DNA of 64,000 nucleotides from an uncultured Methylophilaceae bacterium (GTDB taxonomy: Bacteria > Pseudomonadota > Gammaproteobacteria > Burkholderiales > Methylophilaceae), in assembly GCA_905182075.1 (NCBI GenBank), contig CAJIZS010000001.1, positions 868,001 to 932,000 on the forward strand, given 5' to 3'. Positions within the stretch are counted from its first letter, which is position 1, and each line of letters starts with the position of its first letter. The notes under the pieces were generated by a model. It saw only the letters and a program-made list of their open reading frames with translations, ran no database searches and was not told where the DNA came from. The translations under genes were made by a program, and so were the position numbers. Positions 1 to 64,000 of the stretch are shown here, piece by piece.

Positions 1-735
1 GCGCCGCCATTAACACTAAGGAAAACTTCACAATTAGTATTAGCTGATAATGTTTTGTATGCAGGCTTCCCAGCAGGTAAGTTAGTTGCCATTCATGCTG
101 ACTCAGGCGGGTATCTTTGGGAATCAAATGTATCAAAGGTTAAAGGTATAACAGAAATAGAGCGCTTGAATGAGGTGGTTAGTAAGCCCGTAATTAATGA
201 AGGGACTATTTATGCTGCATCAACTAACGGAAGTATATCTTCCATTGACCGTCGAAATGGTCGATTGATGTGGACAAGAGATTTATCAAGTAATAAAAAT
301 ATTCAGTTTAATGGATACGATATATTCGTTTCAGATAAATCAGGCTCTGTTTTTTCATTAAATAAGAATAATGGCAGTACAAATTGGCGTTTAGACGACC
401 TTCAGTATCGAAAAATAACTTCTGGAGTCATGTTAAGCGACTATTTTATTGAGGCTGATTTTGATGGGTTTGTACATGTAATTGATAGCGAAAGTGGATT
501 GATTGTTGGTAGGTCTCAAATTGTAAGTGGAGTTAATATTTTAGATTCACTTATTGTTATTGAGGATAAGTATATTTTGGTAATGAGTGGTGAAGGCGAA
601 GTATTTCTTATTAAATCTGATGAAATAACCCAAGTTGCCCCAGAGGATAAAAGCTTTGGTTCCAACGAAGAAAAAATTCTTGAAATAGAAGTAGAAGCAA
701 TGGATAGCGCCGATGAATTAGATAGGATTTATTAG
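1..735 (+). CDS. bamB: BamB, outer membrane assembly beta-propeller (5' partial)
   Basis: The reading frame is already open at base 1, so the N-terminus with its lipoprotein signal lies outside the window. The product is the C-terminal part of the BamB scaffold lipoprotein of the beta-barrel assembly machinery on the inner face of the outer membrane. PQQ-type propeller repeats are visible, for example G-x-L-V-A-I-H-A-D-S-G-G-Y-L-W-E near the start and S-I-D-R-R-N-G-R-L-M-W in the middle. The last 35 or so residues form an acidic tail rich in E and D that most BamB proteins lack. It lies directly upstream of der, the usual order in Beta- and Gammaproteobacteria, and its stop TAG shares a base with the der GTG start. 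Confidence 0.85.
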   Translation, partial: APPLTLRKTSQLVLADNVLYAGFPAGKLVAIHADSGGYLWESNVSKVKGITEIERLNEVVSKPVINEGTIYAASTNGSISSIDRRNGRLMWTRDLSSNKNIQFNGYDIFVSDKSGSVFSLNKNNGSTNWRLDDLQYRKITSGVMLSDYFIEADFDGFVHVIDSESGLIVGRSQIVSGVNILDSLIVIEDKYILVMSGEGEVFLIKSDEITQVAPEDKSFGSNEEKILEIEVEAMDSADELDRIY

Positions 736-2155
736 TGAAAAATATAGTTATTGTGGGTCGCCCAAACGTAGGTAAGTCTAGTTTATTTAATCGATTAACA
801 AAGACCAGAGATGCAATTGTTGCAGATATGCCAGGTCTAACTCGTGACCGCCATTATGGAAAATTAAGTATCCTGGATAACACTTTTATATTAGTCGATA
901 CTGGTGGTTTTGAACCAACTAAAAAGACTGGAATTCCAAAAAAAATGGCAACTCAAACAATGTTAGCGATTGATGAAAGTGACATTATTTTATTTGTAGT
1001 AGATGTCCGGACAGGCTTACACCCAATGGACCAATATATTGCTGACATAATACGAAAAAATGATAAGCAAAAAATTCTAGTTGTGAATAAGGCTGAAGGT
1101 ATTCTTGAGTCGAAGGCATTTTCTGAATTTTATACCTTTGGTTTTAAGGACATTATTAAGGTTTCTTCAGCTCATGGAGAAGGTATAAGTCTTCTTAAAG
1201 ATTTACTGATTATGGATTCTGTTTTATCTGACTCAGATGACTCTGATGTTGAAATTAATGCAGAAACTAGGATCGCAATAGTTGGAAGACCTAATGTTGG
1301 TAAATCAACTCTGATTAATTCATTGTTAGGCGAAGATAGATTTATTGCTTTCGATGAGCCAGGAACGACTAGAGATGCTGTTTCTACAGATTTTTCTTGG
1401 GGTAAAGATCATTTTATAATAACCGATACTGCGGGCGTTAGAAAAAAAGGTAAGGTTTTTGAGACTGTAGAAAAATTTTCTGTTATTAAGACACTAAATG
1501 CTATTGCAAAGTCTAATGTTGTGGTTTTAGTTGTAGACGCTAAGGATGGTATTTCAGCTCAGGATATGCATATTTTAGGGTTTATAATTGAGGCAGGAAG
1601 GTCATTAGTTATTGCGCTTAACAAATGGGACGCACTTTCTCCATATAGTCGAGATGCTCTGAAGCAGCAGATCGATAAGAAGTTGCCCTTTGTTAATTTT
1701 GCAGAAAAAATATTTATTTCAGCGCTTAATCAAACAGGATTCTCAGAGCTAATTAAATCAATTATTAAGGCTCGAAAGTCTTCTGAAGTTAAGTTCACAA
1801 CTTCACAATTAAACTTGGTGCTAGAAAATGCATTAATAAGCCATTTACCTAAACAGTTAAAGGAATTAGGCCAAAAATGAAATATGCGCATCAGGGAGGT
1901 ATGAATCCACCAACAATAATTATCCACGGAAACCATTTGTCTGAAGTCAGAAAGGATTATATAAGGTTCTTGGAATCTTTCTTTCGAAAAGCCTTTGATT
2001 TAATCGGCTCCCCTTTAAGAATTCAGTTGCAAAATTCAGATAATCCATTTGATAGGGAGAAACTTAGTAGGCCAGTAAAAACTGGTTTGGTCACGAGGAG
2101 AAGGGTCGAGGATGCTTTTAGAAAAAAAATGAAATCAAAAAAACTTAATACTTAG
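735..2155 (+). CDS. der: Der (EngA), double GTPase for 50S ribosome assembly, one frameshift
   Basis: Der matures the large ribosomal subunit through two tandem G domains and a C-terminal KH-like domain. Both P-loops are clear ([11 protein letters not shown] near residue 8, [11 protein letters not shown] near residue 184), as are the DTGG/DTAG and NKWD motifs. The start is GTG at 735, overlapping the bamB stop. The frame breaks near 1858: the first part runs into a stop at 1880, while the KH domain ([11 protein letters not shown], then [10 protein letters not shown]) continues in another frame to 2155. Adding one A to the A-run at 1859-1861 restores a continuous protein, so I read this as a one-base deletion in the sequence and not gene decay. 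The end overlaps convergent bamD by 4 bases. Confidence 0.9.
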
Positions 2156-2958
2156 TCATAAAGGCTATCCCAAAACTTCCACCACTCTCTTTTGTTCTGC
2201 TTTATTTTTTGTTGATCAAAATCACTATTTGGAAAATTTAAAGCAAGTATTCTTTCGGCATCATTTTGAAGATCTGTTATACCCATATTTTCATACCCAC
2301 TTATCAGTATAACCAATGCTTCTTCCTGGTGAGCGGTTTGTGGGTAGTTATCAAGAACATATTGAGAGCGATTAATAGCTGCAACATATGCATTTATTTT
2401 CATATAATACCTAGCTACAAAGAGTTCATGCTCAGCTATTTTATTCATAAGGTAAGTCATTCTATTAACAGCATCATCGTAATATTTACTATTTGGGTAA
2501 AGGGTTATTAGTTCCTTTAATGCATCAAAACTAACTTTAAGTTGATTTACATCACGATCACTTATGTCCTGCTTTGTCAGTTTATTAAAAATACCTCTAT
2601 CCGCAAAGGTAACGATACCTTTAAGGTAATATGCGTAATCAATTGTTGGGTGATTTGGATGAACTCTAATAAATTTATTGAGCATAGCGGTAGATTCTAC
2701 TATTTTGCTAAATTTGTAATAAGCAAACGCAAGATTAAGTTTAAATTGAGGAGCTAAAGGTGAGTTTGGAAATCTTTGCTCTCCTTTTTCTAAAACTGAA
2801 ATTGCTCTTATCCAGTCCTTATTGTCAGAGTAGGTTGTGGCCTTTAACAGAACCCAACCTGGAGTTTGCCCTGTTGTTTCATCAAACTCAGTAGGCTCTC
2901 CAAAAATAAAACAACCTGAAAGTAATGCTGATAAGATTATGCTAAGTAAATATTTCAT
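2152..2958 (-). CDS. bamD: BamD, essential BAM-complex lipoprotein
   Basis: A 268-residue lipoprotein, slightly longer than E. coli BamD. An N-terminal signal peptide ends in a lipobox (LLSGC) with the lipidated Cys at residue 16. It is followed by TPR-like helices with the family features A-x-x-x-Y-Y-K-F and the segment [13 protein letters not shown]. BamD works with BamA to insert beta-barrel proteins into the outer membrane, so it partners with bamB at the start of the window. The frame is intact. It is transcribed convergently with der and divergently from rluD, 41 bases away, the same bamD/rluD divergence seen in E. coli. Confidence 0.9.
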
Positions 2959-2999
2959 GTGTAGACTTATAAAAGTAATAACTGAGGAAATTATACCTG

Positions 3000-3804
3000 A
3001 TGGCTGACATTAAAAAAGAATTTATAGTTCCGGATTCATATTCTGGAAAAAGAGCTGATATTGTTGCTCAAGCTTTAATGCCAGAATACTCTAGAGTTAG
3101 GATCCAGAACTCAATGAAAGATGGTTTTATTCTATGTAATAATCAAAAAATTTCACCTAAAGAAAAACTTATTGGTGGAGAGTTACTTTGTATTGTGATT
3201 CAAGCTCAAGAAAGTGAAGATCAATTTAATCCAGAAGAAATTTCTTTGAATGTAATTTACGAGGATGATGAAACTCCAGTAACTATTTTCCCTGGTATGG
3301 TTGCCTCAGTTGATATTATTCGTGGCAATCGATCAATTCTTGAATTATTTTTCATTACCCGGGTAATAAGTCTTTAGCAAGAGGAGGGATTGTGCATCGC
3401 TTAGATAAAAATACTTCTGGATTAATGGTTGTAGCAAAAAATGAAATTACGCAATTAAATTTAGTAAATCAACTTCAGTCAAAAAAAGTTTATCGAGAGT
3501 ACAAGGCAGTTGTTTGGGGACAGTACCTTGTAATTTTGCAGACAAAATAGAGGTAAGAAAAATTCGTGGTATTAATCATATTAATGGTAAGGGCGAAAGT
3601 TTTCTTAAAATTCGTATGGCGTCTTAATTGAAACAGGAAGAACTCATCAAATTAGGGTTCATCTTGCCTCAAAGAATTTACCTATTATTGGAGATTCAAC
3701 ATACAACTCAAGAAAAAAGATTGCTAAAAACTCATTACGGAAAAATTAAGAGATTTGACTACTAGCTTTCCAAGGCAAGCTCTTCATGCAAGCTCTCTTG
3801 GGTC
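3000..3804 (+). CDS. rluD: RluD-type 23S rRNA pseudouridine synthase, multiply frameshifted
   Basis: RluD converts uridines of helix 69 of 23S rRNA to pseudouridine. The intact start gives an S4 domain ([10 protein letters not shown] to about residue 85). The catalytic core is spread over several frames: a PPGMVVHPGN-like stretch near 3285-3330, [20 protein letters not shown] (3380-3440, with the catalytic Asp of HRLDK), [12 protein letters not shown] (about 3640) and RQALHASSL (about 3775). At least four one-base shifts are needed. After ALHASSL the expected RluD C-terminus is not found. A sequence of different character follows (next entry). Position between bamD and pgeF matches the E. coli order. 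Confidence 0.8.
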
Positions 3805-3993
3805 AATTACAAGAATACTGAAATTAAATTAATCGATGATAAAAAAATAGAATCCATTATTACTAAAAACAAAGATTCAGATACTCTAAATTACTGGTTT
3901 AAAACCAATAAATATGATTCTCTAAGATTCATTGTTAAAGCCCCAGCTTATAAAGAAAACTATACATTGAAATTTAAAGAAATGGACAAAGAT
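3805..3993 (+). other. Open segment foreign to both rluD and pgeF
   Basis: This stretch is open in the pgeF frame but resembles neither the RluD C-terminus nor a PgeF N-terminus. It encodes residues such as KLIDDKKIES, SDTLNYWFK, YDSLRFIVKAP and LKFKEMDKDSL. From memory, this pattern resembles the region around Ig-like (Big_5) domains of Bacteroidota surface lipoproteins. It makes rluD and pgeF look joined in one frame. I treat it as a probable insertion or assembly patch. The identity is a recollection, not a search result. Confidence 0.4.
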
Positions 3994-4683
3994 TCGTTAG
4001 TAATTAAAGCCATTCAAACGATAAGAATAAATGGGTTTAGTTCTAAAGCTTTTAGCTCATTCAATTTAAGTGATTCCTGCGGAGACACCATAGGCGATGT
4101 AAGTAAAAATATTAATAAATTGAATAGTTACCTACCAGCTAATCCAAAATGGCTAAATCAAACCCACTCTAACAAAGTGATAAAACTGCCCAGCGAACAT
4201 GATGGTGGTGATGCATCTTACACATACTATAAAAATACAGTTTGTGCTATTCAAACAGCAGATTGCTTGCCTATACTTTTAACTGATACCTTCGGGCGCT
4301 CTGTCGCAGCAATTCATGCCGGCTGGAAGGGTATGGCCTTTGGTATCATTGAAAATACATTCAAAAAAATGGGCATAGGTTCTGAAGCAATTGTTTGGTT
4401 AGGCCCGTGTATAAGTAAGAGAAATTTTGAAGTTGGGTTAGATGTCTATGATATTTTTATTAAAAGAGATCCAAGAACTTCAATTTGCTTTAATTATAAA
4501 GACTTTGATCCATTTAATTTTGATCTTATTTTAGCTGCAAAAATTAAATTAAAAAATCTTGGGGTGGTAAATATATCAACGATAAGTAATGCATGCACAT
4601 TTGATGACTCTGATAAATTCTTTTCTTATAGGAGGGATGGAGTTACTGGTCGAATGGCTTCGCTGATATGGATTGAAAGTTAA
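3982..4683 (+). CDS. pgeF: PgeF (YfiH), multicopper-like purine nucleoside / peptidoglycan-editing enzyme
   Basis: DUF152/laccase-domain protein. Family members act as purine nucleoside phosphorylases and, in E. coli, remove wrongly incorporated amino acids from peptidoglycan precursors. The metal and active-site landmarks are present: WLNQTHSNKV, TADCLPILLTD, AAIHAGWKGMAFG, WLGPCIS, and the C-terminal FFSYRRDGVTGRMAS. I chose ATG 3982; the frame stays open upstream through foreign-looking sequence, so the real first residues may differ. From NGFSSKAFSSFNL onward the protein is typical and unbroken. It follows rluD, as in many proteobacteria. Confidence 0.85.
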   Translation: MDKDSLVIKAIQTIRINGFSSKAFSSFNLSDSCGDTIGDVSKNINKLNSYLPANPKWLNQTHSNKVIKLPSEHDGGDASYTYYKNTVCAIQTADCLPILLTDTFGRSVAAIHAGWKGMAFGIIENTFKKMGIGSEAIVWLGPCISKRNFEVGLDVYDIFIKRDPRTSICFNYKDFDPFNFDLILAAKIKLKNLGVVNISTISNACTFDDSDKFFSYRRDGVTGRMASLIWIES

Positions 4684-4746
4684 CTCTATTCAACCAGCTA
4701 TTAACAATTTATACTATCGAATTATTTTTATTACTTTGGAAAATTA

Positions 4747-5508
4747 ATGGTACTTTTTTGGATTATTGGAACTTGCCTTGCAGGTGCATTCTTAAGCTTA
4801 TTATTAGCTTTTCTATTTTTTAAAAAGGCTAACGTCAACATTGTTACGAATATGGTAAGTTTATCCGTAGGAACTATGCTTGGTGCCGTCTTTCTTGAAA
4901 TACTCCCTCATGCACTAGACCAAGCCACCGACTCACATGACACTATGTTTATAGTATTAATTGGTTTACTAGTATTTTTCTCCTTAGAAAAGTTATTAAT
5001 TTGGCGTCATTGTCACGGAGATCATTGTGAAACTCATTCACATGACACACAACTTAAAAACAACAAAAGTGGAAGTCTCGTTCTAATAGGTGATTTATCG
5101 CATAACTTTATAGATGGAATACTTATATCTAGCGCATTCATATATGAATTTGAATTAGGATTAGTTACTGCTTTAGCGATTTATGCTCATCAAATACCAC
5201 AGGAGATGGGGAATATATCCATATTTGTGAATAAAGGTCTTAAAAAAAATAAAGCCATCTTGTTAAATGTTATTGCAAATATCACAATGACTATAGGGGC
5301 TGTAATCACATATATTTTAATTGATTCCGCTGGCGAAATACTTCCTGTTTTGTTAGCCTTTACAGCATCGAACTTGATATATGTTGCTATATCTGACCTT
5401 ATTCCAGGATTGCATAAAAGAACTGAAATAAAAGAGTCAACAATGCAAATTGCTATGATTCTTATAGGCGTAATGATTGTTTACTTTTTCCATACCTTCT
5501 TGCATTAA
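4747..5508 (+). CDS. ZIP-family divalent metal (zinc) transporter
   Basis: A 253-residue polytopic membrane protein with about eight hydrophobic helices. The two ZIP metal-binding helices are clear: HNFIDGILISSAF and HQIPQEMGNISIF, the conserved H-N-x-x-D-G and H-x-x-P-x-E motifs. Between the third and fourth helices lies a His-rich loop (RHCHGDHCETHSHD) typical of zinc- or iron-importing ZIPs. The frame is intact. It has its own short leader after pgeF and sits 59 bases before gltX. Substrate is not decided by sequence; zinc is the default for this GufA/ZIP group. Confidence 0.85.
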   Translation: MVLFWIIGTCLAGAFLSLLLAFLFFKKANVNIVTNMVSLSVGTMLGAVFLEILPHALDQATDSHDTMFIVLIGLLVFFSLEKLLIWRHCHGDHCETHSHDTQLKNNKSGSLVLIGDLSHNFIDGILISSAFIYEFELGLVTALAIYAHQIPQEMGNISIFVNKGLKKNKAILLNVIANITMTIGAVITYILIDSAGEILPVLLAFTASNLIYVAISDLIPGLHKRTEIKESTMQIAMILIGVMIVYFFHTFLH

Positions 5509-5567
5509 GCATATTATAAATTTATGACTTATATTTTGGAGCATTTTCATACAAAGGAAAATAACAA

Positions 5568-6964
5568 ATGACAGTAATAACTCGATTTGCTCCCAGTCCA
5601 ACTGGCTACCTTCACATTGGCGGAATTAGGACAGCTTTATTTTCATGGGCTTTTGCAAAAAAAAATAAAGGAAAATTTTTCTTACGTATTGAAGACACTG
5701 ATCTAGACAGATCAACTCCAGAAGCTATAGATGTAATTAAGGATGGGATGAGCTGGCTTAACCTTGATTATGATGGTGATATTATTTATCAAACTCAAAG
5801 GCAAGATCAATATAAAAAATTTATCAATTATTTACTTGACAATGGAATGGCTTATTATTGCTATGCTTCAAAAGAAGAGCTAGATAATTTAAGAGCTATC
5901 CAGGTTGAAAAAGGGTTAAAGCCAAAATATGATGGGCGCTGGAGACCTGAAGTCGGAAAAGATTTACCTAATGCTCCTAAAGATAGAAATCCGGTTATCA
6001 GATTTAAAAATCCATCTACAGGAAAAGTAACCTGGAAAGATTTGGTTAAGAGTCACATTACTTTTGACAATAAGGTTTGATGATTTAATAATTTTAAGGT
6101 CTGATGGTTCTCCAACATATAATTTTTGTGTTGTTATTGATGACTGGCAAATGAAGGTAACTCATGTTATTCGTGGGGACGACCATATTAACAATACACC
6201 TAGGCAAATTAATCTTTTAAATGCATTAGAAGCACCTATACCGAACTATGCGCATCTGTCTATGATTCATGGAGCAGATGGCCAGAAACTTTCAAAAAGA
6301 CACGGGGCAATAAGTGTTACTAGTTACAGGGATGATGGCTATTTACCAGAGGCAATTAATAATTATTTGGCTCGATTAGGCTGGAGTCACGGTGATGATG
6401 AAATTTTACATAGAGCCAGTTTTGTGACTGGTTTGATTTTGAGCATATACTTCCTCTCCGCACAATTTGATATTGAAAAACTTAATTGGCTTAATTCACA
6501 TTATATAAAACAATCTGATACGTCTGAGCTTGTAACATATTCTAAAGAAAATTCCTAATTTAGCTAAAGTTGACTTCCATACGCAAAAGTCTATGTTAAC
6601 TTGGAGCTAGAGAGTTATATAAAGATCCGTGAAAACGAATTTAAATGACTTTCATTAAAAATATTCGATTATTTTTTCAATAAACCTTGCTTCAACGATG
6701 AACTTATGAAGATATACTTTAATGAAGATTCTCGGTAGGCTTATAAAAATATTTACCGATAAGCTTACGGAAATAGTGTGGTCAGATGAAGGTCTAAATC
6801 AATATTTAAAAGAATTTGTTAAGAATAATGAAATTAAGTTTCCTCAAATAGCAATGCCTTTGAGAATTATATTGACAGGTACTGACCATACACCGAGTGT
6901 TGGGAGTATAATCTTCCTTTTAGGTCTAGATGAATTTAAATCTAGAGTTAAGAATTACCTTTAA
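5568..6964 (+). CDS. gltX: Glutamyl-tRNA synthetase, several frameshifts
   Basis: Charges tRNA-Glu with glutamate. The class I signature [13 protein letters not shown] lies at the N-terminus and the KLSKRH loop ([11 protein letters not shown]) near 6295. The anticodon-binding domain ends with [16 protein letters not shown] near 6860-6900. At least three shifts occur: about 6070 (before [17 protein letters not shown]), about 6405-6440 (after HGDDEI), and 6540-6720, where the helical linker is scrambled. The reconstructed length of about 465 residues is normal for GltX. The gene lies between the ZIP transporter and hfq. Confidence 0.88.
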
Positions 6965-6991
6965 TTAATTACTTTTAACAAACTTTAATTT

Positions 6992-7203
6992 ATGTCTCTA
7001 CAAGATCAATTTTTAAATGAATTAATAAGGGATCAAATATCAGTATCAATTTATCTTTTGAATGGAATAAAGCTTCAAGGCCAGATAGAGTCATTCGATC
7101 AATTTGTAATTTACTTAAAAGAGATGACAATATGCAGTTAGTCTATAAACATTCAATATCTACAATTGTACCTAGCCAAAAAATCAATCTCAATGATTCG
7201 TAA
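6992..7203 (+). CDS. hfq: Hfq, RNA chaperone, one frameshift
   Basis: A short gene of about 70 codons starting at ATG 6992 ([15 protein letters not shown]). The Sm1 motif reads [21 protein letters not shown] and the Sm2 motif [11 protein letters not shown], both diagnostic of Hfq, which forms a hexamer pairing small RNAs with mRNAs. The frame shifts by one base near 7113 (around TTACTTAAAA), between the two Sm motifs. The total of 212 bases is one short of a whole number of codons. The order hfq-hflX-hflK-hflC with short gaps supports the call. Confidence 0.88.
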
Positions 7204-7211
7204 AGATATTT

Positions 7212-8325
7212 ATGCTTGAAAGGCCGAAGCAAGGAGATAAGGCTATTTTAGTAAGCCTGAATTTTATGGGTAAGAATCATCATGAAAATACTGAAGAACT
7301 TATTCAGCTCGCTACAAGCGCTGGCTTTGAAGTCGCTGAATTAATCCAAAGTAATAGATCAAAACCTGATTCAAAATATTTTATGGGTTCTGGAAAAGCA
7401 AAAGAATTAATTCAAATTAAATGAGCCTAGATATCAGATTTTCAATCATGAGCTAACTGCTTCTCAAGAAAGAAATATTGAAAAATTAACGGAGATGAGG
7501 GTGTTTGATCGAACAGCTTTAATCTTATATATTTTTTCTTTGAGGGCTAAGAGTTACGAAGGTAAGCTTCAGGTTGAACTAGCACATTTAGATCATCTGT
7601 CTTCTCGACTAACAAGAGGTTGGAGTCATCTTGAGAGGCAGAAGGGAGGTATTGGAGTTAGGGGTGGACCAGGAGAAAAGCAAATTGAGTTAGATAAGCG
7701 AATGCTTGGTTTAAGAATAAAGCAGCTTAAGGAGAAATTAGTAAAGCTTGATCGGCAAAGGGGAATGCAACGAAGAGCCAGAAGAAGATCAAAAGCTCTA
7801 ACAGTTTCGATAGTTGGGTATACCAATGCCGGTAAGTCCACTCTTTTTAACACCTTAACCCATGAAAATAATTTATCAGAAGATAAGTTATTTGCAACCC
7901 TTGACACGACGTCAAGAAAACTTTTTATAGAACCAGGACATAGCATTGTAGTATCAGATACAGTAGGCTTTATTAAAGATCTTCCGACAACTTTAATCGA
8001 AGCATTTAAGTCCACATTGGAAGAAGCAACTGATTCTGACTTACTTTTACATGTTGTTGATATAAGTGAAAATAATTTGAGCTAATAGTAAGTGGATAAG
8101 ATTTTAAAAGAAATTGATAAAAAAATTCCTCAAATATTAATTTTAAATCAAATTGATAAAATTAATATAAATGAAAGCTATGATCGTGATGAATATGGTA
8201 GAATTAATCGCGTTCAATTATCAGCAATTAAAGGTGATGGGATTGAATTTTTAAAGAAAGCAATTGTCGAATTCAGTCAAGAGTTCATAAATCAACGAAA
8301 CGGAAAATATGCAAAAATTAATTAG
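7212..8325 (+). CDS. hflX: HflX, ribosome-rescue GTPase, two frameshifts
   Basis: HflX splits stalled ribosomes. The N-terminal HflX domain (EELIQLATSAGFEVAELI, then SKYFMGSGKAKEL) is followed by the glycine-rich linker GGIGVRGGPGEKQIELDKR and the G domain with P-loop VGYTNAGKSTLFN, the G2/G3 region (SDTVGFIKDLP) and NQIDK. Frames break near 7424 (before FNHELTASQERNIEKL) and near 8080-8092. ATG 7212 is 8 bases past the hfq stop. Its 3' end overlaps the apparent hflK start by 17 bases. Confidence 0.88.
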
Positions 8326-9541
8326 AAGAGTATTTATAAAGTCGCCGCTTGGCGCAAATAATGATGGGCCACCAGATTTAGATGAAATGTTTAAGGATCT
8401 AAAGAATAAGGTTGATAACTTATTTACAACAAATCCCAGGAATACAAACGGATCTGGTGGTAATCAAAAGCCAACGAACATAAATGATGGGCCGGGCATT
8501 AAGATACTGCCAATTTTTATTATTGTTTTCTTAATATGGATGGTTACAGGGTTTTATATCGTTGATCAGGGTTCAAGGGGCGTTGTATTAAGGTTTGGTG
8601 AATATTACGAAGAAACACAACCTGGGCCTAGATGGCATATTCCGTATCCTAGAGAAACTGCTGAAGTTGTTAATCAAGAGCAAGTTAGGACAATAGAGGT
8701 TGGTTATAGATCTGGCGGCGGCGGCACTTCACAAGAGCTTAGGGAGTCTTTGATGCTAACTGGTGATGAAAATATTGTTGATATCGACTTTGTTGTTCAA
8801 TAATAATTTACCAAATAAGATTTTATTTTTAATAATCGTGCTGCAGATTCCTCTGTTCGAGGTGCTTCAGAAACAGCTATTAGAGAGATTGTTGGTAAAA
8901 GTAAAATGGATTTTGTTTTGTATGAAGGGCGAGAAGAGATTGCAGTAAAAACAAAGGAATTGATGCAAGATATTTTAGACCTCTACAAAACTGGTATTAA
9001 TATAACTAGTGTAACAATGCAGAATGCTCAACCTCCTGAGCAAGTTCAAGCATCTTTTGATGATGCGGTTAAAGCGGGCAACGCGCCCCACAAAGATATA
9101 TTAATGAAGCTCGGGCTTATGCAAATGATATTGTCCCTAAGGCTCGTGGCAATTACTCCTTTAATTGCTGAAGCTGATGGTTACAAAGTTTCGGTTGAAA
9201 ATGAATCCTTAGGTAATGCTAGTCGTTTCAGTCAAATACTAGCTGAGTATCTTCGTGCTCCAGAGGTTACAAAAAATAGATTATTTTTGGAAGCCCAAGA
9301 GCAGATTATGTCTTCAGTATCTAAGGTCATTGTTGATCAAAAAGGCTCTAATAGTCTCATATACCTACCTCTTGATAAACTCATTAATAAATCAAGTAGC
9401 TCTCTTAACAATAACCAACTAGACAAAAGTCAGGCTTCTAGTGAAGCAATTAATTCTAGTGGCTCAGTAAGAGATGCAGTTAATTCAATTACAGACCGTT
9501 CTCGAGGCACATTTCGTGCTCGCGACCGTGATGTCAGATAG
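8309..9541 (+). CDS. hflK: HflK, membrane SPFH protein regulating FtsH, frameshifted
   Basis: Partner of HflC in the large membrane assembly that encloses the FtsH protease. It has a Gly/Asn-rich N-terminus (PPDLDEMFKDLK), one transmembrane helix (about residues 66-86), then the SPFH/band-7 domain starting DQGSRGVVLRFGEY. Breaks occur near 8800 (after DIDFVVQ) and as a compensating pair near 9097 and 9160, where INEARAYANDIVPKARGN is read only in another frame. The C-terminus (LGNASRFSQILAEY, EAQEQIMSSVSKV) is typical. The gene sits between hflX and hflC. Confidence 0.87.
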
Positions 9542-9549
9542 GGAAAAAA

Positions 9550-10420
9550 ATGAAAAAATTATCTTCAATTCTAATTATAATTATACCAATTCTAGTTATT
9601 TTAAGTCTCTCAACTTTTACAGTTGACCAAAGAGAACATGCTCTTGTTTTCCGTTTAGGGGAAATCGTATCCGTTAAAGATAAGCCTGGTCTTTATTTTA
9701 AGGCACCTCTTGTAGACAACGTACGCTTTTTTGATAAACGTATATTGACTTATAATTCAACACAACCTGATAGGTTTATAACGAGCGAAAAGAAAAATGT
9801 ACTTGTCGATTCTTACATTAAGTGGCGCATTATAGACCCAGCTAAATATTACGTGTCAGTTAATGGAGATGAGCAACAAGCAGAAAGAAGGTTGACTCAA
9901 ACTGTAAATGACGGGCTTCGTGCCGAATTTGGTAAAAGAACAATTCAAGAAGTTGTTTCTGGGCAAAGATCAGAGATTATGGGCATACTTCAGGAAGGTG
10001 CTGATAGGGAATCAAGATTGATTGGTGTTGAGATATTAGATGTGAGACTCAGGAGAGTTGATCTTCCCGAGGAGGTAAGTCAATCTGTTTACCAGAGAAT
10101 GAATGCTGAAAGAAAATCTGTTGCAAATCAATTACGTTCGCAAGGTTTTGCTGATTCAGAGAAAATAAGGGCTGAAGCAGAAAAGCAGAGAGACATTATT
10201 ATTACAAATGCCTACAAAGATGCGCAGATAATTAAGGGTAAAGGGGACGCAATAGCTGCAAAAGTTTATGCAGAAGCTTTCTCTAAAAATAAAGAGTTTT
10301 ATGATTTTTATAGAAGTCTAGAAGCCTATATTAGATGATCCAAATGGAAAGGATGATATTTTAGTTTTAGATCCAGATTCTGACTTCTTTAAATATCTTC
10401 GTAGTCCTAATAAAAAGTAA
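9550..10420 (+). CDS. hflC: HflC, membrane SPFH protein, one frameshift
   Basis: The second band-7 subunit of the HflKC complex. An N-terminal membrane anchor (ILIIIIPILVILSLSTFTV) is followed by DQREHALVFRLGEI, LVDSYIKWRI, RRLTQTVNDGLRAEFG and EAEKQRDIIITNAYKDAQ. The frame breaks near 10320, after FYRSLEAY. The correct C-terminus (DSDFFKYLRSP) continues in another frame to the stop at 10420. The start lies 8 bases after hflK, preceded by a purine-rich GGGAAAAAA. Confidence 0.9.
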
Positions 10421-10482
10421 TTGCTTGCTAAATTAATCAACGCTTTAAGTGTAATAATAATTTTTATTGGAAATTTTTACTC

Positions 10483-11441
10483 ATGACTCAATGGCTGCTT
10501 CCTGAAAATTCTGAAGACTTTATTTCTGGACAAGCGAAGAAAATTGAATCTTGGCGAAGAGACTTACTAGACTTATACACTGAAAATGGCTATCAGTATG
10601 TAATGCCGTCTATGCTAGAGTATGTTGATTCCTTAAATGCATATGGTAAAGACTTAGATCTTGATACATTTAAGGTTGTAGATCAGGCAACAGGAAAAAT
10701 GATGGGGATTAGTTCAGACCTTACTACGCAAGTGTCTCGTATTGACTCTCAGATGAATCAAAATGAAGTAAATAAATTTTGCTATGCGGGGTCCATTCTA
10801 AGAACTAGGCCATTGACTCCAGCATTCTCGAGAACTTTATCAGATAGGCGCCGAATATTTTGGCGAAGAGAGTATTAAGGCCGATGTCGAAGCTCAAAGC
10901 CTTCTAATAAAGTCACTTAAACTATTAAATATAAAAAATATTATTATTGAAATAAATAATACTTCTTTTTCTAATAGATCAGTTAAATTTATCCACAAAT
11001 GATTGCTCTTCAATTGCAGAAGCTGCCATGTTAAAAGATAACGATGCTATTAAGGAGTTGTTAAGCTCCCACGGTAATAGAGAGGTTTGTAATAAAATTT
11101 TATCTCTTCTAGAGATATACGGAGATAAAAGTGTTTTGGCTGATGTTGTTAAGCTGTTCCCCGGCGATGATAAAATTAAGATAATCATTGAGAAGTTAAA
11201 AATTGTATGCAGCGAATTAGAAAAATTAAGTGTAAAAGTGAGTTTTGATTTTTCAGATATACGTGGCTACCAATATCACACGGGCTTAATTTTCTCTGCT
11301 TACTCCAAAGGGTTCCCCTCACTTATTTCGCAAGGAGGAAGGTACGATAACATTAATAAAGCTTTTGGTTCAATTCGCCCAGCGACTGGCTTTTCTTTGG
11401 ACCTAAGATTCATTGTAAATCAATATAAAAAAATAAAATAA
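10483..11441 (+). CDS. hisZ: HisZ, ATP phosphoribosyltransferase regulatory subunit, frameshifted
   Basis: A paralogue of histidyl-tRNA synthetase that activates short-form HisG, the first enzyme of histidine synthesis. The N-terminus MTQWLLPENSEDFISGQAKKIESWR and the segment YQYVMPSMLEYVDSL match the family. The C-terminus has HisRS-like GYQYHTGLIFSAY and ISQGGRYDN. Frames change near 10845 (IGAEYFGEESIKADVEAQ continues out of frame) and near 11000 (before AEAAMLKDND). hisZ followed directly by purA is the usual arrangement in Betaproteobacteria. Confidence 0.85.
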
Positions 11442-11443
11442 TT

Positions 11444-12687
<1,244 letters not shown>

Positions 12688-12721
12688 CTCAATCATTTTT
12701 AAAAATTAGGTAAACTCAGTT

Positions 12722-14053
12722 TTGGATAATAACGCTATGAAAAAAGTAGCTACAATAATTTCAGCTTCTTGGATTTATACGGCTGATAGTGAAGACAGTT
12801 TACTTAAAGATTATTCGGTGGTAGTTGATGCTAATAAGATAATTGATTTACTTCCAACAGAGAAAGTGTTTGAAAGTTACGAAGCTAGTGAAGTCTACTC
12901 TCTGTCAGATCACATAATTATTCCTGGCCTTATAAATACACATACTCATTCGGCGATGTCTCTATTTAAGGGGTATGCAGATGATTTGAGACTTAAAAGT
13001 TGGCTAAATGAATACATATGGCCGGCTGAGAAGCAGCATGTGGACAGTAAATTTGTTAAAGATGGGTCGATGATTGCAATCGCTGAAATGCTCAAAGGTG
13101 GAATAACTACTTTTAACGATATGTATTTTTTCCCTCAATCAACTGCTGAAGCTGTTTCTGAAACAGGAATTCGATCAAATATAGGTTTAGTTGTTTTGGA
13201 ATTTTCTACAAATTACGCTAATGATCCAGGAGATTATTTAAGTAAAGGCTTTGAATTTAGGGATTCATGTAGAGAAAATTCATTAATCACTACATCTATA
13301 GCCCCCCATGCACCTTATTCAGTATCAGATAAGACATTTGAGTTAATTGGAACATATGCGGAGCAATTAGGTTTATCAATTCATACTCATCTTCAAGAAA
13401 CTCAATCAGAGGTTCAGGAAAGCATAAAGAAGTTTGGAGTAACTCCAACACAAAGGTTAAGTAGTTTAAATATATTGGGACCAAATTTACTAGCAGCACA
13501 TTGTGTGCATTTAAGTGAGCAGGATTTAGATTTACTTGCCCTTAATAATGTTTATATTTCTCATAACCCATCATCAAACCTTAAGTTAGGAAGTGGATTA
13601 GCTGACTTATCATCAATGATTAAGAGGGGAGTGAGTGTTTCCTTAGGTACCGATAGTTCAGCAAGTAATAATCGATTGGATATTTTTGAGGAGATGAGAC
13701 TCGCATCTTTATTGGTAAAAGGGAAATCGGGTAACCCCGAACATTTACCTGCTGTTGAAGTTTTAAGAATGGTAACTATTGAAGCCGCGAAAGCATTGGG
13801 TCTTGAGTCAGATATTGGTTCAATAGAGATAAATAAAAAAGCTGATATGGTGGCAATAAACCTTGATTCAATTGACTTACTTCCATCTTACGACCCTTTG
13901 GCTACAGTAATTTATTCTGCCGGAAGGTCAGATGTCAATTACGTGTGGGTTGACGGTAATGTTAAATTAAAAGAAAATGAGTTAGTAAATATAGATACAG
14001 ATAAACTTAAATTTTTAGCAAAATCATGGCAAACAAAAATTCAAAAAATATAG
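12722..14053 (+). CDS. mtaD: MtaD-type 5'-methylthioadenosine / S-adenosylhomocysteine deaminase
   Basis: An amidohydrolase of the TRZ/ATZ group, about 440 residues, unbroken. Metal ligands are visible in order: H-x-H in GLINTHTHSAMSLFKG, His in IHTHLQETQSEV, His in AAHCVHLSEQD, and Asp in SLGTDSSASNN. These enzymes deaminate SAH or MTA, products of methylation and polyamine synthesis. The frame opens with TTG 12722; ATG 12737 (MKKVATIISASWIY) is the better start. mtaD-ubiG-gph is a common proteobacterial cluster. Its 3' end overlaps the ubiG start by 28 bases. Confidence 0.87.
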   Translation: MDNNAMKKVATIISASWIYTADSEDSLLKDYSVVVDANKIIDLLPTEKVFESYEASEVYSLSDHIIIPGLINTHTHSAMSLFKGYADDLRLKSWLNEYIWPAEKQHVDSKFVKDGSMIAIAEMLKGGITTFNDMYFFPQSTAEAVSETGIRSNIGLVVLEFSTNYANDPGDYLSKGFEFRDSCRENSLITTSIAPHAPYSVSDKTFELIGTYAEQLGLSIHTHLQETQSEVQESIKKFGVTPTQRLSSLNILGPNLLAAHCVHLSEQDLDLLALNNVYISHNPSSNLKLGSGLADLSSMIKRGVSVSLGTDSSASNNRLDIFEEMRLASLLVKGKSGNPEHLPAVEVLRMVTIEAAKALGLESDIGSIEINKKADMVAINLDSIDLLPSYDPLATVIYSAGRSDVNYVWVDGNVKLKENELVNIDTDKLKFLAKSWQTKIQKI

Positions 14054-14725
14054 ATATTAATGAGGTTGAGAAATTTAATTTGCTTGCCCATAAAATGAAA
14101 CTCTCTATTTACATAATAAGCAAATCCTTTAAGGTTGGGTTATATTAAATCTAGCGTAAACCTCTCTGGGAAAAGCATTTTAGACGTTGCCCTTCAGAAC
14201 AAAATTGACGTCCCCTATTCTTGTCAAGGAGGCGTATGTAGCACTTGTATGCAAGGGTACAAGGTTATTAAAATTGCAAAGCTTCACTCTAAAGAATCTT
14301 GTTTAGATATTAATTATAAGTGTATGAATATTGAGGATTTTTTAAAAAATAATAAAAGTAAATATGATGTTATAACTTGCCTTGAAATGCTTGAGCATGT
14401 TCCAAATCCAAGTTCAGTGATTAATGCGTGCGCAGAACTTTTAAAGCCGGGAGGAAGAATTTTTTTCTCTACCATTAATAAAAATCCCAAAGCATTTTTG
14501 TTTGCTATTGTCGGAGCTGAGTATTTGCTGAATTTGCTTCCAAAAGGAACTCATGAGTATTCAAAATTTATAAAACCTAGCGAACTAATCCATTGGTGTA
14601 ATGAGTCTGGTTTAGTCTTGAAGGGTATTATCGGTATGACATATAACCCGATTACTAAAAGATATAAGTTAGGCAATGACGTCTCTGTGAATTATATGGT
14701 TGAGATTAGCTTCCTTAATGAGTAA
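14026..14725 (+). CDS. ubiG: UbiG, ubiquinone O-methyltransferase, motif I replaced by a ferredoxin-like segment
   Basis: ATG 14026 opens with MANKNSKNIDINEVEKFNLLAHK, the UbiG N-terminus, inside the mtaD 3' end. Frame is lost near 14095 and resumes at YIKSSVNLSGKSILDV. At that point UbiG should show the SAM-binding motif I (D-V-G-C-G-G-G). Instead the sequence reads ALQNKIDVPYSCQGGVCSTC, a plant-type [2Fe-2S] ferredoxin Cys motif, then returns to UbiG at IAKLHSKESC. Everything later (DVITCLEMLEHVPNP, LKPGGRIFFSTINKNPKAF, PKGTHEYSKFI) is normal UbiG. As written, the enzyme would lack its cofactor loop, so the patch is probably an artefact. Confidence 0.8.
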
Positions 14726-15188
14726 GCTTTTCTTATTTGATTTTGATGGTACATTGGTTGATAGTGCTCCAGATATCATATCTTCAGCTAATTATATATT
14801 TAAAAAATATCAAAAGCCTTGCATTAGCTATGAGCTTGGAAGAGAGATTGCTTCAGATGGCGTTAATGCTTACTTGAAAACACGTTTTGATCCAAAACAT
14901 GATGACTTTTCAATCTTAACTAAAGATTTTATTGAACACTACTCAAATAATATTTTAAATAACACTGTCTTTTTTGACGGTATTTCTGAGGTAATTGACC
15001 TTATAAAAGATAATAATTTATACTTGGGAATTGTCACCAACAAGTCACGCATGCTAACAGAAAAAGTTTTAAATTTTAACGGTTTAATTAATCGTGTTGA
15101 TGTGGTGGTTTGTGGCGATGATGGATTAGCTCCAAAGCCCTCACCAGAAATGCTTATTAGTGCTTGTAATTCATTAAATGTAGAATAA
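14718..15188 (+). CDS. gph: Phosphoglycolate phosphatase (HAD family), C-terminus missing
   Basis: ATG 14718 overlaps the ubiG stop by 8 bases. HAD motif I is FDFDGTLVDSAPD near the N-terminus, motif II is GIVTNKSR, and motif III is KPSPEML. Motif IV (normally G-D-x-x-x-D) is absent because the frame ends at 15188 after SLNVE. Gph removes the phosphate from 2-phosphoglycolate and typically follows ubiG. Bases 15189-15348 should encode the last 50 or so residues, but I find no recognisable Gph sequence there in any frame. That stretch holds nothing else I can name. Confidence 0.75.
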   Translation: MSKLFLFDFDGTLVDSAPDIISSANYIFKKYQKPCISYELGREIASDGVNAYLKTRFDPKHDDFSILTKDFIEHYSNNILNNTVFFDGISEVIDLIKDNNLYLGIVTNKSRMLTEKVLNFNGLINRVDVVVCGDDGLAPKPSPEMLISACNSLNVE

Positions 15189-15348
15189 AATGCCTACATC
15201 ATTCTCAGTTTCCTCATTAGGGTCTAAAACTGTTGAAAAACTCAGTATCTTAATTTTTGTTCTTTCCGACACCATATAAAATTACTTTTCCGTCCAAAGA
15301 ATTGATTAAATCATCTCCTTTTCCAGACATTATTAAGTTAATAGTTAA

Positions 15349-15949
15349 TTAAAGTGTTTTTCTCTCAACAACAGCTTGGGCTAATGTTCCGGTGTCGACA
15401 TATTCAATCTCACCACCCATTGGTAGGCCCCTAGCAATTCGGCTAATCTTTATGCCCGTATCTTTTAGAAGGTCAGAAATGTATTGAGCTGTGGCATTTC
15501 CTTCTGAAGTGAAGTTAGTTGCAAGTATTACTTCTTTAATATCAGAATCTTTTATTCTTTTTATTAATTTATTTAAATGTATGTCTTTAGGTCCAACTCC
15601 ATCCAGGGGAGATAACCTTCCCATTAGGACAAAATACATCCCCCTGAACGAGTGAGTCTGCTCAAGCATTAAAAGGTCTGTTGGCATCTCAACGACGCAA
15701 ATAATACTACTTTCTCTCTTTCCAGAACTACAGATTGAACAAATCACTTCTTCAGTAAAGTTATTACACAGTTCACAATGAGCTAACTTTATTTAAAGCT
15801 TTATCTATAGATTGGGCTAAATTTTGAGCTCCCTTCACGGTTCTCTTTGGAGTAAATAGTAGGCTAAGTCTGAGTGCGGACTTAGGCCCAACTCCGGGAA
15901 GACATTTTAGTGCATTTGTTAACTCATTTAAACTTTCATTCTTACTCAT
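15349..15949 (-). CDS. recR: RecR, recombination mediator, one frameshift
   Basis: RecR loads RecA at gaps with RecF and RecO. The N-terminus is at 15949 ([25 protein letters not shown]), with the helix-hairpin-helix [11 protein letters not shown]. The zinc-binding [18 protein letters not shown] lies across the break near 15780. The Toprim domain follows ([52 protein letters not shown]). It is the last gene of dnaX-ybaB-recR; the ATG lies 3 bases from the ybaB stop. Confidence 0.88.
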
Positions 15950-15951
15950 AC

Positions 15952-16264
15952 TTAGAAAGGTAAATTCATTCCAGGCGGAACTAAGCCACCCATTTTCTTT
16001 GATGTAGCTTCATCAATTTTTTGAAAAGCATCTTTTAGGGCTACTACAATTAAGTCTTCTAACATTTCCTTATCATCTAAAAGAGACGGATCTAATGTAA
16101 CTTTTTTAATATCATTCTGAACTAAACCTACTGTAGCTGCAACCAATGCTGTCATAGCCCCTCGACTTGCATTTGTTGCAGCTTGCATTTGTTGCGCTTG
16201 CTTTGAGTTGCGCTTGCATTTGTTGCGCTTGCTTCATCATATTACCCATTCCACCTTTACTCAT
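15952..16264 (-). CDS. ybaB: YbaB/EbfC nucleoid-associated protein, internally garbled
   Basis: The small DNA-binding protein between dnaX and recR. The start at 16264 reads MSKGGMGNMMKQAQQMQAQ, and the end DIKKVTLDPSLLDDKEMLEDL is typical. In between, a 13-base unit (TTGCATTTGTTGC on the + strand) occurs more than once around 16165-16235, and the conserved Gly-rich strand is replaced by ASRGAMTALVAATVGLV. The duplicated Gln/Ala codons and the frame shift look like a local copying or assembly error over the repetitive QQMQAQ coding region. Confidence 0.75.
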
Positions 16265-16268
16265 AATC

Positions 16269-17834
16269 TTATTTTCCTTTTTCTTTTATTGGCTTAATAC
16301 TAGTTGGAATTACTTTTGCTCCAAACTCATTCATTAATTCATTTACAAACACATCCTTCATAATAGCAGATTCAGTAGTTTTCAATATTTCAGTTTCTTC
16401 AATTTTTTTTTCTATAGCTGGTGATGAATTAACTATGCCAATTTCAATATTGATTTTAACCTTCTTATTGAAGTGGTTAATTAATGCATCATCAAGTTTT
16501 TTTATATAATCTTCATGCATTAAGTATTTTTTATTAGAGTCTAATGATAGAAAAAAAACTGAATCTTCAAACTTGATTAGTTCACATTCTTGAGCTAGTT
16601 TTTTTGCTAAACCCAGTTTGAGTTTATCTGAAAGTTTATGCCAATCTCCATCAAATTCATTTAACTCTTTCTTGTTTGCGGGGGCTGGTTTTACTGGATA
16701 CAAGTTTCTTTATTATTAGTATCGTCAGCACTATGTTTTATTTTTTTTATATCTTTAAAATTCCATGTCGGAGAAAAAGCAAGCATTCTAAGTACTGCCA
16801 TACTAAATCCCGTATGAGTATCTGGGGCTAAATCTATATCTTTTCTTGATGTTATAGTAATTTGATAGAGCATTTGTATATTTTCTGAGCTAAATTTTTC
16901 ACTAAAACTTCTTAAAATTTCTTCATTGTCTTTTTGAGTAAAACTCGATGGTGAGATTTTATAGGCTGCAATTTCATATATTAATTTTCCTAGATCACTT
17001 AATGCTTCCTTTAACGCAATACTTTTTTCATCCATTTCTCGCGTTATTTGAAGTAAACTTGGCCCATCATTCTCAGACAGGGCTTGAAGTATCTTAACCA
17101 GGTAGCCCTCATCTGTTACCGCCAGCATCTCAAGTATTTTTTCCGTTGTTAGGTCTCCCGAACAGTATGCAATTGCTTGATCAAGTATTGATAATGCATC
17201 CCTCATGCTACCCCGTGATGACTTTGAAATATATGATAGGGATTTTGGTTCAAAGTTAATTTTTTCAGAATCTAAAATAAAAGTGAGATGATTGCTTATG
17301 TTCTCTTCTGTCATTTCTTTTAAGTTAAATAAAATACACCTGGACAGTATGGTAATAGGAACTTTTTTTATATTTGTGGTAGCTAATATAAACTTAATGT
17401 GTTCTGGAGGCTCTTCTAGTGTCTTTAATAAAGCATTAAAGCTACTTGGAGAAAGCATATGAACTTCATCGATTATATAAACTTTATATTTTCCATTGAT
17501 TTAATTGAGTATTTTCTAATAGTTCAACATATCATCAACTTTTGTATTTGATGCTGCATCAACTTCGATAAGATCTATAAAGCGCCCTTCTGCGATCTCT
17601 CTACAGGCATCGCATTCACTGCATGGTTCAGAGCTAACACCTTCTTCACAGTTTAGGATCTAGCCAATATGCTCGCCAATGTGGTTTTACCTACACCTCG
17701 TGTTCCGGTGAACAGATAAGCATGATGAAGTCGTTTGATCTGTGCATTAGAGAGCGCTTGACAGTATTATCTTAGTCCATAGTGATTTCAAATGCTTTAG
17801 GTCGCCATTTCCTGGCTAAAACTTGATATGACAT
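16269..17834 (-). CDS. dnaX: DnaX, DNA polymerase III gamma/tau subunit, several frameshifts
   Basis: The clamp-loader ATPase. [16 protein letters not shown] at 17834 is the canonical N-terminus. The Walker [16 protein letters not shown] and the zinc-binding [13 protein letters not shown] lie out of frame between 17560 and 17780. [27 protein letters not shown] and the sensor region ([21 protein letters not shown]) are intact from 17458. A further break near 16691-16703 splits off the C-terminal tau domain. About ten residues after the N-terminus are missing. The break sites are not the A-rich slippery sequence used for programmed gamma/tau frameshifting, so I do not read them as regulatory. 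Confidence 0.87.
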
Positions 17835-17855
17835 TTATTTTTTCTTATAATTAAT

Positions 17856-17950
17856 GGCGAGCCAGACCCCCGGCACTTGTATCATTAGTTGTGGCTGCTT
17901 GCTTCCGCATCTGACCAGGTTGGCTAAATCTCAATGCGAGGAGGCCCGCC
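17856..17950 (-). ncRNA. ffs: 4.5S signal recognition particle RNA
   Basis: On the minus strand the segment folds as a long hairpin: the 5' GGCGGGCC pairs with the 3' GGCUCGCC at the ends of the 95-base region. It carries the conserved SRP domain IV core GGTCAGATGCGGAAGCAAGC followed by AGCC, with the GGAAG tetraloop-side sequence and the A-rich internal loop that binds Ffh. Location directly upstream of dnaX is the standard ffs position in Proteobacteria. No protein call overlaps it. Confidence 0.88.
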
Positions 17951-17980
17951 AATTTTATTTTACCTTATTTATTGTTAAAT

Positions 17981-18358
17981 TTAGCCACAGTTTTTAACTG
18001 GATGTTTTTTTAAAAATTCCCACTCTTCATCTGTGTAAAGCCGAGAACGGATTAAAAACCTTAATCCAGTTGGTCTTTCTAATGAAAATTGACCTCCAGT
18101 ACCTTCAATTGCATCGAGTGTAATATGTGTGTGCTCCCAATATTCAAATTGTTCAGCACTCATATAAAAGGGTGTATTTCTTACTGTACCAATTTCAACA
18201 TCAGCATTACCTAAATAGAATTCTCCTTTGGTGTAACACATAGGAGCACTTCCATCACAGCAACCACCTGACTGATGAAACATAAGTTCGCCATGTATTT
18301 TTTTTAGCTCATCAATGAGTTTATTAGCAGATTCAGTTGTTGTAATACGTGTAATCAT
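17981..18358 (-). CDS. DUF779 protein, partner of aldehyde dehydrogenase
   Basis: A 125-residue intact protein with the family's Cys-rich segment (FHQSGGCCDGSAPMCY) and HTHITLDAIEGTGGQFSLE. DUF779 genes nearly always sit beside an NAD-dependent aldehyde dehydrogenase of the ExaC/AldB type, as here; the biochemical role is unknown. The paired cysteines suggest metal or redox chemistry. It is downstream of the dehydrogenase and in the same direction, 56 bases away. Confidence 0.85.
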   Translation of the reverse strand: MITRITTTESANKLIDELKKIHGELMFHQSGGCCDGSAPMCYTKGEFYLGNADVEIGTVRNTPFYMSAEQFEYWEHTHITLDAIEGTGGQFSLERPTGLRFLIRSRLYTDEEWEFLKKHPVKNCG

Positions 18359-18361
18359 AAT

Positions 18362-18393
18362 TAAAAAAAGCAGAATAGCTCCTGCCTTTTATT
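18362..18393 (-). terminator. Possible hairpin and T-run between aldehyde dehydrogenase and DUF779 gene
   Basis: On the minus strand GGCAG and CTGC flank an 8-base loop and are followed by seven T residues. The stem is short with a bulge, so it may be a weak terminator or attenuator that lowers DUF779 expression relative to the dehydrogenase gene. Confidence 0.35.
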
Positions 18394-18414
18394 GTAAACC
18401 TATTTAAGTTTTTT

Positions 18415-20035
18415 TTAAAAGAACCCAAGCTTTGTTTCTGTGTAGCTTACTAGCAGATTCTTAGTCTGTTGGTAGTGATCAAGCATCATCTTATGATTCT
18501 CACGACCAATACCTGACTGTTTGTACCCACCAAACGCAGCGTGAGCAGGGTATGCATGGTAACAGTTCGTCCATACGCGACCGCTTGAATACCTTTACCC
18601 ATTCTGAACGCGGTATTAATATTCCTAGTCCATACAGCAGCACCTAAACCATAAAGAGTATCATTGCAATTTCTAATGCCTCAGCTTCATCTTTAAAATA
18701 TTACACCAAGAACAGGCCCAAAAATTTCTTCTTGGAAAATTCTCATTTTATTATTACCTTTAAATACTGTTGGCTCAATATAGTAGCCATCTGCATGCTC
18801 ACCTTCAAGCATAGTTCCTGTTGCCACCAACCAAAAGCTCAGCACCTTCTTCTTTACCAAGTTTAATGTATGAGAGTATTTTTTCCATTTGCTCGCTTGA
18901 AGCTTGAGCACCAATCATGGTATCCGCTTCAAGTGGGCTTGCTTGTTTGATTGCCTTTACTCTCTCAAGTGCTCTCTCCATGAAAGCATCATAGATAGAT
19001 TCCTGGATTAATACTCTACTGAGGACAAGTACATACTTCTCCCTGGTTAAGAGCAAACATTGTGAAACCTTCAAGACATTTATCTAAAAAGGCATCATCT
19101 TTATCCATAATATCTTCAAAGAAAATATTAGGAGATTTTCCACCTAATTCAAGAGTTACTGGAATAATATTTTGTGATGCATATTGCATAATTAGTCGAC
19201 CAGTAGTGGTCTCACCTGTAAAAGCAATTTTTGCAATACGACTTGAACTTGCAAGAGGTTTTCCTGCTTCTAAGCCGAAGCCGTTAACAATATTGAGTGT
19301 CCCAGGAGGTAATAGATCAGCAATTAACTCCATTACTATTAATATTGATACGGGTGTTTGTTCAGCTGGCTTCAACACAATACAGTTACCTGCAGCGAAA
19401 GCTGGTGCTAGTTTCCATACCGCCATAAGAACTGGAAAATTCCATGGAATGATTTGACCAACAACACCTAATGGCTCACGGGTAATGAGGCCAACAGCAT
19501 CTACATTCTCTCCAATACTGCCTTCTTGAGCCCTAACTGCACTTGCAAAGTATCTAAAATGATCAATAGCTAAAGGGATATCAGCATTTATACATTCTCT
19601 AATGGACTTACCATTATCAATAGTTTCAGCAAGTGAAATTATTTCAAGGTTTTGTTCCATTACATCGGCTATTTTTAATAATATATTAGCTCGAGCAGTG
19701 GTACTTGTTTTCCCCCAAGCATCTTTTGCAGCATGCGCAGCATCTAAAGCTAGATTTATATCTTTTTCATTTGATCTGGCAACCTCACAGAATGGTTTTC
19801 CAGAGATTGGTGTAATATTTTCAAAATACTTACCATCAACTGGTTTTACCCATTTGCCTCCGATAAAATTATCGTATTTATCTTTGTAAACAGTGGTAAG
19901 TGGAGATTTAGAAATTATTTTACTATCGTCAGTAAAATTTTTATTGATTTTTGAAATAATAAAACCTTTATCTAAATCGGAAGACTCTTTTAATAATTTG
20001 CAATTAATTAGTGCGCTAACTATTTTTAAGAACAT
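18415..20035 (-). CDS. NAD-dependent aldehyde dehydrogenase (ExaC/AldB type), frameshifted
   Basis: Oxidises aldehydes to acids; in a methylotroph the substrate could be acetaldehyde, glycolaldehyde or another toxic aldehyde. Conserved features in order: [51 protein letters not shown], the catalytic Cys region [11 protein letters not shown], and a C-terminus [20 protein letters not shown]. Breaks lie near 19020, 18810-18830 and 18690, and between 18550 and 18690. The open frame begins with about 45 extra residues ([12 protein letters not shown] to KSP) not expected in this family and without an internal Met, so the start is uncertain. The DUF779 neighbour supports the subfamily. Confidence 0.83.
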
Positions 20036-20165
20036 CTAGCTTTGTCTCTTATGGATAGATCAGCACTTCATAGGAAATTAAAAGATTTAGATAATTAATA
20101 GTAAATGAATTAAGCTATTAATTGTTAATATTGTAGTTTTTGATTAAATATGAGCTGGTTAGATA

Positions 20166-20171
20166 TATAAT
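20166..20171 (+). promoter_or_regulatory. -10 element of tRNA-Ser
   Basis: A perfect TATAAT lies 13 bases before the tRNA 5' end. No good -35 is seen at 16-18 bases upstream; the nearest TTGATT is 20 bases away. Confidence 0.4.
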
Positions 20172-20183
20172 TTGTAAATATAC

Positions 20184-20274
20184 GGAAGGGTGGATGAGTG
20201 GTTTAAGTCGCACGCTTGGAAAGCGTGTTTAGGGTAACCCCCTAACGCGGGTTCGAATCCCGCTCCTTCCTCCA
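20184..20274 (+). tRNA. tRNA-Ser (GGA)
   Basis: A class II tRNA of about 91 bases with encoded CCA. The acceptor GGAAGGG pairs with TCCTTCC; the anticodon stem CACGC/GCGTG encloses loop TTGGAAA with anticodon GGA. A long variable arm and the T-loop GTTCGAATC are present. The base before CCA is T, whereas serine tRNAs normally carry G there; this may be a sequence error. The tRNA 3' end is the likely attachment site of the neighbouring island. Confidence 0.93.
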
Positions 20275-20312
20275 CAAATGGTTCAATGTATCCCTTTATC
20301 AGTAAGGGATTA
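20261..20312 (+). repeat. att-like repeat copy 1 at the tRNA-Ser 3' end
   Basis: Begins in the tRNA T-arm/acceptor (GCTCCTTCCTCC) and continues to TATCCCTTTATCAGTAAGGGATTA. A second, imperfect copy lies at 20484-20533. Repeats spanning a tRNA 3' end are the hallmark of tyrosine-integrase attachment sites. Confidence 0.55.
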
Positions 20313-20460
20313 GGTAGTATTTATAAATCACAAAATCCCAAATATGTACGTTTATATGTACGGTTTAATATTAGATTGTACTAGACGACTTGAGATGTTA
20401 TTAGATTTAAGATAGATAGAACTACTATTAGTAAGGGGTTTGAGAGGTCATATAAAATGT

Positions 20461-20533
20461 TATAAGAATTGACTTCGGAGTAGGCTCCTTCCTCACCATT
20501 TGATCCCATATATCCCTTTAGCAGTGAGGGATT
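20461..20533 (+). repeat. att-like repeat copy 2
   Basis: Contains TATAAGAATTGACTTCGGAG, then AGGCTCCTTCCTCAC and TATCCCTTTAGCAGTGAGGG. Its left half matches 23225-23260 and its right half matches the tRNA-Ser 3' flank, so it looks like a hybrid junction between two integration events. The gap 20275-20579 holds no gene. It also contains ATGTACG twice, 12 bases apart (20345-20363), possible integrase arm sites. Confidence 0.5.
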
Positions 20534-20579
20534 ATAATTTTAATAAACTTGTATATAGTTTTTCATACACTAATCATTG

Positions 20580-21429
20580 TTACTTTCTTAAAATCATTTT
20601 AAGTAATATTTTTATTCCTTTAGGAAGAATTTGTAGTAAATACATTGCGCATAAACTTTTAAGGTTTTTTACAGAACACCCAAGCAGTATTGGTGAAACA
20701 TATTTTGAGCATTTTTTAGTAGCAATTAGTTCCAAAGTAATGGATTAACAGGTGTGGTGTTTTGAAAAACACTAAACTGAATTGTAGATTTTCCATTTAA
20801 ATTATTAGTAAAAACCTCTCCAATATTCTGACCTATTCCAAGGAAAAGTTGAGGAAAATAAACCAACTTTATCAAAAATATTTTTTTTATAGGCAACAGA
20901 TGGATAATTGAAGGATGGGTTACCTTTTTTTATATTTTCTTTGTATGTTTCACCAATAGACATTCCATCAAAGTAGTTTCAAAAATAAAAGATAGTTTTT
21001 ATTTTTATTAAAACCGTCAACAATAGCTGCTAAAGTATCTTTTTTGATCCAATCATCGGCAGAAAGAACAAATATAATTTCTCCCTTTGCTAAACAAATA
21101 CCCTTGTTTGCAGCTTGTGTAGAATTCTCATCTTTTTCCGAAACCCATTTTGAAATTAATTTATTATGCTTATTAAGTAAAGCAGTGGTACCATCTGTTG
21201 AAAGACCGTCAATCACAATAAATTCAAAATTTTTATAAGACTGATTAGCAACAGATAACAATGTTTTCTCGATAGTTTCCTCTTCATTACGGACAATTGT
21301 TATGACACTAACTAATGGTGCTGAAGAATTATCTAAATTAAGTTTCTTGGCTCCATTGGGATGCAACCAATTTTTACTTATACTGAACTGATTAATAAAA
21401 GGGATTATTAATTTTTTTATTTTAAGCAT
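20580..21429 (-). CDS. Family 2 glycosyltransferase, frameshifted C-terminal half
   Basis: The first 150 residues are a GT-A fold: SAPLVSVITIVRNEEETIEK, then FEFIVIDGLSTDGTTALL, and the metal-binding acidic motif VLSADDWI. It would transfer a sugar from a nucleotide-sugar donor to a surface polysaccharide or lipid carrier. After 20968 the frame is lost, but GT2-like pieces continue (GMSIGETYKENIKK, FNYPSV, NIFDKVGLF, then LPKGIKILLKMILRK), ending near 20580. ATG 21429 overlaps the stop of the upstream glycosyltransferase gene (TAATG), suggesting translational coupling. Both lie in the tRNA-Ser island. Confidence 0.7.
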
Positions 21430-23096
21430 TAATTTATTCTTTCTATTAAGGTTTTATTTATAATTTTTTTATTAAAAGAAAATTCAAAAATTTGAGGCCA
21501 AACTTTGTCTCCATGCCAAACTCTATTGTAAATTTTATAAGCATTATTGGTAATTTTATTAGTTAGTAATTTAGATTCATTACTAAATTGAATTGCAATC
21601 TCTAATTCTTTATTTGTATCAAATGGTATGTAGTGAGTAAAAGGTTCAAGAAGATGATGAAGTTCATCTGTTCTCTCTATAATGAGTAATGTTTTGCATG
21701 CAAGTGAGTTATAGGTCCTTCCTCCAGTTACTCTGATTTTTGATGACCTTGCAGTTAACTCTAAAACTGCATTAGATTCACGAATATATTTTTCAAACCG
21801 AACTCTACTCAAACTAAACTTCTTCTCTCTTTTGTGAGTCTCAACATAATGAGCAATATTATTTTTTTTACAATATCTTTTAGCTACAAATAAATATCCA
21901 TATCTTGGTATATTTCCTATACCAGAAAAGAACAAGTTCCCCCCTTTTTTCTTTGCTGGATAAAAACTATAAGGATCTACCGTGTATGGCACATAAAAAA
22001 TATTTCTAACAGCTCTATTTGCCCATCCAGGATTACTAAAGATACAAATATCCATAAAATTTGCCCATAATTCCATGCTCGCAAATGAAGCTTCTGAAAC
22101 CATGTCATCTGCATGACCTGTGATTCTTGCAGAAGTTATTGACTTGATTTTTTGGATTGTTTTACTATTAATGGTTCCAACACTAAAGACGTAATTTATA
22201 TCAATAAATATTAAATCTGGTTGAAATTTAGAAATTTTAATTAGTAATTTCTCTGTCTCAGCTTCAAGAATTTTTATTCTGTCTGATTTAGATACTTCAA
22301 AATCAGATTCATGGTAAGAAATTTTACTTGAATCGAATCTATTAAATCTAAAAAGTCTTGCGGCTGAGTTAAACCAATACATTCCGTTTCCAGCGATATT
22401 TTTTTTACTATTTTTAACGTTTGGAGAGAAAACAAAAAGAACTTTTTTATTAAGAACCGAACTAGGCTTGAATTCACCCTGATCTTTTAAATGATTCAGG
22501 GGTGCATTAGCCGAATGCTTCTCTAAACGATCCTCTACCATCTTATTAAGCTCACCTAGAGATGAATATGACTTCTTATTTGGAAAAAACTCACGGAAAA
22601 AAAACTTCCTAGCGATTATAGATAATGGCAAACCTAGCCATAATATTTTTTTTCTAAAAAGTAAATATATTAATGAATCAACTTTTTTTTTAAATAATCT
22701 GTATATATAAATATCTAAACCCATGAACACGAGTCTTATCACTCGTAAACTTTTGAAGGTTATTTCTGGAAGTAACATCACATAATGGCTTACCGTCCTT
22801 AGAACCCTCAAAGATGCTATTACTTTTTCAGTCTTTGGGTCTAGTCCCTTTGCCCACATCACCTTGTAGTCATCTCTAATCTGTCTAGCTTGAAGTAATG
22901 ATACAGTAGGGTAGCTACCAACACCTCTAGCATGTTCTTTATTGTCTCTATATAAGCGTACTAGCCAATTCCTTCTACCATCAGCATAGATTCTGAAGAA
23001 TAGGTTACCACCATCTGCATAGTCTTGGTGAAGCTTACCCTTTGGACAAGTTGCATTCTTTACTTTAAGATTGGTTAATAAGTTTTGTTTAGTCAT
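21429..23096 (-). CDS. Integrase N-terminal domain fused in frame to a CgeB-like glycosyltransferase
   Basis: Residues 1-90 from ATG 23096 (MTKQNLLTNLKVKNATCPKG, YADGGNLFFRIYADGRRNW, GVGSYPTVSLLQARQIRDDY) are the arm-binding DUF4102 domain of P4-type tyrosine integrases. The catalytic domain with R-H-R-Y is absent. After KTEKVIASLRVLRT the protein becomes a glycosyltransferase: a basic hydrophobic stretch, FSPNVKNSKKNIAGNGMYWF, a Rossmann-like half, then KKKGGNLFFSGIGN, RESNAVLELTAR, and RVTGGRTYNSLACKTLLI, typical of the CgeB/GT1-like group. The frame also opens at 23138. Either an integration or deletion event fused the two genes, or an assembly error did. The glycosyltransferase's own start may be MGLDIYIYRLF. 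Confidence 0.65.
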   Translation of the reverse strand: MTKQNLLTNLKVKNATCPKGKLHQDYADGGNLFFRIYADGRRNWLVRLYRDNKEHARGVGSYPTVSLLQARQIRDDYKVMWAKGLDPKTEKVIASLRVLRTVSHYVMLLPEITFKSLRVIRLVFMGLDIYIYRLFKKKVDSLIYLLFRKKILWLGLPLSIIARKFFFREFFPNKKSYSSLGELNKMVEDRLEKHSANAPLNHLKDQGEFKPSSVLNKKVLFVFSPNVKNSKKNIAGNGMYWFNSAARLFRFNRFDSSKISYHESDFEVSKSDRIKILEAETEKLLIKISKFQPDLIFIDINYVFSVGTINSKTIQKIKSITSARITGHADDMVSEASFASMELWANFMDICIFSNPGWANRAVRNIFYVPYTVDPYSFYPAKKKGGNLFFSGIGNIPRYGYLFVAKRYCKKNNIAHYVETHKREKKFSLSRVRFEKYIRESNAVLELTARSSKIRVTGGRTYNSLACKTLLIIERTDELHHLLEPFTHYIPFDTNKELEIAIQFSNESKLLTNKITNNAYKIYNRVWHGDKVWPQIFEFSFNKKIINKTLIERIN

Positions 23097-23101
23097 AGTG
23101 A

Positions 23102-23135
23102 TATACGATTTGATATACGGTAGTAGTCTAGTAGT
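23102..23135. repeat. Repeats upstream of the integrase fragment
   Basis: ATATACGATTTGATATACGG holds two copies of ATATACG and is followed by TAGTAGTCTAGTAGTC, a near-exact short duplication. This is a plausible operator or arm-site cluster, since integrases often bind next to their own gene. Not tested. Confidence 0.3.
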
Positions 23136-23224
23136 CAAATTATACTAAATATCATAAGGCTCTTCAAGACATTAAGATTAACATGAAAATTGGTAGTAAT
23201 AGGTATAGGGGGTTTATTGAATTT

Positions 23225-23260
23225 TATAAGAATTGAACTCGTAGTTCGCTCCTTCTGCCA
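23225..23260 (+). repeat. att-like repeat copy 3, right edge of glycosyltransferase cassette
   Basis: TATAAGAATTGAACTCGTAG followed by TTCGCTCCTTCTGCCA. It matches 20461-20498 imperfectly and the tRNA-Ser 3' end over CGCTCCTTC. Together with that copy it brackets the integrase and glycosyltransferase genes. Confidence 0.5.
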
Positions 23261-23490
23261 AATTAAATGAATTAAATGAATTAAATGAATTAAATGAATT
23301 AAATGAATTAAATGAATTAATGAATTAATGAATTAATGAATTAATGAATTAAAGAATAAAGAATAAAGAATTAAATGAATTAAATGAATTAAATGAATTA
23401 AATGATTAATGAATTAATGAATTAAAGAATCAAATGATTAAATGAATTATGTTAACTGATTAAATGAATTAAATGAATTAAATGAATTAT
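23261..23490. repeat. AT-rich tandem repeat, 9-bp then 8-bp units
   Basis: About 230 bases of tandem ATTAAATGA units (9 bp), changing to ATTAATGA (8 bp), then mixed AATAAAGA and ATTAAATGA. There are no spacers, so it is not a CRISPR array. It lies immediately after att-like copy 3 and runs into a truncated nuclease gene. Together with 23139-23224 it forms a gene-free stretch of over 400 bases. Confidence 0.85.
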
Positions 23491-23566
23491 GCTCCAGAAT
23501 TAAATGCAAGAATTTGAATTAAATCAAGCAAGAATTAGCAGGCCTAATGATAAATAATTTGAATTA

Positions 23567-23809
23567 AATCAATCTGAGGACAGGTACAAAAGAACACTTG
23601 GCAAAGTCATTTGTAACGGTGTTGATATTAACCTAAACTTAATAAAGCTTGGTATGACATGGCATTACAAAAAATATAAAAAAACCCAATCAAAAAAAGA
23701 TCAAGAAGAGTATGCTTACCATGAAAATATTTCTAAAGACCTTAGTGTTGGTCTTTGGAAAAGTAATAATTCAATAGCTCCGTGGGATTGGAGAAGAGGT
23801 AAAAGATAA
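23567..23809 (+). pseudogene. C-terminal remnant of a thermonuclease (SNase) family protein
   Basis: Reads NQSEDRYKRTLGKVICNGVD, then NLNLIKLGMTWHYKKY, EEYAYHENISKDLSVGLWK and IAPWDWRRGKR. The active-site Arg of DRYKRTLG and the W-x-W-R-R-G-K-R tail are typical of secreted SNase-like nucleases. The N-terminal half, with the signal peptide and first catalytic residues, is missing; the upstream DNA is tandem repeat. No start codon is evident. The ORF meets the next gene almost directly. Confidence 0.65.
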
Positions 23810-23846
23810 AATGAACAATTTAACTAAACAAGGAGTCAATAACATT

Positions 23847-24330
23847 ATGAGAAAATTCTTATTTTTTTTAATAACATTTCCGGTAATTTCTATAGGAGCT
23901 TGTATGGATTTTTATAATCAAGATCTTGTAACACTGCAAGGTAAAAAATTTGATCTTTGTAAGCACCAAGATAAGCCAATTATTTTAGATACTCACAGAT
24001 CAGCAGTATCAGCGAGCTATCACCATTGTAGAAGAAAATAAGGATAAATTACTTATTGTTGGATTTCCTTCGAATGATTTTAATCAAGAGTTTAAAACAG
24101 ATAAAGAAATTAATATTCAAAAAAATGACCTTGAATCTCTTGAAATAATGATGAGTCAATCAAGCGTCATTGGAGATAATGCTAATAAGGTTTATAAAAA
24201 CTTGGAAAAAAACTATGGGTGAGGAACGTGTAACGAATGACCCCTAAAGCTAAATCAGTCCATGTGTTTTCAAGCATGACTAACCCAAAATCCGATGAAA
24301 TTAATAAAATTTTACAACCATATCTTGTAA
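23847..24330 (+). pseudogene. Glutathione peroxidase-like protein, broken
   Basis: ATG 23847 has AAGGAG 11 bases upstream and begins with a hydrophobic signal ending IGACMDFYN, possibly a lipobox. LVTLQGKKFDLCKHQDKPIIL matches the GPx N-terminus. The active-site Cys/Sec region is lost: the frame breaks near 23990. In other frames the family sequence resumes (KLLIVGFPSNDFNQEFKTDKEI, VIGDNANKVYKNLEKNYG, SSMTNPKSDEINKILQPYL), ending close to the ppsR stop. The enzyme would reduce peroxides. Damage is greater than elsewhere but may still be sequence error. Confidence 0.6.
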
Positions 24331-24332
24331 AA

Positions 24333-25139
24333 TTATTTTTTGATATTTTGTATAATGATTGCAGATAGCTCCTCCACTGATTTTGAGGTGGAGTCTGCCA
24401 TCGGAATTCCTACTTTACTCATCAATGCTTCTGCTAAACCTATTTCTTCTCGACAGTTTGAGAGTGAGGCATACTTACTATTAGGACGCCGCTCATTTCT
24501 TAGTGAATGAAGGCGCTCAGGTTTTATGGTTAGACCGAATATCTTGTCGATATAGCCATCTAGAATAGGGGGCAAATTTCCTCTTTCAAAATCTTCAGGT
24601 ATCAATGGATAGTTAGCCGCTTTAATTCCAAATTGCATTGCAAGCATAATGCTGGTTGGTGTTTTACCCGAGCGAGAAACACCAACTAAAATTACTTGAG
24701 CTTGGTTTAGTCCTGTGTGAGTCATACCATCATCATGACCTAATGCAAAATTAATTGCCTCCATTCTCGATCCGTAATTTGTTACCGACATACTATGGGA
24801 TACACCTGGTCTTGTTAGGGGCTCTGCATTAAGTTCCTGTCCCAATGGATGGAGAAAAGAGTCAAATAAATCGATATAATAAGCGTCTACCGCTTTTAAT
24901 TCTGCCCGGAGGTGCTGATTTCCAATCGACATAATGACAATTGGTCTGACTCCGTTTGCTAACTTAGCATTAACAATTCTTTTTTGCGCATCTTCAACTT
25001 TTGAGGCGGAATCAGTAAATGGAACTCTTATCTGCTCAAACTCTGTTTCAGGAAAATGGGCTAACAAACCGCCAAGAGAGCCAGCAGTTATCCCTGTTCC
25101 ATCAGATATAAAAAAGGCTGTCCTTTTATTTTTTGCCAT
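24333..25139 (-). CDS. ppsR: PpsR, PEP synthase regulatory kinase/phosphorylase
   Basis: Bifunctional DUF299 protein that inactivates PEP synthase by ADP-dependent phosphorylation of a Thr and reactivates it by phosphorolysis. Intact, 268 residues. N-terminus TAFFISDGTGITAGSLG and P-loop VGVSRSGKTPTSIMLAMQ are diagnostic. The ATG abuts the stop of ppsA with no gap, so the enzyme and its regulator are probably translated from one message. In E. coli the two genes are divergent instead. Confidence 0.92.
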   Translation of the reverse strand: MAKNKRTAFFISDGTGITAGSLGGLLAHFPETEFEQIRVPFTDSASKVEDAQKRIVNAKLANGVRPIVIMSIGNQHLRAELKAVDAYYIDLFDSFLHPLGQELNAEPLTRPGVSHSMSVTNYGSRMEAINFALGHDDGMTHTGLNQAQVILVGVSRSGKTPTSIMLAMQFGIKAANYPLIPEDFERGNLPPILDGYIDKIFGLTIKPERLHSLRNERRPNSKYASLSNCREEIGLAEALMSKVGIPMADSTSKSVEELSAIIIQNIKK

Positions 25140-27483
25140 TTATTTTTTGCTTAAATTTTTCCATGTGCTTATTACTGTATCAGGATTTAATGACATCGAA
25201 TCTATTTTTCGCTCCAACAACCATTTAGCAAAATCAGGGTGATCAGATGGGCCTTGTCCAGTGATTAATATATATTTTTTTTGTTTTTTTGCGGCTTTAA
25301 TTGCAATTTCAATAAGCGAGGTAACCGCTGGATCTCTTTCATCAAAACCATCTGCAAGAATGCCGGAATCTCGATCAATACCTAATGTAAGTTGAGTAAG
25401 ATCGTTCGAACCAATTGAAAAGCCATCAAAATACTCCAAAAATTCTGAAGCCAAAATGGCATTTGAGGGGACTTCACACATCATAATTAGCCTTAACCCA
25501 TTTTCTCCTCGTTTAAGGCCATTTTCTGCCAGAATATTAATGACCGCTTCAGCCTCTTTTAGTGTTCTGACAAAAGGGATCATCAATTCGATATTTGTTA
25601 AACCCATTTCATTTCTTGCTTTTAACATAGCCTGACATTCGAGTTTAAAACAATCTTTAAATTGTTCTGAAATATATCTTGCTGCCCCTCTGAAGCCAAT
25701 CATTGGATTTTCTTCAGTTGGCTCAAAATAACTTCCACCTAAAAGGTTGTAATATTCGTTCGATTTAAAATCGGACATCCTTACAATGGCTTGTTTTGGG
25801 TAGAATGCTGATGCAATTTTTGCCACTCCATAGGATAGTCGTTTGATGAAAAAGGTTTTTAACTTGATTAATTCAAACTGCAAATGATCTATTGCTTTTT
25901 GAATATCTTCATTAGGACTTTCGTGTTTACTGTATGCTCTAAGTATGTATAACAAATTCCAGCCTTGCGAGTCCAACTCCGTCATTAGGGATTTGTGCAA
26001 ATGTAAAAGCCATATCTGGATTACCAACATTCATCATAATTTTTACAGGTATTTCAGGTAGAGCACTAACCTCAGAAAATGTATGCTCAAATTTTAAAGT
26101 CCCTTGATAAACTTTTCCTGTATCCCCTTCAGCGCAAGATGCTGTAATTACCTCACCGTCATTTAATAACTTTGTAGCATTTACACTACCTACAATGGCA
26201 GGGATACCAAGCTCCCTTGCAATTATTGCAGCATGACAGGTTCTCCCACCTCTATTTGTGACTAGGGCAGAAGCTCTTTTCATAACAGGCTCCCAATTTG
26301 GGTCAGTCATATCTGCAACTAAAACATCTCCCGGTTGAACTGTGTGCATTTCTGAAGGATCACGAACAATTCTAACTGGCCCCACCCCAATCTTTTGTGT
26401 TACCGCTCTTCCCGCAACAATTGCTTTTCCTTTCTCTTTTAGGGCGTATGTTTCAATGATATTTTTATTTTGCGACTTTACTGTTTCTGGCCTTGCCTGC
26501 AAAATATAAATCTTTCCATCAAGACCATTCTTTCCCCACTCTATGTCCATGGGACATTTATAATGCGACTCTATTGACACTGCATATTTAGATAACTCGA
26601 TAATATCCTCATCAGAGATACTAAATACATCTGATTCTTTGGGACTGACATCAACTATCTTTGTGCTTAACCCTGCTTTTGTATCTGCATAAACCATTTT
26701 TATAGACTTAGAGCCAAGGCTTCTAGATAGAATTGAAGGTTTTCCAGATTTTAAGGTAGGTTTGTGCACATAAAATTCATCAGGATTAACAGAGCCTTGA
26801 ACAACAGTTTCTCCTAAACCATAGGCAGAAGTAATAAATACTACATCATTAAAACCAGACTCAGTATCAAGAGTAAACATAACACCACAGCAACCAATAT
26901 CGCTTCTAACCATTTGCTGAATACCGGCAGAAATTGCTACGTCAGAATGGATAAATCCTTTATGAACACGATAAGAAATTGCCCGATCATTATAAAGAGA
27001 TGCAAATACTTCTTTAATGGCTTGCTTTATATTTTCCACACCATGTATATTAAGAAAACTTTCTTGTTGTCCAGCAAAAGAAGCATCCGGAAGGTCTTCA
27101 GCTGTGGCCGAGGACCTAACCGCAAACGTTGTGCCTTTAGCAGATTTTTTAATTAATGCTTCGTAACTTTTTTCAATATCTTTATTTAAAGTGTCCGAGA
27201 ATGGGGTTTTGATAATCCATTGACGTATTTTTTTCCCAACCACTGCTAGCAAAGTTACGTCATCTATGTCTAAGCCATCTAACTCCTGCTCAATTTTTTG
27301 ACCCAACGCATCATATTTTAAAAATTCATTAAAGGCATTAGCTGTAGTAGCAAATCCAGTTGGGACTCTTACCCCGTTAGCTTGAAGCTGTGAAATCATT
27401 TCACCTAGAGACGCATTTTTTCCGCCAACTAGGCTTACATCTTTATTTCGAAGGCTTTCAAAGGGGATAACTTGTTCGAGCAT
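25140..27483 (-). CDS. ppsA: Phosphoenolpyruvate synthase, one frameshift
   Basis: Converts pyruvate and ATP to PEP, AMP and phosphate for gluconeogenesis, needed when carbon enters below the hexose level or is redistributed from RuMP products. About 780 residues. N-terminal nucleotide-binding domain: VSLVGGKNASLGEM, VRSSATAEDLPDASFAGQQE. The phospho-His swivelling domain is NRGGRTCHAAIIARELGIPA. The C-terminal PEP-binding barrel includes GFSIGSNDLTQLTLGIDRD. The frame shifts near 26000, between VGLARLEFVI and the barrel. AAGGATCC lies just before the start at 27483. Confidence 0.92.
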
Positions 27484-27759
27484 TCTGGATCCTTATTTAA
27501 TTTCATGTATAGATTTATTTTCATTTCAGCATTATCGTAATAATCACTGATTAAAAGTACTTAAAACCGTAATTCTGCCAAATAAAGTTACTAATGTCAT
27601 TAAATATAATAATCAAAGATTATTTATATTTTTAAGGGGAATATATGTGTTCAGAGAAAGAAACTCTAAATAAATTGCAGAGTTATATCGATTGTTGTTA
27701 AAATGAATGACACTTTTATTCAGAAGTACCTTTAATACAAATATATACGGAGACTTTAA
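27484..27759. other. Divergent ppsA/tal intergenic region
   Basis: 276 AT-rich bases between the ppsA and tal starts. It must hold both promoters, but I cannot place convincing -35/-10 pairs. The tal ribosome-binding site is GGAG at 27749-27752, 7 bases before the ATG. No ORF or RNA is recognisable. Confidence 0.4.
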
Positions 27760-28707
27760 ATGGCAACATTATTAGAACAACTCGCTACAATGACAACAAT
27801 AGTTGCGGATACTGGAGAGGTTGAAGCAATTAAGGCCTTAAAACCTGTTGACGCAACAACAAATCCTTCTTTATTGCTGAAAGCAAGCACATTACCTCAA
27901 TGTGAACCAATGATTGCTGAGGCAATTGCTTACGCTAAAGAGCAAAGTTCGGATAAAAACCAACAAATTGAAGATGCTGCAGATAAGTTAGCAGTTTTAG
28001 TTGGTCTGGAAATACAAAAACATATTCCTGGAAGAATATCTACCGAAGTTGATGCTAGCCTTTCATTCAATGTAGATAAGATGGTAGCAAAAGGTAAGAA
28101 AATTATTTCCTTATATAATGAGGCTGGTGTAAAAAACGATCGGGTATTAGTAAAACTAGCGTCTACCTGGGAAGGTATTAAAGCAGGTGAGATTCTTGAA
28201 AAAGAAGGAATTAATTGTAACCTAACTTTATTATTTAGTTTTGCTCAAGCAAGAGCTTGTGCAGAGGCTGGGGTATTTTTGATCTCACCTTTTGTTGGAA
28301 GAATCCTGGATTGGTATAAAGCAAAAACAGGTGAAAATTATACTTCTGAAACTGACCCTGGAGTAGTGTCGGTAAGGAATATTTATTCTTGGTACAAAGA
28401 ACATGACTTTAAAACTGTTGTTATGGGCGCTTCTTTTAGAAATATTGGTGAGATAACAGCTTTAGCAGGGTGTGATCGATTAACAATTGGCCCCTCTTTA
28501 ATTGAAGAGTTAGGAAAAACTGAAGGTCAATTGACTCAGTTTTTAAAGGATGGTGGGGCTGAAGTGACTCCTGCAAGGTTAGAGGAGGATCAGTTTAGAT
28601 TTGATCATAATGAAGATGCAATGGCTACTGAAAAATTATCAGAAGGCATTCGCAATTTTATCATTGACCAAAATAAACTAGAAGCTGCTTTAGCAGAAAA
28701 ACTTTAA
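27760..28707 (+). CDS. tal: Transaldolase
   Basis: Moves a dihydroxyacetone unit between sugar phosphates; in the RuMP cycle it regenerates ribulose 5-phosphate. An intact 315-residue TalB-type protein. [13 protein letters not shown] is the family signature 1 and the Schiff-base Lys lies in [16 protein letters not shown]. The N-terminal [19 protein letters not shown] is characteristic. It lies 132 bases upstream of hps in the same direction. Confidence 0.95.
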
Positions 28708-28726
28708 GCTTAAAATTAGCAATTGA

Positions 28727-28755
28727 TTGACATATATTGCTTGAAGTTATACTAT
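28727..28755 (+). promoter_or_regulatory. Strong sigma70-type promoter of hps
   Basis: TTGACA at 28727-28732 and TACTAT at 28750-28755 are separated by exactly 17 bases: a consensus -35 and near-consensus -10. Transcription would begin about 78 bases before the hps ATG. A perfect -35 fits a highly expressed key enzyme. Confidence 0.75.
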
Positions 28756-28839
28756 TTCGGTCTGCTCGATAACAAGTGAATCTATCACTTTTATGCGTAG
28801 AAATTATTTTAATTAAAATTAAGTTGGAGATTAGAAATC

Positions 28840-29474
28840 ATGGCACATACACAAATGGCATTAGATTCATTAGATTTTGACGCAACAATTGCGTTAGCTG
28901 AACAAGTTGCACCTCACGTTGATATTCTTGAAATTGGTACACCATGCATTAAGCACAATGGCCTAGAATTGGTCACGGCATTAAAAGCAAAATTTCCTGA
29001 AAAACTAATCCTTGTTGATCTTAAAACAATGGATGCTGGTGAATATGAATCAACACCTTTCTATGAAGCTGGTGGTGATATCTGTACGGTTCTTGGTGTG
29101 TCAGATAAAGCTACAATGGGTGGTGTTATCAAAGCAGCCAACGCTAATAACGCAGAAGCTCAAATTGACATGATTAATGTTGACGACAAAGTAAGTTTAG
29201 CTAAAGAATGCGTTGCTGCTGGTGCACAGATCATCGGTGTTCATACTGGTCTTGACGCTCAAGCTGCTGGACGATACACCTTTTGCTGATTTAGCTGATA
29301 TTGCTGCTGCTGTTGGCGATAGTGCTAAGATTTCAGTTGCTGGTGGTGTTAAAGCTGAACACAGCTCAACAAGTTAAAGATGCAGGTGCTTCAATTATTG
29401 TAGCCGGTGCTGCAATTTACGGCGCTGCTGATCCAGCTGCTGCTGCTGCAGAAATAACAGCTATTGCTCACTAA
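28840..29474 (+). CDS. 3-hexulose-6-phosphate synthase, two frameshifts
   Basis: Condenses formaldehyde with ribulose 5-phosphate, the fixation step of the RuMP pathway. About 210 residues of the OMP-decarboxylase-like barrel: MALDSLDFDATIALAEQV, the catalytic LILVDLKTMDAGEYE, GVHTGLDAQAAG and a C-terminal phosphate site SVAGGVKAE, SIIVAGAAIYGA. Breaks near 29270 and 29360 displace the last 70 residues. GGAG precedes the start by about 10 bases. Followed by a terminator and by the isomerase gene. Confidence 0.92.
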
Positions 29475-29504
29475 TAGAGTTTAATTAGCTTGATGTAAAA
29501 ATTT

Positions 29505-29536
29505 AAAAAAACCCGACTTTATGTCGGGTTTTTTTT
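29505..29536 (+). terminator. Rho-independent terminator after hps
   Basis: ACCCGAC (29511-29517), a 5-base loop, and GTCGGGT (29523-29529) form a perfect stem extended by A/T pairs, followed by a run of T. The cleanest terminator in the window. It separates hps from phi, so the two need not be expressed equally. Confidence 0.92.
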
Positions 29537-29546
29537 GTTATGATTA

Positions 29547-30107
29547 ATGTTTGATTTGAAAATAAATAGTATGGATACACAAAAATTAATAATGGATAAA
29601 GTTGCTAGTGTTTTAAAAGCAACAGATAGCGGGCAGGGAGTAGACCTTAAAAAGCATATCGAAGCGGCAGGTCATATTTTTGTTGCAGGGGCAGGGCGGT
29701 CAAAATTAGTCGCAAGTTTTCTTGCTATGAGATTAGTGCATTGTGGATACAAGGTAAGTATGGTTGGTGAAATTGTAACACCTGCTCTCAAAGAAGGAGA
29801 TCTATATATTGTTATTTCTGGGTCCGGCGGAACAAAAACTCTACTCCCAACTATTGAGACAGCAAAATCTAAAGGTGCGAAAATAGCTGTTGTTTCAATG
29901 AAGGCCTCATCGGCAATGTCAAATTTAGCAGACTTAACGGTTACTATAGGTAATGATGAGGTGTTTGCTTTAACTAAGGGGTTGCCAATGGGTACATCTT
30001 TTGAGTTATCAACTCTAGTTTTTCTCGAGGCGTTGATTGGAGAGATTGTCTTTGATAAGGACTTAACTGAAGAAGGTATGAGAAGTATTCATGCAAATCT
30101 TGAGTAA
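29547..30107 (+). CDS. 6-phospho-3-hexuloisomerase (SIS domain)
   Basis: Isomerises hexulose 6-phosphate to fructose 6-phosphate, the step after hps. Intact. The SIS domain includes HIFVAGAGRSKLVASFLAMRL, VISGSGGTKTLLPTIETAKS and GTSFELSTLVFLEALI, close to known hexuloisomerases. The first ATG is 29547, only 11 bases past the terminator T-run; ATG 29571 (MDTQKLIMDKVASVL) is a reasonable alternative. Neither has a strong ribosome-binding site. Confidence 0.9.
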   Translation: MFDLKINSMDTQKLIMDKVASVLKATDSGQGVDLKKHIEAAGHIFVAGAGRSKLVASFLAMRLVHCGYKVSMVGEIVTPALKEGDLYIVISGSGGTKTLLPTIETAKSKGAKIAVVSMKASSAMSNLADLTVTIGNDEVFALTKGLPMGTSFELSTLVFLEALIGEIVFDKDLTEEGMRSIHANLE

Positions 30108-30219
30108 CCACTCTTTTACAATTAATATAAAAAAAGTATTATTGATGTAGATTTTTTTATATTAATTGGTTTAATTCACATATAATATTTTGTACATTTA
30201 ATGAAATAATGAGATCATT

Positions 30220-31575
30220 ATGAAAATTGAAGAACTAGGCTATCAAGTTGATTCGTCTATATTCTATGAAAAAATTAGTCACTTTGAGTGGCCAGTGTTC
30301 CTCGATAGTTGCTATCAAAAAGATAAGCCTAAAAGTAGCTATGCTAGATTCGATATTATTGCAGCAAATCCATTTATTAAGTTAAGTACCTTGAAAGGTG
30401 TTACTGAGATAACTAATTCAGAAGGAAAAAGAAAAACTAAAGAGCCGGCGTTAGATATTTTAAGTGAAGTTATGAAAAAGTACCAAGGTACCTCAAGTGA
30501 AATACCTTTCGTTGGCGGGGCTATTGGTTATTGTTCTTACGGACTTAATTTAGAGGAAGATAAGTCTGATCTTGTTAACTCGATGATGATTGGTGTATAT
30601 GATTGGGCAATTGTTACAGATCACTTGGATGAAAGAAGTTATTTAGTTTCAACTTTTTCTTACACGGAAACTAAAAAAATATGGTCTGAATTATTAAGCT
30701 TATTAAAAAATAAACAACAAAAGAAGACTGAAGAATTCATCATAAAGTCAGAAATTAGGGACAACCTAACTTATTCGGAATATAAAAAGCAATTTGAAGT
30801 TGTTAAAAGTTATATTAGTTCCGGGGATTGCTATCAAATTAATCTGTCTAAAAAGTTTGAGGTTGATGCTGTTGGAGATAGCTGGATTTTTTATAAAAAA
30901 TTTCGAAACATTAATAAGTCACCATTTATGGCTTACCTTTGCTATCCTAATTTTCAAATATTATCAGGCTCGCCTGAAAGATTCATTAAGTCATCGGGTG
31001 ATAATGTTTCGACAAGGCCAATTAAGGGAACTAGGGCTAGGGGTAAAGATAAAAAGCAAGATAAAAAAAATGCAAATGAATTACTTAATAGTCCAAAAGA
31101 CAGGTCTGAAAATCTTATGATAGTTGATCTGTTAAGGAATGATTTAAGCATTAACTGTGAGCCAGGAAGCATAAAGGTTGACCAGCTATTTTCCATAGAA
31201 TCTTATCCAAATGTTCATCATTTAGTTAGCACCATATCTGGGAAGTTAAAAAAAGATTCGGATAACTTTAAATTATTTAAAGACTCTTTTCCAGGTGGTT
31301 CTATTACAGGGGCACCTAAAATTAGGGCCATTGAAATTATTAATGAACTTGAGAAGCATTCAAGGGATTTTTACTGCGGGTCTGTTTGTTACTTTAGTTT
31401 CAATGGGTCAATGGATAGTAATATTGCTATTCGAAGTATAATACACACCGATAATAAGCTTCACTTTTATTCAGGTGGCGGTTTAACTTTTGCCTCAGAT
31501 GTTGATGATGAGTACCAGGAAATTGAAGATAAAAGCCAAAATATTAAGCAGGCAATAAAATTTTTTAGGGAATAA
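30220..31575 (+). CDS. pabB: Aminodeoxychorismate synthase component I
   Basis: A chorismate-binding enzyme making 4-amino-4-deoxychorismate for folate. Intact, 451 residues. The C-terminal catalytic half has GDCYQINLSKKF, STRPIKGTRARG (P-I-K-G-T favours PabB over TrpE), DRSENLMIVDLLRNDLS and FPGGSITGAPKIRAIEII. Folate is in heavy demand in C1 metabolism. It is 3 bases upstream of phhB. The upstream region 30108-30219 is AT-rich with no clear feature. Confidence 0.9.
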   Translation: MKIEELGYQVDSSIFYEKISHFEWPVFLDSCYQKDKPKSSYARFDIIAANPFIKLSTLKGVTEITNSEGKRKTKEPALDILSEVMKKYQGTSSEIPFVGGAIGYCSYGLNLEEDKSDLVNSMMIGVYDWAIVTDHLDERSYLVSTFSYTETKKIWSELLSLLKNKQQKKTEEFIIKSEIRDNLTYSEYKKQFEVVKSYISSGDCYQINLSKKFEVDAVGDSWIFYKKFRNINKSPFMAYLCYPNFQILSGSPERFIKSSGDNVSTRPIKGTRARGKDKKQDKKNANELLNSPKDRSENLMIVDLLRNDLSINCEPGSIKVDQLFSIESYPNVHHLVSTISGKLKKDSDNFKLFKDSFPGGSITGAPKIRAIEIINELEKHSRDFYCGSVCYFSFNGSMDSNIAIRSIIHTDNKLHFYSGGGLTFASDVDDEYQEIEDKSQNIKQAIKFFRE

Positions 31576-31578
31576 TTA

Positions 31579-31893
31579 GTGAAACTTAATACATCGGAGT
31601 TAAATAAAAAACTCAATCTAGAGCTACTTAGTTGGAGCTTAACAAGTGAAGGTGAGATTGTGAGAGCTGTCTCAAGAAATCAAATTCAGGGCAGATATTT
31701 TGGTGAAGTTGTTGAGAGTATTTGGACTTTGGCAGAGGAGGCTGATCATCACCCTGGTATTTTACTTCAATATAATGAGATTAAAATTTCATTAATTACT
31801 CATGATGAACAGGGAATCACCTCAAAAGATATTGAAATGGCTAAGAAAATTGACTCCTTATTGCTTAGATTTTTTAAAATCACCAAAATTTAG
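31579..31893 (+). CDS. phhB: Pterin-4a-carbinolamine dehydratase
   Basis: A 104-residue PCD/DCoH-fold protein starting with GTG 31579. The family signature EEADHHPGILLQYNEIKISL and a second THDEQGITSKD are clear. The enzyme dehydrates 4a-hydroxytetrahydropterin; in bacteria without phenylalanine hydroxylase it may recycle pterins or support folate synthesis, which suits its place after pabB. Its last 36 bases overlap the 3' end of the convergent RND gene. Confidence 0.87.
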   Translation: MKLNTSELNKKLNLELLSWSLTSEGEIVRAVSRNQIQGRYFGEVVESIWTLAEEADHHPGILLQYNEIKISLITHDEQGITSKDIEMAKKIDSLLLRFFKITKI

Positions 31894-34800
31894 TAGAATC
31901 GTTGGGAGAATTAATAGGTTTAATATTGTTGACGTGAAAAGACCCCCTATAATAATTATTGCCATTGGCCCTTCAATTTCTTTTCCAGGTTGACCTGATC
32001 CCATAGCAATCGGTGTTAATGCCAATCCTGCCACTAGAGCAGTCATAAGGATTGAAGGTAGTCTTTCCTTAGCTCCCTGTATGGATGTTTCTAAATTCCA
32101 CACCTTATTCTCATTCTCAATTAAATGTTGATAATGTGAAATTAGCATTATTGAGTTTCTTAATGTAATTCCAAATAAGGTTACGAAGCCTACAAGTGAT
32201 CCTATTGATATCCATCCACCGAATATTGTTGCCGCAATAACACCACCAATTAAAGCAAAAGGTAAGTTAAGCACTGTAACCATAAGATTTCTGATTGAAC
32301 CAAAAGCAATGTATAGCAACAGCAGAACTGTAAATCCGGCAAGAGTAGAATGAGTAATTAATTCTTGCCTAGATTTCGCATTTTCTTCTGCAGACCCAGT
32401 TATTTGGTAATAGCTTCCAGAACTTAATTTAAGAGAAGCTAATTTTTCTTTTAACTCGGTGTTGAAGGAATCTATGTCACGTGAATTTATATTAGCTGTA
32501 ACTGTTTGTACTCTTTTACCATTTTGGTGCAGAATTTTTGAGCGGCCATTTTTATCAGGATATATAATACCCAAAGATATAAGATTTTATTATCAGCTGA
32601 CCTTATTGGTAATTTTAATATATCCAAAATATCATCTCGATATTTTTTATCTAACGTGACTACTAAGGGTATTTTCAAGGCCCCGTCATAAATTGTTGCT
32701 GCTGGAAAACCTTGGTAAGATGCACGGATAATGTTGAGAATATCTGTCTTCATAATTCCCAGTTCAGCTATTTTTTTTGTCCTTAATCTAATTTTAATTT
32801 GAGGGGTACCTGGAGGTGATTGAAGTGTGATATCTTTTGATCCAGAAATTGTCTCTAAAAGATAAGCAACTTTTTGTGCGTCTTGATCGAGGTCATCAAG
32901 GCTTTCACCAAATAAATTTATGACTATGGCGGCATTATATCCAGAAATTGTTTCCTCAATTCTCTCAGTTAAAAATGTATTTATGGCGAAGTTCACACCA
33001 ACAAAACCATTTTTTCTCTCATTACCATCATCTGTTCCGTTAACAATATTATTAATGTCATTAAGAATCTTATCTTGAGCTGGACCACCTAGTTTCTTTA
33101 ATTCAATTTCGAATTCGCTGTAATGAGTTCCAAAAGTATCGGCTCCCATCGGAGATCTTCCTACCCATTGGGCAACAGATTTGATTCCGTCGATACTCCT
33201 GATTTGATTTGAAACAAGGTTACCTATTCGAATAGACTCTTTCTCTGACGTTCCTGGGTATGCTGTCATATGCATTATATAGTGACCCTCATGAAGCGGA
33301 GGTATAAATTGTGCCTTAAAGAAAGGGAGGAAAGCTAGCCCTACACTAATTAATAAGAGCGATGTAAAAACAACTGCTTTAGACTCGCCTTCAATTTTTC
33401 TTAATATTGACTCGTACCTAGTCTTTAGATAACTAATTATGGGGGAGTCTCCACTTTTAACTTTAGAATGACCAAGCATTAAGTAGCATAGGGCAGGGGT
33501 GACCGTAAGCGCAACAAATAATGAGGCAACTATTGAGGTTATGTATGCAATACCTAGTGGGCCAAACAATTTACCAGCTACTCCAGACAACGATAAAAGC
33601 GGCATAAATACCAGTACTATAATAATGGTAGCAAATACTACCGATTTCCTAACCTCCATTGATGAGTTAAAAACAACCGTATGAATTGGTAGAGGTATTT
33701 TTTTAAGCTTATTTTGTTTTAAGCGTCTAAAAATATTTTCAACATCAATGATTGCATCGTCTACAACCTCACCTAGCGCTATAGCTAGACCACTTAAAAC
33801 CATTACATTTAGGCCAAGATTAAGGTAACTCATCATACCTATAGCTGATAAGAGCGATATTGGGATTGCAATCGCCGATATAAAAGCAGTTTTAATATTA
33901 AACAAGAAAAGATAAAGAATGGATATCACCATGATTGAACCGACTACAATATCAAACCTAAGGCCATTGATTGAAGCATCAATAAAGTTAGCTGGTTTAA
34001 ATAAATCAGGTGTAAGCTCAATTGATTGATTTACTAGAATAGGGGCCAAGTCATTTAATGCTTCTTCTAACTGATTTGTTAGCTTGTATGTATCAGATCC
34101 TAGTTGCCCTTGGATAGATAAATAAACCCCGGATTCTCCGTTAATTGAAGCAGCACTAATTGATGGGGCAAAACCTTCTTTTACCTCCGCTACATCTTTG
34201 ATTCTAATAATACGGCCATTTGAATTGATAACGGGGGAAGACCTAATATCATCGATTGTTTTTAGTTGACCATCTACATTTACAATTATTCTTTGATTAT
34301 TATTTTCAATAAAAGCCACCACCAATATTTCCTGTTGATTTTTGTATTGTATTTATTATTTGAGCGATAGTTACATTATGCTCATAAAGTTTATCAGGAA
34401 TAACCTCTACCTGAAGCTGACTAACAGAACCGCCAAATTTATTAACATCCGCAACTCCAGGTACACCAAGTAGGTGAGGGACAATTAATGTATCAGCTAC
34501 AGTCCTTAACTCACTATCGGTTTTTGTCTTAGAGGTTATTCCGATACCCAAAACGCTTGATGCAGAAGATGTAAGCGGAGTTATTGTTGGATTTATAGAG
34601 TTTGGTAGCTGTCCATTTAGTAATGATAGTTTTTCCGAAATAGATTGTCTGTTTCTGTAAATATCCGTATCTTCTTCAAAAATAACAGTTACAACGGAAA
34701 GCCCTGGTATAGACTGTGATCTTATTTGCTTTATACCAATAGTTCCTGAAATTGCATCCTCTATCGGTTGTGAAATCAATTTTTCAACTAGGTCAGATGA

Positions 34801-34968
34801 AAACCCAGGGGATTCGGTTTGAATGATTACTTGTGTTGGAGAAAACTCTGGAAAAACATTTAGCGGACTTTGTTTGATTTGATATATCCCATAAGCTATA
34901 ACAATTAACGCTAAGCCAATTATTACACCAGGAAATCTAATGGAGAAGCGGATTAAAGAACCCATCAT
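31858..34968 (-). CDS. CusA/CzcA-type RND efflux transporter, frameshifted
   Basis: Inner-membrane proton-driven pump of the heavy-metal efflux RND group, about 1030 residues. Start MMGSLIRFSIRFPGVIIG gives the first helix, followed by porter-domain segments NVFPEFSPTQVIIQTESPG and VPHLLGVPGVADVNKFGG. The acidic helix region reads IALGEVVDDAIIDVENIFRR, close to the CzcA G-x-x-V-D-x-A-x-V-x-x-E-N pattern. Breaks near 34310 and 32530-32580 fall inside otherwise conserved sequence. Adaptor and outer-membrane genes follow in the usual reverse order. Substrate undetermined; copper, silver, zinc or cobalt are usual for the family. Confidence 0.88.
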
Positions 34969-34975
34969 TTTTTAG

Positions 34976-36044
34976 TTAATCCTCGTTTTCGTTCTTAATT
35001 TGATATTTAAACTCTTCTGATAAGAGTAGCTGAGCTCCATCAACAACGATTTTATCATTTTTCATTATTATGCCTTCCTTAATAATCCAGCCACCATCTA
35101 TTTCAAGTAACCTTGGCAAGGGTCTTCTAAGGAAATTTCCTTCATTATTTTTTATGAAAACCCATGCCTTGCCACTACTCCATATAACAGATTCTTTGGG
35201 GATAAATAAGTAAGCGTTATCAGATTTGATTTTGTCACTAACAATAAAGGCTTTTAATTTTAGACCAATCTCTAGGTCATTTTCTGTAACATAATAATAA
35301 AAACTTTTACCTTGAATAGCTTGATCTATATCTTGAGCTTTTGAAATAAGGGTTGCTTTGTAGGTTTTTTTTGGTTGATTAGATGGCGAGACTTTAATTT
35401 CTTTTGGAATAATATCTAGGGTCTGATTTATTGGAACAGTAATTTTAATTAATCGATATTCATTATGAAGTAGTTTTTCAAGGTAATGATTTTTAGAGTC
35501 AGCTATAAGCTCTTTGAAGTCCTTCCCCCATCGGTGATCAATATTAAAAAGTAAATTTTTAATATTATTATTTATGATAGCTATATCATTTTTTAAATCA
35601 CTAATTTCAATATTTTTTTTATGGACAACGGAGTCCACCAATAATTTTATTATCTTTATTTAAAATAATTAGCTTACTTATGCGTTCAGCTTCCTCATCT
35701 AGTTTAGCTAATAGTTTTGTTTTTTGGTATTTAAGGTTTGTGAAATCATTTTGATTTTTGAGGAGAGGACTTAGATTTACCGTAATACCATAACTTGGAA
35801 TGCTTTGCTCATGTGTGCTTATAGAAATTTTTTGAAGTTTGATACCACTGTTTTTTTCAACAAGAGCTGGAAGGTTTATATAGGTTAAGCCATCTTTAAT
35901 AATTGTATAATCGACTATAGTTTCATCATTATCATTGTCATCATCATTAATACATTCATCTTTACCAAGAAGCATAATTATCCAAATCAAAGTGATAATT
36001 AGGATAGATTGTATGACTATAATAAGTAATGATTTATTTTTCAT
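34976..36044 (-). CDS. RND efflux periplasmic adaptor, one frameshift
   Basis: Membrane-fusion protein linking the RND pump to its TolC partner. An N-terminal membrane anchor (LLIIVIQSILIITLIWIIMLL) is followed by an acidic patch CINDDDNDNDETIVD, unusual and possibly metal-binding. Next come a coiled-coil hairpin and barrel segments (IPKESVIWSSGKAWVFI, GGWIIKEGIIMKNDKIVVDGAQ). The frame breaks near 35630. Sequence conservation is low, so the call rests partly on its place directly before the pump gene. Confidence 0.78.
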
Positions 36045-37434
36045 ATAGGTAGTTTATTTGTAAAAATAGGGCGTTGCATAATCTTTTCCGCATCCAATCC
36101 GCTTCTTAATAAATTATATAGTGCTTTATGATAATCTTTGTCAAATTGATTTAACTTAATTATCTCTAACTCTAATTCTAATCTATCTAAGATGCCTTGA
36201 TTAAATCTATTTTGAAGTTGTTTTTTTAAATTATTTTTATCTTCAAGAATCCTCTGGGTATTTTTAAGTGTTTTTAGATGATTATGAAAATTAAATAAAA
36301 GCAGTTCCGAGTCATTAATCAGAGACAGTTGATACGTTTTTAACTTTCCTGCTTCTAGGGATCTTATTTTTTTTGCTTTTTCAATAAATAACTTATTTTT
36401 TTTTGAGGCATTAAAGACAGAATCAATTCCTATGCTCCAAATATTATCTCCCAAATCATAGAAGTAGGCTGGAGAAAAATCAAAATCTGGGTACTGTTTC
36501 GCAATTTCATATTTTAGTTTAGATTCTTTGATTGCATAGTTAGCAAGCATCACTCTAAGTGTTTTATTACTAATTATAGTTTTGGATTTTAGTTCGCTAA
36601 TTGTCTGATTATCTAAAAAAGCGATTGTAGCAGCATTAATTAATTCCTTAATTTTTGAAACATTAATTGGTATTAGATTAAATTTTTCTTGGCTCATTCC
36701 CAGTGAAAGTGCAATTTTTTTTATTTGCTGCGCTTGCTTAAATTGAAGAGATATTAGTGCCTGATTAATTGAGCCCAATTCTAATTTAATCCTTTCAAGA
36801 TCAACTTGGGATGACACTCCAAGCTCAATCCTTTTTTTAAGCATATGAATGATTGATTGTTTTAGTTTAAGCTCATCTTTAGTGATTTTTATTAAATCTT
36901 GGTTTTCAATGGTTTCCAATTATGCACCTGAAAATTGCAGCATCAATTTAGATTCATAGCGAAGGAGGGCGGACTGTGTTTCATTAAATGCTATTTCATA
37001 ACGAATTAATTTTTTATTTGCTGTATAGGAGGTTGAGAACGCTCTCTAAAGATAAACCTTTTTCTAAACCGAGATTATATTTCTTTGTTATAATAGCAAC
37101 TATAAGGGACTTATTTAAATAGCTAAATAAATATCAATCATTCTTTTTTTGCATTTTTTAGATCATAGTTAAAAAAGTTTTGAGCTAGAAGAAGTTCATT
37201 CAAGCCCCACTCCTTAATTGGTAGACTTTCATTTTTGTAACCCATTTTTCTTAGAAAGTTATTAAATTCAGTATTTAGTGTGTCGACACTTTTAATGGAT
37301 TGGTTTAAATCTTGTATCACTATTTTTTCTTCTTCATAAGGGATGAACGTGCAAGCACTAAGAAGTGAGCATACAAAGAAAATATTTAATGAAGTTATTA
37401 TGTGGAGACGTAAAATTTTTAAATAATTTGACAA
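36041..37434 (-). CDS. TolC-family outer membrane efflux protein, frameshifted
   Basis: Starts at 37434 with a lipoprotein signal (SLNIFFVCSLLSAC), giving a lipidated Cys near residue 28. Long alpha-helical, coiled-coil-like stretches follow (NEFNNFLRKMGY, QFKQAQQIKKIALSLG, ESKLKYEIAKQYPDFDFSPA), with the Y-P-D-F motif typical of TolC homologues. Between 36919 and 37138 the frame changes several times (RYEIAFNETQSALLRYESKL lies out of frame). The end overlaps the adaptor start by 4 bases. It completes the tripartite pump. Confidence 0.75.
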
Positions 37435-37549
37435 GTTTGTATATAGTTATTCAGGACGGTTTTTTAGTTACCCTAATTTTAATCTATTAAAAAAGTTTTA
37501 GGCATTAAAATTACAATGAATTTTTACTTACCGTTATTGACTAAACTGA

Positions 37550-37555
37550 TATAAT
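37550..37555 (+). promoter_or_regulatory. -10 element of tRNA-Leu / tig operon
   Basis: A perfect TATAAT lies 23 bases before the tRNA 5' end; the matching -35 position (CTTACC, 17 bases upstream) is weak. It probably drives tRNA-Leu and perhaps tig-clpP-clpX. Confidence 0.45.
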
Positions 37556-37578
37556 GCTGAATACAAAATTTATTTAAT

Positions 37579-37663
37579 GCGAGAGTGGCGGAATTGGTAG
37601 ACGCACTGGTTTTAGGTACCAGCGCCGCAAGGCGTGAGAGTTCGAGTCTCTCCTTTCGCACCA
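37579..37663 (+). tRNA. tRNA-Leu (TAG)
   Basis: Class II tRNA with encoded CCA. GCGAGAG pairs with CTTTCGC; stem CTGGT/ACCAG holds loop TTTAGGT with anticodon TAG, reading CUA/CUG codons. Variable arm GCGCCGCAAGGCGT and T-loop TTCGAGTC are regular. It lies 16 bases before the tig start, a common arrangement. Confidence 0.95.
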
Positions 37664-37679
37664 TTTTTAGGGAATGCAC

Positions 37680-38978
37680 ATGGCTGAAGTAGTAGAAAAG
37701 ATTAATAATATTGAAAGGCGCGTAAAGGTAATTGTGCCAGTTGCACCCCTTCAATCCGAGATAACTCAAAGGTTTCAACAACTTATAAAAACTGCAAAGG
37801 TACAAGGGTTTAGGCCTGGTAAAGTACCAATGAGTATTATAGAGAAGCAATACGGACCTGATGTAAAGTCTGAAGTTTATTCAAAGGCCATTGAGGCAAG
37901 GTTTGGTGAGTTTGTTCAAAAAAATAATTCAAGTTGCAGGGATGCCAGATATCCAGCATGAACCTCTTTCAAATATTAATGATGACTTTGAGTTTACTGC
38001 GACCTTTGAAATATTCCCTGAAATTAAAGAAATTGACGCAAAAAAACTTAAGGTTACCGAATATAAGTCCGAAGTTAATGCTGCTGACATTAAAAAAACT
38101 ATTGGTGTTATTGCAGCTCGCTCCGCTACATTTTCTAAAGTTGATCGTCCGTCTAAATTGGGTGACAGGGTAAGCATACAAATGGAATCTTTTATCGATG
38201 GAGAAAAAATAGAAGCAACTGGCGATGAAACTATTGATTTTACATTGGGGGACATGAAGAGAATAAAATCAATTGACGATCAGTTAGTTGGTATAAAGGT
38301 TGGGGAAACTAAAGAATTTGATGTTAAATACCCTAAGGATCATGAGCCTAGTCAGCTGGCTAATAAAAAAGTAAAATATATGGTCAAAATGGTAGAAATA
38401 AATGAATCTACTCTTCCAAAAATTGACTCGGAGTTTGCAAAAAGCCTTGGGGTTGAGGACGGTGACGTTGAAGCTATGAATAATGAGATTAAAAAATCTT
38501 TAGAACAAGAAGTAGACAAGAGAGTTAAGGCCGCATCTAAAAACCAAGTCTTTTCTGAATTAATAAAAGCAAGTGATGTTGACCTTCCAAAGTCTCTTGT
38601 GTCAATGGAAGTAAACCGAATGATGCAGCTCATTATCGCCAGATCGAACAACAACGCGCTTCATTAGGGTATGATATCGATGGTGTTGTTTACAAGGTAG
38701 ATGATCTTGCTCTTCAAAAAATAAGTATTCTAAAAGTTGATAAGAATAAACTTGAGGCAACTGAAGAGCAAGTCAGGGCAAAGGTTGAGGAATTTGCTAC
38801 AAATTATGATGACACTGAGAAAGCAGTTAAATGGTTTTACGAGGACAACAAAAGACTTGGCGAACCTGCTTCCCTTGCAACGGAAGACAACGTTGTTTTA
38901 TGGGTATTGAAAAATTGTAAAAAAGAAGTAAAAGCTGTTTCAGTTGATGAATTAATGGAGATTCAACCAAATGGGTAA
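37680..38978 (+). CDS. tig: Trigger factor chaperone, frameshifted
   Basis: Ribosome-bound chaperone and prolyl isomerase. ATG 37680 has AGGGA 7 bases upstream (another ATG lies at 37674). The ribosome-binding signature is [18 protein letters not shown]. The PPIase region ([18 protein letters not shown]) and the C-terminal arms follow. The frame breaks near 37920 (after FVQKN) and near 38635, and the last 110 residues run in another frame to the stop at 38978. The stop overlaps the clpP start by 8 bases. Confidence 0.92.
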
Positions 38979-39603
38979 TAATAATGTTAAAGATTTCTCT
39001 CCAAGTAATTTGGGCTATATCCCTATGGTCGTTGAGCAAAGTGGCAGAGGAGAGAGGTCTTATGATATTTATTCCCGCTTACTCAAAGAAAGAGTCATTT
39101 TTCTAGTTGGTCCGATTGATGATTTGACTGCTAATGTTGTTGTAGCTCAATTGCTTTTTTTAGAAGCAGAAAATCCAGATAAAGATATTTCTCTTTATAT
39201 TAATTCACCGGGTGGTTTGGTTACTGCTGGTCTTGGTATTTATGACACTATGCAATTTATTAAACCAGATGTGAGTACATTGTGTATTGGCCAAGCGGCT
39301 AGTATGGGCGCGGTTTTATTGTGTGCAGGAGCAAAAGGAAAACGAAGTGGTTTAACACATTCAAGAGTAATGATTCACCAGCCTCTTGGAGGCTTTCAAG
39401 GACAAGCTTCTGACATAGAAATTCACGCTAAGGAAATTATGTATTTAAAAGAGAAGCTGAATACAATACTTTCTCACCATACCAGCCATCCTATTAAAAA
39501 AATTGTGAAGGATACGGATCGTGATAACTTTATGAGTGCTGAGGATTCCAAGGATTACGGGCTGATTGATCAAGTCATTAATAATCGTTCTGAAGTAAAA
39601 TAA
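38971..39603 (+). CDS. clpP: ClpP protease subunit
   Basis: An intact 210-residue serine peptidase forming the Clp chamber. Catalytic Ser in [11 protein letters not shown], His in [13 protein letters not shown], Asp in [32 protein letters not shown] is also typical. It partners with ClpX, encoded next. Translationally coupled to tig through an 8-base overlap. Confidence 0.96.
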
Positions 39604-39607
39604 GCAC

Positions 39608-40851
39608 ATGGCTGAAAATAAAGATAAATCTCTGTTTTGTTCTTTTTGTGGTAAAAATCAGCAATGAAGTTAGAAAACTTATTGCAGGTCCAACTGTTTT
39701 TATATGTGACGAATGCGTTGACCTTTGTAACGATATAATTATCGAGGAAACCAAGGATATACGACCAGCACCAAATAAAAAAGAAACAAGACTCCTTACC
39801 CCAGAAAACCTTTATTCAAAGTTAGGTGAGCATGTTATTGGCCAAGATAGCGCTAAAAAAAGTTTAGCAGTCGCAGTTTATAATCATTACAAGAGATTAC
39901 AAAAAACAACCTTACCAGAGTTGTGTGAGGGAGGCGACAGAATTATTGTTGCCCCAACTGGTTCAGGAAAGACCCTCTCTGCTGTACTTCCTATGTTACA
40001 TCGGTGTCCTTAGTTGGAAGAATGGAAACCATTGTAACTGAGGCGGGTTATGTTGGAGAAGACGTAGAAAATATTTTGCAAAAATTACTCCAAAAATGTG
40101 ATTATGATATTGAAAAAGCTCAGAGAGGAATTGTTTACATAGATGAAGTTGATAAAATTTCAAGAAAATCAGAAAACCCATCTATCACAAGAGATGTTTC
40201 GGGGGAAGGTGTTCAGCAAGCACTATTAAAGCTAATAGAGGGGACTGTTGCGTCTGTCCCACCTCAGGGCGGAAGGAAGCACCCTAACCAAGTAGTTTGT
40301 TCAGCTTGACACAACAAATATCTTATTTATTTGTGGAGGAGCATTTGATGGCCTTGAAAAAATAATAAAAGAAAGGACCCGAAAAGACTAGTATAGGATT
40401 TGTGCTGAAGCTTCTAGTTGAAGATGACCTTGCTTGGAGAAGGGTTACGTCCTAGTAGAAGATTTGTTGAAATTTGGTCTTATTCCAGAATTTGTGGGTC
40501 GTTTGCCTGTTTTAGCAACGCTTGACTCCTTGACGATAGAGAGCACTTTTGAAACTAATTAACTGAGCCTAAAAATGCATTACTAAGCAATATCAAAAAT
40601 TATTTGAAATGGAAGGTACAGAGTTAGAGTTTCGTGATGATGCTATTGAAGAAATAGCTGTCCAAGCAATTAAAAAAAAGACTGGGGCAAGAGGCTTGAG
40701 ATCAATTATGGAAGCATCCCTAAAAGATGTTATGTTTGAGTTGCCATCAATAAAAAACCTTCAAAAAGTAATTATTGATAAGTCTGTTATCAAAGATAAA
40801 ACAAAGCCATTTCTTGTGTATGCTAAAAATAGTCAGCATGCAAGTAATTAG
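39608..40851 (+). CDS. clpX: ClpX unfoldase, frameshifted, Walker A region replaced
   Basis: AAA+ partner of ClpP. The zinc-binding domain ([18 protein letters not shown]) and [20 protein letters not shown] are normal. From about 39915 to 40015 the expected ClpX stretch is replaced by [32 protein letters not shown] and a stop, which resembles a superfamily 2 helicase Walker A. ClpX resumes at [20 protein letters not shown] and [13 protein letters not shown]. Between 40300 and 40600, recognisable ClpX pieces ([18 protein letters not shown]) lie in mixed frames. The C-terminus [19 protein letters not shown] ends at 40851. Confidence 0.87.
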
Positions 40852-40964
40852 AAAGATTAATTTACTCTTGATATTTTGTTGAGCAACCCCATATTTAAAG
40901 CTATATTTTAATTAAAACTATAAGTAAAAAAAATCCAAAAAATAAAGAAAATAAAAATATTCCG

Positions 40965-43315
40965 ATGCTTCCATTAAGGGATGTTGTTGTTTACCCTCAT
41001 CTTGTTATCCCATTGTTTGTTGGTCGAGATAAATCAATAAAAGCAATCCAAGAAGCTAATGCTGGAGATAAGAAAATTCTACTAGTAGCCCAAAAATCTG
41101 CAACAAAAGATGAGCCTGGAATAAAAGACGTTTATAAGATCGGCACGATTGCAAACATTATTCAAATGCTAAAGCTCCCAGACGGCACTGTAAAAGTTCT
41201 TGTTGAAGGCATTGATCGAGCAATAGTTTCATCTCTTAGTGATAGTGGTGAATTTTGGACAGCTAAGATTGAGAAACTAGATGTTAAAGAGCCAAAAGAT
41301 AAAAAAAGTATGGCTTTTATGCGTTCTTTACTTTCACAATTTGAGCAGTATGTAAAGCTCAATAAAAAAATTCCTCCAGAGATTTTATCCTCATTAAATG
41401 GAATCAATAAGCCTGGGAGACTAGCTGACTCTATAGCTGCAAATTTATCGCTAAAACTTTCCCAGAAACAAATAATCCTTGAAGCGCTTGATATTAAAAA
41501 GCGTCTTGATCTATTGCTCCAAATTATGGAGTCAGAAATTGATATCCTTCAGGTTGAAAAAAGAATCCGCGGAAGAGTGAAGAGGCAGATGGAGAAATCA
41601 CAGCGAGAGTATTACCTAAATGAGCAAGTTAAAGCAATTCAAAAAGAATTAGGTGATTCAGATGAAGGTGCAGACCTCGATGCTCTGGAAGAGAAAATTA
41701 AAAATAATAATTTATCGAAAGAAGCAGAAACAAAATGTATTTCGGAACTTAAAAAGCTAAAATTAATGTCTCCAATGTCTGCAGAAGCATCAGTTATTAG
41801 AACATTTATTGAGACTATTGTTAACCTGCCGTGGGATAAAACTACGAAAATATCACAAAGTTTAAGTGAGGCAGAGGTTTCACTCGATACCGATCATTAT
41901 GGCTTAGAGAAAGTCAAAGAGCGGATAGTAGAATATTTAGCTGTTCAGAACCGAGTTAATAAATTAAAAGCACCAATTTTATGTCTTGTCGGTCCGCCGG
42001 GTGTTGGTAAAACCTCTCTTGGTCAAAGTATCGCTAAGGCAGTTAATAGGAAGTTTGTAAGAATGGCCTTGGGTGGTGTTCGAGATGAAGCTGAGATTCG
42101 AGGACACAGAAGAACTTACATTGGGTCTATGCCAGGAAAAATTTTACAGAATATGACAAAAGTCGGAGTAAATAATCCATTATTTCTTCTGGATGAGGTT
42201 GACAAGATGGGGCAAGACTTTCGTGGAGACCCCTCATCAGCTTTACTCGAAGTTTTAGACCCAGAGCAAAACCATACCTTCACAGATCATTATGCCGAGA
42301 TTGAATACGATTTATCAAAGTTATGTTTGTTGCAACTGCAAATTCAATGAATATTCCAGAGCCACTGCTTGATAGAATGGAAATTATTCGTTTGCCAGGC
42401 TACACAGAGAATGAAAAAATAAATATTGCACATAAGTACCTAATTCCAAAGCAATTGACTATCAGCGGGTTGTATTTAACGAGATTACAAAAAAAGCTGT
42501 AAAAGATATTATTCAGTTTTACTCCAGAGAAGCTGGAGTAAGAAAGCTAGATCAAGAGATTGCTAAAATATCAAGAAAAGCCGTTAAGAATTTATTAACA
42601 AATAAAAAAATTAAACACCTAGCTGTTACTAGCAAAAATATTGTGGACTATCTTGGGGTAAAGATTTTCGACATTGGGCTTGCAGCAAAAAAAAATCAAA
42701 TTGGCCAGGTAACAGGTTTAGCTTGGACACAGGTTGGAGGTGAGCTTTTGACAATCGAGGCTGTAGTTCTCCCTGGAAAAGGGAAAACTATTATCACAGG
42801 AAAATTAGGTGATGTTATGCAAGAGTCTATTCAGGCAGCTTTAACTGTTGTTAGAACTAACAGTGTTAAACAAATTAGATGATAATTTTTATGAAAAAAA
42901 AGATATTCATATTCATTTCCCTGAAGGAGCTACACCAAAAGATGGACCAAGTGCTGGTATTGGTATTACAACAGCGATAATATCAAGTCTAACAAATATT
43001 CCTGTGTTTAATGCTATGACTGGAGAGATAACATTGCATGGACAGGTAACTAAAATTGGCGGCTTAAAAGAAAAACTTTTAGCTGCTAAAAGAGGTGGTA
43101 TAAAGAATGTACAAACTTCCACTAGAACATAGCTTAGATTTAATTGATATACCTGAACGCCTCATATCTAGACTTCAGATATTATCCTGTAAATGGATTG
43201 ATCAAGTTATTGATACGCGCTCACAAGGATTCCTCAGCCAAGTAAGAAGCAAGTTAGATCTTCTAAGTCAACTTCGAAGAAGTTTGTTGAAATTGATAAG
43301 CCGATCGCTCATTAG
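40965..43315 (+). CDS. lon: Lon ATP-dependent protease, frameshifted
   Basis: Degrades misfolded and regulatory proteins. N-domain [20 protein letters not shown], Walker [34 protein letters not shown], and the protease domain with catalytic Ser in [14 protein letters not shown] and Lys in [14 protein letters not shown]. Breaks near 42320, 42470, 42860 and 43105. ATG 40965 is the first usable start; the open frame extends upstream to ATAAGTAAAAAA, so ATA 40920 may be a misread ATG giving a longer N-terminus. The hupB gene that often follows lon is absent; tRNAs follow directly. Confidence 0.93.
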
Positions 43316-43384
43316 TTAGTCCGCATTTTGCTAGCATTGTTGTTAACTTTATTGTAAAATTGCCGAGCTCAAATTCGACAATTT

Positions 43385-43460
43385 GGGTGCTTAGCTCAGT
43401 TGGTAGAGCGTCGCCCTTACAAGGCGAATGTCACAGGTTCGAACCCTGTAGCACCCACCA
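43385..43460 (+). tRNA. tRNA-Val (TAC)
   Basis: GGGTGCT pairs with AGCACCC; D-loop AGCTCAGTTGGTAGAGC; anticodon loop CTTACAA with anticodon TAC; T-loop GTTCGAACC; CCA encoded. It forms a pair with tRNA-Asp 5 bases downstream, so the two are probably co-transcribed. Confidence 0.96.
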
Positions 43461-43465
43461 GTTTA

Positions 43466-43542
43466 GGAGTGGTAGTTCAGTTGGTTAGAATACCGGCCTG
43501 TCACGCCGGGGGTCGCGGGTTCGAGTCCCGTCCACTCCGCCA
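43466..43542 (+). tRNA. tRNA-Asp (GTC)
   Basis: GGAGTGG pairs with CCACTCC; anticodon loop CTGTCAC gives GTC; T-loop GTTCGAGTC; encoded CCA after discriminator G. It follows tRNA-Val between lon and ppiD, a layout common in Betaproteobacteria. Confidence 0.96.
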
Positions 43543-43647
43543 TTATTAAATTAAGGCAGACTATAATAGTTTGCCTTATTTGATACAAATAACGAACTTA
43601 TGCCATTTATAGGACTCGCATAAAATTAATTAGTAAGTAAAAAAATT

Positions 43648-45524
43648 ATGCTAGAAAAAATTCGTAACAACACACAGTCAACATTCGCTAAAGTAATTTT
43701 AGGCATTATTATTGTTCCTTTTGCTTTATTTGGTATTGATTCATACTTGAGTTCATCAGGCTCCAATGTATGGGTAGCTAAAGTAAATGGTGAGTCAATT
43801 GGGCTTCAAAGCTACCAAAATGCGCTTTTAGGTGTGCGAGAGCAAATGACCAAACAAGGTGAGTCACCGGACCCTTCAGTTTTTGAGAACCCAGAGTTTA
43901 AGAAAGCTGTTCTAGAAGGACTGATAACATCGAGGTTAATACACCAGGAAATAATAAAATCTAATTTTAATATTAGTCAAGATCAGTTAAATGAATATGT
44001 AGTTAATATGCCTAATTTTCAAAGAAATGGTAAATTTGATCAGGCCACATATGATCAAATTGCAAAAATGCCAACCTTACTCCTAAGAAACTTGATGAAC
44101 TAATTCGAAAGGATCTGGCAAAACAACAAGTTAAAGATAGTATGAATAAATATGTTTTTGTAACTAAAGAAAAAATTCAAAAACTGGTGAACTTAGCTTA
44201 TCAAAAAAGAGATATAAGTATGCTTGAACTTAGACATCCTGTTTTTACAGAAGAAAATGAAAGTTTCAAAAAAAGAATTAAGAGATTTTTATGATACAAA
44301 TACATCTTCTTTTATAATGCCAGAGCAAGTAAAGATTAATTTTATTGTGTATTCTGTTGCTGGAATCATACCTACTATCACAATAGAAGATGAGCGAAAT
44401 TAAAAAAAACTTTGAGGATAATGTTGACAAATTTCAAGGTAATCAAAAACGTAAAGCAAAGCATATATTGTTAGGTTCGATGCTTACATATGTGTCAGGC
44501 AAAAAGAAAAGATAAAAAAGAAAGCTAAAGAGCTATTAAATAAAATTAAAAAAACCCCTAAAGAATTTGATGTGTTAGCTAAAGAATTTTCTCAAGATTC
44601 TGAGTCAGCAAAAAAGGGTGGGGATCTCGGTTACTTTTCTAGAGGTATGATGGTTAAAGAGTTTGAAGATGTCGTTTTTAAACTAAAGAAAAATCAGTTA
44701 TCGGGTATTGTTGAAACTGAATATGGTTACCATATTATAATGTTGACAATTAAATTAAATCCTATGGATACAGTTAGAAGCTCAAACTTAAAGGCGAGCT
44801 AATTTTTTCAAAAGCTCAAGAAATATATTTATCTGAAGCTGAGAACTTTAATAATATTGTTTACGAGCAATCTGATTCTCTAAAGGCTGCAGCGGAAAAA
44901 TTTGGTGTCGAAATTCAAGAAAGTCAGTGGTTATCTGCTGATGCAGCTGCAAAATTTTTTAACAATGAATCTTTTTCTCAAGCTGTTTTTGATCCGATAG
45001 CAATAACTGAAAAGAAAAATATTGCCGCTATTGAAGTTTCACCTAATAACCTTATATCTGCTAGAGTTATTGATCTTAAAAAGTCTGCGCCGAAGAGCTT
45101 TGAAGATGCTGAGCAGGATATAAGCAACTTTTTAACTACCCGGAATTCACAAAAATTATTAATTGAGGACGGAGATGACCTAATTCTTTCTCTTAAAGCC
45201 GGCGATAAGAAAATTGACTGGATTGACGATCTTGTAATTGATCGAATTGACATGCAGGGTTTATCAGGCCCAATTGTCAACGCGATATTTAAAATTAATG
45301 CTAAATTTACTCCAAATTTTGAAGGTATTTACGATCCCAATACTGAGGAATATATAATTGTTCGACTTAATAAAACTATTACTGATGATATTACAGACGA
45401 AGTCTCAGTTGATATTTTTAAAGATGAATATATGCAAGCTTTAACAGATGAAGTTGATTCAGCATATACAAAAGATCTTCGTGAAGCAGCGTCTATTAAA
45501 ATTAATCAGAATTTTTTTAACTAA
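43648..45524 (+). CDS. ppiD: PpiD periplasmic chaperone/foldase, frameshifted
   Basis: SurA-N-type chaperone anchored in the inner membrane. MLEKIRNNTQSTFAKVILGI leads into one transmembrane helix (IIIVPFALFGIDSYL). The N-terminal chaperone domain follows (KVNGESIGLQSYQNAL, VLEGLITSRLIHQEI). A parvulin domain lies near 44570-44760 (FSQDSESAKKGGDLGYFSRG, QLSGIVETEYGYHIIML). Breaks occur near 44090, 44270, 44400, 44490 and 44790. The last part (45252-45524) is open. It converges on fabI with no gap. Confidence 0.85.
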
Positions 45525-46308
45525 CTAGTCAACAGACCCTGCTGCTGTTATATTCATTCCGCCGTCAACATAAGTTATTTCCCCGTTACTCCTGACGCAA
45601 GATCACTACATAAAAATGCTGCTACGTTTCCAACCTCCTCGATACGTAACATTTCTTTTTAATGCTGAATGTCTTTCATTAAAGTCATACATTTTATCGA
45701 AATTTGCTATTCCTGAAGCGGCCAATGTTTTAACGGGGCCCGCTGAAATTGCATTTACACGAATTCCCTTTTTTCCATAGTCTATGGGCCATATAACGCA
45801 CATTAGCTTCTAGACTGGCTTTGGCAAGTCCCATTACGTTATAGTTAGGCATTGTTCTTTCAGCTCCCAGGTAGCTCAAGGTTAAAAGGCTCGAGTTATC
45901 GTTCAGATATGGTAAGGCTGCTTTAGCTAAAGCTGTAAAGCTGTAAGAACTAACTTCATGAGCTATTTGAAAATTTTCTCTTGTGGTTGACTGGACAAAA
46001 TCCCCACTTAGAGCTTCTTTTGGGACGAATGCAATAGAATGAACAATAACGTCAAACTTACCCCATATCTCTCCTAACTTAGAAAAAAGAGTGGTTATTT
46101 GATTGTCACTTGAGACGTCGCACGGGAGGACAATTTTGGAATCAAAGTGTGAAGCTAGTTTTTCTACTCTACTTTGGTGTTTTTCCATTTGGCATGTAAA
46201 CGCTAATTCAGCTCCTTGATCCTTCATACTTTTTGCAATTCCATAAGCTATGGATCGATCACTTAGCAAGCCAAGTATTAAAACTTTTTTATTTTTTAAA
46301 AAACTCAT
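45525..46308 (-). CDS. fabI: Enoyl-ACP reductase (NADH), frameshifted
   Basis: Last step of each fatty-acid elongation cycle. [20 protein letters not shown] is the NAD-binding signature, followed by [17 protein letters not shown] and [21 protein letters not shown] with the catalytic Tyr/Lys (Y-x6-K), then [20 protein letters not shown]. Breaks lie near 45780 and 45650. The end ([17 protein letters not shown]) is read in another frame up to the stop at 45525. Confidence 0.92.
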
Positions 46309-46336
46309 ACCAACCCTTCTTTAAATGTTTTATTGT

Positions 46337-47119
46337 TTATTTGTTTTTAGGATCAAGTAAGTCCCTCAAACCTTCGCCTAAAAGATTATATCCTAATACC
46401 GTTATTAGGATAGCTAGCCCCGGGAATAAAGAAAGCCACCAAGCAAACTGTATATATTCTTTACCGTCAGTTAAGATGTTTCCCCATGATGCTGTTGGGG
46501 CCTGAACTCCAAGCCCAAGAAAACTTAAACCTGATTCTACAAGAACAGCACTTGCAATGCCTAGAACTGAACTTACTATTATTGGAGTTATACTATTCGG
46601 TAATAAGTGTTTTGTGATTATATTAAAATCACTTGCACCCATCGTTTCAGCAGCTAAGATGTACTCTCTTCTTCTGAGACTTAAAAATTCAGCTCTAACT
46701 AGTCTTGTAACTCCCATCCATGATGTTAGACCAATGACAATCATAATATTCCATATGGAAGGGGTTAGAAAAGCAATTACAGCTAAAATTAGGAAGAATG
46801 TTGGTATTGAAAGCATTCATATCTACTAACCTCATAATCACGGAGTCAACCCACCCCGATAAAAACCGGCAACTGAGCCTAAAATAATCCCAATTGCCGT
46901 GGATATTCCAACTGCAACGAAACCTACGAGAAGAGATATTTGTGCACCAAAAAGCATTCGTGAAAAAACATCGCGACCCAGCCCATCTGTACCCATTATG
47001 TGATGAGCTGAAGGGCCAAGTAAAATAGAATTTATGTTTATATAGTTTGGGTCATAGGGTGCAATTACTGAAGCAAATAAAGCAAGAATAAGAATAATAA
47101 AAATTATTATTAGTTCCAT
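46337..47119 (-). CDS. OppC/DppC-like ABC permease, one frameshift
   Basis: Inner-membrane permease of a peptide/nickel-type ABC importer. N-terminal TM segment, then HHIMGTDGLGRDVFSRMLFG, the OppC signature. The EAA loop is AAETMGASDFNIITKHLLPN, and the C-terminus is LGYNLLGEGLRDLLDP. The frame breaks near 46820-46840, inside a short stretch after GGLTP. It pairs with the OppB-like gene upstream. Confidence 0.87.
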
Positions 47120-47151
47120 GAAATATCTATTTTAAAAGCTCATTAACAATT

Positions 47152-48153
47152 TTAGGTCCATGGATAAGCCCAAGCATAACCTAAGTCAGCAATAAGTGTT
47201 CCTATAAGAGTTAGGAATGACCCGATTGTTAGGACGCCCATAATTACTGGAAAATCTCTCATTAAGACAGAATCATAAAAAAGTTTACCCATACCTGGTA
47301 TTGCAAAAATTGACTCTGCTATCACTGAACCACCTATGAGACCAGGTATCGAAAGGCCTATAATTGTAATTAAGGGAAGGATGGCATTTTTCAGTGCATG
47401 AGTAAAAATGACATTTTTTTCTTTGAGTCCCTTGGATCTTGCTGTGGTTATAAAGTCCTGGTGAAGGACATCTAGCATCCCATTTCTAACATACAAAGAG
47501 ATTCCAGCTAAGCCGCTTAATGACGAAACGGTTACAGGTAAGATTAGGTGTTTTAATAGATCTATAAATTGAGCAAAAGAACTAAGGTTTTCATAGCCAA
47601 GACTATGAAGCCCAGATATTGGGAGCCATTGATTTATAACCCCGGTCCAATACATCAATAGAAGGGCAAGCCAAAAACCAGGTATTGCAAATCCAACAAA
47701 AACAAAAATTGTAATAGACCTATCTGCCCAAGTATCTTGCTTAATAGCAGATAAAGTCCCTAGGATAATAGCCGATGTAAATATTACTAATATACCTATG
47801 ATATTTATCATCAAAGTAATCGGCAGAGACTCCTGTATTAACCCCTTAATAATGTTTCCTGATTTATCAGTTTTTTGCCACAGAACTGGTCTTTGATGAG
47901 ATGCAAATGAGCTACCAAAATCTAATTGAATTATTCTCTTGAGCCAAAGCCCATATTGAATTATTACTGGCTTATCAAGATTATATAGCTCCCTTAATTT
48001 TTGCCTAGATTCTTCTGATGCCTTTGGATTAAAAGATTCTTCGTTCGAGGTTACATCTCCGGGCGCAAGATGCATGATGAAGAAAGATATCAGGCTTATT
48101 CCTACAAGCATCGGGATCATCCATAAGAGCCTATTAATTAAATATTTAATCAT
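47152..48153 (-). CDS. OppB/DppB-like ABC permease
   Basis: Intact 333-residue permease. N-terminus MIKYLINRLLWMIPMLVGIS, the OppB signature region DFGSSFASHQRPV, EAA loop TARSKGLKEKNVIFTHALKN, and about six helices. ATG 48153 overlaps the stop of the substrate-binding gene by one base (TAATG). No ATPase genes are in this cluster, so they must be encoded elsewhere. Confidence 0.9.
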   Translation of the reverse strand: MIKYLINRLLWMIPMLVGISLISFFIMHLAPGDVTSNEESFNPKASEESRQKLRELYNLDKPVIIQYGLWLKRIIQLDFGSSFASHQRPVLWQKTDKSGNIIKGLIQESLPITLMINIIGILVIFTSAIILGTLSAIKQDTWADRSITIFVFVGFAIPGFWLALLLMYWTGVINQWLPISGLHSLGYENLSSFAQFIDLLKHLILPVTVSSLSGLAGISLYVRNGMLDVLHQDFITTARSKGLKEKNVIFTHALKNAILPLITIIGLSIPGLIGGSVIAESIFAIPGMGKLFYDSVLMRDFPVIMGVLTIGSFLTLIGTLIADLGYAWAYPWT

Positions 48154-49798
48154 TAATGAGCAGCCATTTCATTGCGTGAATTTAATTTTCTAATATACCA
48201 ATCATGACTGTTATGATAAATCCCAGCCGCTGGAGGTGGTTTTTGTATGCCCCCAATCCTTTTATTTACTGCAGTCAGGCCATAACCTGCGTACAAGTAA
48301 ATGATAGGCGAATCTTCCAGCAATATTTTAGAGAAATTATGGTAAATCTTTTCTCTTATATTTAAATCAAGCTCTCTGCGTCCTTGCTCCAGCAATCTGT
48401 CGACTTGTTTGTTTTCATAGCCAAGAAAATTGAATTGACCAGGTTTTTGTTGTGATGAGTGCCAAATATTATACTGATCCGGATCAAGAGATAAGCTCCA
48501 ACCTAAAACTACTGCATCAAAATCTCCGGTTTTAATAAACCTGTTAACAAAACTAGCCCATTCAATTACCCTAATTTTTACATCTATACCAATTTCCTTA
48601 AGCCTTCTTTGAACAAGAACAGCAGTCATCTCTCTTTGCATTGTTTGATGAGTTGTCAAACTTTAATGGCTTTCCATCTTTGGATAGTTGCCCATCTTTG
48701 TTAAGTTCGTAACCTGCCTCTGTGAGTAATTTAAGAGCTTTTTTAGTAGAAAACGGGTAGGGTGATATATCCGGACTGTTCCAGCGTGTACCGGGCTTAT
48801 ATGGGCTTGAAATTGGCTCACCCAAACCCAAAAGGACACCTTTAATGATTTCATTTTTGTCAATAGCAAAATTTATCGCCTGTCTAACTTTTATGTCATC
48901 GAATGGTGCTCGTTTAAGATTAAATCCGAGATACGTATAACCATTACCAAGCTCCTTATATAAATTAATTTTTTTTTGTAACTTTGGTTTAGATGGGAAA
49001 ACTCTTTTATATTGAATCGGGTTGATGTTCATTAGGTCGATATTATTAGCCGTTAATTCAAGAAATTGTGAGGATGTATCTGGAATTATTCTTGTAGTTA
49101 ATTCGAGGTATCTTTGCATCACCCAGGATACTATTTTTATTTGCTTTAAGGGTAATCTGTTGCCCAGAAATCCAGTCACCCAGCTTATAGTAGTTTGAAC
49201 CAACTGGAGCACGAGAAAGATATGTATTATTCAGGCATCTTCATCTTCTAAGGTCATATGTCTGGCAAGATATGTAATGAAGCCACAAATGGATCTATTG
49301 CAGGTATGCCTGAATTATCTTCATAGCTGTGACTTCAAAAGTAAAATTATCTGGTGCCGAGGCTTTCTTTACAAGTAAGTAGTCTGACGCGTATGGAGTT
49401 CGAGTTTTGGGATTAGTCATTAACGTCCATGTGAACATCACATCCTTACTCGTAATCGGCCTATTGTCTGCCCACATCAATCCTTTTTTTAACTTAAAAG
49501 TAATTGTTTTTTGATCTTTTGATATTTTCCAACTTTCCGCTATGTCTGGGGCATAGTTTAAATCTTTATCATACTTAATTAACGAGTTAAAAATTTTACT
49601 AGATATTGCGGATGACGCGGCATCACCTGCGATCATTGCTATAAGATTACTCGGCTCAGCTGACATTGCGTTAATTAAATTTTTACTATTATAATCAATT
49701 ACCTCTGTATTGTTATTGGTGCAACTTATTAGAAAAGATAAAGAAGAGGCAAGTATAATTTTAAAAATTATCTCGAAATTGGTTGTGATAAGAATCAA
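48153..49798 (-). CDS. Peptide-type ABC substrate-binding lipoprotein, frameshifted
   Basis: OppA/DppA-like (SBP family 5). The signal peptide ends in a lipobox (LSFLISC). Family segments follow: MSAEPSNLIAMIAGDAASS, YAPDIAESWKISKDQKTITF, LKKGLMWADNRPITSKDV. Further on come APFDDIKVRQAINFAIDKNE, IKVIEWASF-like RVIEWASFVNRFIKTGDFDA and IIYLYAGYGLTAVNKRI. Breaks near 49300, 49210 and 48650. It is the first gene of a binding protein-permease-permease operon. Confidence 0.85.
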
Positions 49799-51135
49799 TC
49801 TTTTTCTAAAATGTCAATTGTTGTACCTATGATTATCATATGAGAATCTAGTTCATTAAATTCCATTAAATCTTTAAGAGAAATTTTATATTTTTTCGAC
49901 AAATAACCCAAAGTGTCGCCAGCTGATACATGGTGCGTAACAATTGAGTCGTAACTATATAAGCCTTTATTATTGAGGGCAAAATCTGTTGAGAGAGACG
50001 ATCTCTTAGGAAGCAGGACTATACTATTCCTTCTGAATGTTTTTCTACCTTTTAAGCGATTAACTTGTCTAATCAGTTTTGAATCAATACCAAATTTTTT
50101 AGCGACTGTATTTATTCTTTCACCTTTTTTAGGTTTGTAGACTTCCCAGCTTGCAAGTGGCTTGTCATAGGAGAATAAATTAATATTAAATTGCGTAACT
50201 GAACTTACCGGTAATAGAACATATTGAGATGATGCGTTGGTATTCATCAAGGGCCTTTTATATTCGGCATTTAAGTATTGAAACTCTTCCATAGATATTT
50301 CAGCAAATTTTGGGATTAACTCTGTATCTATTTTCTTAGGGAGGATGACTTTTGAAAAATAAGGGGTGTTTTGTATAGTCGGCAAATACACATTATATTT
50401 TGATGGATTTTTAATTATATTTCTAATTGCTATGAGTTTTGGCACGTAGTTCCTTGTTTCTCTTGGTAACTTTAGACTGTAATAATCTGTCGATCGCTTT
50501 CTTCTTTTATTGTTTTTAATCGATCGACCAACCCTTCCTTCCCCAGCATTATAGGCTGCTAGAGCGTGCTCCCATGTTCCAAAATCTTTATAAAGTTTTT
50601 CAAGGTAATTAAGGGCAGCATCTGTTGCGTTAATTACACTTTTCCTGTCATCAATCCACCAGTTCTGCTCTAACTTATATATTTTTCCGGTAGAAGAAAT
50701 AAACTGCCATAAACCTACTGCTTTTTTATTTGATTTTGCAATTCTTGCCTCACAACCACTGGTAACAAAGCAATTTCCATGGGCATATTACGCTTGTCTA
50801 ACTCCGTTTGCAACATAATATAAGTATCTTTCTGATCTTTTTAGCATTCTTTCCATGTATTCGGGTCTTTGGCTATACCATTTTTCATATTTCCTTATCT
50901 TTTTCTGAATACGTTTTGATTTTTTTTCTTTTAAGCCATATCCACTAGATATAGTCTTCCAGATACTGTTTGAATCTTTGAACATATCATTTAGGGAGCT
51001 GGACTCGTCTTCGGTTTGACTTAGGTCCTCTAATATTTCAAATTTTTGACCAAGGGCATTTACTCCGAAAAAAAAATTAACTGAAAATATAATTGAAAGC
51101 AGTAATAGCGTAAGTTTGATTAATCTAATATGCAT
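49795..51135 (-). CDS. mltD: MltD-like membrane-bound lytic murein transglycosylase, frameshifted
   Basis: Cleaves peptidoglycan glycan strands. Signal peptide at the N-terminus (LTLLLLSIIFSVNFFFG). The lytic domain contains AVGLWQFISSTGKIYKLEQN and ALAAYNAGEGRVGRSI. Two LysM-type repeats close the protein (YKPKKGERINTVAKKFGIDS, THHVSAGDTLGYLSKKYKIS). A break near 50790-50745 removes a few residues exactly where the catalytic Glu (E-S-A-F/Y) should be: LPVV is followed by residues resembling the sequence after it. The frame also changes at 50446. The start overlaps the gloB stop region by 11 bases. Confidence 0.85.
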
Positions 51136-51846
51136 CTTTTTTGATCCTTAATTTTTTAAAAGCTAATTCATTCTTTGCTCTTAAAAAGGGGTTAGTTTCC
51201 AGCTCTTCTTTTATTGTTGAGGGCAAAGTTACTTTAAGATTTTTTAGTTTCTCTTTTCTTTGCAGTAAAGCTTTGTTGGCTTTATCTTCTATTAAAGCAA
51301 ACTCGATATTATCCATTGTATATTCATGAGCACAATATACTTTAATATTTTCTGGTAAGGATGAAATTTTTGTTAATGACTCATACATTTGCTTATATGT
51401 CCCTTCAAAAATTCTTCCACAGCCGCAAGCGAAGAGCGTATCTCCGCAAAATAGGTGGTCTTGGTCAATGTATACGACATGGTCAAGGGTATGCCCAGGT
51501 GTTTTAATAACCGTAAATGATAAATCTATATTACTCAGATTAATTAAGTCCCCATCTTTCGCTTGTTTGAAATTAAAATTATAATTATTTAAAGGGGCGT
51601 AAATTTCTACAGACGGGTAAGACTCTATAAGAGAAGATATTCCTCCAATATGGTCAAAATGTTTATGGGTCACTAATATTGCTTTTAAATTTAATTTTTT
51701 TTCTTGATTAGTTGTAGCAACATAATCATGTATCCTGGTTTGAGATCTAGTTTTACATTAATTTCGATTAACCAAATATAGTTGTCACTAAATGACTTAA
51801 TTGGTGAAATTGATATGTTTGAATTTTTAGGTAAATTTAATTGCAT
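51125..51846 (-). CDS. gloB: Hydroxyacylglutathione hydrolase (glyoxalase II), frameshifted
   Basis: Metallo-beta-lactamase-fold enzyme finishing methylglyoxal detoxification. Starts at 51846 with SPIKSFSDNYIWLIE. The metal motif is THKHFDHIGG; other ligands are in TPGHTLDHVVY and LFCGDTLFACGCGRIFEG; the glutathione-site CAHEYT is present. The frame breaks near 51680-51750 with a small deletion after LKPGYMI. The order mltD-gloB-methyltransferase-rnhA-dnaQ is conserved in Beta/Gammaproteobacteria. Confidence 0.9.
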
Positions 51847-51880
51847 AAGAAGTTAAAGTTTACTATGTTTTTGTGTTATA

Positions 51881-51985
51881 CTTAAAGAAACCCTTGGATA
51901 TAAAAATACCTATATGGGGCCAAAAGTTGAAAAAGTTGTTATTAACATGGGTCTTGGTCTTGATGGTGCTGATGCAAAACATTAA
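51881..51985 (+). other. Fragment resembling ribosomal protein L5 (rplE)
   Basis: 34 in-frame codons read LKETLGYKNTYMGPKVEKVV and INMGLGLDGADAK before a stop. This is the N-terminal pattern of ribosomal protein L5 (LGYKN, P-K-V-E-K-V-V-I-N-M-G-L-G). No other ribosomal protein gene is near, and rplE belongs in the spc operon. It occupies the place where the N-terminus of the rnhA-linked methyltransferase should be. The rest of 51986-52160 holds nothing I recognise in either strand. Confidence 0.6.
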
Positions 51986-52164
51986 GTGTATGAACTACAC
52001 CACTTAACTCGGGCCTTATAAAAGCCATTTCTTTACTTATTACACTGCCTTGGGTCTTAAAATAATGTTGCTTTTTTTTTGCTCTTAAAACAACAACAAT
52101 TTCACCTCCCATATTTTTGAAAAAAACAATCCTGCAAAAATAATACTAACTATAAAGTAACAAT

Positions 52165-52534
52165 TCCTGGCGGCTATGTCATAATCAGCACTTTTAATCC
52201 TATAAGTTTTGCAGGGGCAAGAAGCTTTTTTGGTTTTGATAATTACTTTCCGTGGAATACTTCATTTCTTAGTATGCGAAAACTCCAAGGTCAACTTATA
52301 GATGCAGGTTTTAGTGTTACCGAGGCTAAAGTTTCATTTTATCAACCACTATTTTTAGATCATAAGCCTTTTTTTAATAAAACTTGGGAGAGTTTTGGAG
52401 ATAGGTGGTTTCCTTTTCTAGGAAATATCTACTTTATTGTGGTTCAAAAAAAAGTACCTGGATTAATTCCAATAAAACCTAAATGGAGAAAAATAAAGCA
52501 ATCTATTGTTGTTGCGAATAAAAAATATGATTAA
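52165..52534 (+). pseudogene. SAM-dependent methyltransferase (YafS-like), N-terminus missing
   Basis: The C-terminal half of the class I methyltransferase usually found between gloB and rnhA. GGYVIISTFNPISFAGARSF, then MRKLQGQLIDAGFSV and SFGDRWFPFLGNIYFIVVQ are typical. A one-base insertion near 52261 splits these. The N-terminal half with the SAM-binding glycine loop should occupy about 51850-52160 but is replaced by unrelated sequence, including an L5-like fragment. The stop at 52534 overlaps the rnhA start. Confidence 0.65.
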
Positions 52535-52946
52535 AATTTACACGGATGGAGCATGCAAGGGAAACCCTGGGCCTGGAGGGTGGGGCGCATTGATTATTTA
52601 TGCCTCAGAGGAAAAAGAAATATACGGAGGTGAGAATCTTACCACCAACAATCGTATGGAATTAAAAGCAGTGATAATGGCTCTTAGAGAAATTAACTCA
52701 GGTAGAGATATTACAATATTTACTGATTCGAGCTATGTTCAGAAGGGAATTAGTGAATGGATTTTTAAGTGGAAGCAAAATGGCTGGAGATCTAGTAACA
52801 GAAAGCCTGTTAAAAATAAAGATTTATGGGTTGATCTGGATGATATTTCATCTAAATTTGCTATAAAATGGGAATGGGTAAAAGGACATTCGGGTGATCC
52901 AGGCAATGAAAGAGCAGATTATTTAGCCAATAAAGGATGTGAATAG
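52527..52946 (+). CDS. rnhA: Ribonuclease HI
   Basis: Degrades RNA in RNA-DNA hybrids. 139 residues from ATG 52527. Catalytic carboxylates lie in IYTDGACKGNPGPGGWG, NNRMELKAV, TDSSYVQKGI and GHSGDPGNERADYLA. Earlier in-frame starts exist but the family begins at MIKIYTDG. The ATG overlaps the methyltransferase stop; dnaQ follows after 9 bases. Confidence 0.95.
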   Translation: MIKIYTDGACKGNPGPGGWGALIIYASEEKEIYGGENLTTNNRMELKAVIMALREINSGRDITIFTDSSYVQKGISEWIFKWKQNGWRSSNRKPVKNKDLWVDLDDISSKFAIKWEWVKGHSGDPGNERADYLANKGCE

Positions 52947-52955
52947 CACACATAT

Positions 52956-53633
52956 ATGAAGCAAATATTTTTAGATACAGAGACTACTGGCTTAGATCCA
53001 AATTTAGGACATAGAGTTATTGAAATTGCGGCAATAGAGATTATCAATCGCCAGCAAACAAACAACCGTTTTCACACCTATGTTAATCCATTGAGAGAAA
53101 TCGATGCGGCAGCCCAGGAGGTTCATGGTATTACTTTAGACTTTCTTAAGGACAAGCCTTTGTTTCAAGACGTAGCTTCAGATTTTTTAGAATTCATAAG
53201 GGGAAGTGAAGTTATTATCCATAACGCACCTTTTGATGTAGGTTTTTTGGATATGGAGCTTGGTAAAGCTAGCTTTAAAAAATTTGAAGAGTACCCGGTT
53301 AGCATAGTTGACTCCCTTAAAATGGCAAGAGATATTAGGCCCGGACAAAGAAATAATCTAAACGCTTTGTGTAAGTACTATCAAGTAGATAACTCGGAAA
53401 GAAGTCTGCATGGTGCTTTACTTGATGCTGAGCTTTTAGGTGAAGTTTATCTAGCTATGACAAGGGGCCAGGAAGCTTTATCGATAGATTTTTCTGAGTC
53501 TGTTAAGAGCGTAAAGTTTGAAAACGTAAATAAGTCTGATTTAAAAATAGTTAAAGCAAGTAAAGCTGAGCTGAAGTTAAATGATGATTATTTTAGTGAG
53601 TTTGACTGTATAGCAATTACCTTAACTAGCTAG
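52956..53633 (+). CDS. dnaQ: DNA polymerase III epsilon subunit (proofreading exonuclease)
   Basis: Intact 225-residue DEDDh exonuclease. Exo I FLDTETTGLDP, Exo II IHNAPFDVGFLD, Exo III SLHGALLDAELLGEVYLAM. The long C-terminal tail (after about residue 180) would bind the polymerase alpha subunit. It is linked to rnhA as in most proteobacteria. Its last 12 bases overlap the tail of convergent queD. Confidence 0.94.
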   Translation: MKQIFLDTETTGLDPNLGHRVIEIAAIEIINRQQTNNRFHTYVNPLREIDAAAQEVHGITLDFLKDKPLFQDVASDFLEFIRGSEVIIHNAPFDVGFLDMELGKASFKKFEEYPVSIVDSLKMARDIRPGQRNNLNALCKYYQVDNSERSLHGALLDAELLGEVYLAMTRGQEALSIDFSESVKSVKFENVNKSDLKIVKASKAELKLNDDYFSEFDCIAITLTS

Positions 53634-54061
53634 TGCATCTGCCCAGTTATTGGGTGTCTCATAAAGCCTTACCTTTGTTGGCCTTATTAATTCTCCAAAC
53701 TCTTTTTTAAATGCGCTAGAAGTAATTCAAGGCAACGAGAGCCATATTTTCTGCTGTGGGCACCAGAGGGAATACAACTGTTTTATGGTTATTGAGAGTT
53801 TCTAAAAAATCTAGAACAATTTTATCTTCTTTGAAAACTATAAAAGCAAAAACTTATTTTTAACACCTTTACTTTTATTATTTCTTTAGCGTCTTTAAAA
53901 TCTAAAACCATCCCAAAATCTGAGTCATTTTGATTGGACATTATCTCTCCTTTAACTGTAACCTCAATAGCGTATCGATGGCCATGTAGGTTTTTACAAG
54001 AGCTTTTGTGGTTAGGAATTCTATGCCCTGAGTCAAACTCCATTCGTGTTGTAATTTCCAT
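53622..54061 (-). CDS. queD: QueD, 6-carboxytetrahydropterin synthase, frameshifted
   Basis: Second step of the queuosine / 7-deazaguanine pathway. The zinc His motif is DSGHRIPNHKSSCKNLHGHR with catalytic Cys; GMVLDFKDAKEI follows. The frame breaks near 53880 and again near 53725. The C-terminal half (IVLDFLETLNNHKTVV, VPTAENMALVAL, then RPTKVRLYETPNNWADAL) is read in other frames. ATG 54061 abuts the stop of the upstream protease gene. queG at the window end belongs to the same pathway. Confidence 0.87.
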
Positions 54062-55303
54062 TTATATCTTATCTATAGCTTTTAGTCTCATAAGTGCTGG
54101 TGGATGAGAATGGTTAAAAAATGAAAAAAGAGCCTGCAGTCATCTAATGTTGAAGCATTGTCTCTGTATAGCTTAGTAAGTGATTGCTTCAAATCATCAG
54201 GTTTTGCATGTAAGCAAGCATATTCATCTGCTTCATACTCTGCTTTTCTTGATTTATAGGCCATATATGGCTGCATAAAGAACGAAAGGAACGGAATGAT
54301 GACTAGGATAAGTAGTAAGATGAAATTAGTGTTTGACGCTAACTCAACTACCTAATGACTTGTAAAGTAACTCACTATCTTTAAGGTCTCCCAACAGATA
54401 AAGAGCTATGAATAAAAAAATAATACTAAAGGCTAGTTGCTTCTTTATGTGGTTATGATGAAAATGTCCTAACTCGTGAGCTATAACTGCCTCAACCTCC
54501 TTATGAGAAAGTTTTTCTAAAAGAGTATCGAAAAATACGATCCTTTTTGTTTTACCAAAGCCACCAAAAAATGCATTCCCATGCGTACTCCTTAATGACC
54601 CATTCATAACGAATAAGCCGCTAGATACAAACCCACATTTTTTTAAAAGTTTTTCGAGATTTGATTGTAATATTTTATCTTCCAATGGCTTAAACTCATT
54701 AAAGAGTTGCTTAACTATTGGATAAAGTATATTAACCAATAAAAGGACTACGCTGATAAACGCCCATAACCAAATCCACCATAAATTTCCTAGATTAAAA
54801 ATTATCCATAATGTGGCATACGCAATCGGTGTTGATATTATTATCGTCAATATAGTTGTTTTAAAAGTATCCATCCAAAAAAGTTTAAGCTTCATTTTAT
54901 TAAAACCAAATTTTTCCTCAATGACAAATTGGCTGTATATTGCTGAAGGTATTCCAATTAAACTAAGAACTACAAAAGTTGAAACCAAGATAAAGGAACC
55001 AGATATTAAGGTGTCCTCAAAATAAGGGCTAATTAAGTTATTAATTAAATTAATTCCACCCCCTAAGGTTAGAAAATATAGAATTAGGGCTGAGATAACC
55101 AGCTCAAATGATGAGAATTTAGTTTTAGCGACTGTATATTCAGCTGCTTTTAAATGGTCCTTAGGCTTTATTATTTTAGAAAACTCTTTAGGAACATTGC
55201 TTTTGTTCTTTAGTACATAATTAATTTGTCTATTATTGAGCCAGTATGAAAATAAGGACGTAAAAATAATAAGAAATATAAAAAAAGATTGGTAATTATT
55301 CAT
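54062..55303 (-). CDS. M48 (Ste24-type) membrane metalloprotease, frameshifted
   Basis: About 415 residues with several transmembrane helices. The zinc motif is VIAHELGHFHHNHIKKQ (H-E-x-x-H) and the third ligand lies in SRKAEYEADEYA. NAFFGGFGKTKRIVFFDTLL is also typical of CAAX-prenyl-protease-like M48 peptidases. Breaks near 54340 and 54110-54280 shift the C-terminus, which ends FFNHSHPPALMRLKAIDK. In bacteria such proteases are linked to membrane-protein quality control. Substrates are unknown. Confidence 0.87.
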
Positions 55304-55411
55304 GATTGCTTATACTTATAAAATAAAAAGTGTATTGTGCAGTAAAATCAATATAAAAGTAAGTGATAGCTCAACATCGCAATTTAATATTAAATTTTAA
55401 TGGAAATCATG

Positions 55412-55955
55412 ATGAGTAAAAATCACAACAACCTAATTTGGCTAGATATGGAAATGACTGGCCTGAATTCTCAAACAGATAAAATATTAGAGATTGCAGT
55501 TATTATTACTGACCCTTTCTTAACAATTTTAGAGGAAGGACCTATTATAGTTATAAAGCAGTCCGACGAAGCACTCGCGAAGATGGATTCGTGGAATCAA
55601 TCAACTCACGGAAAATCAGGGTTGATCGAAAAAGTAAAAAATTCAACAGTTACAGAGCATTTAGCTGCGAAGCAGCTTTTAGATTTTATTAGTAAGCACG
55701 TTGATAAAAATAAGTCCCCTATGTGCGGAAATTCAATATGCCAGGACAGAAGGTTCATGGCTTTAAATATGCCAGAGTTAGAAGATTATTTTCATTATCG
55801 GAATCTAGATGTCAGTGTTTTTAAGGAGCTTGCTAAGAGATGGAAGCCAGAATTAATTAGCGGCTTTAAGAAGGGCGGCAAACATGAGGCGATGTCAATA
55901 GTACAAGTAATTCTAATTGATTTCTTGTTATTTGGTACTTGTCTTTATTCTATAA
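55412..55955 (+). CDS. orn: Oligoribonuclease, C-terminus disrupted
   Basis: Removes 2-5 base RNA fragments; essential in many proteobacteria. DEDDh motifs: LIWLDMEMTGLNSQTDKILE and, near the end, GGKHEAMS (last His). NSICQDRRFMALNMPELEDYF and FHYRNLDVSVFKELAKRW are typical. ATGs lie at 55400, 55409 and 55412; the last fits MSKNHNNLIWLDMEMTG with GGA 7 bases upstream. After AMS the frame runs on into crcB (55412 to 56155), whereas the normal 15-20 residue tail is lost to a shift near 55895. Confidence 0.87.
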
Positions 55956-55958
55956 ATT

Positions 55959-56348
55959 ATGTTTTCTTTTACAAACTTCATATTAGTAGGTTTTTCTGCA
56001 GCTATCGGGGCATGGCTTCGATGGGGAACAACGTATATATTAGCTCTACTTTACCCATCACTGCCCTTAGGGACTCTTTTGGTGAACATAGTTGGAGGTT
56101 TTATAATGGGGCTGTCTTACGCGGCATTCCAAAGCTCAGCAGTAAATATCACTGAAGACGTTCGGGTTGCGTTAAATGTAGGTTTTTTGGGAAGTTTAAC
56201 TACTTTTTCAGCTTACTCTGCAGATATTCTTAATCTTTTCCAGAAAGGTGAAATATATATGGGCATCACTTTTATATTTGCTAATGCCCTTGGAGTATTG
56301 TTATTTTCTTATCTTGGCTGGTATTTATTTAACCTTTTTTTGGACTAA
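55959..56348 (+). CDS. crcB: CrcB/Fluc fluoride ion channel
   Basis: Intact 129-residue, four-helix membrane protein. GAWLRWGTTYIL, LPLGTLLVNIVGGFIMG and VGFLGSLTTFSAYSADIL carry the conserved Asn, Gly and Phe residues of Fluc channels, which export fluoride as dual-topology dimers. No fluoride riboswitch is visible upstream, where the orn 3' end lies. Confidence 0.92.
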   Translation: MFSFTNFILVGFSAAIGAWLRWGTTYILALLYPSLPLGTLLVNIVGGFIMGLSYAAFQSSAVNITEDVRVALNVGFLGSLTTFSAYSADILNLFQKGEIYMGITFIFANALGVLLFSYLGWYLFNLFLD

Positions 56349-56354
56349 CTTTTT

Positions 56355-56518
56355 TTATTTTTTTGCAGCCGGTTTTTTTGCAGCCGGTTTTTTTGCAGCC
56401 GGTTTTTTTGCAGCCGGTTTTTTAGTTTCAACCATCACTAATTTTGTCGCTGCTTTTGGACTTAGCTCTTTTTTTGCTTGCCAACTCGCAGTTTTTCTAA
56501 CAGTTTTCTTTTTCTGTC
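56355..56518 (-). CDS. Short basic KKPAA-repeat protein or tail (histone H1-like)
   Basis: On the minus strand, downstream of the rne stop, the frame reads KKTVRKTASWQAKKELSPKA, ATKLVMVETKKP, then KKPAA four times and KK before a stop at 56355. Lys/Ala/Pro repeats like this occur in histone H1-like nucleoid proteins of Betaproteobacteria. No ATG opens the full frame; GTG-ATG just before VETKKPAAK would give only about 25 residues. It could be a separate small gene or the displaced end of RNase E. Start and status are unclear. Confidence 0.5.
56365..56424. repeat. 15-bp tandem repeat, four copies
   Basis: GCAGCCGGTTTTTTT on the + strand repeats four times with almost no divergence, the last copy having one T fewer. 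It encodes the KKPAA repeats on the minus strand. The long T-runs make it prone to slippage and to read errors. Confidence 0.9.
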
Positions 56519-56524
56519 TCTAGC

Positions 56525-58565
56525 TCAAATGATTAATTCTTTTTTTGTAGTTTCAACTAATTTAAGTCCTACCTTTGTAAGATCTACCTTTTCAAGCCTT
56601 GGGGCTCTCTTCTTGACTGGATTTTTTACTTGCTCGACTTCAATTTTACTTGGAGCGATTACATTATCTTCTTTTGCTTTGTTTGGAGCTATTACATTAT
56701 CTTCTTTTGCTTTATCAGTAGGTGGAGGAGTAGTCTGATTTCTCTCATTACCCCTTGGCCCGTTATTTTTATTTTGGTTTGGATTTCCTTTTCCTTTATA
56801 AGGGGAGCGTCTATTTCTATTAGGCCTCTTATTGAAGTTTTGTGTCTTATGACCACCTTCTTTTTGAGTAAGGTCTGTTTTCTCTTTAAGTGTCTCTACT
56901 GTTTCTTTTGGTAGCTCCAACTCAGATTCATTTACACCAATGAGGTTTTTGAAAAATCCAAATATTGATTTATTTTTTTTATTCTTATCAGCCGGAATTA
57001 CATTTTTAACAACAGGCTGAAGCTTTTCTTCTTTAGCATCTTTTAGCTCATTACGGGAGGAAGCACCTTCTAGCGGTTGCTCAACTAACTTATAACTCGC
57101 AGACCCTATGTGAAGATGTTCTAGATTGTATTTTGGTATCTTCAATATACCTATTTGGTATAATTCAATTTGGTTAGTCTTCGATCTTCAATTCTCTTTA
57201 ATGTCATTTCTTTTTTCATTTAGAAGTAAAGTTGCCACTTCAACCGGCACTTGGATTGAAATTGATTGATTAGATTTTTTATTTGCTTCCTCTTGAATTA
57301 ATCGTAAAATAAATAACGAAGTAGACTGAACATCTCTTACTCTGCCAGTACCATCACACCTGGGACATGATCCATTTACTGATTCACCAAGACTTGGTCG
57401 AAGTCTTTGTCTTGATAGCTCAAGTAATCCAAATTTTGAAATCTTATTCATTTGAATTCTTGCTTTATCTTGTTTAAAATTACCTAGCATTGTGTTTTCA
57501 ACATCTCTTTGATTTTTTGAGTTTTCCATATCAATAAAATCAATAACTATAAGGCCACCAATATCTCTTAGTCTAAGCTGTTTCGAAACTTCATTAGCAG
57601 CTTCAATATTTGTATTAAATGCTGTATTTTCTATATCTCTACCTTTTGTTGAGCGACTTGAGTTTACATCAATGGAAACTAGTGCTTCGGTATGATCTAT
57701 AACTATTGACCCCCCTGATGGTAGCTGAACCTCTCTTAGAAAAGCTGATTCAATTTGATTCTCTATTTTGTATTTTGAAAATAATGACACTTCATCTTCA
57801 TATAACTTTATTCTATCTGCATACATTGGCATAACATGACTCATAAATTGATGAGCTTGATCATAAATTTCTTTTTTATCTATTAGTATCTCTTCAATGT
57901 TCGTACTAAAATAATCACGAATAGCTCTAATTACAAGATTGCTTTCTTGATAAATAAGGAAGGACCCTGACTGATTTTTGCCGCATTTGGCTTCCCTAGT
58001 GCTTTACAATTTTTCGATAATTGTAATTGAATATCTTCTGAATTAAATCCAATACCAGCTGTTCTTCCAATAACACTCATTCCTTGTGGAACTTTAACTT
58101 GTACCAGTGTTTCTTTAAACTTTGACCTCTCATCTCCTTCAATGCGTCTAGAGATACCACCGCCATCTTTGTTATTAGGCATAAGTACGATGTACCTTCC
58201 AGCCAAAGAAAGGTAGGTGGTTAAAGCTGCACCTTTATTTCCACGCTCATCTTTTGTTACTTGAACGATTAGTTCCTGTCCCTCAGATATAACATCTCTT
58301 ATTGAGATACTTTGTTTACGAGTTTTTTTGGAATAATATTCACTTGAAATTTCTTTGAAGGGTAGAAAACCGTGGCGGTCAACCCCATAATTTACAAAAG
58401 CTGCCTCTAGGGAAGGTTCAACTCTTGTTACGACTGCTTTATATATATTACTTTTTCTTTGCTCTTTATTATAAGTTTCAAAATCTAAATCTTCAATCAT
58501 TTAAAATAAATTGTTGCTACTCGCAACTCTTCTGATTGTGTTGCATTAAATAACATTCTTTTCAT
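56525..58565 (-). CDS. rne: Ribonuclease E/G, frameshifted
   Basis: Main mRNA-decay and rRNA-processing endonuclease. Starts at 58565 with [17 protein letters not shown]. The S1 domain follows ([32 protein letters not shown]). The catalytic DNase-I-like part has [20 protein letters not shown] and [12 protein letters not shown]. The zinc-link is [13 protein letters not shown] basic, low-complexity C-terminal region follows ([20 protein letters not shown]), shorter than the E. coli scaffold domain. Breaks near 58520, 57945-57840 and 57185-57145. Divergent from rluC. Confidence 0.92.
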
Positions 58566-58928
58566 TGCATTATCTCCAAATAAATATGAAGATTTTAGAC
58601 AAAGAATTATTACAAAATTAAACGAATTGAGCGGGTACGCTAGATAAGCACCCTCATCAAAAGCAAATAATGGAAAATCAAACTATTTTCCAAATTCAAT
58701 ACTTCATTTTTACCCTGAAAACAATATCATTAAATTAATGTCATTATTAATTATAATTTTGTAAATTCTTTTTTAAAATCTTTAGTTTTTCTGCTTCTTA
58801 TCTCTTTTTATTATGGTGAGCAGAACTAACCTTGAATTCTTGTTGTACATGTATAATTCAGAGAAAGTAGAATAATTAGAGCTGATATAATACAAGATTG
58901 TGGAAAATCGTTAAATGAAAACATAAAT
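58566..58928. other. rne/rluC divergent intergenic region
   Basis: 363 AT-rich bases that must hold the rne leader and the rluC promoter. A TATAAT preceded by TGA lies at 58886-58891, 38 bases before the rluC ATG, with no matching -35. In gammaproteobacteria the rne leader is structured for autoregulation; I cannot demonstrate such structure here. No ORF or known RNA is recognisable. Confidence 0.4.
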
Positions 58929-59880
58929 ATGACTGATCAAATTGAAAGAAAAGTGACTTACCAGATTGTAGATCAAGAATTATTTACATCCCTCAATAAT
59001 TATCTAATTAAAATTTTAAAAGGCGTACCTAAAAGTCATATTTATAAGTTACTCCGAAGCGGCCAGGTTAGGGTTAATAAAAAAAGAGTACGTACGGAGT
59101 TCAAATTGACAGTGGGAGATAGTGTTAGAATTCCTCCCGTTGATTTCCGTCCTAAAATAAATAATCCTTATATTAATATTAGTAAGCAAGTTGAAAACAG
59201 CATTCTTGATAATATTTTATTCGAAGATGAGTTTTTGATGGCTCTTAATAAGCCCTCAGGAATTGCAGTTCATGGTGGTAGTGGACTCAGTTTTGGGGTG
59301 ATTGAGTTGTTGAGAAACCTAAGGCCTAACGCAAAATTTTTAGAGCTTATTCATCGCATTGATAAGGAGACATCAGGAGTTTTATTAATTGCAAAAAAAA
59401 GAATTGCATTAGTTGATATTCAAAAGCAAATTAGAGAAACTAAAATTCATAAGAAATACCAGGTAGGGGTTTGGGGTCTGGAAAGAAAAACAAAAAATTG
59501 TTGATTTAAAAACTGCTAGTGTAAAGAAAGCTCAATTTAATTGGGTGGTTACGAGAAAGAATAACCAGCAAGCAGTTTTATCATCAAAGTCAGTTTTTTT
59601 CTTAAATAAAAATTTTATACCATCTGTTAGTCGTAAATTAGAAACTGGCAGAACTCACCAAATAAGAGTTCACTTGGCTCATCTAGGTTATCCAGTTTTA
59701 GGTGACGATAAGTATGGAGATTTTCAGTTGAACAAAACACTTAAAAAGCTGGGTTTAAGCAGAATGTTTTTACATGCCCATGAATACGGCTTTATTCATC
59801 CAGGCACACAAAAGAAGTTATTAATTAAAGCCAACACTCCTGAGGAACTGAGCAGGTTTGTTCAAGCTAATGCGAGTTAA
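58929..59880 (+). CDS. rluC: RluC, 23S rRNA pseudouridine synthase, one frameshift
   Basis: S4 domain (VPKSHIYKLLRSGQVRVNKKR) and synthase domain with FLMALNKPSGIAVHGGSG, the catalytic [37 protein letters not shown] and FLHAHEYGFIHPGT. The break near 59500 affects about 20 residues. The partner divergent rne identifies it as RluC instead of RluD. Followed after 3 bases by the HAD gene. Confidence 0.9.
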
Positions 59881-59883
59881 CTT

Positions 59884-60537
59884 ATGAAACGAAACTTTGA
59901 TTTAATTATTTTTGACTGGGATGGAACTCTCTCTAACTCAACAAATTTGATAACTGATTTGATATTAAAGGCTTGTTCATTGGAGCAAATTGATTTGCCG
60001 AGCCTTAAAAAAGTAAAATCGATAATTGGGTTAGATTTGGAGCAGGCCCTGCATAAACTATTACCTGATTGCGGTTTCTCAGAAATTAAAAGCCTGCAAG
60101 ATACATATATAAATTTATATAATTTTTTGAGATAATATTAATTTATTTGAAGTAACTCCTTGTACGTACTATGACATCGCTGTAAATTATGCTTTTGGAA
60201 CTTCTTGTTTTGGAGGTAATGATGGGGTTTAAATAGAGCTCTAAATGGTAGTATTATTAAACCTTATTTTAAAATAACGAAAACAGTCGACGATTGTTTT
60301 TCAAAACCTCACCCACAAATGATTACTGACACTTTAAATGAGCTTATGGTGGAGCCTGGAAGAGTCTTAATGGTTGGTGATTCAGTATTCGACCTCCAGA
60401 TGGCAATGAATGCAAAGGTTGCGTCACTAGCTGTGACATATGGATCTCAGCCACTAAGTCAGCTTAATGGTTTTAATTCACTGGGCTTTGTCACAGATGC
60501 TTATGAAATGTTTGAATGGCTTAGAAAAAATGGTTGA
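59884..60537 (+). CDS. HAD-family phosphatase (Gph/PGP-like), frameshifted
   Basis: HAD motif I LIIFDWDGTLSNSTNLI at the N-terminus, motif III KPHPQMITDTL and motif IV MVGDSVFDLQMAMNAK near the C-terminus. The middle (60135-60310) is out of frame. A HAD hydrolase at this place between rluC and the Rieske gene is common in Betaproteobacteria. The substrate is unknown. The 3' end overlaps the Rieske start by 8 bases. Confidence 0.82.
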
Positions 60538-60868
60538 TAAGGTAATAATTGATAAGCAAAAATTTTTAAAAAACAAATTCTCTACTAAACTTATAGTTAA
60601 AAGAAATAATGATTCAATAGAGGTTTTCATTGTCCTATATAATAAAAGTTATTTTGCTTATGTTAACAAGTGTAAGCATCTTGATGTTGAGCTAGATTGG
60701 GATCCAAATAACTTCTTTGACGATGAGAATAGATTTATTGTTTGCTCTACACACGGTGCGTTATACGAACCGACAACAGGAGAATGTGTCGCAGGCCCCT
60801 GCAAAGGAGCCCATTTAGAAAGTTTAACAATTAATGAGACCAAAAGTAATATTGTAATAGAGGTTTAA
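60530..60868 (+). CDS. Small Rieske [2Fe-2S] protein
   Basis: 112 residues from ATG 60530. The cluster ligands are C-x-H in NKCKHLDVELDW and C-x-x-H in IVCSTHGALYEPTTGECVAG. This is a soluble, ferredoxin-like Rieske protein. The redox partner is unknown. It is translationally coupled to the HAD gene and 22 bases before sppA. Intact. Confidence 0.9.
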   Translation: MVDKVIIDKQKFLKNKFSTKLIVKRNNDSIEVFIVLYNKSYFAYVNKCKHLDVELDWDPNNFFDDENRFIVCSTHGALYEPTTGECVAGPCKGAHLESLTINETKSNIVIEV

Positions 60869-60890
60869 TAAATTTATAGAGGTTTGACAT

Positions 60891-61847
60891 ATGGCTGAAA
60901 AAAAAGATAATCAATGGGAAAAAAATGTGATTGAAAAAATTGCAACTGATTCCTTATTAGAACAAAAAAAAACAAGGCGATGGGGGATTTTCTTTAAATT
61001 ATTTACATTATCTTACCTTGGTATTATTTTGTTTTTTGTGCTGACTTCCGGGAGAAGTACGCTGCCAGCATCAGGTGATTTTTCTGCATTAATTAAAATT
61101 GACGGGGTTATTGGTAGCGGCTCAGATGTTTCGGCAGAGGATGTTATTAGCAGCCTAAAAGATGCTTATAGTTACTCCGGTACAAAAGCGATAATATTGT
61201 CAATTAATAGTCCGGGGGGTAGCCCGGTTCAATCAGGGATGATTAATGACGAAATTCGAAGGGGCCAACAGATGTTCCCTGAAATACCAGTCTATGCAGT
61301 TGTTCAGGATATCTGTGCATCTGGAGGTTATTATATTGCTGCCGCAGCAGATAAAATTTTTGTTGATAAGGCAAGTATTGTTGGCTCAATCGGGGTTCGA
61401 ATGGATGGCTTTGGCTTTGAAGGCATTATAGAAAAGATTGGTGTTGAAAGAAGACTAATTACAGCTGGAGAAAATAAGGGAATCCTTGACCCTTTTTTAC
61501 CAGTTTCCCCTAAACAAAGTATTTTTATAAAGCAGCTTTTAGATGATGTTCATCAACAGTTTATAGATGTTGTTAAGCAGGGCCGGGGCAATAAGCTATC
61601 AGCAGACCCAGAAATATTCTCAGGCCTTTTTTGGAATGGGGACCGTGCAATTACACTTGGTCTTGCTGATGAATTTGGCACGGTAGATTCTGTAGCCAGA
61701 AATATTGTAAAGAGCGAAGAGGTTGTTGACTTTACTGTTTACGATTCATTTGGTGACACCTTGGCTGAAAAAATTGGTTCTGGAATTGGCGGGTCTATTG
61801 GACATAGCTTTATTAAAAAAATAAAAGAAAATATTACTTTAAAATAG
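60891..61847 (+). CDS. sppA: SppA signal peptide peptidase (S49, short form)
   Basis: Intact 318-residue protease degrading cleaved signal peptides. One transmembrane helix (about residues 33-52). SINSPGGSPVQSGMI and DICASGGYYIAAAADKI carry the S49 pattern; the nucleophile Ser is residue 144 in ASGGYY, and the general-base Lys is expected in AGENKGILDPF. It ends 4 bases before the convergent pgi stop. Confidence 0.92.
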   Translation: MAEKKDNQWEKNVIEKIATDSLLEQKKTRRWGIFFKLFTLSYLGIILFFVLTSGRSTLPASGDFSALIKIDGVIGSGSDVSAEDVISSLKDAYSYSGTKAIILSINSPGGSPVQSGMINDEIRRGQQMFPEIPVYAVVQDICASGGYYIAAAADKIFVDKASIVGSIGVRMDGFGFEGIIEKIGVERRLITAGENKGILDPFLPVSPKQSIFIKQLLDDVHQQFIDVVKQGRGNKLSADPEIFSGLFWNGDRAITLGLADEFGTVDSVARNIVKSEEVVDFTVYDSFGDTLAEKIGSGIGGSIGHSFIKKIKENITLK

Positions 61848-61851
61848 GTAC

Positions 61852-63419
61852 TTAAGTATTATTTTTAGTGTAATTTATTAAGTTATTTGTAGATGAGTCG
61901 AACTGAGTAATTTTTTCATTATTGAGAAGTTTTGGTAATACCAGCCTTGCTATTTGTTTTCCATACTCTACGCCCCATTGGTCGAATGAGTTTATGTTCC
62001 ATATCACTCCCTGAGTAAAAATTTTATGCTCATAGATTGCTATAATTCTTCCTAGTGTTTTAGGAGTTAATGATTCGAATAATATTGAAGTTGATGGCCT
62101 GTTGCCCTCAAATGTAAGGTGCGGAATTAAGGTTTCCATATTACTAATATCCTCTTTTGATCTAACTAGCTCGGCGCGAACTTCTTGTTCTGTTTTCCCC
62201 ATCATAAGTGATTGTGTCTGAGCTATAAAATTAGATATTAGTATTTTGTGGTGTTCGGTTCCACTTTCTCCTATTTGGTATTGAGACTTAATTGGCATTA
62301 AAAAATCACTTGGCGCAATTTTAGTGCCCTGATGAAGAAGTTGATAAAAAGCATGTTGTCCATTCGTACCAGATTCCCCCCATAAAATAGGCCCAGTATC
62401 TATATCAACCTTGTCCCCACCTCTGTCAACAAACTTTCCGTTGCTTTCCATGTCTGCCTGCTGGAGGTATGCAGGCAGTAATGACAGGCCTTGGTCGTAA
62501 GGTAAAATAGCATGCGTTGTAAAGCCAAAGAAATTTATATTCCATATACCAATAAGGGCTAACATGATGGGTATATTATTTTCGAGTGGAGCTGACTTAA
62601 AGTGCTCGTCTGCTTCATAACCACCATGAAGTAAGTCTTCAAAGTTCTTCATGCCAATAAAAATAGCTATTGAAAGTCCAATAGGTGACCATAATGAATA
62701 TCTACCACCAACCCAATACTCTGCCATTACCGGCAATAATAAGTAAGCATGTTACTACATGTAATAAAATGTTTTGAAATTGCGTTTTTATCTAATTTTG
62801 AAACAAGCCATTCTTTAATCGTATTTGCGTTAGAAATAGTTTCTTGAGTAGTAAAAGTTTTTGAAGCCACAATAAATAAAGTTGATTTGGGGTCGCATTT
62901 TTCAAGTGTTTGCGCGAGGTCTGCTCCATCTATGTTTGAAACAAAGAGAGGAGTAATTGAGCTAGAACCAAATGACTTTAGAGCCTTACATACCATGGAG
63001 GGTCCAAGGTTAGATCCGCCAATACCGATATTCACAACGGTTCTAATTTTTTCCCCTGTATACCCTTTCCATTCACCTGTTCTAATCGATTCAGAAATAA
63101 GCTTCATTTTCTCTAATGAAGCACTTACATCTGGCATAACGTTCTTGCCGTTGGAATAAATTGGTTTGCTTGATTGGTTTCTTAAGGCAGTATGTAAAGC
63201 AGATCTATCTTCAGTGAAATTTACTTTCTCTCCTGAGAATAACTTATCCCTCCAGCTTTCAATATCAGCTTCTTTAGCAAGTGAGATTAGATTTTTTTTT
63301 GTTTCTTCTGTAATTCTATTTTTTGAGTAATCAACTAAAATATCATCGAACAGAATATGATTTTTTTTAAACCTATCTTCATCTTCAGAAAACAAATCAC
63401 GCATATGCACTGTTTTCAT
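61852..63419 (-). CDS. pgi: Glucose-6-phosphate isomerase, one frameshift
   Basis: Interconverts fructose 6-phosphate and glucose 6-phosphate, feeding the dissimilatory (oxidative) RuMP branch and sugar synthesis. About 520 residues. [52 protein letters not shown] and the C-terminal [15 protein letters not shown] are diagnostic. The frame breaks at about 62730-62740, just before [19 protein letters not shown]. Start [10 protein letters not shown] may be slightly upstream or downstream. Confidence 0.94.
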
Positions 63420-63546
63420 TGATTTTAATGAACCGTTTTCAATTCCAGGATGAACTTTTTTTTATTGATTCCATATGTGAGTTTTTCGAAGTAGTGATAA
63501 TTTATTAAGGGTGTAATTGTAGCAAATTTTTACAACAAAAACATTG

Positions 63547-64000
63547 TTAGATTTTCTCTTCCTGCTCTTTTATTGCCCATTCAATGTGTTCTTTAACCAT
63601 TAAGGATGAATTTTTTAATCTAGATCTTAATACGTTTAATATTATTTTTGATTTAGGTGCGTTACCTAGACCAATTGCAACATTCCTTAACCATCGCTCA
63701 TAACCAATTCTTAAGATAGCACTTCCTTCAAACATTTCTTGAAATTCATTTTCTTTAATCTTAAATGAATCTAAAAGAGATATTTTATTAAGATTTTTTC
63801 TTATTATAAAATCATGTTCTGAACTAGTTTTAGCAAATTTATTCCAAGGACAGACCAATCTGACAATCATCACAACCATATATTCTGTTACCAATTGGCC
63901 TTCTAAACTCTAGAGGTATCGACCCTTTATGTTCAATCGTTAAGTACGATATGCATTTCCTAGCATCAACTTTATAAGGACCAATTATTGCTTTGGTTGG
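63547..64000 (-). CDS. queG: Epoxyqueuosine reductase QueG (5' partial), frameshifted
   Basis: Last step of queuosine biosynthesis, reducing epoxyqueuosine in tRNA with cobalamin and two [4Fe-4S] clusters. Only the C-terminal part is present: [40 protein letters not shown], the second cluster motif YGCDDCQ, then LVCPWNKFA after a shift near 63860. The HEAT-like tail ends at 63547. The N-terminus is beyond base 64000. With queD it shows a queuosine pathway. Confidence 0.85.

Follow-up and report, generated by a model that had tools for sequence, protein, structure and literature searches.

A Flavobacteriaceae-type ferredoxin fragment over the SAM-binding loop of a Methylophilaceae ubiG: a very probable chimera of the data

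Introduction

UbiG (TIGR01983) is the O-methyltransferase of ubiquinone synthesis. In its relatives the sequence D-[VI]-G-C-G-G-G is SAM-binding motif I, a loop that an acidic motif follows downstream. PaaE-like reductases carry a C-terminal ferredoxin domain (TIGR02160, PF00111); the plant-type [2Fe-2S] motif comprises four cysteines, C-x4-C-x2-C-x29-C. A published UbiG–ferredoxin fusion was not found in the open-licence literature. When long reads of mixed samples are corrected with the wrong short reads, new errors are introduced ('overcorrection') and indels persist (PMC10690975).

An earlier sequence-only reading of a 64,000-nucleotide stretch from an uncultured Methylophilaceae bacterium (this whole stretch is called the window below) placed a [2Fe-2S] ferredoxin motif at the SAM loop of a ubiG gene. 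Here we compare this locus with its relatives and with the putative donor of the ferredoxin piece, and weigh the explanations for it.

Results

A ferredoxin fragment in place of the SAM-binding loop

The frame of 14135 translates as ...NLSGKSILDV-ALQNKIDVPYSCQGGVCSTCM-QGYKVIKIAKLHSKES... The features of the locus are:

14035 to 14094, plus strand: N-terminal part of ubiG (KNSKNIDINEVEKFNLLAHK), which aligns with the N-termini of UbiG from 19 relatives
14095 to 14122, plus strand: second lesion of about 28 bases, frame shifted, seen as gaps against G015 and G019
14123 to 14188, plus strand: ubiG resumes (NPLRLGYIKSSVNLSGKSILDV), from the alignment; the final ~20 bases are assignable to either parent
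14135 to 14725, plus strand: open reading frame with the patch, 196 residues
14168 to 14250, plus strand: ferredoxin patch, from a Fer2 fragment, 90% identity to L055 and GC content
14251 to 14725, plus strand: remainder of ubiG in the same frame as the patch (TIGR01983 UbiG, whole ORF 187.4 bits)

The Fer2 profile (PF00111) matches residues 12–39 of the ORF (E 4e-8, 33.5 bits versus a cut-off of 21); the cut-off is passed by profile positions 15–44 of 77 only, about one-third of the profile. The NCBIfam PaaE model TIGR02160 matches residues 8–39 (E 2.8e-9) with 36.3 bits, far lower than its whole-protein cut-off of 420.8, as expected of a fragment. The UbiG model TIGR01983 is passed by the whole ORF (187.4 bits versus a cut-off of 102.95, E 2.2e-55). 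These profile matches exceed chance. The patch holds three of the four cluster cysteines, as C-x4-C-x2-C. The C-x29-C spacing is observed by eye in the donor relative L055, whereas the 196-residue ORF has no cysteine at the fourth spacing; its next cysteines lie, also by eye, 18 and 25 positions on.

Among 61 genomes searched, 59 (the organism's own counted in) match the ORF at some level, several of them weakly and perhaps not through UbiG; a match is absent in G026 and G055. From the loci that matched best, 19 UbiG sequences were taken for alignment. All 19 carry D[VI]GCGGG (18 as DVGCGGG, L013 as DIGCGGG), and at the position of this SAM loop the window reads SGKSILDV-ALQNKIDVPYSCQGGVCSTCM-QGYKVIKIAKLHS. 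Compared with relatives such as L010, the window has lost this loop to the exchange, together with the acidic motif downstream. The placement of a ferredoxin motif at the SAM loop is thus borne out by the Fer2 match and by the 19 relatives, every one of which keeps the loop and none of which has the patch.

The certain foreign core is 14189–14250, with a GC content of 0.45 versus 0.34 for the window, and the patch starts somewhere within 14168–14188. UbiG sequence returns with CAAGGG (from 14253); counted by eye, 64 bases separate it from the GTT that ends at 14188. Since the corresponding number in L010 is 66, the patch is a replacement without insertion. A mobile insertion was considered as well and ruled out by inspection, a roughly equal length having been replaced.

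The donor and the junctions

A search of genome_contigs with an exact 35-base pattern gave a single hit. It lies within a PaaE-like frame of a Flavobacteriaceae MAG (L043, CAJQQG010000026.1), where the identity extends to 38 bases, 14213–14250. When 397 Flavobacteriaceae genomes, sampled evenly out of the larger group, were searched with a 141-base query, 13 matched at E ≤ 1e-8. Six of these 13 matching places were inspected, and the best among the six is L055, with 90% identity over 14168–14250 (83 bases) and a frame that translates as GKSVLDLALQNNIDVPYSCQGGVCSSCIAK. In the donor relatives the stretch lies at the end of a frame of ~340–350 residues. Judged from these matches, the donor type is a PaaE-like reductase gene from Flavobacteriaceae, a family of another phylum than the host; the exact donor species was not found among the genomes searched.

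As DNA, the patch finds nothing in 100 relatives better than E 0.0103 (20 bases); this search used 77 bases against 101 genomes (the organism's own plus the 100), 56 of which match at the loose threshold of E ≤ 10. In viral_contigs, neither donor nor hybrid was found with two exact patterns of 25 bases and 22 bases (0 matches). A donor within the organism's own genome (G000) was also tried and rejected: Fer2 matches three further places there, but outside the patch itself nothing matches its DNA better than E 0.138.

At the left junction the window reads GGGAAAAGCATTTTAGACGTTGCCCT, compared with GGGAAAAGCGTTTTAGACCTTGCCCT in L055 and GGGCAAAGCATTTTGGACGTGGCTCT in L056, both donor relatives. 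The coding is shared from both sides: [IVL]-L-D-[VI] is encoded by all 19 aligned UbiG, G-K-x-[IVL]-L-D by 10 of the 19 and exactly G-K-S-I-L-D-V by L008, while the donor relatives encode GKSVLD or GQSILD. The switch point may lie anywhere within 14168–14188. On the right, donor similarity ends at ~14250, and the window (GCAAGGGTACAAGGTTATT) tracks UbiG (L010: ATCAGGGTGACAAGGTTATT) when an additional base and a missing one are allowed for by eye, which is a typical leftover of error-prone reads. Both junctions are in frame.

The sequence-only reading had named a PaaE-type gene as the second parent and a shared S-I-L-D-V stretch as the site of the join. The TIGR02160 match, the 38 identical bases and the 90% identity over 83 bases in Flavobacteriaceae uphold the first point, and the left-junction coding common to UbiG relatives and donor relatives upholds the second. 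The same hybrid in related genomes, which would have told against an artefact, was looked for and not found among the 19 aligned UbiG or in the 100 relatives searched.

A second lesion in ubiG

The UbiG residues NIDINEVEKFNLLAHK belong to the frame of 14035 and the remainder to that of 14135, and stops separate the two. Where relatives encode WWDPTSEFKPLHEI or similar, the window has ~28 unrelated bases at 14095–14122; the gap spans 14094–14123 when aligned with G015 (14 residues missing) and 14097–14123 when aligned with G019 (13 residues missing). UbiG resumes at NPLRLGY in the other frame, whose open stretch has its earliest start codon in the TTG of the Leu before GY. A single open frame running on from the UbiG N-terminus is not present in the window. 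With its N-terminus in another frame and this second lesion, the window sequence would therefore give no normal UbiG even without the ferredoxin piece.

Damage across the window and the genome

Proteins of the relative G015 were matched to the window, with the genus relative G019 serving as the control; matches below 35% identity were dropped and 31 were kept. A gene was counted as intact if it gave one match in one frame with no stop and a printed coverage of at least 0.90. Two of the 31 genes are cut by the window ends, and 9 of the remaining 29 are intact in the window. The G019 control matched 22 of the 31; two distant-paralog matches (27% and 25%) and one gene cut by the window end were set aside. 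Of the 19 comparable genes, 5 are intact in the window versus 19 in G019. Two of the 14 failures in the window are by coverage alone: ubiG (0.84), a broken gene according to the alignment, and G015_972827 (0.87), whose shortfall may be natural divergence. Over the whole window, most comparable genes are frameshifted, interrupted or incomplete relative to those of the relatives.

Gene order was compared at the window ends only. It agrees with G015 and G019 over the first 20 kb, where the neighbours of ubiG stand in the same order as in both relatives, and from 53.6 kb onwards it once more matches that of G015. The organism's own genome (1,107,123 bases, 2 contigs) is 47.36% complete by score; six single-contig genomes of the same genus score 96–99%.

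Other candidate foreign pieces

A strong candidate for a further foreign piece, one that derives from the same gene of another genome, lies in purA. The stretch 12052–12508 (plus strand) has 79% DNA identity to L078, a genome of the same phylum from another class, and 66 of its residues are 94% identical to L078 versus 56% in the genus relatives G019 and G015. Of 398 genomes searched within the phylum, 42 match at E ≤ 1e-20 (the own genome included). The GC content of 12190–12510 is 0.486.

In clpX (39894–40010, plus strand) the Walker-A region matches a DEAD-box helicase (E 5.5e-8; the piece alone 2.6e-6), and the frame changes after this piece. The stretch that appears to be replaced measures 140 bases versus 147–162 in relatives (7 of 9 fetched clpX loci). 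PTGSGKTL is common to clpX and helicase genes and the ClpX model runs on to residue 112, so the case for a foreign piece in clpX is weaker. The case at 3264–3353 (plus strand), in a gene that we take to be rluD-like, is likewise weaker and a lead only: this piece resembles the end part of a secretion adaptor of the HlyD type (NCBIfam, E 5.3e-4, 19.1 bits versus a cut-off of 208.65), had no match in Pfam, and would replace ~99 bases with ~85, as counted by eye.

A separate observation concerns 21429–23138 (minus strand), where one ORF has an integrase arm domain (E 1.2e-16) together with a glycosyltransferase-like domain (E 1.7e-6). It is perhaps a further chimera or a real integrase remnant.

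Discussion

The locus resembles UbiG in that its ORF scores over the TIGR01983 cut-off and its neighbours are ordered as in G015 and G019; it differs in that the SAM-binding loop is replaced and the N-terminus lies in another frame. To the C-terminal ferredoxin domain of PaaE-like reductases it is similar through the 28 patch residues that match Fer2, but the reductase part is missing, as are about two-thirds of the Fer2 profile and one of the four cysteines.

Very probably, the chimera arose in the data and not in the cell: a PaaE-like reductase gene from Flavobacteriaceae contributed 60–80 bases that take the place of the ubiG SAM loop, in a genome assembled from a mixed sample with error-prone reads. 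The donor is foreign, the junction is absent in the relatives examined and like damage lies nearby. The view of the sequence-only reading that the patch is an artefact gains from the same foreign donor, from the second lesion and from damage that reaches far beyond the ubiG site. Some observations count against an artefact. The frame is kept at both junctions, as happens only sometimes in random artefacts. Length is kept less well elsewhere, namely in clpX, at 14095–14122 (28 bases for ~14 residues) and in the rluD-like gene, and in clpX and the HlyD-like case a short piece gives a modest family match.

The starting material would have been a mixed microbial sample sequenced with error-prone reads. 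Wrong correction or polishing of a poor read stretch (or also assembly) seems the likeliest route, with the wrong path entered at a word common to both genes around G-K-S-I-L-D. A wrong path entered at a shared word would produce a replacement of near-equal length, a shared motif at the switch, foreign donors and leftover indels, and the same process would have left neighbouring genes with frameshifts and further foreign pieces. We infer that the sample was mixed, what kind of reads was used, that a correction step went wrong and exactly how long the shared word is, the last because it is read from the ubiG of relatives and not from an undamaged copy of the organism's own. The nearest published counterpart differs in part. 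Overcorrection, in the portion of the source drawn on here, concerns strains and haplotypes and includes no join of unrelated genes at a shared motif (PMC10690975); in the window the donor comes from another phylum, and the method behind the genome is inferred.

An artefact of another origin, in which whole-genome amplification or library preparation produced chimeric molecules that then entered the assembly, is unlikely. The pieces in ubiG and purA do derive from other organisms, and joins at short shared words, such as the one in ubiG, are typical of amplification and library chimeras. A near-equal replacement with flanks that resume correctly would, however, demand two coordinated joins within 100 bases, and with many small frameshifts present, noisy-read correction or polishing is the better fit. 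It is very improbable that ubiG is a real dead gene, that is, a pseudogene in a truly decaying genome into which foreign DNA recombined at the shared motif. Such an account could draw on the upstream break in ubiG and on donor DNA available in the community, but housekeeping genes of the window are broken too that are whole in other members of the genus (19 of 19 in G019), a simultaneous loss of so many is hardly possible in a living cell, and more than one donor group is represented among the foreign pieces. A working hybrid, in which a UbiG relative recombined at the shared G-K-S-I-L-D-V to gain an iron-sulfur-ligating loop instead of the SAM loop, is very unlikely and the least probable of these readings: the ORF runs across the patch without a stop and keeps three of the plant-type cysteines, but the SAM loop is lost, the donor's fourth cysteine (29 residues past the third in L055) is missing, the N-terminus is in another frame, and no such hybrid was seen in the relatives examined (19 aligned UbiG; patch DNA search of 100 relatives).

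With the chimera placed in the data, the locus has no functional novelty on present evidence; it represents neither a new kind of enzyme nor a living cell's gene. A true hybrid would amount to a protein of a new kind, for which the open frame itself is the sole support. The genome (1.1 Mb, 47% complete) is, without its reads, unfit for claims of fusion, gene loss or pseudogenes. The finding is significant only as a caution: a chimera that stays in frame and scores over the cut-offs of two curated families could be taken into databases as a new domain architecture.
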